A stretch of 35,422 nt of DNA from a bacterium. Its GTDB lineage: Bacteria > Patescibacteriota > Minisyncoccia > Minisyncoccales > CG1-02-41-26. The notes under the pieces are model-generated. The model searched no databases. It was not told the DNA's origin and was given only the letters and a program-made list of their open reading frames with translations. Of this stretch, positions 1-35,422 are shown piece after piece. The DNA is taken from NCBI GenBank assembly GCA_021162885.1, contig JAGGXV010000017.1:1-35422 (forward strand), given 5' to 3'. Within the stretch, counting starts at the first letter, position 1. Every line of letters starts with the position of its first letter. A program made the translations under genes and the position numbers.

Positions 1-327
1 CATTTACCAATTGATCAATTTGATTTAATTGTCTACACCGGCTTTGATTATGTTGGCCGCAATCTTATTTTAACCAAGGCGGCTGATGGAGTAATTATTA
101 TTTGTGGCAGAACCGGCACCTTAAATGAATTTACTGTTGCTTTTGAGTCAAAAACTCCCATTGGAGTTTTGCAAGGCTCTGGAGGAACGGCCGATTTAAT
201 TAAAAAAATTCTAGAAAAAGGTTATCGGCCAAAAACAAGAATTGTCTACGATAGAGACCCCAAAAAATTAGTTAAAAAATTAATTTCCTTAATAAAAAAA
301 GAAAAAAATTCGTATCCGAAGCCGTAG
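1..327 (+). CDS. LOG-family / TIGR00725-like protein, 5'-truncated by window edge
   Basis: Open frame from base 1: HLPIDQFDLIVYTGFDYVGRNLILTKAADGVIIICGRTGTLNEFTVAFESKTPIGVLQGSGGTADLI...; 'GRTGTLNEF' resembles the PGGxGTxxE-type motif of LOG proteins. Confidence 0.7.
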   Translation, partial: HLPIDQFDLIVYTGFDYVGRNLILTKAADGVIIICGRTGTLNEFTVAFESKTPIGVLQGSGGTADLIKKILEKGYRPKTRIVYDRDPKKLVKKLISLIKKEKNSYPKP

Positions 328-354
328 ATTCGTAAATTCGTACCGCGGCTTCGG
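316..354. repeat. Inverted repeat (CCGAAGCCG / CGGCTTCGG) overlapping the 3' end of the upstream CDS
   Basis: Perfect 9-bp arms at 316-324 and 346-354; loop contains attcgtaaattcgt. Confidence 0.75.
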
Positions 355-406
355 TAAAAAGGTCGAATAAATCTTAATTTTCCATTTTCAATTCTTAATT
401 TCCAAT

Positions 407-673
407 ATGCCAGAAGAAATCGAAGAAGGCAAATTGATTGGAAAAATAACTCACTATTTTGACAAAATTGAAGTAGCGGTTATTGAACTATCTGCCCCTT
501 TATCGGTTGGCGATACCATCAGAATTGTTGGAGGAGAAGCCACTGATTTTACTCAAAAAGTGGAGTCAATGGAAATGGAGCATGAAAAAATCCAAAAAGC
601 CAAGAAGGGAGATTCAGTTGGTCTGAAAGTAAAAGAAAAAGTCAGAGAAGGCTACAAGGTGTATAAAGTGTAA
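407..673 (+). CDS. Small EF-Tu domain-2-like (translation factor-like beta-barrel) protein
   Basis: 88 aa; GKITHYFDKIEVAVIELSAPLSVGDTIRIVGGEATDFTQKVESMEMEHEKIQKAKKGDSVGLKV. Confidence 0.75.
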   Translation: MPEEIEEGKLIGKITHYFDKIEVAVIELSAPLSVGDTIRIVGGEATDFTQKVESMEMEHEKIQKAKKGDSVGLKVKEKVREGYKVYKV

Positions 674-803
674 ATCCTAAATCCCAAATCCTAAATTCTA
701 AACAAATCCAAAATCCAAAATCCTAATGACCAAAACAGTTTTGAATTTTGAACATTTGAATTTAGATATTGTTTAGGATTTAGATATTAGAGTTTAGGGT
801 TTA
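674..803. repeat. ~130-bp imperfect inverted repeat of ~7-nt-period AAATCCT-like units
   Basis: aaatcctaaatcccaaatcctaaattctaaac...CAAAACaGTTTTG...gtttaggatttagatattagagtttagggttt; symmetric about 737. Confidence 0.8.
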
Positions 804-810
804 ATCTTTT

Positions 811-1284
811 ATGTTCTTTGATATTTCACAACTTCAGCCATTTTTACAGCTTTTATTAGCCGCTCTTTTAGGAAGCTTAATTGGTTTGGAAAGAGAATAT
901 AAGAGAAAAGAAGCGGGCCTTAAAACTTTTTCTTTGGTTAGTTTAGGAACTTGCTTTTTCGCTGCTGTTGCTGTTTATCTTAGTTCTCACCCATTTTCAG
1001 CAGCAGGTTTTGTGCAAATTGATCCAGGGAGAGTAATTCAGGCCGTGGCTATCGGTATTGGTTTTATTGGCTCGGGTTTGATTATCCACCAAAAGGGTCA
1101 GATTGAAGGATTGACCACAGCTGCTGCTTTGTGGGCAGCGGCCGCCATTGGTATTGGAGTTGGGATAGGATTATATTTTTTAGCAATTTTAGGAACTTTT
1201 CTCACTATCGGAATTTTAGCTGGTTTCAGATTAATAGAGAAGAAATTCTTTCACAAACTCCCAGACGAAGATTATGAGAGATAA
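811..1284 (+). CDS. MgtC/SapB family membrane protein
   Basis: LLGSLIGLEREYKRKEAGLKTFSLVSLGTCFFA... typical MgtC N-terminus and GSGLI motif. Confidence 0.88.
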   Translation: MFFDISQLQPFLQLLLAALLGSLIGLEREYKRKEAGLKTFSLVSLGTCFFAAVAVYLSSHPFSAAGFVQIDPGRVIQAVAIGIGFIGSGLIIHQKGQIEGLTTAAALWAAAAIGIGVGIGLYFLAILGTFLTIGILAGFRLIEKKFFHKLPDEDYER

Positions 1285-2404
1285 AACTTCCCTTTTAGCT
1301 GCTGCTTCTTTAATTGGAACAATAATCGGGGCTGGAGTCTTTGGAATTCCTTATATAATGGCAAAGAGTGGAGTTCTTTTTTGCCTTTTTTATTTTTTAA
1401 TTTTGGGAATTATTGTTTTATTTTTACATTCCGCTTTTGGCGAAATTGTCTTAAGAACAAACGAAAAACATCGATTGATTGGCTATGCTGAAAAATATTT
1501 AGGAAAGAAAGCTAAAATTTTAATAACTTTCTCAACTATCTTTGGTACAATCGGAGCCCTTTTAGCTTATATTATTTTAGGGGGCGATTTTTTAAAAATT
1601 ATTTTTCCTGCTCCTTTCTCTACTTTTCAATTAAGTTTGCTTCTATGGATAATTCTATCTTTTTTCGTCCTTTTAGGGATAAAATCAATTGCCTGGACAG
1701 AAGTTTTTTTGAACATTGGTTTTTTAGTGGTCATTTTTCTGATTTTCTTTTTCAGTTTTCCCAAAATTAATCCTGCTAATTTTGTTCTGGCTAACAAAAA
1801 CTATATTTTTTTACCTTATGGAATTATCCTTTTCAGTTTGGTCGGCTGGAATGCTGTTCCAGAGATTGAAAGAATTTTGAGTAAAAAAGGGAACCTCAAA
1901 AAAGTGATAATTTCCTCAATGGTGTTTGTTGTCGGTTTTTATTTTTTATTTGGTTTAATCATCAGTGGAGTAACCGGCCAAAATACGACAGAAGAGGCTT
2001 TTCAGGGTCTTTTGCCTATTTTGGGACGAAAAATTATGATTTTAGGAGGACTTTTTGGATTATTTTGCGTTTCAACTTCTTTTTTAATTCTAGGGAACTA
2101 TCTTAAAAATGCTTTGATTTTTGATTATCATTTTCCTCGCTTTCTTGCTTTCTTTTTGGCTTGTTTTAGCCCACTGGCGCTATTTCTAACTGGAATCCGA
2201 GAATTCATTTGGGTTATTGCTTTTGTTGGAACTTTTATGGGATTAATTGAAGGGACAGTGATTTGTTTAGTTTACAAAAACGCAAAAAAATTAGGAGAGA
2301 GAGTTCCAGAATACAGTTTAAAAATCCCAAAAATCTTATTATATCTGATACCTTTAATTTTTATTTTCGGTGCTATCTCTCAAATCATTTATTATTTCCA
2401 GTGA
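1274..2404 (+). CDS. Amino acid permease (aromatic/aa transporter-like), multi-TM
   Basis: LIGTIIGAGVFGIPYIMAKSG motif; ~10-11 hydrophobic helices. Confidence 0.8.
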   Translation: MRDKTSLLAAASLIGTIIGAGVFGIPYIMAKSGVLFCLFYFLILGIIVLFLHSAFGEIVLRTNEKHRLIGYAEKYLGKKAKILITFSTIFGTIGALLAYIILGGDFLKIIFPAPFSTFQLSLLLWIILSFFVLLGIKSIAWTEVFLNIGFLVVIFLIFFFSFPKINPANFVLANKNYIFLPYGIILFSLVGWNAVPEIERILSKKGNLKKVIISSMVFVVGFYFLFGLIISGVTGQNTTEEAFQGLLPILGRKIMILGGLFGLFCVSTSFLILGNYLKNALIFDYHFPRFLAFFLACFSPLALFLTGIREFIWVIAFVGTFMGLIEGTVICLVYKNAKKLGERVPEYSLKIPKILLYLIPLIFIFGAISQIIYYFQ

Positions 2405-2497
2405 GACATTTTGCTTTACAAACTTTTTTAAAAATGCAAAAATTAAATTAGCGCAGAATAAAGGTCGTGGTAGTTTTTGTTTAATGAAAAATTTATT

Positions 2498-2845
2498 ATG
2501 GCAAATGAAGTCATTAAAAAAGATGGTTCCAGAGAACCATTTGATGCTGAAAAAATTAGAAATTCAATTAGAGCTGCCTGCCAAGAGGCCGGTCTTGAAG
2601 AGGGTAGGAAAAATGAAGTAGTTGAACAAGTTGCTAAAGTAGCCATTGAGCTAGCAGATAGCAAAGAGGAAATAGCAACCAGCGAAATCAAAGAGAAGAT
2701 TCTTAGCGAGTTAGATAATGTTGAACCTTCAGTTTCAGCCGCCTGGAGAAAATACGAAGAGACGAAAGGAGAAACTCCAGAAACTTCTGAAACTCCAGAG
2801 ACTTCAGAAACCCCTAAAACCTCTGAAGGATCAACAGATGTTTAA
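2498..2845 (+). CDS. Stand-alone ATP-cone domain protein with PETSETPETSETPKTSE tail
   Basis: VIKKDGSREPFDAEKIRNSIRAACQEAGL...; ATG at 2498 preferred over the TTG at 2477. Confidence 0.75.
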   Translation: MANEVIKKDGSREPFDAEKIRNSIRAACQEAGLEEGRKNEVVEQVAKVAIELADSKEEIATSEIKEKILSELDNVEPSVSAAWRKYEETKGETPETSETPETSETPKTSEGSTDV

Positions 2846-2869
2846 CAAGATTTCTGGAAGACAGATTGC

Positions 2870-2901
2870 GCGCCTCGCTAAAAGCGAGGCGCTTCTTCTT
2901 T
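2870..2901 (+). terminator. Rho-independent-like terminator
   Basis: GCGCCTCGC-TAAAA-GCGAGGCGC perfect 9-bp stem followed by TTCTTCTTT. Confidence 0.75.
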
Positions 2902-3039
2902 ACAAACCGCTAAAAGCGAGGCATAATAAAAGAAAGCCGGGGACAAAATCCGGGGATGAAAACCGAAGACACTTCCCGAAGAAAGCGGCAAGGAAGGACA
3001 AACTGGACTCGATTAAGAATTTTATTAAACAAAGCAAAA

Positions 3040-3435
3040 ATGCTTAAAGAATTTACTCTTTTAACTGAAAACAGACATCAGTTAGTTGATATTACCAATA
3101 AGGTTGAAAAAATAGTCAAAGAAAGTAAAATTAAAGATGGTTTAGTTTTGATTTTTACTCCTCACTCTACGGCCGGAATTTTATTGACTGAAAATGAATC
3201 TGGGTTAAAACAGGACTTTTTGAAGATTTTTGAGAAGATAGTTTCTGGGCTGGATTTTTTACATAATAGAATTGATGACAATGCTGATTCTCATATTCTT
3301 TCTGGATTAGTTGGCCAGGGGAAAACTCTACCAATTGAAAACGGAAGAATCATAAGGGGAACTTGGCAGCAGATATTTCTAACTGAATTTGATGGGCCGA
3401 GAACTCGAAAGATAATAGTCAAAGTTATTAAATAA
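3040..3435 (+). CDS. YjbQ/UPF0047 family (secondary thiamine-phosphate synthase-like) protein
   Basis: LVLIFTPHSTAGILLTENE...DDNADSHILSGLVGQGKTLPIENGRIIRGTWQQIFLTEFDGPRTRKI; internal ATG 3040 used. Confidence 0.87.
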   Translation: MLKEFTLLTENRHQLVDITNKVEKIVKESKIKDGLVLIFTPHSTAGILLTENESGLKQDFLKIFEKIVSGLDFLHNRIDDNADSHILSGLVGQGKTLPIENGRIIRGTWQQIFLTEFDGPRTRKIIVKVIK

Positions 3436-3597
3436 AATCGGGTGAAAGCAGTCCACAGATAAAACCGGAATATTCCTGAATTCTTGAAAAAATTTTTAAG
3501 ATTTTTTTGATAAGTTAGTTTTTAGGAAAATTCGTTTAAAAAATAGGCAGTTTTAACCAACCAAGCCAAAAGTCGAGGAATTAATTAAAATAAAACT

Positions 3598-3690
3598 ATG
3601 GGAACGAAAAAGAAACAAAAAAGAAAAAAGATAAGAAAGCACAAACTAAAAAAGCTGAGAAAGAAAATGAGGCATAAAAAGAGAAAATGA
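3598..3690 (+). CDS. AURKAIP1/COX24-domain micro-protein (30 aa), missing from the ORF track
   Basis: MGTKKKQKRKKIRKHKLKKLRKKMRHKKRK; stop overlaps the next start (ATGA). Confidence 0.75.
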   Translation: MGTKKKQKRKKIRKHKLKKLRKKMRHKKRK

Positions 3691-4226
3691 AGAACAAAAA
3701 ACTGACCAGAAGTTTTTATATTAGACCGACTTTAAAGGTAGCAAAAGATTTATTAGGGAAGTACATTGTCAGAAAGCGAGGAAAGAAAAAATTAGTTGGC
3801 AAAATTATTGAGACCGAGGCCTATATTGGTCCTCAAGATAAAGCCTCCCATGCTTACGGAGGTAAAGTTACTCCTCGGAATAGAGCGGAGTATTTAATTG
3901 GTGGCCATATTTACATTTATTTAGTTTATGGGATGTATTGGCAGATGAATATCTCAACTTTTAAGGAAGGTAAACCAGAGTGTGTTTTAATTAGAGCTTT
4001 GGATTCAAATTTAAAGAGTTTAGCAGATGGGCCGGGGAAACTTTGCAGATATTTAAAATTAAACAAGTCGTTTTATGGTGAAGATTTAACAAAGAGTAAA
4101 AGGATTTGGTTAGAAGATAGAGGAGAAAAAGTTAAACCCTCTCAAATTACCTCTACCAAACGAATTGGCATAGATTACGCTGGAACTTATTGGTCCCGTC
4201 GGAAATGGCGATTTTTAATAAAATAA
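3687..4226 (+). CDS. DNA-3-methyladenine glycosylase (AAG/MPG family)
   Basis: ARDLLGKYIVRK-like start, KIIETEAYIGPQDKASHAYGG, VYGMYWQMNI, DGPGKLCRYL. Confidence 0.92.
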   Translation: MKNKKLTRSFYIRPTLKVAKDLLGKYIVRKRGKKKLVGKIIETEAYIGPQDKASHAYGGKVTPRNRAEYLIGGHIYIYLVYGMYWQMNISTFKEGKPECVLIRALDSNLKSLADGPGKLCRYLKLNKSFYGEDLTKSKRIWLEDRGEKVKPSQITSTKRIGIDYAGTYWSRRKWRFLIK

Positions 4227-4283
4227 AAGAAAATGATAAGATAAATAAAACTTTACAATAACAAAATATTTAATTAAATCAAA

Positions 4284-4496
4284 ATGAAAAAAACTTTAAA
4301 AATTTTAGCTTTCTATACTGTCTTGATTTCTCTTTACTCGATAATCACTAACTTCTCAATGCTAGGCCAAGAAATTACTATAAATCAGACAATCGCTTTA
4401 ACTACTTTAGTGACTTTGATTCCAGTAATAATTTTTTCTGCTCTGGTATTATCTTTCTTAAAAGGCAAATCTGAAAAGACCGAGAAACAAAATTAA
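4284..4496 (+). CDS. Small membrane protein, two predicted TM helices
   Basis: 70 aa, hydrophobic segments; follows ATG after AT-rich leader. Confidence 0.5.
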   Translation: MKKTLKILAFYTVLISLYSIITNFSMLGQEITINQTIALTTLVTLIPVIIFSALVLSFLKGKSEKTEKQN

Positions 4497-4502
4497 AACT
4501 AT

Positions 4503-5072
4503 ATGAGGGCTTCTCTAAAAATTTTTATTATTTTAATTATTTTAGGTTTAATTGGTGGGGGAATCTTTTGGTATTTTTCTCAAAGGTCTAAAAAAGAAAT
4601 TTCTCAACCAGAAATAACTTTGCCAAAAATTATGAAGATTGAAAGTTCTGCTTTTAAAGAGAATCAATCCATTCCAGAAAAATATACTTGCGATGGAGAA
4701 AATGTAAATCCACTTTTGAAAATTAGCGAAGTTCCAGAAGCAGCTAAAAGTTTAGTTTTGATTGTTGATGACCCCGATGCTCCGATGGGCACTTGGGTTC
4801 ACTGGACAGTTTGGAATGTTTCTTCAAAAACAACAGAAATTCCCGAGAATAGTGTTCCAGAAGGAGCGATAGAGGGAATGACGGATTTCGGTAAGCCCGG
4901 CTATGGAGGTCCTTGTCCACCCTCTGGGACTCATCGCTACTTTTTCAAACTTTACGCTTTAGACACCACTTTGGGTTTGAGTTCTTCAGCCAAAAAAGTG
5001 GATCTTGAAAAAGCAATGGAAGGCCATATCTTAGATAAAGCCGAACTAATCGGTTTGTACTCCCGCCAATAA
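4503..5072 (+). CDS. YbhB/YbcL family Raf-kinase-inhibitor-like (PEBP) protein, membrane-anchored
   Basis: YTCDGENVNPLLKISEVPEAAKSLVLIVDDPDAPMGTWVHWTVWNV...GGPCPPSGTHRYFFKLYALD. Confidence 0.93.
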   Translation: MRASLKIFIILIILGLIGGGIFWYFSQRSKKEISQPEITLPKIMKIESSAFKENQSIPEKYTCDGENVNPLLKISEVPEAAKSLVLIVDDPDAPMGTWVHWTVWNVSSKTTEIPENSVPEGAIEGMTDFGKPGYGGPCPPSGTHRYFFKLYALDTTLGLSSSAKKVDLEKAMEGHILDKAELIGLYSRQ

Positions 5073-5105
5073 ATTCGTAATTCGCGTTATATTCGTAATT
5101 CGTAG
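5073..5105. repeat. ATTCGTAATTCG-type short tandem repeat
   Basis: attcgtaattcgcgttatattcgtaattcgtag immediately before a start codon; same family at 21556-21590 and 24662-24693. Confidence 0.8.
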
Positions 5106-5113
5106 AGTTTTAC

Positions 5114-6442
5114 ATGAAATTCATTGCCGATTTCCATATTCATTCAAAGTACTCAAGAGCTACTTCCTCTCAGATGGATTTAGAACATATAGCAGAGACT
5201 GCTCATCAAAAGGGAATTAAATTGATGGGAACGGGTGATTTTACTCATCCCGAGTGGTTCAATAATCTTAAAGAAAAATTAGAGCCGGCTGAACCAGGAC
5301 TATTTAGAATTAAGAATCAAGAATTAGGAACCAAGAGCGAGGCAACGAGGTTTATTTTAACTTCAGAAGTGAGTTGTATTTATTCTAAAAATGGCAGAGT
5401 CCGTAAAATTCATATTTTAATTTTTGCTCCAGATTTTGACACAGTTGAGAAAATAAATACTCAATTGGGTTGGATAGGAAATTTGAAAGCCGATGGCCGG
5501 CCAATTTTGGGCTTGGATGCCAAAGAATTGGCAAAGATTGTTTTGAATATTTCTGGAAATTGCTTAATTGTCCCCGCTCATTTAATGACTCCATGGTTTT
5601 CTTTATTTGGCTCGCGCTCAGGATTTGATTCATTAAAAGAGTGCTTTGAAGAATATTCTAAATATATTTTTGCTGGCGAGACCGGATTATCTGCGAATCC
5701 AAAGATGCTCTGGCGGATGCCCGATGGCAGACGTATTACCTTAATCTCAAACAGTGATGCTCATTCTCTTCCCCACTTGGGTAGAGAAGCCAATGTTTTT
5801 GAAGGTGACGAATTAAGCTACAAAGTTATCATAAATGCTATAAAACAAAGTTCTAAAACCAACCTCCAACCTCCAACCCTGAACGAGAAACTTCGTTTCC
5901 CTACGGAGCAGGCCTCTAACCTCCAACTAATCTATACTATTGAATTTTTCCCCGAAGAAGGGAAATACCATTATGACGGGCACCGGCTTTGCGGAATAAG
6001 TTTGAGTCCGGCTGAAACTAAAAAATACAATGGAATTTGTCCCCGCTGTGGTCGACCTTTAACAGTTGGAGTTTTAAATAGAGTTGAGCAGTTAGCTGAC
6101 AGACCAGAGGGATTTCAACCAGAAAACGCAATCCCTTATAAAAGTTTAATTCCTTTGAAAGAAATCATTGCTGAGGTTTTAGGAATAGGTGATTCTACTA
6201 AAGAGGTCGAGAGTGAATACCAAAAGTTAATTAGCCAATTTGGTAGTGAATTTGATATTCTCCTGAATGTTTCAGTTCCTGATCTAAAATCTCTAACCTC
6301 ACCAGAAATTGCTGAAGCTATCTCAAGAGTGAGAGAGGGTAAGGTTAAAGTTATTCCGGGTTATGATGGAGTTTATGGTAAAATCAAAATATTTTCGGAA
6401 GAAGAGAAGAAAGAGGTTTCTGGCCAAAGGAGTTTATTTTAA
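5114..6442 (+). CDS. Endonuclease Q-like PHP-domain protein
   Basis: FIADFHIHSKYSRATSSQMDLEHIAETAHQKGIKLMGTGDFTHPEW...TIEFFPEEGKYHYDGHRLCG...CPRCGRPLTVGVLNRVEQLADR. Confidence 0.88.
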   Translation: MKFIADFHIHSKYSRATSSQMDLEHIAETAHQKGIKLMGTGDFTHPEWFNNLKEKLEPAEPGLFRIKNQELGTKSEATRFILTSEVSCIYSKNGRVRKIHILIFAPDFDTVEKINTQLGWIGNLKADGRPILGLDAKELAKIVLNISGNCLIVPAHLMTPWFSLFGSRSGFDSLKECFEEYSKYIFAGETGLSANPKMLWRMPDGRRITLISNSDAHSLPHLGREANVFEGDELSYKVIINAIKQSSKTNLQPPTLNEKLRFPTEQASNLQLIYTIEFFPEEGKYHYDGHRLCGISLSPAETKKYNGICPRCGRPLTVGVLNRVEQLADRPEGFQPENAIPYKSLIPLKEIIAEVLGIGDSTKEVESEYQKLISQFGSEFDILLNVSVPDLKSLTSPEIAEAISRVREGKVKVIPGYDGVYGKIKIFSEEEKKEVSGQRSLF

Positions 6443-6453
6443 AATAAAAATAT

Positions 6454-6900
6454 ATGGCTATTGAAAAATATCATTTTGGTTCAATAACTATCAATGGAAA
6501 AACCTACAACCACGATGTGGAAGTTAGATGGAGTGGTGAGGTTTTGGATTGGCGGAGAAAAGAAAGTCATCTGATTGCTGTTGAAGATATAAAGAGAGCC
6601 CTGGGGCAGAGTCCCGAGGTGATTGTTATTGGGACAGGGGAGTCGGGGATGGCTCGAGTGACAGAGGAGGCAAAAAAAGAAATTGAAGAAAAAGGAATTA
6701 AATTGATAATTGATAGGACTGAAGAGGCAGTTAAAAGCTTCAATATCATTAATAAAAAGTCAGAAAAAGGCTACAGCCCGCCCACCGCGTCCGAGGTGCC
6801 TTCGAAGAGGGAGACGGAGGGATCGGAGCCCGGCTCGCTTCGCGAACGCACTCTTGAAAAGAAAACCAAAGTTATCGGGCTTTTCCATCTGACTTGTTAA
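6454..6900 (+). CDS. MTH938-like domain protein carrying a ~30-aa GC-rich insertion
   Basis: SITINGKTYNHDVEVRWSGEVLDWRRKESHLI...VIVIGTGESGMARV...KVIGLFHLTC; insertion between NKKSEK and KVIGLFHLTC. Confidence 0.82.
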   Translation: MAIEKYHFGSITINGKTYNHDVEVRWSGEVLDWRRKESHLIAVEDIKRALGQSPEVIVIGTGESGMARVTEEAKKEIEEKGIKLIIDRTEEAVKSFNIINKKSEKGYSPPTASEVPSKRETEGSEPGSLRERTLEKKTKVIGLFHLTC

Positions 6901-6903
6901 AGG

Positions 6904-6931
6904 TTGACTTTACTTCAGGAATGATTATACT
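6904..6931 (+). promoter_or_regulatory. sigma70-like promoter (TTGACT-N16-TATACT)
   Basis: -35 at 6904-6909, -10 at 6926-6931. Confidence 0.65.
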
Positions 6932-6937
6932 TGAAAT

Positions 6938-7024
6938 AGTGGTTCGTGGTCGAAAACTTAAGTCGCTAAATTTTGAAATTTAGATGACCTTGGGAGTTTT
7001 AGCCAGAACCCAAAGGTCTTTTTT
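6938..7024 (+). ncRNA. Candidate structured short RNA or attenuator leader
   Basis: Lies between promoter 6904-6931 and terminator 6986-7024; internal hairpin CTAAATTT..AAATTTAG (6966-6983). Confidence 0.4.
6986..7024 (+). terminator. Intrinsic terminator-like hairpin upstream of the zinc-ribbon gene
   Basis: GACCTTGGG ... CCCAAAGGTC followed by TTTTTT. Confidence 0.65.
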
Positions 7025-7040
7025 GTTAGTTATAATATTT

Positions 7041-7223
7041 ATGGCAAACGAAAAATCTCAACCTCAAGAAAGTCTTCGAGGGGGATTTGAAAGAAAAATG
7101 TTCAAAGGCAATTGGAAATGCGCTGACTGCGGAAAAGAAATTACTGAACTTCCATTCAAACCCGATCCTGACCGACCTATCTATTGTAGAGATTGCTGGG
7201 CTAAAAGAAGGGCCCGAAGATAA
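7041..7223 (+). CDS. Small zinc-ribbon protein (CxxC...CxxC)
   Basis: MFKGNWKCADCGKEITELPFKPDPDRPIYCRDCWAKRRARR; ATG 7041 (MANEKSQ) preferred. Confidence 0.75.
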   Translation: MANEKSQPQESLRGGFERKMFKGNWKCADCGKEITELPFKPDPDRPIYCRDCWAKRRARR

Positions 7224-7235
7224 AAATGAGGTTAA

Positions 7236-7263
7236 CAAAAACCCGCCTAGAGGCGGGTTTTTG
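7236..7263 (+). terminator. Rho-independent terminator
   Basis: aaaaaCCCGCCtagaGGCGGGtttttg. Confidence 0.88.
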
Positions 7264-7396
7264 TGTCCAGCAAAACATTAATTAATGTGATAAACCAAAA
7301 AACATCCTGCTGATAAATTTGTTAAAAAGTTTGCCTTAACCTACTTATTTCCGATAAAAATACAAGGAAGTGGTCCCGGTAAATTTTTATTAAACT

Positions 7397-8428
7397 TCAG
7401 GCGGTTTTCGGAAGCCAAGATATTAAATTGCCTTTTATTTCAAATTTTCCCTCTAAAAATTTTTCAATTACCCAGATGTTGGTTTTACAATGATTGGTAA
7501 TCTCTGAAACCATAATTTGAGATTTTTTAGAACTCAAAGCCATAAAAGGTAAAATTTGGTCAGCCATATGTTTATCTAAAGGAGCATTTGATTTCCCCTC
7601 TTGAAGAAAATTTTTTGCTGTCTCTTTGCCGACTTCTTCTGCTGATTTACCTAATTTCCCTAAATTATCAACCCCGATAGTTGTGTTTTCGAAATGTCCC
7701 ACAAGATTAATCTGGCTTCCTGGAGATTGGGTTTTGTAATATTCTAGTCTTTCTTCGATTGGTAATTTAAATTTTCCTAAAACTTCCTTTACTCCAGCAA
7801 TCTGTCTTTCTGCTACTTTTTTCTCTTTTAAAAATTCTGAAGCACCAGAAATTATGGTGATTTTTTTCAAAGAGCCCCTCTCGGTTAGATTAAGGGGATT
7901 TAATTTTGTAGGATAAATCTTCATCTCAACTTCAGCTCCACCCTCGGGATAAAATCCCCTCTTTTTTATTTTAATATCAGCGACCTTTTTTTGGGTCATC
8001 TTTTCTAAAATTCTCAGAAAGACATATCGGAAGTAATCAATAGTTGGAGAGAAAAAAGTATCAGTTGCTCCTCCCCGGAAAGAAACTTTTACTGGGCTTG
8101 GAGCAAACAAACAAGGTAAAATTAAACTCTGCAAAATCAAACTGATGCTTCCAGCTGTTTCAATTTTTACTTGAATATCTTTTGCTTGAATTTTTTTGGG
8201 AGAAAACCAAATTTCTTCTGAACCCAATTCATCTCCTTTTAATTCTCCTTGGCAAAGTTCATTTAAAGCTCGAATTCCCAGAAGGTGTTGTGTCATCAAC
8301 CCTGGTTTAGGACGGCCTCGTCTAATATCAAAAACATGGCAGGGTTTTTGAGTTACTGTTGAAAGTGCCGTTGCTACTCGGAGGATAGCCCCACCTCCTT
8401 CATATTTTGAGCCATCGAGTTCAATCAT
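7397..8428 (-). CDS. rtcA: RNA 3'-terminal phosphate cyclase
   Basis: MIELDGSKYEGGGAILRVATALS...IRRGRPKPGLMTQHLLGIRAL...GFYPEGGAEVEMKI...DKHMADQILPFMAL. Confidence 0.92.
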   Translation of the reverse strand: MIELDGSKYEGGGAILRVATALSTVTQKPCHVFDIRRGRPKPGLMTQHLLGIRALNELCQGELKGDELGSEEIWFSPKKIQAKDIQVKIETAGSISLILQSLILPCLFAPSPVKVSFRGGATDTFFSPTIDYFRYVFLRILEKMTQKKVADIKIKKRGFYPEGGAEVEMKIYPTKLNPLNLTERGSLKKITIISGASEFLKEKKVAERQIAGVKEVLGKFKLPIEERLEYYKTQSPGSQINLVGHFENTTIGVDNLGKLGKSAEEVGKETAKNFLQEGKSNAPLDKHMADQILPFMALSSKKSQIMVSEITNHCKTNIWVIEKFLEGKFEIKGNLISWLPKTA

Positions 8429-8455
8429 TATTTTATCTTACCTTTACCATATCTA

Positions 8456-8483
8456 TTGACAAGGGGTCTGAAAGAGTTATGAT
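8456..8483 (+). promoter_or_regulatory. sigma70-like promoter for the GreA-like gene (TTGACA-N16-TATGAT)
   Basis: -35 8456-8461, -10 8478-8483, 14 nt before ATG 8498. Confidence 0.65.
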
Positions 8484-8497
8484 GGAGTGTAAAAAAT

Positions 8498-8962
8498 ATG
8501 TCAGACCAGAAATATTACTTAACTAAAGAAGGATTGAAAAAGATAAAAAGAGAATATAAGAAACTGTTAAAATTGAGGCAACTTAAATCAAAAAGAGAGG
8601 TTCCTCCGGTTTTGCATTCAGAAGAATTGAACACTGAATTTATCTCTTATCGAGACGACCTTGATTTTTTGGACTCAAGGATTGCCGAGTTAGAAAATAT
8701 TTTAAAAAATTATGAATTTATTAAACCTCCTCCCAGAAAAGAAAGAGACAAGATTCATCTGGGTGCCCAAGTTCAAGTTGAAGTAGATGGTCAAATTGAT
8801 GAATTCACCATTGTTGGAACTTTAGAAGCAAACCCTTCTTTAGGTAAAATTTCCAATGAATCCCCGGTTGGAAAAGCTCTTATGAACCGTAAAGTAGGAG
8901 AAGAAGTTGTTATTAGCTCTCCAGTAAGGGTAATTTATAAAATAAAAAAAATAATGTACTAA
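8498..8962 (+). CDS. GreA/GreB family transcription elongation factor
   Basis: YYLTKEGLKKIKREYKKLLKLR...FLDSRIAELENILKNYEFI...GKISNESPVGKALMNRKVGEEV. Confidence 0.9.
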   Translation: MSDQKYYLTKEGLKKIKREYKKLLKLRQLKSKREVPPVLHSEELNTEFISYRDDLDFLDSRIAELENILKNYEFIKPPPRKERDKIHLGAQVQVEVDGQIDEFTIVGTLEANPSLGKISNESPVGKALMNRKVGEEVVISSPVRVIYKIKKIMY

Positions 8963-8971
8963 CTTATTTCT

Positions 8972-8994
8972 AAAGAGGCTTGCCCTCTTTTTTT
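8972..8994 (+). terminator. Intrinsic terminator
   Basis: AAAGAGG-cttg-CCCTCTTTTTTTAT. Confidence 0.65.
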
Positions 8995-10290
8995 ATGCAA
9001 AATGTTATTAATTTTTTCATTGATATTGGGAAGCTAAAGAATAAAAAGCGGAGGGGATGGCTTTTGCACCAGATAGAAAAATCAGAGAGTACAGCCAGTC
9101 ATATCTTTAGGATGGCAATTTTAACCTGGATGTTAGGCAGGAAAAAGCGGTTTAACCTACAAAGGGCACTTAAGATGGCTTTAATCCATGATATTTGTGA
9201 GATATTTACCAGAGATGAAACGCCCTATGATCCTCTTTTACCAAAGCGTATTGATTCGCCTCAATCCCAGAAAACTGCCAAAAAAATTTTAGAAAAATGG
9301 CCAAAGTTTTCTCTCAGCCAAAAAAAGAGAAAGATTATTTTAAAACAAAAAAGAGAACGTTTGGCTTTAGAAAAGCTTATTTCAAAACTACCTTGCAATC
9401 TAAAAGAAGAAATAAGAAATCTTTGGATTGATTTTGAGAAAGGGCTTTCCAGAGAAGCAAGATTTACCAAACAAATAGATAAAGCCGAAAATCTTTTACA
9501 GGGATTAGAATATTGGGAGAAATATGGCAGGATTCAACGAGATCTTTGGATAAGATGGGCAAGAGAAATTTTTGATATCCCAGTATTAATAGAGTTTGAA
9601 CAAGCGATTGAAAAAAAGTTTGTCCAAAAGAAAACCAAAAGGAAAGGGGAGATAGACGAAATTTTAAATTTTCTGATAAAAATAGGAAAGTTAAAAGAAA
9701 TAATGAGGAAAGGAGCGATATTAATAAAAGCGAAGAATCCTGAGACAATCGCTGAACATAGCTTTAGAGTGGCGATTATGAGTTGGGTTTTAGCAGAAGA
9801 AAAAAGAACCAAACTTAATTTTGAAAAAATCCTTAAGATGGGTTTAATCCATGATATCTGCGAGGTATATACTGGCGATATAACTCTTTATGATAAAATC
9901 CTGCCGAAAGATGAAAAAGAATGGCCGGAATTGTTTGATAAATGGCCAAGATTCTCAAGGAGAGAAAAGAGGAAAATAGTCCAAAAAAAACAGAAACAGG
10001 AAAAAAAGGCATTAAGAAAACTTATCGCTAATTTACCTAAGGATTTAAAAGAGGAAGTAAAAGATCTTCAAGCTGAATATCAAGAGCTATCTTCAAAAGA
10101 AGCTCGGTTTGTTAAGCAAGTTAATAGAATAGAAACTCTTCTACAGGCTCTTGAATATGGCCGAGAGAGCAAACGTCCTCCCTATAAATCTTGGTGGATT
10201 GGTACGGCAGAAAAAGTAGATGACCCCCTCTTAATTAAATTTATGGCAGAACTGGAGAAGAAATTTTGCAAAAGAGGAGAACCTTCTTAA
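8995..10290 (+). CDS. Tandem-duplicated HD-domain phosphohydrolase-like protein (YfbR-like)
   Basis: Two copies: HIFRMAILTWML..MALIHDICEIFTRDETPYDPLLPK and HSFRVAIMSWVL..MGLIHDICEVYTGDITLYDKILPK. Confidence 0.85.
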   Translation: MQNVINFFIDIGKLKNKKRRGWLLHQIEKSESTASHIFRMAILTWMLGRKKRFNLQRALKMALIHDICEIFTRDETPYDPLLPKRIDSPQSQKTAKKILEKWPKFSLSQKKRKIILKQKRERLALEKLISKLPCNLKEEIRNLWIDFEKGLSREARFTKQIDKAENLLQGLEYWEKYGRIQRDLWIRWAREIFDIPVLIEFEQAIEKKFVQKKTKRKGEIDEILNFLIKIGKLKEIMRKGAILIKAKNPETIAEHSFRVAIMSWVLAEEKRTKLNFEKILKMGLIHDICEVYTGDITLYDKILPKDEKEWPELFDKWPRFSRREKRKIVQKKQKQEKKALRKLIANLPKDLKEEVKDLQAEYQELSSKEARFVKQVNRIETLLQALEYGRESKRPPYKSWWIGTAEKVDDPLLIKFMAELEKKFCKRGEPS

Positions 10291-10292
10291 TT

Positions 10293-11051
10293 ATGAGCAA
10301 ACTTTTTATTGGCACTTCGGGTTGGATTTATGGACATTGGGATGGAATTTTTTATCCCAAAGATTTACCGTCAAAAGATAAATTAAAATATTTCTCAAAA
10401 CATTTCAAAACAACCGAAATAAATTATTCTTTTTATCATTTGCCTCGACCAACTACTTATCAAAATTGGCACAACCAAACTCCTGAAGATTTTGTATTTG
10501 CTGTTAAAACTTCAAGATTTATTACTCACATAAAAAGATTAAAAGGAGTAAAAAATGCTTGGAAAACTTTTTTAGAAAACGCCCTAAATTTGAAAGAAAA
10601 ATTAGGGCCTATTTTGTTTCAGTTCCCTCCGAGTTTTAAAGCAACCGAGGAAAATATCAAAAGACTAGAAAGTTTTTTAGATTTAATCACCCACTATAAA
10701 CTTCCACCTATAAACTATAAACTAAGATATGCTTTTGAGTTTCGCCACTACTCCTGGTGTGATGAAAAAATCTATAACTTATTAAAAAAACATCGGGTTG
10801 CTTGGGTGATTGCTGATTCCCCAAAATACCCGAGAGCCGATGTGATAACTGCCGATTTTGTTTATATAAGGATGCACGGTTCAAAAGTTCTATTTTCTTC
10901 AAAATATACCAAAAAGGAGCTTAGCTCTTTGGCAGAGAAAATAAAAAAATGGCAAAGAAAAGGAAAAGAGATTTATTGCTATTTCAACAATGATGCTTGC
11001 GGCTATGCGATTGAAAATGCCAGCGAACTCCTCAATTTTTTAGAAAGTTGA
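10293..11051 (+). CDS. DUF72 domain protein
   Basis: MSKLFIGTSGWIYGHWDGIFYPKDLPSKDKLKYFSKHFKTTEINYSFYHLP...FEFRHYSW...YCYFNNDACGYAIENASEL. Confidence 0.92.
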   Translation: MSKLFIGTSGWIYGHWDGIFYPKDLPSKDKLKYFSKHFKTTEINYSFYHLPRPTTYQNWHNQTPEDFVFAVKTSRFITHIKRLKGVKNAWKTFLENALNLKEKLGPILFQFPPSFKATEENIKRLESFLDLITHYKLPPINYKLRYAFEFRHYSWCDEKIYNLLKKHRVAWVIADSPKYPRADVITADFVYIRMHGSKVLFSSKYTKKELSSLAEKIKKWQRKGKEIYCYFNNDACGYAIENASELLNFLES

Positions 11052-11079
11052 TTTTCTGCTATAATATAAAATTATAGTT

Positions 11080-12108
11080 ATGAAAAAAATCATAAAATTT
11101 CTGATTGCTCTCAGTATTGGTGTTTCTCTTTTTTGGTTTGTGATGAGAAGAGCTGGCTGGGAAAAATTGAATGAAGCTTTAACTTTATTTTTAAGTAGTA
11201 AGGGATTAATTATTGTCCTTTTAACTTTAATTATAGCAGCAATCAGTATTTTGAGATGGAAACTGATTTTAAGGGCACAAGGTTTGGACGCCAGGGTAAA
11301 AGATTTGGGAAAGTTGTGGTCGGTAGGGTTTGCTGTGAGTTATCTTAGTCCGGTTGCTCTTTTTGGGGGAGAGGCCTTCCGAATTTATCTAACCAAGAAA
11401 AAACTTAATTTCAGCTGGGAAAAAAGTGCTGCCTCGGTGGCTATCGACAAAATTTTGGACGGAACTTTATTTTTGATGTTTCTAATCGTGGGTATTTTGG
11501 CTTTTTTATTTTACGGCTATTTTCCTTCTCGGATGATGGCTTGGTTAGTAGCTTTAATAATTTTAGGACTTTCAGGACTTTCGTTGTTTTTCTATTTTAA
11601 AGCCATGAATAGAGAAAGTGTTTTGGAATGGTTTTTAAAACTTTTTGGAGTCCGCAAAGAGAAAATTAAAAATACCAAAAACGGAAAAATAATATTTGAT
11701 ACTGAAAAAGAAGTTATCCAGTTTTTCTCGCCAAAGAAAAAAGCTTTTTGGAAAGGATTAGGTTTAAGCTTTTTGAGATACTTTTTACTTTTTTTAAGAG
11801 CCGCCCTCTTAATTTTCTTTTTGAAAGAAGGAATTGAGGTGACAAGGGTTTTGGCCATTTATGGTTTTACTAATTTGGCTTTGCTTTTCCCTTTGCCAGC
11901 AGGTCTTGGAAGCTTGGAGGCAGCTTCAGCTTTCAGTTTCGGGACTTTAGGATTGGGTTTTGGCACCGGAACAATTTTCGGCATGGTTTGGCGGGGAGCC
12001 GATTTGTTTTTGTGTGCTATCGGGCTTGTCTTTTTGGTCAAATTCGGAGCTGACTTAGCCGAAGTTAAAATTTTACAATTTATTGACGGCCTAAAAAAAT
12101 TAAAATGA
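11080..12108 (+). CDS. Lysylphosphatidylglycerol synthase TM region / flippase-like (UPF0104) membrane protein
   Basis: Multi-TM; LSPVALFGGEAFRIYLTKKK, PLPAGLGSLEAASAF. Confidence 0.82.
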   Translation: MKKIIKFLIALSIGVSLFWFVMRRAGWEKLNEALTLFLSSKGLIIVLLTLIIAAISILRWKLILRAQGLDARVKDLGKLWSVGFAVSYLSPVALFGGEAFRIYLTKKKLNFSWEKSAASVAIDKILDGTLFLMFLIVGILAFLFYGYFPSRMMAWLVALIILGLSGLSLFFYFKAMNRESVLEWFLKLFGVRKEKIKNTKNGKIIFDTEKEVIQFFSPKKKAFWKGLGLSFLRYFLLFLRAALLIFFLKEGIEVTRVLAIYGFTNLALLFPLPAGLGSLEAASAFSFGTLGLGFGTGTIFGMVWRGADLFLCAIGLVFLVKFGADLAEVKILQFIDGLKKLK

Positions 12109-12764
12109 AAATTCGTTTAACTCCCAACAAAGTTATAAAATTTTTAATCTTGAGTGATTTAACTTTTTGGACCGGTTGGGGTTTGATTTCTCCGATTTTC
12201 GCCATTTTTGTCGTTGATAAAATTGCTGGAGGAAGTGCTTTTGTGGTTGGAGTGGCTTCGGCTGTTTACTGGATTGTTAAATCTTTATTAAGAATTCCTA
12301 TAGGGATATTTTTAGATACTTGTCCTTCAGAGAGAGATGATTATTTCAGCTTAGTGGTCGGACTCTTCATTGCTGCTTTAGTCCCTTTTGGGTTTGTTTT
12401 TGCTAAAGTCCCTTTGCATATTTATATTTTGCAGGGAATTCATGGGTTTGGTTTGGCTATGTCGCTTTCTGGCTGGACAGCGATTTTTACTCGTCATATC
12501 GACAAAGGTAGAGAATCAACTGAGTGGGGTTTGGATGCTACCTCTATTGGTATTGGTACTGGGATTGCTGGAGCAGTTGGTGGTTGGGCAGTAACTAAAT
12601 TTGGTTTCACTCCGGTTTTTATTGTAGTAGGAGTTTTTGGTTTAATTGGAGTAGCTTTACTTTTTGGTTTAAGGCACGAGATAAAAGGAGTTTTTGATCA
12701 CAAACTTTTAGACCATGGATTATATTTTCACTTTAAAGATATTTTCCACCGCGATAGAAAATAA
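12105..12764 (+). CDS. Half-length MFS transporter-like protein (~6 TM)
   Basis: 219 aa; WGLISPIFAIFVVDKIAGGSAFVVGVASAVYWIVKSLLRIPIGIFLDTC..., ends after ~6 hydrophobic segments. Confidence 0.7.
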   Translation: MKIRLTPNKVIKFLILSDLTFWTGWGLISPIFAIFVVDKIAGGSAFVVGVASAVYWIVKSLLRIPIGIFLDTCPSERDDYFSLVVGLFIAALVPFGFVFAKVPLHIYILQGIHGFGLAMSLSGWTAIFTRHIDKGRESTEWGLDATSIGIGTGIAGAVGGWAVTKFGFTPVFIVVGVFGLIGVALLFGLRHEIKGVFDHKLLDHGLYFHFKDIFHRDRK

Positions 12765-12766
12765 AT

Positions 12767-14503
12767 ATGCTTAACCAGGAAATTGCAAAGATACTTTATG
12801 AAATCGCTGATTTTTTGGAGATGGAAGGAGTGGCTTTTAAACCCTATGCTTATCAAAAAGCAGCTTTAGGATTGGAAACTCTTGGCGATGATATTAAGGA
12901 GATTTACAAAAAAGGAGGGGTCAAAGCGGTTGAGGAAATTCCTGGGGTTGGCAAAAGTATTGCTGAGAAAATTATCGAATACTTGGAAACTGGTAAAATC
13001 AAATATTATCAGGATTACAAAAAGAAATATCCAGTCAACATGGCTGAACTTACTTCAGTTGAAGGATTAGGGCCAAAGATGGTTAGGGATTTGTATAAAT
13101 ATCTGAAAATTAAAAATTTAAAAGATCTAGAAAAAGCGGCCAGAGCCGGCAGAATTAGAAACTTGCCAAATTTCGGTGAAACTACCGAGAAAAATATCTT
13201 ACAAGGAATTGAGTTTTTAAAAAGAAGTAAGGGAAGATTTCTTTTGGGAGATATTTTGCCGAGAGTCAGAGAGATTGAAAATAATTTGAAAAATCTAAAG
13301 GAAGTGGAAGAAATCAGTGTTTGTGGCTCGGTTAGACGAATGAAAGAGACAATTGGTGATGTTGATTTTTTGGTGGTCACTCAGAATCCAGAGAAAGTAA
13401 TGGACTTTTTTTGTTCTCTGTCAGGAATAGAGAAAATTTGGGGCAAAGGAATTACCAAATCTTCGATCCGATTGAAAGAAGGATTTGATGTTGATTTAAG
13501 AGTTGTCCCCAGAAAATCTTATGGGTCAGCTCTTCAGTATTTCACCGGAAGTAAAGAGCACAATATTCAAACCAGAAAAATTGCCATTGAGAAAGGGTTA
13601 AAACTTAATGAATATGGAGTTTTTAGAGGAGCTGAGCAAGTGGCTGGGAAAACCGAGAAAGAAGTTTACCAAGTTTTGGGAATGAAATGTCCTCCCCCAG
13701 AGATTAGAGAAAACCGGGGAGAGATTGAAGCCGCCTTGGAAGGAAAGCTGCCAAAATTAGTTGAATTAAAAGATATCAATGGCGATTTACATTGTCATAT
13801 TAAATGGAAAGGTCGTTGGGATGGGGGGGCGAATACAATTTCAGAAATGGCGGTAAAAGCAATGGAGAGGGGTTATGAATACATTGGTATTGCTTCCCAC
13901 ACTAAGTTTTTAAAAATCGAGCATGGCTTAGATGAGAGGCAATTAGAATTAAGAGATAAAGAAATTGATAAATTAAATAAAAAATTTGAAAGCCAGGGTC
14001 TGAAGTTTAGAATTTTAAAGGGCTGTGAAGCAAATATCTTGAATGATGGCTCGATTGATATAAAAAACGATGCCTTGAAAAAATTAGATTATGCAATCGC
14101 TGGAATTCATTCAAATTTTAAGATGGAAAAATCAAAAATGACAGAGCGAATTATTAAAGCTATGAAAAATCCTTATATTAAGATTATCTCTCACCCTACC
14201 GGAAGAATTTTAAAGAGAAGGGACGAATATCAGATTGATATTGAAAAAATTTTAAGAGCCGCCCGAGAAACAAAAACGATTTTGGAAGTAAACTCCTATC
14301 CCGAAAGATTAGACTTAAATGATGTTAACATCAAAAAAGCAATTGAACTTGGAATAAAATTGGTAATAAATACTGATTCTCACCACCAAGACCACCTGAG
14401 ATATATGGAATACGGAGTGGCCACCGCCAGAAGAGGTTGGGCAGAAAAAAAAGACATCATCAATACTCAATCTTTGGGAAAATTGTTAACGTTTTTTAAA
14501 TAA
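12767..14503 (+). CDS. polX: DNA polymerase/3'-5' exonuclease PolX
   Basis: HhH motifs (VEEIPGVGKSIAEKI), pol beta NT motif GSVRRMKETIGDVDFLV, C-terminal PHP domain (DINGDLHCHIKWK...). Confidence 0.95.
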   Translation: MLNQEIAKILYEIADFLEMEGVAFKPYAYQKAALGLETLGDDIKEIYKKGGVKAVEEIPGVGKSIAEKIIEYLETGKIKYYQDYKKKYPVNMAELTSVEGLGPKMVRDLYKYLKIKNLKDLEKAARAGRIRNLPNFGETTEKNILQGIEFLKRSKGRFLLGDILPRVREIENNLKNLKEVEEISVCGSVRRMKETIGDVDFLVVTQNPEKVMDFFCSLSGIEKIWGKGITKSSIRLKEGFDVDLRVVPRKSYGSALQYFTGSKEHNIQTRKIAIEKGLKLNEYGVFRGAEQVAGKTEKEVYQVLGMKCPPPEIRENRGEIEAALEGKLPKLVELKDINGDLHCHIKWKGRWDGGANTISEMAVKAMERGYEYIGIASHTKFLKIEHGLDERQLELRDKEIDKLNKKFESQGLKFRILKGCEANILNDGSIDIKNDALKKLDYAIAGIHSNFKMEKSKMTERIIKAMKNPYIKIISHPTGRILKRRDEYQIDIEKILRAARETKTILEVNSYPERLDLNDVNIKKAIELGIKLVINTDSHHQDHLRYMEYGVATARRGWAEKKDIINTQSLGKLLTFFK

Positions 14504-14507
14504 AATT

Positions 14508-14690
14508 ATGGTTATTTCCTATCAAGCAATTTTTCTCAGAAAAGTTTCCACCTTCTTGAGTTTGATGATTATTATTGTCTTGGCTACAATTGTTGGAGCA
14601 ATTATCATTCAACAAGCCAAAAATTTGAGTGCTCTCCAAGAACCTTTACCTCTTTATATTTCTACTTCTACTTCTCGATTTTTAGAATAA
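14508..14690 (+). CDS. Small single-TM protein (60 aa)
   Basis: VSTFLSLMIIIVLATIVGAIIIQQAKNLSALQEP; follows polX directly. Confidence 0.45.
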   Translation: MVISYQAIFLRKVSTFLSLMIIIVLATIVGAIIIQQAKNLSALQEPLPLYISTSTSRFLE

Positions 14691-14702
14691 AATTAATCTA
14701 AA

Positions 14703-14822
14703 ATGATTGAACCCAAAGAGAAACAAAAACAAATTAAGAAATCAAACCAATTTATTTGGATTATTTTGGGAATAGTTGGAATTTTGCTTATCTGGCTTTT
14801 GTCATCTTGGTTGTATAAATAA
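14703..14822 (+). CDS. Small single-TM protein (39 aa), not in ORF track
   Basis: MIEPKEKQKQIKKSNQFIWIILGIVGILLIWLLSSWLYK. Confidence 0.5.
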   Translation: MIEPKEKQKQIKKSNQFIWIILGIVGILLIWLLSSWLYK

Positions 14823-14869
14823 AATTAATTTTTTTAACTTAACTGAGCCGCCAGAGGCGGCGAAGGAAC

Positions 14870-15301
14870 ATGCCTATAGAAAAGTCAGCTGGAGCGATTG
14901 TCTTTTGTAGAAAGAAAGGTAAAATTTATTACCTTCTTTTACATTACGAAATGGGCCATTGGGGTTTTCCAAAAGGCCATATTGAAAAAGGAGAGACAAT
15001 CGAAGAAACTGCCCGAAGAGAAGTTGAAGAAGAGACAGGAATAAAAGATATTAAATTCGTTAAAAGATTTAAAGAGTGGATTAAATATTTTTATAAAAGA
15101 GAGGGAAAAAACATTTTCAAAATTGTTACTTATCTTTTAGCCGAAACTCACCAAAAAGAAGTGAAAATATCTTGGGAACATATAGGTTTTAAATGGCTTC
15201 CTTATAAAGAAGCGCTGGAACAATTAACTTTCAAAAATGCCAAAGAAATTTTAAAAAAAGCAAATGACTACTTGAAATTAGAAACAGAAAATGAAAAGTG
15301 A
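14870..15301 (+). CDS. NUDIX hydrolase
   Basis: GHWGFPKGHIEKGETIEETARREVEEETGI Nudix box. Confidence 0.94.
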   Translation: MPIEKSAGAIVFCRKKGKIYYLLLHYEMGHWGFPKGHIEKGETIEETARREVEEETGIKDIKFVKRFKEWIKYFYKREGKNIFKIVTYLLAETHQKEVKISWEHIGFKWLPYKEALEQLTFKNAKEILKKANDYLKLETENEK

Positions 15302-15584
15302 AAAATTACAATTCAAAATCAAAAATTTTAAAGATCGAGTTTACAAAATTGTAAAACAAATTTCGCCAGGTAATACGATGACCTACAAAGAAGTAGCTGA
15401 AAGAGCAGGGAGACCGAGAGCTTGGAGGGCAGTTGGAAATATTTTAGCTAAAAATAAAAACCCAAAGATTCCTTGTCATCGGGTAATAAGAGCCAATGGA
15501 AAAGTTGGTGGATATAACAGGGGGATGAAAAAGAAAATTGCTTTATTGAAGAAAGAGAAAGTTAAAACAAACATTTTAGATTAG
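15291..15584 (+). CDS. MGMT/Ogt-type alkylated-DNA repair protein (short)
   Basis: GNTMTYKEVAERAGRPRAWRAVGNILAKNKNPKIPCHRVIRANGKVGGYNRGMKKKIALLKKE; PCHRV active site. Confidence 0.92.
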   Translation: MKSEKLQFKIKNFKDRVYKIVKQISPGNTMTYKEVAERAGRPRAWRAVGNILAKNKNPKIPCHRVIRANGKVGGYNRGMKKKIALLKKEKVKTNILD

Positions 15585-15708
15585 AGATTAGTTGGGATTT
15601 AGAGATTTCCGAAACGCTCAAAAATTCCCTAACATCCATCCTTCAACAGAATAAAAAAATTAATCCAAAAGAGCATCATTAAAAATTAAATAATAAGGAG
15701 GTAGAAAA

Positions 15709-16998
15709 ATGTGTGGGATTTATGGAATTTGTCAGGATAAAGAATGTATTTCTTCTTTGATGAAAGGAATTTTCCAGCTCCAGCACCGAGGTCAAAGGTT
15801 CTGTGGGATGACCACTTCCAATGGGAAGAAACTATATTTCAAAGAGCCCTTATCTGGTTTGGTGAAGCAAGGTTTAGCTCTGGCAGAGTTTAAAGGAGAA
15901 ATGGGAATAGCCCATGTTAGTTTGAAAGAACGTCAGCCTCTATTGGTGGAGAAATCTAAACTAGAGGAGTTTGCGATAGCATTTAGTGGGAAGATTTACA
16001 ATCGGGAGGAATTAGAGGAAGAATATGAAATTTTTTCTTCGAGAGCTCCTTCCACAGAAATATTAGCAAAGATAATCAGGAGGAATGGCACTTTTGCGGA
16101 GGGAATAGAGAAGATCTTTGAGATTGCCAAAGGCGGATATTCCTTAGTAATTATTAGTCCCAACGAGGGAATTTATGCAGCAAGAGATCCTTATGGGTTT
16201 AGGCCTTGTGTTCTTGGAAAACGAGACAAAAAATTTGCCATAGCCTCAGAATCGGTGGCCTTAGAGAAGATAGGAATGAAAGTTATTAGAGATTTACAAC
16301 CCGGAGAGATTGTTTTAATTACGAAGAATGGATTTCAAACAGTTAATCAACTAATGAGAAAAGAGGCATTTTGTTCTTTTGAGTGGGCCTATTTTGCCAG
16401 GATTTCTTCAGTTTTAGAAGGTATTCCCGTAAAAAGAGCTCGAATGAATATGGGGAAAGCTCTTGCTTCCAGAGATAATGTAGAAGCAGATTTAGTAGCT
16501 CCGATTCCTTTCTCGGGTATCGGACATGCTTTGGGTTATGCTCGGGCCTCTGGTATTCCTTATGAAGAAGTATTTGAATATAATCGTTATTCGGACAGGA
16601 GTTACATGCCACTTGAACAAGAAAAGAGAACTGAGATAGCCGAGGAGAAACTTTCTGAAATTGATGAAACTATTAAGGGAAACAGGATTATTATAATAGA
16701 TGATTCTATTGTTCGAGCAACCCAGATAAGGAAGTTAATCTATAGACTGAAAGAGAAAGGAGCTAAGGAAGTTCATGTGAGAATTGCTTCTCCGCCTCTG
16801 GTTGCTCCTTGTAGATATAACATTTCCACTCGTCAGGGTGCAGAGTTAGTAGCTGCTAATCACTCGCTTGATGAAATAAAAAAAATGATTGGAGCAGATA
16901 CCTTAAGGTATAACGAACTTGATGATTTTGTAAGAGCTATCGGTTTACCAAAAGAAAAGCTGTGTTTAGCTTGTTTTGGAGAAAAATATCCTTTATAA
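15709..16998 (+). CDS. Divergent amidophosphoribosyltransferase (PurF) homologue
   Basis: MCGIYGICQD N-terminus, ARDPYGFRP, GIPYEEVFEYNRY, IIIIDDSIVRATQ, SPPLVAPCRY, CLACFGEKYP; GGAGG SD upstream. Confidence 0.85.
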   Translation: MCGIYGICQDKECISSLMKGIFQLQHRGQRFCGMTTSNGKKLYFKEPLSGLVKQGLALAEFKGEMGIAHVSLKERQPLLVEKSKLEEFAIAFSGKIYNREELEEEYEIFSSRAPSTEILAKIIRRNGTFAEGIEKIFEIAKGGYSLVIISPNEGIYAARDPYGFRPCVLGKRDKKFAIASESVALEKIGMKVIRDLQPGEIVLITKNGFQTVNQLMRKEAFCSFEWAYFARISSVLEGIPVKRARMNMGKALASRDNVEADLVAPIPFSGIGHALGYARASGIPYEEVFEYNRYSDRSYMPLEQEKRTEIAEEKLSEIDETIKGNRIIIIDDSIVRATQIRKLIYRLKEKGAKEVHVRIASPPLVAPCRYNISTRQGAELVAANHSLDEIKKMIGADTLRYNELDDFVRAIGLPKEKLCLACFGEKYPL

Positions 16999-17010
16999 TT
17001 TTTTAATTTA

Positions 17011-17048
17011 AAAAAGGCCTCTCGAAATCCTTGAGAGGCCTCTTGTTT
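17011..17048. terminator. Bidirectional terminator between convergent genes
   Basis: aaaaAGGCCTCTCgaaatccttGAGAGGCCTcttgtttt. Confidence 0.85.
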
Positions 17049-17058
17049 TAATAAAATC

Positions 17059-17412
17059 TCAGGAAGATTCTTTACAAATTTCTACGATTTTTTTGAGAAT
17101 TTCTGGGTGTTTTTGGGCGAGTTGAGATAAAATTTTTCTGTCAAGTTCAATTTTATTTTTCTTCAAGCCGGCAATGAATTTACTGTAAGAGATTCCCAAT
17201 TTTTTAGAGAAAGCTCCAATTTGAATTTGCCACAATTTTCTCCACTCTCTCTTTTTGGTTCTTCTGTCTCGGTAGGCATATTTGTCAGCATGCATCAAAG
17301 CTTCTTTAGCTGCTCTATATTTTGTTTTTCTGCCCCAGCGAAAACCTTTTGTCCTTTTTAAGAGACGTTTCCTTTTTTTGTGAGCAATTTTCCCTCGTTT
17401 AACTCGCGCCAT
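17059..17412 (-). CDS. rplT: Ribosomal protein bL20
   Basis: MARVKRGKIAHKKRKRLLKRTKGFRWGRKTKYRAAKEALMHADKYAYRDRRTKKREWRKLWQIQI. Confidence 0.97.
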   Translation of the reverse strand: MARVKRGKIAHKKRKRLLKRTKGFRWGRKTKYRAAKEALMHADKYAYRDRRTKKREWRKLWQIQIGAFSKKLGISYSKFIAGLKKNKIELDRKILSQLAQKHPEILKKIVEICKESS

Positions 17413-17415
17413 AAG

Positions 17416-17497
17416 TTAACTATAAGTAATCAAGTAGTCAAGTCATTGAGTTATTGAACTTCTTGATCACTCAATGACTCAATAACTTAATAACTTC
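17416..17497. repeat. Degenerate inverted/tandem short repeat between rplT and rpmI
   Basis: agtcattgagttattgaacttcttgatcactcaatgactcaataacttaataacttc. Confidence 0.6.
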
Positions 17498-17658
17498 TTT
17501 ATTTTCTTTGCCAAAGGTTTTGGAACCTCTACCCACTTTCGAGTTTCTCTTCGCTTTTTACCCGATTTTTTGGCTCGAAAATGATCCTGCCCGGTCGCCC
17601 TTCGCAAGACCTTACCGGTTTTGGTAATTTTAAACCTTTTTTTAAATGATTTCTTCAT
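17479..17658 (-). CDS. rpmI: Ribosomal protein bL35 (missing from ORF track)
   Basis: MKKSFKKRFKITKTGKVLRRATGQDHFRAKKSGKKRRETRKWVEVPKPLAKKIKKLLSY, between infC and rplT. Confidence 0.93.
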   Translation of the reverse strand: MKKSFKKRFKITKTGKVLRRATGQDHFRAKKSGKKRRETRKWVEVPKPLAKKIKKLLSY

Positions 17659-18167
17659 TATGTTTTAGAAATAATCATGTTAAATCCCCGTGGTTGTTTT
17701 TTTAATTCTCTTTCAACCTTAATAGGGATTGATTTTTGCAAAAACTCTAAAAACTGATTTAGTTTTTGTTTGGCAAAATCAGGATGGGCTTTCTGTCTAC
17801 CTTTGAGGACTAATTCAATTCTGACTTTATATCCTTTGGTCAAAAATTTCTCAGCTGTTTTGACTCTGGTTGTCATATCGTGTTCTGAGATATTGAAAGT
17901 CAGCCTGATATTTTTTAACTCACCAGCTTGAACTCGCCGCTGTTTCTTTTCTTTTTTACTTTGTTGATAGAGATACTTTCCATAGTCCATCATCTTGCAA
18001 ACTGGGGGTTGCACTTTTTCAGTGATTTTAATTAAATCCAATCCGGCCTGGCGACTTCGCTTCAAGGCCTCTTCTAAATTAAAAATCCCAAGCTGCTTGC
18101 CGTCTGGGCCAATTAACCTAACTTTATCTGCCTTTATTTGGTTGTTGATAAAAATTCTTTTTGGCAA
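17658..18167 (-). CDS. infC: Translation initiation factor IF-3, non-ATG start
   Basis: INNQIKADKVRLIGPDGKQLGIFNLEEALKRSRQAGLDLIKITEKVQPPVCKMMDYGKY...; start TTG (18167) or ATT (18170). Confidence 0.95.
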   Translation of the reverse strand: MPKRIFINNQIKADKVRLIGPDGKQLGIFNLEEALKRSRQAGLDLIKITEKVQPPVCKMMDYGKYLYQQSKKEKKQRRVQAGELKNIRLTFNISEHDMTTRVKTAEKFLTKGYKVRIELVLKGRQKAHPDFAKQKLNQFLEFLQKSIPIKVERELKKQPRGFNMIISKT

Positions 18168-18217
18168 AATTTTGGAAGAAAGGAGTTTGGGATACCACTT
18201 GCTCCTCGATGCGATTC

Positions 18218-18391
18218 GTCAAATTCCCCCCGTGGAGGAAAATAGGAGCGAGCGAAGCGAGCGACGCAAAATATTCCTCCAAAATTCGCAGAGCGAATTT
18301 TGGAGACCGCATGTGGCCTCCAATTCCGCTAAAAGCGGAATTGGAGTAAGAGCAGAAGTGTCTTAAGTTGGGGGGTCGGGGGGAATTTGAC
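18218..18391. repeat. Composite palindromic element with 14-bp terminal inverted repeats
   Basis: GTCAAATTCCCCCC (18218-18231) / GGGGGGAATTTGAC (18378-18391); nested perfect hairpins at 18277-18305 (13-bp stem) and 18318-18346 (12-bp stem). Confidence 0.85.
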
Positions 18392-18398
18392 CACCCAG

Positions 18399-18801
18399 TG
18401 GAGACGGTGGGAGTTGAACCCACGTGTAGAAGTTTCTCTTGGAGTAGGTCTACAAGCTTAGTCTACTTAAGTTTTTAAGATATTAGAGTAAAAAGTAGAC
18501 AAAAGCTCTAATATCCGAGCCCCATAAATTTTAGCAATTGTTTGGGGCGAAACAATTGCCTATCTCGATATTTATGACACCCAAAGTTACCTATCGAGAA
18601 TCAGTAACCCGGATGGCATTACGCTACAGCGTAAGCGGGTCGTGCGAATAAGTTTGCACTTATTTTATTTGTGGAAGTTTACCCTGTTAAACCCTACAAA
18701 GCGAGAATTTCGCCTTGGTGAAATTATTTAACAGGGTGAATGAGGAACCACACCTCAGCTTGCCTACTTCAGAAAAACTTCTATCAAGTCCGTACGCCCC
18801 C
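18399..18801 (-). ncRNA. ssrA: tmRNA (ssrA); tag ANLFARPAYAVA*
   Basis: 5' GGGGGCG pairs with 3' CGTCTCC; T-arm GTGGGTTCAACTCCCAC; tag ORF GCAAACTTATTCGCACGACCCGCTTACGCTGTAGCGTAA (18657-18619); P2 pairing TAGAAGTTTTTCT/AGAGAAACTTCTA; next to smpB. Confidence 0.93.
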
Positions 18802-19239
18802 TTTTAATGCTCTTTTTATCTCTCTTTCAATCTCTCTTTTTTTAATTAACTCTCTTTTGTCAACTTTCTTTTTCCCTCGAGCAATTCCAAACTCCAATTT
18901 TATCTTGCCTTTATCAGTATACACCTTTAAAGGCACCATAGTCAAGCCCCTTTGTTTGGCTTTGCCAATCAAATGGCGAATTTCCGTTTTTTTCAAAAGG
19001 AGTTTTCGTGAGCGTTGCGGGTTATAATTCTTTGGTGCATTTTTTGGTTGATAGGGTGGAATGTTTGCTCCGATTAAAAAAACTTCTTCTCCTCGGAGCA
19101 CCACAAAAGAACCTCGCAAACTTATTTTCCCGCTTTTAATAGATTTTACTTCTTGGCCTTGTAAAACTATTCCTGCTTTAAACTTCTCCAAGATCTGGTA
19201 GTTGAAGTAAGCCTTTTTATTTTCGATTATGGTTATCAC
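18784..19239 (-). CDS. smpB: SsrA-binding protein SmpB
   Basis: NKKAYFNYQILEKFKAGIVLQGQEVKSIKSGKISLRGSFV...NYNPQRSRKLLLKKTEIRHLIGKAKQRGLTMVPLKVY. Confidence 0.97.
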   Translation of the reverse strand: MITIIENKKAYFNYQILEKFKAGIVLQGQEVKSIKSGKISLRGSFVVLRGEEVFLIGANIPPYQPKNAPKNYNPQRSRKLLLKKTEIRHLIGKAKQRGLTMVPLKVYTDKGKIKLEFGIARGKKKVDKRELIKKREIEREIKRALKGGVRT

Positions 19240-19269
19240 CTTTTTTAATTTTGACAGAGAATGGGGTAA

Positions 19270-19351
19270 ACCCCGTTAAAAATCTCTCTTTTTAGTTTAA
19301 CTTAAAATGACTGCGATCTCAAGGAAGTTGAAATAAAATTTCTAACGGGGT
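19270..19351. repeat. Inverted repeat in the smpB-argS divergent intergenic region
   Basis: ACCCCGTTAAAAAT (19270-19283) / ATTTCTAACGGGGT (19338-19351), 13 of 14 paired; GGGGTAAAC also directly repeated. Confidence 0.7.
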
Positions 19352-19363
19352 AAACTAAAACAT

Positions 19364-20959
19364 ATGATAAGGAATGGAATTAAAGAATTACTCAAAGAAA
19401 TTACTGGCAAAGAAGCAAAGGTAGAACATCCAGCCGATGCTAAGCATGGTGATTACTCAACTAATATAGCTATAGTATTTGAGCTTGATCCTGAGAAAAT
19501 TATAAAGAAGATCAAAGATAACCCTATGTTCGGAAAAGTTGAGGTGGTTCATCCTGGATTTATTAATTTTTTTATTTCTAAGAAATATTTACAAAAAGAA
19601 CTCGGTGAGATTTTAAAAAAAGGTGAAAAATTTGGCAAATTAGATATTGGAAAAAACAAAAGGGTCCAGATTGAGTTCATTTCAGCAAATCCCACTGGTC
19701 CTTTAACTGTTGGAAATGCCAGAGGCGGTCCTTTCGGTGATACATTGGCCAACGTTCTGGAAAAAGCAGGTTTTAAGATAGAAAAAGCTTATTATATTAA
19801 TGATTATGGAATGCAAATTTTGGCTCTGGGACATTCGGTTTTAAAGGATTCTGAGGCAAAATACAAAGGCAAATATATTGATGAACTCCGAAAAAGAATC
19901 AAAGTAAAAGATCCTTACAAGGCGGGTCAAAAAGCCGCTAAAATTATCATTGATGAGATAGTTAGGAAGACAACCGAGAATATGGGAATTAAATACGATG
20001 AATGGATTTCAGAAAGAAAACTTCATGAATCTGGACAGGTGGATGAAGTCTTAGAGATTTTAAAGAAAAAAGATTTGGTTTACCAGAAGGAAGGAGCGTT
20101 GTGGTTTCGTTCTTCAAGATTTGGTGATGAAAGAGATAGGGTATTGGTGAAAAAAGACGGTTGGAAAACTTATTTAGCTGGGGATATTGCTCTTCACCGG
20201 TACAAATTTGAGAAGAAAAAATTTGACAAGGTAATAGATATTTGGGGAGCCGACCACTACGGAGATGTTCCCGGTTTAATGGCTGGAGTTGAGGCCTTAG
20301 GTCACAAAGGAAAACTTAAGATTATTTTGCATCAATTTATTACCCTTTTTAAAAGAGGAGAGAAACAAAGAATGTCAAAAAGAAAAGGCATTTATGTGGC
20401 TATGGATGAATTACTCGATGAAGTAGGAGTTGATGTTGTAAGATTCTTTTTTCTCCAAAAATCAGTAAATACTCATTTACATTTTGATTTAGATTTGGCT
20501 AAAGTCGAAGGAGAGAAAAATCCGGTTTATTATATCCAATATGCCTATGCCAGAATATGTAGCATCCTCAAAAAATCAAAAATCAAAAACCGAACTTCTA
20601 AAAAAAGCAAAGTTGGGAAAGAGAACGAAGTTCTCTTCGATAATCAAAAATCAAAAACACAAATTAAAAATAAAAAAATTTTAAAATTATTAGATCAACC
20701 AACCGAATTAAATCTAATTAAACAACTTATTAGGTTTCCAGAGATTATAGAAGATACAGTCAGGGATTATCAAGTTCAAAGATTACCCCAATATGCCCAT
20801 GAACTTGCCCGCCAGTTTCACCAGTTTTACAGGGATTGCAGAGTACTTTCTGAGGATGAAGATTTGAGCCAAGCTCGATTAAATTTAATTTTAGCCACAA
20901 AAACTGTTCTAAAAAACGTTTTGGATTTAATGGGCATTTCTGCTCCCGAAAAAATGTAG
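19364..20959 (+). CDS. argS: Arginyl-tRNA synthetase
   Basis: QIEFISANPTGPLTVGNARGGPFGDTLANVL...DIWGADHYGDVPGLMAG...MSKRKGIYVAMDELLDEVGVDVVRFFFL. Confidence 0.96.
   Translation: MIRNGIKELLKEITGKEAKVEHPADAKHGDYSTNIAIVFELDPEKIIKKIKDNPMFGKVEVVHPGFINFFISKKYLQKELGEILKKGEKFGKLDIGKNKRVQIEFISANPTGPLTVGNARGGPFGDTLANVLEKAGFKIEKAYYINDYGMQILALGHSVLKDSEAKYKGKYIDELRKRIKVKDPYKAGQKAAKIIIDEIVRKTTENMGIKYDEWISERKLHESGQVDEVLEILKKKDLVYQKEGALWFRSSRFGDERDRVLVKKDGWKTYLAGDIALHRYKFEKKKFDKVIDIWGADHYGDVPGLMAGVEALGHKGKLKIILHQFITLFKRGEKQRMSKRKGIYVAMDELLDEVGVDVVRFFFLQKSVNTHLHFDLDLAKVEGEKNPVYYIQYAYARICSILKKSKIKNRTSKKSKVGKENEVLFDNQKSKTQIKNKKILKLLDQPTELNLIKQLIRFPEIIEDTVRDYQVQRLPQYAHELARQFHQFYRDCRVLSEDEDLSQARLNLILATKTVLKNVLDLMGISAPEKM
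20596..20668 (+). repeat. Palindrome-bearing repeat inserted in frame in argS (copy A)
   Basis: Ends in aagagaac-gaa-gttctctt hairpin then aatcaaaaatcaaaaa; encodes KNRTSKKSKVGKENEVLFDNQKSK. Confidence 0.85.
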
Positions 20960-20960
20960 T

Positions 20961-21554
20961 ATGCAAAATACTTATTTTATCTTAAGGCATGGAGAAACTC
21001 TTTATCAACTTCAAGGAGAGAAAATATTATACCCCTGGCCAGAATCAACTCCAATTTTGTTAACTGAGAAAGGCAGAAAGCAGGCAAAAACTGCAGCTGA
21101 AAAATTAAAGAAAGAGAAAATTGATTTGATATATTGTTCAGATATTTCCCGAGTTCGCCAGACTGCTGAAATAGTGGGCCAAGAACTTGGAATTAAGATA
21201 ATTTTTGATCCCCGACTCCGCGAGAGAAATTTTGGGATTTATCAAGGAAGACCAAAAACTGAATACCAGAGAGATTTTCCTATTCCCAAAGAGAAATTCT
21301 TCAGGCCTCCTCTTCGAGGTGAGAGCTGGAATGATGTTAGACAAAGAGTATTAGATTTCATAAAAGAAATTGACAAAAAATACCAGGGGAAGAAAATTTT
21401 AATTGTCAGCCACGGCTGTCCTTTATGGCTCTTGCAAGGAGGATTGAAGGAATTAAACGAAGATGAGCTTTTAGAACAAAAATCTCAACTTTCTCTCCGA
21501 GTCGGTGAACTCCGCCGATTGCCAAATACGAATTTAGACAATCGGCACGAATAA
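20961..21554 (+). CDS. Histidine phosphatase family (phosphoglycerate mutase-like)
   Basis: YFILRHGETLYQLQGEK...IDLIYCSDISRVRQTAEIV...RNFGIYQGR...ILIVSHGCPLWLL. Confidence 0.93.
   Translation: MQNTYFILRHGETLYQLQGEKILYPWPESTPILLTEKGRKQAKTAAEKLKKEKIDLIYCSDISRVRQTAEIVGQELGIKIIFDPRLRERNFGIYQGRPKTEYQRDFPIPKEKFFRPPLRGESWNDVRQRVLDFIKEIDKKYQGKKILIVSHGCPLWLLQGGLKELNEDELLEQKSQLSLRVGELRRLPNTNLDNRHE
21514..21546. repeat. Inverted repeat overlapping the 3' end of the phosphatase CDS
   Basis: GCCGATTG (21514-21521) / CAATCGGC (21539-21546). Confidence 0.7.
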
Positions 21555-21555
21555 A

Positions 21556-21590
21556 ATTATTCGTAATTCGATAAAATTCGTAATTCGTAG
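21556..21590. repeat. ATTCGTAATTCG-type short tandem repeat upstream of ileS
   Basis: attattcgtaattcgataaaattcgtaattcgtagg. Confidence 0.8.
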
Positions 21591-21595
21591 GATAT

Positions 21596-24529
21596 ATGGA
21601 TTTTCCAAAAATTGAACAAAAAATTCTAAAGTTCTGGAAAGAAAACAAGATTTTTGAAAAAAGCACTTCTCAACGAAAGAAGCAAAAAAGATTTGTTTTT
21701 CTTGAAGGGCCACCTTATGCTAACGGCAAACCGGGAATTCATCACCTTTTAGCTCGGGCTTTCAAAGATATTATTTTGCGTTACAAAACAATGCGGGGAT
21801 TTTTAGTTGAGAGAAAAGCTGGTTGGGATACTCATGGTTTACCAACCGAAATTGCTGCTGAAAAAACTTTAGGTATTAAAACAAAAAAAGATATTGAAAA
21901 AATAGGAATTGGAAAGTTCATTTCAGTCTGCAGAAAAAATGTTTTTACTTACAAAAAAGAATGGGAAAAATTTACCGAGAGAATTGGCTACTGGCTCGAT
22001 TTAAAACATCCTTATGTTACTTGCGATAATCATTATATTGAAAGTTTGTGGTGGATAATAAAACAATTTTGGCAAAAAGGATTACTTTATCAATCAAAAA
22101 GAGTTATTCCTTGGTGCCCGAGGTGTCAGACCTCCCTTTCATCACATGAGATCGCTCAAGGATATAAGAAAATAAAAGAACCAGCTATTTATGTAAAATT
22201 CCGAGTTAAACATTCTAAAATCTGTCATCTAAAACCTAACACCTGTCTTTTAATTTGGACGACAACCCCCTGGACTTTGCCAGGGAATGTGGCAGTGGCG
22301 ATTAATCCGGAATTAGATTATGTTCTTTTGAGAAGAAATAAAGAATTTTTTGTCGTGGCCGAAGGAAGAGTAAAGCAAGTTTTTAAAAACAAAGATTATC
22401 AAATTATTAAAAAATTCAAAGGTAAGAATTTAATCGGTTTAAAATATAAACCCCTTTATCAAACGGCAAACTTTTATGAAGTTCTGCCCGCCTCTTTTGT
22501 TTCTTTGGAGGAAGGAACAGGTCTGGTTCATATTGCCCCAGCTTTTGGTGGAGATGATTACGAGCTTTGCAAATCTCAAAAAATAATAAAAGAAGCGGAA
22601 ATCCCAATTCCAGTTACAGAAGATGGGAAAATGAAAAAAGGAATAATTGGGGAGGGAAAGTTTATTAAAGAGGCTGATAAACTTATTATTGGAGACCTAA
22701 AAAAAAGAAATCTTCTTTTCAAGGAAGAGCGATATGAGCATGATTATCCTTTTTGTTGGCGATGCGAAACTCCTCTTATGTATTATTTACATTCTTCCTG
22801 GTTTGTTGAAACAACAAAAATAAAAAATGACTTGATTAAAAATAATCAAAAAATAAATTGGATACCTTCTTATTTAAAAGAAGGGAGATTCGGGAAATGG
22901 TTGGAAGAACTTAAAGATTGGAATTTTTCCAGAGAAAGATATTGGGGAACACCTTTACCGATCTGGCGATGTCAAAAATGCCAAGAGATAAAAGTAATTG
23001 GTTCGGTTAAAGAATTGGAAAAGCTCAGTGGTAAAAAGATTAAAGATCTCCACCGACCTTATGTTGATAAAGTCAATTTAAAGTGTGAAAAATGCGGAGG
23101 AGTGATGAAACGAACCTTAGAAGTAGTTGACGTTTGGTTTGATTCAGGTTCTATGCCCTATGCTCAGTGGCATTATCCTTTCGAAAACAGGAATTTTATT
23201 GATAAAAAAATATTTTTCCCAGCCAATTTTATTTGTGAAGGAATAGACCAAACTCGCGGCTGGTTTTATACTTTATTGGCTGTTTCAACCCTGCTTAAGT
23301 TTGGACCACCTTACAAAAATGTTATTGTTACTGGAATTGTTTTGGACAAGAAAGGACATAAGATGTCAAAATCTAAGGGCAACATTGTAGAGCCTTTTGA
23401 GATAGCCGAAAAATACGGAGTTGATGCTGTGCGTTGGTATTTTTACACCATCAATCAGCCGGCCGAACCTAAACTTTTTTCAGAAAAAGATATTGAGATA
23501 AATTTAAAGAAATTTCTGATGACCTATTGGAATTGCTATTCATTTTTCCAAACCTATGTAATAGACAAGCGACCATTGAAATCGTATTACAGCATCAAAA
23601 GCAGAAATATTTTGGATAGATGGATTCTCTCCAAGTTAAATGAATTAATTTTAGGAGTCACTGAAAGCTTAGAGAAATTCGATGTGGTTTTAGCAGCACG
23701 AACACTGGAGAATTTTGTAATCAATGACCTTTCTCTGTGGTATATTCGAAGGTCAAGAAAGAGATTTCAGCGACCAAAAAATAAAAAAGAACTAAAAGAG
23801 GCCTCTCGGACTTTAGAATATGTTCTTTTAATCTTAAGCAAATTAACTGCCCCTTTTGTTCCGTTTTTATCAGAGGAAATTTACCGATGTTTAACTTACG
23901 GTGTTAAACAGTCGGTTCATTTGGAAGATTGGCCAAGAGCAAATGAAAAGTTGATTAACCGACCCCTTGAGCAACAAATGGACTTGGTTCGTCAGATTGT
24001 AAGTTTGGGGCTGCGAGCCAGAGCCGAAGCCAAGATAAAAGTCCGCCAGCCAATCGCTTCGCTCAAAATTAAAAACCGAGCTTCTAAAAGAAACGAGGTT
24101 GGAGAAGAGAACGAAGTTCTCTTCGACAATCAAAAATCAAAAATCAAAGATAATAAAGAACTATTACAGCTAATTAAGGATGAAGTGAATGTAAAAGAAA
24201 TTATTTTTGACCCGAAAATTAAAGAAGAAATAGAACTGGATACAAAAATTACTAAAGAATTAAAAGAGGAGGGCCAACTTCGAGAACTCATCCGGCACAT
24301 TCAAGGTCTCCGCAAAAAAGAAAGTCTTACTCCAAAAGATAAAATTGTGATTTATTACCAAGGTGAAAAATCTCTGGAAAGCATTTTAGAAAAAAATAAA
24401 GGAAATATTTTAAAAGACACAAAAGCAAAAGATATTAAAAAAGGATTTCCTAAAAAAGAACTTTTCTTAGAAAAAAAAGAAATTAAAATTGACCAAGCCC
24501 ACCTTACTCTTGCCATTAAAAAAATTTGA
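21596..24529 (+). CDS. ileS: Isoleucyl-tRNA synthetase
   Basis: FLEGPPYANGKPGIHHLLARAFKDIILRYKTMRG...WTTTPWTLPGNVAVAI...GHKMSKSKGNIVEPFEI. Confidence 0.97.
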   Translation: MDFPKIEQKILKFWKENKIFEKSTSQRKKQKRFVFLEGPPYANGKPGIHHLLARAFKDIILRYKTMRGFLVERKAGWDTHGLPTEIAAEKTLGIKTKKDIEKIGIGKFISVCRKNVFTYKKEWEKFTERIGYWLDLKHPYVTCDNHYIESLWWIIKQFWQKGLLYQSKRVIPWCPRCQTSLSSHEIAQGYKKIKEPAIYVKFRVKHSKICHLKPNTCLLIWTTTPWTLPGNVAVAINPELDYVLLRRNKEFFVVAEGRVKQVFKNKDYQIIKKFKGKNLIGLKYKPLYQTANFYEVLPASFVSLEEGTGLVHIAPAFGGDDYELCKSQKIIKEAEIPIPVTEDGKMKKGIIGEGKFIKEADKLIIGDLKKRNLLFKEERYEHDYPFCWRCETPLMYYLHSSWFVETTKIKNDLIKNNQKINWIPSYLKEGRFGKWLEELKDWNFSRERYWGTPLPIWRCQKCQEIKVIGSVKELEKLSGKKIKDLHRPYVDKVNLKCEKCGGVMKRTLEVVDVWFDSGSMPYAQWHYPFENRNFIDKKIFFPANFICEGIDQTRGWFYTLLAVSTLLKFGPPYKNVIVTGIVLDKKGHKMSKSKGNIVEPFEIAEKYGVDAVRWYFYTINQPAEPKLFSEKDIEINLKKFLMTYWNCYSFFQTYVIDKRPLKSYYSIKSRNILDRWILSKLNELILGVTESLEKFDVVLAARTLENFVINDLSLWYIRRSRKRFQRPKNKKELKEASRTLEYVLLILSKLTAPFVPFLSEEIYRCLTYGVKQSVHLEDWPRANEKLINRPLEQQMDLVRQIVSLGLRARAEAKIKVRQPIASLKIKNRASKRNEVGEENEVLFDNQKSKIKDNKELLQLIKDEVNVKEIIFDPKIKEEIELDTKITKELKEEGQLRELIRHIQGLRKKESLTPKDKIVIYYQGEKSLESILEKNKGNILKDTKAKDIKKGFPKKELFLEKKEIKIDQAHLTLAIKKI
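24072..24144 (+). repeat. Palindrome-bearing repeat inserted in frame in ileS (copy B)
   Basis: gaagagaac-gaa-gttctcttc 9-bp hairpin; encodes KNRASKRNEVGEENEVLFDNQKSK, same frame as copy A in argS. Confidence 0.85.
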
Positions 24530-24661
24530 CAAACTTTAAGAGAAAAGAAATCTCCCTATGAGTTTTAAATAAATGCCAAAACAAAAAATCATTTTAAAAG
24601 AAACTCCAGCAAGTGCTGGGGGTTGTTAAAGGAAAACTGGGAATTAAACGATTTTTTATTT

Positions 24662-24693
24662 TATTCGTAATTCGTCTAAATTCGTAATTCGTA
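24662..24693. repeat. ATTCGTAATTCG-type short tandem repeat upstream of recO
   Basis: tattcgtaattcgtctaaattcgtaattcgta. Confidence 0.8.
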
Positions 24694-24698
24694 AGGTT

Positions 24699-25469
24699 AT
24701 GCCATTTACTCATTACAGAACCCAGGGGATTTTTTTGAAAAGGGAAGATCGGGGGGAGGCCGACCAACTTTTTACTGTTTTTACCAAAGATTATGGAAAA
24801 CTTAAGATTTTGGGAAGAGCGATCAGAAAAATCAAATCAAAACTGAGGTCGGGGACTGACCTTTTTTATTTCTCTGAAATTGAATTTATTCAAGGGAAAA
24901 CTTATAAAACCTTGACCGACGCGATTTTAATTGAAAAATTTAAAAACATCAGAAATGACCCAAAGAAATTAGAAATGGCTTATGAAATTACTGACATCCT
25001 TGATTCCTTAACCGGCAAAGAAGAAAAAGACAACAGAATCTGGGAACTTTTACTGAAAAGCTTTCGAGAAATTGAAAATTGTGAAATTGAAAATTCATTG
25101 AAAATTGAAAATTGTAAATTGAGAATTATCTACTATTATTTCCTCTGGAATCTTTTTTCAATTTTAGGATTCAGGCCTGAGCTTTATTCTTGCCCTGTTT
25201 GTGGCAAAAAACTTTTACCAGAAACTTTTTGGTTCTTGCCAAAAGAAGGTGGAATAGTTTGCTGGAAGTGTCTTAAAAAATTCAGCGAAGAAGATAAAAA
25301 ATTAATGAAAGAGATAACTGTTGATACGGTGAAAGTTCTGCGACTTTTTCTGTCTGAAGAGATATTGCCAAGAATTAAAATAACAGAAGAGACCATGAGA
25401 AATTTAAAAGAAGTATCAGAGATTTACCTTTCTTTTTTAAAAGAAGAATTGGCAAAAATGGAAAAGTAA
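24699..25469 (+). CDS. recO: DNA repair protein RecO
   Basis: HYRTQGIFLKREDRGEADQLFTVFTKDYGKLKILGRAIRKIKSKL...CPVCGKKL...CWKC. Confidence 0.93.
   Translation: MPFTHYRTQGIFLKREDRGEADQLFTVFTKDYGKLKILGRAIRKIKSKLRSGTDLFYFSEIEFIQGKTYKTLTDAILIEKFKNIRNDPKKLEMAYEITDILDSLTGKEEKDNRIWELLLKSFREIENCEIENSLKIENCKLRIIYYYFLWNLFSILGFRPELYSCPVCGKKLLPETFWFLPKEGGIVCWKCLKKFSEEDKKLMKEITVDTVKVLRLFLSEEILPRIKITEETMRNLKEVSEIYLSFLKEELAKMEK
25068..25126 (+). repeat. GAAAATTG-type tandem repeat inside recO
   Basis: gagaaattgaaaattgtgaaattgaaaattcattgaaaattgaaaattgtaaattgag. Confidence 0.8.
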
Positions 25470-25489
25470 GGTAAAATAAATCCAAGATG

Positions 25490-25549
25490 AGAATTTTAAC
25501 TGGCATTTTGCAAGACAAAATACTTATTGTCCAAGGCAGTTAAAATTCT
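25490..25549. promoter_or_regulatory. 13-bp perfect inverted repeat with nested hairpin upstream of a surface-protein gene
   Basis: AGAATTTTAACTG (25490-25502) / CAGTTAAAATTCT (25537-25549); inner ATTTTG-caaga-CAAAAT (25505-25521). Confidence 0.7.
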
Positions 25550-25557
25550 TCTGATAG

Positions 25558-27225
25558 GTGAAAATTATGAGGAAGGTTCTAATAATCTTAATTTTACTTC
25601 TGTTTGCCGGAGCAGGGATTACCGGTTTTTGGTTTTGGCAGAAAAATCAATATTCCAAAGAAATTTTGAAGCTTGAGATTTTGGGGCCGGAGGTGGCTCA
25701 GGCCGGAGATGAAGTTGAATACTTGGTTAGATTTAAAAACAATGGCAAGGTTAGATTGGAAAATTCAGAGTTGATTTTTTCTGCCCCCGAGCATTCTATT
25801 CCCCAGGATTTTCCTGCTCGGAGAATAGTTAGGAAATTGGAAGATATTTATCCTGGACAGGAGCAGATTTACAGCTTTAAGGTCCGGGTTTTTGGTAAAG
25901 AAAATGAAGTCCTAACGGCTAAGGCTTGGCTTAGATATCAGCCAAAAAATCTGAAAGCCCGTTATGAATCAAAAACAACTTTTACCACTCAGATTAAGTT
26001 TGTTCCTTTAACTTTTGAGTTTGATTTACCCCTGAAAGTTGAAAAAGATGAAAAGATAGAATTTTCTTTGAACTACTTTTCAAACATCAACTATCTCTTG
26101 GAAAATTTAAGGGTGAAAATTGAGTATCCTGAGGATTTTGAATTTGTCAGTGCCTCCCCCCAACCCTTAGATGAGACGGAATGGAAAATTGCCCCTTTAG
26201 TTCAGGCTGATGGTGGCAGAATAGAAATAAAAGGAATAGTTAGGGGGAAAGAGGGGACTCAAAAGATTTTCAGGGCAAAACTTGGTTTGATAGAAAACGG
26301 AGAATTCTGGTTGTTGAAAGAAACAGTCCGGGCTCTGGAAATAATTGAGCCTTCCATTTATATCTCTCAATTAGTCAATGATTCACCAGATTATATTGCC
26401 AGAGCCGGTGACTTTCTCCATTATGAGATTTTCTTCAAAAATATTGGCAAAACTCCCATCCAGAAAAAATTTCTTTTTGTTGAACTTGAGGGGGAATTTT
26501 TCGACTTCTTTAGTTTGAAGTCAGAAACCGGGGAATACGGTCGAGGAGACAACACTATTATTTGGGATTGGAAGGTTGTACCAGCCCTTCGCTTTCTTGA
26601 TGCAGGTGCTGAAGGCAAGGTTGATTTTTGGGTCAAATTGAAAGAAGCTGGAGATATTCCTCTTGGATTGAAGAATCCCAGCTTGAGAGATGAAATTACC
26701 CTGGGAGGAGTTAAAAAGATTTTTGAAGTAAAAGTTAATTCTCAAATAAAACTCAGTCAAAAAGTTTATTTTCAAGAAGAATTTTTTGGCAACTCCGGCT
26801 TTCTTCCACCAAAGGTAGGAGAGCGAACAACTTACACTGTTTTGTGGCAAGTTGAAAATTCTTGGAATAATTTGAAAAAAGTCAAAGTAAAAAGTATTTT
26901 ACCAACCGGAGTTAAAGCAACCGGCAAGATTTTTCCCGAGGATGCCAAATTTACCTTTGACTCAAAATCACGAGAAATCCTTTGGAACATTGGCGAGATA
27001 GAAGCTTGGCTAGGCGGGCAAGATGTGCCTTTGACGTTGGCTTTCCAAATTGAATTCACTCCAGAATCTTTCCAAAAAGGAGAGATACCTAATTTAGTCG
27101 GCGAAGCCGAAGTCTTAGGAAAGGATGTTTGGACTTTAGAAATACTCCAAGAAAAGGCTCCTCCAGTTGACACCACCTTACCTGATGATGAAACAGTGAG
27201 TAAAGAGCAAGGGGTAGTCCAATAA
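25558..27225 (+). CDS. Membrane-anchored extracellular protein with DUF11/Ig-like repeats
   Basis: N-terminal TM then repeated beta-rich modules (AGDEVEYLVRFKNNGKVRLEN..., ARAGDFLHYEIFFKNIGKTPIQ..., VGERTTYTVLWQVENSWNNLKKVKV). Confidence 0.75.
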   Translation: MKIMRKVLIILILLLFAGAGITGFWFWQKNQYSKEILKLEILGPEVAQAGDEVEYLVRFKNNGKVRLENSELIFSAPEHSIPQDFPARRIVRKLEDIYPGQEQIYSFKVRVFGKENEVLTAKAWLRYQPKNLKARYESKTTFTTQIKFVPLTFEFDLPLKVEKDEKIEFSLNYFSNINYLLENLRVKIEYPEDFEFVSASPQPLDETEWKIAPLVQADGGRIEIKGIVRGKEGTQKIFRAKLGLIENGEFWLLKETVRALEIIEPSIYISQLVNDSPDYIARAGDFLHYEIFFKNIGKTPIQKKFLFVELEGEFFDFFSLKSETGEYGRGDNTIIWDWKVVPALRFLDAGAEGKVDFWVKLKEAGDIPLGLKNPSLRDEITLGGVKKIFEVKVNSQIKLSQKVYFQEEFFGNSGFLPPKVGERTTYTVLWQVENSWNNLKKVKVKSILPTGVKATGKIFPEDAKFTFDSKSREILWNIGEIEAWLGGQDVPLTLAFQIEFTPESFQKGEIPNLVGEAEVLGKDVWTLEILQEKAPPVDTTLPDDETVSKEQGVVQ

Positions 27226-27252
27226 AAATTTTCAATTTTCAATTTTCAAACC

Positions 27253-28608
27253 ATGGATAAAACTCAAAAAATTATTTCTCTTTGTAAACGTCGCGGTTTT
27301 ATCTTCCCTTCTTCTGAGATTTACGGGGGCTTTGGGGGAGTATATGATTTTGGACCTTTAGGGGTTGAATTGAAAAAAAATATTAAAAATGCTTGGCTGA
27401 GAGCAATGACTGCGGAAGAAAATATTGTTCCTTTAGATTCCGCTATTTTAATGAATTCTAAAGTTTGGCAGGCCTCCGGCCATTTAACGGCTGGATTCTC
27501 AGACGAATTGGTTGAGTGTAAATCCTGCCATAAAAGATTTAAATTAGATGAAATAAAAAGGAATAAATGTCCAGAATGCGGAGGGCTTGTCACTAAACCA
27601 AGAAAATTTAATTTAATGATGAAAACATTTATCGGTCCGGTTGAAAATGAAACGACTACAACTTATCTAAGAGCAGAAACCTGTCAGGGTATTTTTGTTA
27701 ATTTCTTGAATATCTTGAATTCAATGAGGTTAAAAATCCCTTTTGGTGTAATTCAAATCGGCAAGAGCTTTCGAAACGAAGTTAACCCAAAAAACTTTAT
27801 TTTCCGAACAAGAGAGTTTGAGCAAATGGAAATGGAATGGTTTTGTTCTCCAAAAGAAGCTAATAGGTTTTTTGATTTTTGGGCAGAAAAGAGAATAAAG
27901 TGGTATTTTGATTTAGGAATTAAAAAAGAAAACTTAAGAGTTCGCGAGGTGCCAGAGGAAGAGCGGGCTCATTATGCTCAAAGACAAATAGATATTGAAT
28001 ATCATTTTCCTTTTGGCTGGAAGGAAATTGAAGGAATTCACAACCGGGGAGATTTCGATCTTTCAAACCACACCAAACATTCTGGAGAAGATTTAAAATA
28101 CTTTGATGAAGAAACAAAAGATAAGTATTTTCCTTATATTATTGAAACTTCAGCAGGAGTTGAAAGATCTCTTTTTGCTTTTTTGTGTGAAGCTTATCAA
28201 GAAATAAAAGGAGGCAGAACAAAAACAACTAAACCGACCAAGGAAGTTGAAATTTTGTTAAAATTTCACAAGACTTTAGCTCCAATTAAAGTTGCTGTTT
28301 TGCCCTTGGTCAGAAATAAACCAGAATTGGCTAAAAGAGCAAAAGAAGTTTATCAAATGCTCAAACCCAATTTCACTTGTCAATACGATGAACTCGGTTC
28401 AATCGGTAGGAGATACCGTCGGGGAGATGAAGTAGGGGTTATTGCTTCCGTTACCTGCGATTTTCAGACATTGGAAGATAACACAGTCACGATAAGAGAA
28501 AGAGATAGTATGAAACAGATAAGAGTTGAAATCTCAAAATTAAAAGAAGTAATTCAAAAAATCCTGGCCGGAGAAGAGTTTTTAAAACTTGGCAAAATAG
28601 TTAAATAG
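27253..28608 (+). CDS. glyQS: Glycyl-tRNA synthetase (class II, alpha2 type)
   Basis: GFIFPSSEIYGGFGGVYDFGPLGVELKKNIKNAWL...TYLRAETCQGIFVNF...FRNEVNPKNFIFRTREFEQMEMEWF. Confidence 0.96.
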   Translation: MDKTQKIISLCKRRGFIFPSSEIYGGFGGVYDFGPLGVELKKNIKNAWLRAMTAEENIVPLDSAILMNSKVWQASGHLTAGFSDELVECKSCHKRFKLDEIKRNKCPECGGLVTKPRKFNLMMKTFIGPVENETTTTYLRAETCQGIFVNFLNILNSMRLKIPFGVIQIGKSFRNEVNPKNFIFRTREFEQMEMEWFCSPKEANRFFDFWAEKRIKWYFDLGIKKENLRVREVPEEERAHYAQRQIDIEYHFPFGWKEIEGIHNRGDFDLSNHTKHSGEDLKYFDEETKDKYFPYIIETSAGVERSLFAFLCEAYQEIKGGRTKTTKPTKEVEILLKFHKTLAPIKVAVLPLVRNKPELAKRAKEVYQMLKPNFTCQYDELGSIGRRYRRGDEVGVIASVTCDFQTLEDNTVTIRERDSMKQIRVEISKLKEVIQKILAGEEFLKLGKIVK

Positions 28609-28920
28609 TGCTATATCCGATTCTGGATACTTCAAAAAAGCCCATAAAATTTTCTCAAAAGGGCATTTTAATTTTTCCCAGGTTGGTTCTTGACAAGCAA
28701 TTTTGATATGCGAAAATGTAATAACCCCTAGTATCCGATAGAAGCGCCCGGTTAAGGAAATCCAAAAAGGAGTTTAGGAAAATAAAAGAAGGCTCGTGAA
28801 AAATTAGACTCTCAGCTATAGAGCGATTGAAAAAATTTTTTTATCTTATTTTTTCGGTTTTTTCGGTAAGGAGACGACTTTTCTAAGTTAAAGCATCTTT
28901 ACCAACTTCAAAAAGGCAAT

Positions 28921-30012
28921 ATGAATTCCAACAACAATACAAAATCAGAATATGTTTCCCTAAGAGAAGCTGCTAAATTTTGTCCTTACTCGCAAGATTA
29001 TTTGAAATTGCGGGCTCGCCAAGGAAAGTTAAAAGCAACAAAAATTGGCAGAAACTGGGCGACCAAAAAAGAATGGGTTGATGAATACTTGAAGCAAGTT
29101 AACAATTACAAAAAGCGAATGGCCGATAGGAAAGTTAAAAAAGCTCAAGAAGTTAAAAAAGTTGAGAAAAAGAAGACACTCCTAACCGAGCCAATACCTA
29201 CACCAACCTTCACTTCTACCACTTCTTTTCACTTAGGGCGCAGAACGCGGGTCATTGCCGTTGTCTGTGCCCTAATTTTTATTTTTTCAAGTATTGGATT
29301 GCTCTTTGGTTATCCCTATTATGGGCCGATTTTAAAGTCAGTTGGCAATTTTGTTAAAAATGGAACCCAAAATTTTGTAATAACTATTGGAGAATTTTCA
29401 AGTAATATTGGAGAGAGCATCGGGCAAAATGCTGCTGACATCAGCGATAACTTTTCAGAAAACTTTTACAACAATCTGGCACGGTCGCATCAATTTGTTA
29501 GGGATAGTTCAGAAGCGTTTTTGGCTGGGTTCAGAGTTTTTAGCGATATGAAAAACAAATTTGCATTTTATATTCATCAGGATGTTCAGTCATTAAAAAA
29601 AATATCTAAAAAAGTTAGCGAGAACATTTACAGGGGAGTAGTTAAGCTCCAGAAGATTATGGCAAGCATGAAGATGTTCTGGAAAAGAATAGAAGCATTT
29701 GCTGACAATCTAAAATATATTATAATTGAAAAAACTCCTCAAAAAATTGTTGAGACATTTAAACCAAAAAAGAGAAAAGAATTTCCTGCCAAAATCCCAC
29801 AGCAAAAACTTCTTCCAAAATCCAAGAAAAAAGGTTTGATAACGATTCCTTCCACTGGAAGAGACGAGGAGACGATTCAAAAAATAAAGACATCATTTTC
29901 TGATGAAGTAAGGGTGATACCAAAAGATGAAAACTATGGTATAATAATACCAATATTTAGAGAGAAAGAAGGGCAAAAATATATTTATTTAATGGTGCCG
30001 CTAAAAGAATAA
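28921..30012 (+). CDS. Membrane-tethered HTH protein (AlpA/MerR-like HTH + single TM)
   Basis: EYVSLREAAKFCPYSQDYLKLRARQGKLKATKIGRNWATKKEWVDEYL, then TM VIAVVCALIFIFSSIGLLFGY. Confidence 0.78.
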   Translation: MNSNNNTKSEYVSLREAAKFCPYSQDYLKLRARQGKLKATKIGRNWATKKEWVDEYLKQVNNYKKRMADRKVKKAQEVKKVEKKKTLLTEPIPTPTFTSTTSFHLGRRTRVIAVVCALIFIFSSIGLLFGYPYYGPILKSVGNFVKNGTQNFVITIGEFSSNIGESIGQNAADISDNFSENFYNNLARSHQFVRDSSEAFLAGFRVFSDMKNKFAFYIHQDVQSLKKISKKVSENIYRGVVKLQKIMASMKMFWKRIEAFADNLKYIIIEKTPQKIVETFKPKKRKEFPAKIPQQKLLPKSKKKGLITIPSTGRDEETIQKIKTSFSDEVRVIPKDENYGIIIPIFREKEGQKYIYLMVPLKE

Positions 30013-30051
30013 AAATAAAAGGTCAAAAGTTAAAATTAAGAGTAATTAACT

Positions 30052-30705
30052 ATGAGAAGAAATACTATTTTTTCCTTAATCGCTGGAAGCGTTGTTGGCA
30101 TAGGATTTTTGATTTTCGGTGGTTACGCTCTCGTGGAACCATTACAAGTTGGGGCTGTCACTGATACCACTACCGTCAGTTTGACGGTAACCGAAGAGAT
30201 TTCTCTTACCGCGCCTGCTGCTATCAGTATGAGTCCGGATATTACCATGAGCGTTTCTACTTCAACTGGAGGGGGCGCTTGGAATGTTAAGACAAACTCG
30301 CAAGCTGGATATACTTTAAGTTTGCATGCCGATCAGACAAATGCGTTGCACGATAGCAGCACCGGAGAAGCATTTACTGATTGTGCAACCACTACGCCGG
30401 GAGCCTGGAATACTGCCTGTGAAGATCCCAATAATTATATCTTTGGATTCTCTGCTTATGGTCCCGATGTGCCCGATGGTACCTGGGGAACTGGAAACGA
30501 TTGCACCAGTGGTTTTCCTAACAACGATCTTAACTACAGGGGTTTCGATGGAACCACTGACATCCAAATAGCTTCAGCGAACTCAGAGACTGGAACATCC
30601 GGCACTGACAGCACTATGTGTGTAGCTGCCACTCAAGGAAGCAATGTTTACGCTCCCGATGGTTCTTATTCTACAACCATTACGGGGACAGCCACTGCTC
30701 AATAA
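30052..30705 (+). CDS. Secreted WxL-like surface protein
   Basis: Signal/TM at N-terminus; TVSLTVTEEISLTAPAAISMSPDITMS...AGYTLSLHADQTNALHD...YSTTITGTATAQ. Confidence 0.6.
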   Translation: MRRNTIFSLIAGSVVGIGFLIFGGYALVEPLQVGAVTDTTTVSLTVTEEISLTAPAAISMSPDITMSVSTSTGGGAWNVKTNSQAGYTLSLHADQTNALHDSSTGEAFTDCATTTPGAWNTACEDPNNYIFGFSAYGPDVPDGTWGTGNDCTSGFPNNDLNYRGFDGTTDIQIASANSETGTSGTDSTMCVAATQGSNVYAPDGSYSTTITGTATAQ

Positions 30706-30756
30706 AAGATCGGTTTTTTACGGAGAGAGATAGCTGAATTAATAATTTGTAAAGGC

Positions 30757-31734
30757 ATGAAAATAGAAAAATTTCTCACAATTTTATTTTGGGGAATAGT
30801 AATATATTTTGGAATAGGAATTGTTTCCCCGGTTTGTGCTTATAGCATCCAAAAATTAGCAAATGTCCCCGTAGAAAATGATTTCACTTTAGGTCCTGGG
30901 AAAGTTGAAGTTCTTTTAGATCCGGGATCCACAACCACCAGAAATTTGCTTATTACCAACCGATTAGGGAAAGTAATGGATTTTAAAGTTGAGATTGAAG
31001 ATTTTGAAGGTTCACCAACCGGTGAAAGAGCAGCCGTGCTTTTGGGTGGAAAACGTGGTCCTTATTCTTTGAAAAATTATTTAAATCCCGAACTTAGCGA
31101 ATTCACTTTAGCTCATGGAGAGAGAATGGTTTTGCCGGTTGAAATTTCTATTCCCGAAGGAATGGAGCCGGGTGGGCTTTATGGTTCAGTTTTAGTTTCT
31201 ACCTCCCCTCCAAAAGAAATACTAAAAAAAGAAGCAGGTAAAGTTAAGGGACAAATTCGAATAGTTGGCAGAATTGGCTCTCTTTTCTTTGTTAGGGTAA
31301 AAGGAAAAGCGAAAGAAGATGGGAAGTTAGAGAAGTTTGATACAGCTGACTCAAAAAGATTTTACCAGAAAGGTCCAATCTCTTTTTCTATTCTTTACCG
31401 AAACACAGGAAATGTTCACTTAGACCCTTATGGGTTAATTGAGATAAAAAATCTCTTGGGAAAGAAAATCGGTGAGATAGAGATTGATCCTTATTTTGCT
31501 ATGCCAAAATCTCTTCGATACCGAGAAGTGAAATGGGAAAGGGGGTTAGCCTTGGGTCGTTATACTGCCACTTTGTCTCTCAATCGTGGCTACAAAAATA
31601 TAATTGATAGGGCTAGTATAAACTTTTGGATTCTTCCCTGGAAAATTCTTTTAATCGCTGGAATTGCAATATTCTTTATCATTTGGTTCATTTGGTGGAT
31701 CGCTACTCACTTTGAGATAAGAAGAAAGCGCTGA
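30757..31734 (+). CDS. DUF916/WxLIP-like extracellular protein with C-terminal TM
   Basis: FTLGPGKVEVLLDPGSTTTRNLLITNRLGKVMDFKVEIEDFEG...PISFSILYRNTGNVHLDPYGLIEIKNLLGKKIGEI; C-terminal TM + RRKR. Confidence 0.7.
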   Translation: MKIEKFLTILFWGIVIYFGIGIVSPVCAYSIQKLANVPVENDFTLGPGKVEVLLDPGSTTTRNLLITNRLGKVMDFKVEIEDFEGSPTGERAAVLLGGKRGPYSLKNYLNPELSEFTLAHGERMVLPVEISIPEGMEPGGLYGSVLVSTSPPKEILKKEAGKVKGQIRIVGRIGSLFFVRVKGKAKEDGKLEKFDTADSKRFYQKGPISFSILYRNTGNVHLDPYGLIEIKNLLGKKIGEIEIDPYFAMPKSLRYREVKWERGLALGRYTATLSLNRGYKNIIDRASINFWILPWKILLIAGIAIFFIIWFIWWIATHFEIRRKR

Positions 31735-31738
31735 ACCA

Positions 31739-31830
31739 CGCGGAACGGTACGCAGAAGCCCGCGGAACAAATAAACGACGCATAAAATTCTGCGTTTGTT
31801 CTGCCGTGAGGTTCTGCGTGAAGGTCCGCG
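31739..31830. repeat. Imperfect inverted repeat of CGCAGAAC/CGCGGAAC units
   Basis: Left cgcggaacggtacgcagaagcccgcggaacaaataaacgacgcat; right arm reverse complement cgcggaccttcacgcagaacctcacggcagaacaaacgcagaat. Confidence 0.8.
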
Positions 31831-31837
31831 ATTTTTT

Positions 31838-32590
31838 ATGAAGAAATTCCTCTCTTTCATTATCATCTTTTCGCTAATTATTATTGCCTATCCTATTTTT
31901 GCTTATGTTGCTTCGAGCCCCAATTACCGTATTCAATCGGACTCAATCAATATTGGAGGGGCTCGACAGACCTCAACTAACTATATAATAGAAGACACAC
32001 TTGGGGAAATTTCATCTGGCATATCAACTTCAACAAACTATAAATTAAAAGCTGGTTATCAACAAATGCAGGAAGTTTATCTTGCTCTTTCTGTTCCTTC
32101 AGGGGTCTCGATGAGTCCGGATATCGGAGGAGTAAGCGGAGGACAGAGCAACGGTTTGGCGACAACCACCGTAACCACTGACAGCCCCAGTGGTTATACC
32201 TTAAGTGTTCGAGCAAGTAGCTCTCCTGCTATGGCAACCTCTACTTATGCCTTTGCTGATTACACCCCAGCCACTGCTGGTACTCCAGATTACACTTGGT
32301 CAGTACCGGCAACTACTTCTGAATTCGGTTTTACTCCCGAAGGTCAAGATGTTGTCCAAAAGTTTTTAGACAATGGAAGTAATGCTTGCAACACTGGCTC
32401 CAGTGAAACTACCGACGCTTGCTGGTACAACTTTTCAATCACCGATGAAACAATTGCTCAAACTTATTCTGCTAACCATCCTTCAGGCACTCAAACAATT
32501 ATAAAATTCAGAGCGGAATCTGGCACTCAGCATATTCAGGTGGCTGGCGGATATCAAGCAACGATAATATTCACCGCAATAGCGAATTAA
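31838..32590 (+). CDS. Secreted WxL-like surface protein (second)
   Basis: Signal peptide MKKFLSFIIIFSLIIIAYPIFAY; ALSVPSGVSMSPDIGGVSGGQSNGLATTTVTTDSPSGYTLSVRASSS...YQATIIFTAIAN; ATG 31838 preferred. Confidence 0.65.
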   Translation: MKKFLSFIIIFSLIIIAYPIFAYVASSPNYRIQSDSINIGGARQTSTNYIIEDTLGEISSGISTSTNYKLKAGYQQMQEVYLALSVPSGVSMSPDIGGVSGGQSNGLATTTVTTDSPSGYTLSVRASSSPAMATSTYAFADYTPATAGTPDYTWSVPATTSEFGFTPEGQDVVQKFLDNGSNACNTGSSETTDACWYNFSITDETIAQTYSANHPSGTQTIIKFRAESGTQHIQVAGGYQATIIFTAIAN

Positions 32591-32592
32591 AT

Positions 32593-32652
32593 CTATTGGA
32601 AACTAATAGAAACTAATAGAAATTGATAGAAGTTAATTGTTCTATGGAAATT
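32593..32652. repeat. 10-nt-period array (GAAACTAATA-type) running into the start of the four-helix-bundle gene
   Basis: ctattggaaa ctaatagaaa ctaatagaaa ttgatagaag ttaattgttc tatggaaatt. Confidence 0.8.
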
Positions 32653-33036
32653 AAGAAAAAATACATTCACTTAAAGGATTTAGAGGTTTATAAACTATCA
32701 AGAGAGCTATCTAAAATAGGTTGGGAGATTTACAAAAATATGGACTGGCGAACAAAAAAAGTCGTAGGTGACCAGTTAATAACTTCATTAGATTCTATAG
32801 GTGCTAATATTACAGAAGGTTACTCCCGATACCATTATTTAGATCAGATAAAATTTTATTACAACGCAAGGGGTTCACTTAGTGAAAGTTGTAGTCACTG
32901 GTTGGAGCTTTTAAAAGAAAGAGAATTAATAAAAGAGGAAGATTTTAAGAAAATGAAATCAATCTCTGAGAAATTGTCTTTAAAACTCAATAACTTCATC
33001 AGCTCAACTTATAAAGCAAGAAAATATCAACAATAA
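32644..33036 (+). CDS. Four-helix-bundle (23S rRNA IVS-type / S23-like) protein
   Basis: LEVYKLSRELSKIGWEIYKNMDWRTKKVVGDQLITSLDSIGANITEGYSRYHYLDQIKFYYNARGSLSESCSHWLELL. Confidence 0.88.
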   Translation: MEIKKKYIHLKDLEVYKLSRELSKIGWEIYKNMDWRTKKVVGDQLITSLDSIGANITEGYSRYHYLDQIKFYYNARGSLSESCSHWLELLKERELIKEEDFKKMKSISEKLSLKLNNFISSTYKARKYQQ

Positions 33037-33073
33037 ATTTCAATAAATTTCAATGAGTTTCTATAAATTTCTG
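33029..33073. repeat. 10-nt-period array (AATAAATTTC-type), inverted relative to 32593-32652, spanning a start codon
   Basis: aataaatttc aataaatttc aATGagtttc tataaatttc. Confidence 0.8.
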
Positions 33074-34486
33074 GTTATTATATGCATTTTCTTTACCCCT
33101 TTTTTTGTACTTGCTGTTTCTGACTCTACTAATGTTGACTTAAAGGTTGAAACCGGCATCGCTCCGGTTTGTAATGGGAATGGAATTTGTGAGCCAGCGA
33201 GGGGGGAGACAGAAACTAATTGTTCTGCTGACTGCGGTTGCAATAACAATGGAATCTGTGAGCCAGCAAGATTAGAAAACAGTACCAATTGTCCTAATGA
33301 TTGTCCTACTCTTGTTCCTACTCCAGGTGTAGGTGGAGCGGTTTTTATCACCGATACCACCCCGCCACTTATTTACAATCTATTTATTAAAGAAATTACT
33401 TTGAATTCAGTAACTATTTCTTGGAGAGTAGATGAACAAGCTATTTGCCAACTTTTTTGGGGTAGGACCCAGGAGTACAAAGAAGAAATTATTTCCGAAG
33501 ATGCTTTTTCTCGCGGAGAACATTCAACAAAAATAACCCATCTTTTACCTGGAACTTCTTATCATTTTAAAGTTGTTTGCAAAGACACCAATTACAACGA
33601 ATCAGAAACAACTGACCAAATGTTTACCACCTTAACTCTCCCCGATACTGTTCCACCCTCAAATATTAGCAATTTTGAAGCAATTCCCGGCGATAAAAAA
33701 ATTGCCTTAAAATGGCAAAGTCCACCTGACTCTGATTTCAAAGAAGTAAAAATATTCAGAAGCACTAAATTTTATCCCACAAGTCCTTGGGAAGGGAGAT
33801 TGGTTTATGTAGGAAGTGGGAATTTTTTTGAGGACATAAATTTGACTAATGGGATTACTTATTATTACACAGCTTTCAGTTATGATAGAGCAGGTAATTA
33901 CTCATCGGGGGCAGTTGTAGCTGGCACTCCCCAAGCTATCGTGGTTCCACCAGTAAAGCCCCCAGTTAAGCCACCTCCGCCAGTCAAACCACCAGTTGTT
34001 CCACTGCCACCTGAGGTAGAAAAACTAAACTTAGAGGATTTTGATTTCTGGCAAGAAGAGAAAAAACTTCCTTTGATTGAAGAAAAAAAGATAAAACTTA
34101 AAGAAAAAGAACCTTTGACTGTTTCCATTGATTACGAAAAGGTTCCTGAGGTTTTAAAAACCATAATGGTAACGTTAGAAAAAGATAACAAGTACTTTTC
34201 TTTTCTTTTGAGAATAAACCGAGAAAAAACAAAGTACTTAGCCACTTTAGTTCTTCCTCAACCTGGAATCTATCCTCTAACTATTTATATTTTGGATTTC
34301 AAAAACCAAACCCTAAAAACAATCACCGGAGAACTTATAGTAGAGAAAACAATAATCGAAGCTCTCCCGGAAGTTCCTTGGTACAAAAACTTTAAAACTT
34401 GGATATATATTTTGATATTAGTGGGAGCAGCTGTTACAGTTTACATTCTTAGAAGAAGACATAGAAAAGAAACTTATAAAAGTTAA
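33053..34486 (+). CDS. Surface protein with NGxCxPxxxExxxNCxxDC motifs, Fn3 domains, Pro-rich linker and C-terminal TM
   Basis: GNGICEPARGETETNCSADCGCNNNGICEPARLENSTNCPNDC; TPPLIYNLFIKEITLNSVTISWRVDEQAICQLFWG; PPVKPPVKPPPPVKPPVV; C-terminal TM. Confidence 0.8.
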   Translation: MSFYKFLVIICIFFTPFFVLAVSDSTNVDLKVETGIAPVCNGNGICEPARGETETNCSADCGCNNNGICEPARLENSTNCPNDCPTLVPTPGVGGAVFITDTTPPLIYNLFIKEITLNSVTISWRVDEQAICQLFWGRTQEYKEEIISEDAFSRGEHSTKITHLLPGTSYHFKVVCKDTNYNESETTDQMFTTLTLPDTVPPSNISNFEAIPGDKKIALKWQSPPDSDFKEVKIFRSTKFYPTSPWEGRLVYVGSGNFFEDINLTNGITYYYTAFSYDRAGNYSSGAVVAGTPQAIVVPPVKPPVKPPPPVKPPVVPLPPEVEKLNLEDFDFWQEEKKLPLIEEKKIKLKEKEPLTVSIDYEKVPEVLKTIMVTLEKDNKYFSFLLRINREKTKYLATLVLPQPGIYPLTIYILDFKNQTLKTITGELIVEKTIIEALPEVPWYKNFKTWIYILILVGAAVTVYILRRRHRKETYKS

Positions 34487-34600
34487 TAGGAACTTATTGA
34501 AACTTGTTTGCCCATGGCAAACGAAGCTGATAGAAATTAATTGCAATAAATTTCACGAGTGAAGCGAGTATAATTTCAAGGAATTTCAATAAATTCCGCT
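34470..34600. repeat. Repeat cluster: GAAACTTATA-type array, palindrome GTTTGCC-cat-GGCAAAC (34506-34522), inverse array
   Basis: gaaacttataaaagttaataggaacttattgaaacttGTTTGCCcatGGCAAACgaagctgatagaaattaattgcaataaatttc... Confidence 0.7.
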
Positions 34601-34619
34601 AAGAAAGTTGTTCGCACCC

Positions 34620-34640
34620 AGGCCCTTGACAGGGCCTTTT
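34620..34640 (+). terminator. Intrinsic terminator
   Basis: AGGCCCT-tgac-AGGGCCTTTT. Confidence 0.75.
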
Positions 34641-34664
34641 AAAATTGAGAAAATAGAATAAATA

Positions 34665-34708
34665 TCGGTTAGCCGAGCTGCTAAAATTCTTAATCTCGGT
34701 TAGCCGAG
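34665..34708. promoter_or_regulatory. Two identical palindromic sites upstream of the TM-HTH gene
   Basis: TCGGTTAGCCGAG at 34665-34677 and 34696-34708, 31 nt apart, 13 nt before ATG 34722. Confidence 0.6.
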
Positions 34709-34721
34709 AAAAGTTATTTCA

Positions 34722-35222
34722 ATGCGAAAAGAACTTCTTTCCGGTGAGTTAATTTCTCTTAAAGAAGCCTCAGAAATATCTGGCTATCACCCAGATTATT
34801 TGGGCTATTTGATTAGAAAAGGTAAAATAGAAGGGAAGAGGGCTGGCAGAGACTGGTTCACTACTGAGAAAGCAGTAAAAAATTATCTTTCAACTAAAAA
34901 ATTTCTACCAATAAAAGATATATTATTTTCTAAAGTAAGTCCCAGAATGCTTTTTATCAGCTTTGGAGCGGCAATTCTAATTGGAGTTGGCGCTTTTTTG
35001 TTTTTTTCTTCTCAGAATTATTTCCAAAAAGTGCCGGGAGATTTTAGTCAGCAAGAACTTCAAACAAAAAATATTGGCCCTCTAAAAGTCACCACCTACT
35101 CCTCAGACAGTGCCGGCGGCATTGAAATTTCAATTAAACCCGAAGGAACATTCCAAGTATCAAAGAAAAAACCCTCTTTTCCCCAGAAGATAAGAGATTT
35201 CTTTCAGGGAATAGTTAAATGA
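34722..35222 (+). CDS. Membrane-tethered HTH protein (second)
   Basis: GELISLKEASEISGYHPDYLGYLIRKGKIEGKRAGRDWFTTEKAVKNYL then TM MLFISFGAAILIGVGAFLFFSS. Confidence 0.78.
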   Translation: MRKELLSGELISLKEASEISGYHPDYLGYLIRKGKIEGKRAGRDWFTTEKAVKNYLSTKKFLPIKDILFSKVSPRMLFISFGAAILIGVGAFLFFSSQNYFQKVPGDFSQQELQTKNIGPLKVTTYSSDSAGGIEISIKPEGTFQVSKKKPSFPQKIRDFFQGIVK

Positions 35223-35225
35223 AAT

Positions 35226-35267
35226 CGCAGAACCACGCAGAACCTCACGCAGAACAAACGCAGAATT
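35226..35267. repeat. CGCAGAAC-unit array directly upstream of the GxxExxY gene
   Basis: cgcagaaccacgcagaacctcacgcagaacaaacgcagaatt; same family as 31739-31830. Confidence 0.8.
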
Positions 35268-35422
35268 ATGACAGAACTTTTATACAAAAAAGAATCATAT
35301 ATTATCCGCGGAATTGCCTATGATATTTACAAACAATTTAGAAATAACCACAAAGAAAAAATTTATCACAATGCTTTCTACTTAGGATTAACCTATAAAG
35401 GATTAAAAGCTGAAAAAGAGAA
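35268..35422 (+). CDS. GxxExxY-type protein, 3'-truncated by window edge
   Basis: MTELLYKKESYIIRGIAYDIYKQFRNNHKEKIYHNAFYLGLTYKGLKAEKE. Confidence 0.75.
   Translation, partial: MTELLYKKESYIIRGIAYDIYKQFRNNHKEKIYHNAFYLGLTYKGLKAEKE

Follow-up and report, generated by a model that had tools for sequence, protein, structure and literature searches.

A palindromic double-hairpin element of REP/RPE character in argS, ileS and other genes of Parcubacteria and Nealsonbacteria MAGs

Why should two unrelated aminoacyl-tRNA synthetase genes of one bacterium share a stretch of closely similar DNA, read in the same frame? The question arose from a window of 35,422 nucleotides, the whole stretch of DNA analyzed here, which is one contig of a MAG of 574.5 kb (27 contigs, ~91% complete; genome G000). 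A preliminary description of the window had pointed to a palindromic repeat in argS with a counterpart in ileS. The segment lies in argS where it had been placed, and the features of the two loci are listed below. The window also holds a tmRNA gene (18396 to 18801, - strand; Rfam RF00023).

19364 to 20959, + strand: argS (arginyl-tRNA synthetase), host of copy 1; Pfam Arg_tRNA_synt_N, tRNA-synt_1d and DALR_1
20571 to 20589, + strand: left AAAAATC heptamer array beside the argS insert, source of the TCAA target
20589 to 20614, + strand: hairpin 1 in argS, in a decayed form compared with other copies (structure from alignment A1)
20590 to 20643, + strand: inserted element in argS, 54 nt or 18 codons; model R1 match 20587 to 20644, 65.6 bits
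20619 to 20637, + strand: hairpin 2 of the argS copy, AAGAGAAC-GAA-GTTCTCTT
20644 to 20660, + strand: right heptamer-type flank of the argS insert
21596 to 24529, + strand: ileS (isoleucyl-tRNA synthetase), host of copy 2; Pfam tRNA-synt_1 and Anticodon_1; 1ile_A, E = 7e-265
24075 to 24099, + strand: hairpin 1 of the ileS copy, ACC-GA-GCTTCT-AAA-AGAAAC-GA-GGT
24076 to 24129, + strand: inserted element in ileS, 54 nt or 18 codons (RASKRNEVGEENEVLFDN); model R1 match 24073 to 24130, 76.3 bits
24104 to 24124, + strand: hairpin 2 of the ileS copy, GAAGAGAAC-GAA-GTTCTCTTC

Aligned as DNA without gaps, argS (20579 to 20657) and ileS (24065 to 24143) match best over 79 nt, at 89% identity. A gapless match of about 73 nt had been described; its gapless nature held, while its extent did not correspond to the inserted unit, which is 54 nt. 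The hairpin reported as common to both genes, GAGAACGAAGTTCTC, has only two occurrences in the window, at 20621 and 24107, and the two segments are indeed translated alike in the same frame, as KNR(T/A)SK(K/R)..VG.ENEVLFDNQKSK. When the argS segment was used to search the 574.5-kb genome, the ileS match (E = 5.6e-24) stood far above chance and was accompanied by five further strong copies (E = 1.4e-27 to 7.3e-19), so that the proposed check for other genomic copies returned seven in all.

Orthologs from relatives indicated how the segments arose. The ileS site of genome G040 reads CTCAAAATTAAAAA|TCAAAAATCAAAAATC, and the window has the same flanks plus exactly 54 nt, apart from a two-base ambiguity in an A run. 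The 18 residues were missing from an alignment of IleRS from 16 other genomes. At the argS site, genome G012 has a pure AAAAATC array with no element, and relatives' ArgRS proteins lack the element, including that of G001, which is 72% identical to the window protein; the view that the segment interrupts an otherwise ordinary ArgRS is therefore upheld. Some of these ArgRS proteins carry other heptamer arrays, and that of G003 has an unrelated insert at the same loop. In TopA, an insert of the element family was found only in the window's genome and in the distantly related G041, which is the one exception to its absence from the ArgRS, IleRS and TopA of the relatives checked. The two TopA inserts belong to different subfamilies and therefore probably arose separately at a single tolerant site. 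The loop of thrS is likewise a recurrent tolerant site: a heptamer array occupies it in G000, and the element lies there in sense orientation in G041 and antisense in G083. The missing segments in orthologs, together with empty sites at the DNA level, argue for insertion rather than for a conserved part of the protein. Judging from alignments, the argS insert may lie in a surface loop of ArgRS, as had been expected (the PDB alignment is gapped here); a single-sequence structure prediction of the window ArgRS had a mean pLDDT of 35. As a separate matter, the window IleRS is nearer to proteins of other families (62% identity to G036 and 60% to G183) than to those of its own family (~44 to 52%), unlike ArgRS and TopA, and by this comparison is likely a horizontal replacement.

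An alignment of 27 copies from seven genomes (A1) fitted a single pattern. Hairpin 1 has the form ACC-GA-stem-loop-stem-GA(A)-GGT, and hairpin 2 is a 9-bp stem closed by a GAA-type triloop; the stems measure 6 and 9 bp, the loops are mostly 3 nt and the unit is ~54 or 57 nt long. Pairing was seen in 93.2% of alignment cells, compared with 41 to 52% in slid controls, and changes on both sides were found at 10 of 18 pairs, a number reached in 0 of 500 shuffles (mean, 3.9). Either strand folds well, whether as DNA or as RNA, and in most copies three frames, two of them sense and one antisense, contain no stop codon. Rfam had no match to the element in the window or at 11 carrier loci.

Five of the seven strong copies in the window's genome lie in frame in genes (argS, ileS, uvrA, uvrC and topA), and two are intergenic, beside tRNA genes. 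All five coding copies are read in one frame, a bias that is not significant because two sense frames are open. The uvrC copy (L006, around 1470 to 1562) has a tandemly duplicated hairpin 2, the second in another frame. All seven copies have A-rich, heptamer-like flanks. These borders represent a separate (AAAAATC)n array, since the array exists without the hairpins in relatives. Arrays gave 12 matches in this genome and 1 in a reversed control, and the essentially complete genome G041 has many copies of the element and a single exact-type array; arrays and hairpins are separate layers, each occurring without the other. In-frame arrays were seen in many other housekeeping genes of the window's genome (loci L008 to L025), including gyrA, metG, rplY, valS (twice), tsaD (twice), thrS, murC and an M16 peptidase gene. 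Because 7 and 3 share no factor, an array is read as the same 7-residue cycle, KNQKSKI, in each forward frame. In the window, a recO-like ORF (24699 to 25469) has a low-complexity repeat stretch, ENCEIENSLKIENCKLRI, at about residues 125 to 143, which is probably another in-frame array of the heptamer type. Beyond its two arrays, tsaD (L019/L025) also contains a segment, FNFTTPLPPPSRLQRAPSFSIFKQ, that is possibly another palindromic insert.

We surveyed 100 relatives by BLAST and 247 genomes of the order with a covariance model; copy counts per genome are lower bounds. The model found carriers in 27 of the 247, often with at least 20 copies each. Many carriers in families f9, f15, f18 and f19 had at least 22 copies, and one f4 genome had 14. 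Within the window's own family only the window's genome is rich, and two of the other 23 genomes have a single match apiece. Among 387 genomes sampled from the class, 9 were carriers, six of them in this order. One exact core pattern, searched against 85,462 species genomes, was found only in MAGs of Parcubacteria/Nealsonbacteria type and in one further bacterial MAG, and the named carriers are Ca. Nealsonbacteria and Parcubacteria MAGs. The plasmids and phages searched had no match to the element. Such patchy spread with respect to kinship fits horizontal mobility.

To place copies relative to genes, we took 334 kb from carriers, counted non-overlapping matches to an E value of 0.01 and treated simple ORFs as genes. 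This gave 136 model matches, of which 77 were intergenic, 52 lay within ORFs of at least 150 amino acids and 7 were partial. As only 52 of 136 copies lie in ORFs, although 81% of the sampled DNA is coding, coding insertions appear to be counterselected yet common. Host genes in carriers include tsaD, uvrC, pheT, topA, pgk, a miaB-type gene, pnp, metG, uvrA and thrS, and coding copies occur in both orientations and several frames, tracking the stop-free ones. A gene begins on the 5′ side of 22 of the 34 intergenic copies compared, and 14 of the 34 lie directly against a start codon. Of 22 interior coding copies, 19 had a net insertion divisible by three, as did 28 of 40 intergenic copies, which suggests that frame neutrality is largely built in. 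Given open frames in essential genes, the inserts are presumably translated.

The four bases ahead of the model start follow the pattern T-Y-A-W, position -4 being T in 70 of 73 copies and the first three bases TYA in 53 of 73; in G041, T was present in 38 of 39 copies (P = 5e-18 against the background T frequency). Coding copies within heptamer arrays have the target TCAA, supplied by the array, and intergenic copies often have TCAT, the reverse complement of the start codon that they abut. The target bases are host DNA, since ileS and topA homologs have them. No general target duplication was detected, the excess over shuffles coming mainly from A-rich heptamer flanks. IS200/IS605-type elements have hairpin ends that act as single-stranded DNA, a tetra- or pentanucleotide target on the left and no target duplication; hairpins, a short fixed target on one side and no duplication are likewise typical of single-strand elements such as REPs. 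The element resembles an IS200/IS605-derived MITE in its short fixed target 5′ of the left end and its lack of general target duplication; it differs in that several of the richest carriers have no detectable Y1 transposase. Family searches found PF01797 (Y1) in neither the window's genome nor G041, and the RAYT model NF047646 was missing from these two and from G083, G180, G184 and G185. No copy adjoined the Y1 genes examined (20 loci). Mobilization by Y1 or RAYT enzymes thus found no support, as neither family searches nor Y1 neighborhoods gave an association. Our searches found no IS200/IS605 parent with Y1 and the same ends, and such a parent may be divergent or lost. Reverse transcriptase and TnpB showed no association with the element; the window's genome has a reverse transcriptase gene at G000:C17:2966-3619 (PF00078, E = 6e-27). 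Identity between nearest neighbors among G041 copies is mostly 81 to 93%, which gives no sign of ongoing movement. A classical DDE-type MITE was also rejected, on the lack of general target duplication and on ends that form two separate hairpins instead of terminal inverted repeats.

The element had been likened at first sight to the Rickettsia palindromic elements (RPEs), as a coding-sequence invader in a CPR lineage. Relevant parts of the literature on RPEs (Ogata and colleagues; PMC10969869, PMC3733652) describe in-frame palindromic repeats in many unrelated housekeeping genes and in intergenic DNA. The likeness proved right for behavior, as judged by copies and empty sites, and we claim no homology to Rickettsia RPEs. 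In-frame palindromes in coding genes, by which RPEs are recognized, were found here five times in the window's genome and in the 52 ORF copies elsewhere, with empty sites. The element is also palindromic, occurs between genes, has presumably functional hosts and has no known dedicated transposase. Unlike classical RPEs, which are ~150 bp, it is a double hairpin of 54 to 57 nt, is carried by Parcubacteria/Nealsonbacteria, prefers TYAW and lies sense and antisense in several frames across genomes. REPs are short, high-copy, mostly intergenic palindromes, with intragenic ones notably in the replication and repair genes uvrA, uvrB and recB (PMC3733652), and the intragenic copies described here in uvrA, uvrC and topA are comparable. 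However, two different hairpins in a fixed order and GA/GA(A) internal loops distinguish the element from both GTAG and CGTC REPs, and it has neither tag: in 73 left flanks we found no GTAG at the foot of the palindrome, where TYAW stands instead, and no CGTC (or TGTC/CCTC). The RAYT association typical of GTAG REPs was likewise absent from the six carriers and 20 Y1 loci named above. CGTC REPs, which have no dedicated transposase (PMC3733652), combine an 8- to 9-bp stem with a 4- to 5-nt loop and a CCA-type tail, in contrast to the 6- and 9-bp stems and mostly 3-nt loops seen here. Heptanucleotide short repeats are presented in part of another report (PMC4692102) as a known class in bacterial genomes, and the (AAAAATC)n arrays around the element in the window's genome are similar; the element itself is distinct, as arrays occur without hairpins and hairpins without arrays. 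We therefore regard the element as a new REP/RPE-like family, with a sequence of its own and without the tags of GTAG and CGTC REPs. A survey of REPs lists no CPR phylum among those that have them (PMC3733652), and the literature that we searched contained no report of CPR palindromic elements, which is not proof of absence.

We consider it probable that the segment belongs to a mobile palindromic element, non-autonomous and similar in kind to REPs and RPEs. The double hairpin, able to fold on either strand, inserts as a precise block just 3′ of TYAW, perhaps through a single-stranded DNA intermediate and with the help of an HUH-type or other recombinase that would act in trans and may since have been lost. 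A copy that landed in a tolerant protein loop would add ~18 to 19 residues and the gene would survive, because a multiple-of-three length and stop-free frames mean that residues are added and the gene is not killed. In the window's genome, preexisting (AAAAATC)n arrays in loops would have provided both TCAA targets and tolerant sites, and recombination via these arrays may have added to copying. More tentatively, and with some doubt on our part, the element may be a coding-compatible selfish one, near-harmless in genes, that has spread horizontally through a CPR order into essential genes and owes its movement to a novel enzyme or process; that the mover is not a known one is suggested by the absence of a detectable Y1 transposase from several of the most heavily colonized genomes.

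Copies could instead have arisen with no transposase, by recombination, gene conversion or template switching between AAAAATC arrays acting as homology arms round a replication-stalling hairpin. The heptamer-like flanks of all seven copies in the window's genome, the abundance of arrays there, the failure to find a Y1 transposase in it or in G041 and the tandem duplications in some carriers (the uvrC copy included) are consistent with this idea, which we nevertheless judge unlikely, since G041 combines many copies with its one exact-type array and has them beside TYAW at unrelated sites, many at start codons. The frequent gene start at the 5′ side of intergenic copies and the covarying structure would also suit a transcribed regulatory RNA, a 5′ leader or terminator hairpin that entered genes only secondarily; the copies within ORFs, the lack of an Rfam match and a patchy, high-copy distribution unlike that of a regulator make this very improbable.

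Still less credence is due to the idea that selection maintains the segment for a function in the protein, such as RNA binding by an extension of tRNA synthetases. Its location in essential genes and the single frame of the five coding copies agree with such a role, but the idea is largely refuted by the lack of the segment in relatives' orthologs and by the occurrence of the same DNA in genes with no relation to one another and in intergenic positions, as well as in antisense orientation and different frames in other genomes. Least probable of all is that shared ancestry or an error of assembly or binning, and not insertion, produced the pattern: although the window comes from an incomplete MAG in 27 contigs, the copies lie inside long contigs, differ in sequence and leave their host genes unbroken, and the same family is present in independently assembled genomes.

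In-frame palindromic invaders have so far been treated as mostly a Rickettsia curiosity. A mobile REP/RPE-like element would mean that a separate family does likewise, at high copy, in reduced CPR genomes, entering aminoacyl-tRNA synthetases, excision repair proteins and a topoisomerase. It would offer a direct route by which new peptide segments enter old proteins and would account for odd insertions in CPR protein alignments, and since copies are numerous, empty sites exist and the target is fixed, the question of what moves it becomes testable. Unrelated inserts were also seen at the same loops, YKTSSSRSEIRNYLLFEREIRDRY in argS of G003 (L113) and KTTTRPPHPPISDGPLQ in topA of G036 (L203), hinting at further insert families in CPR.
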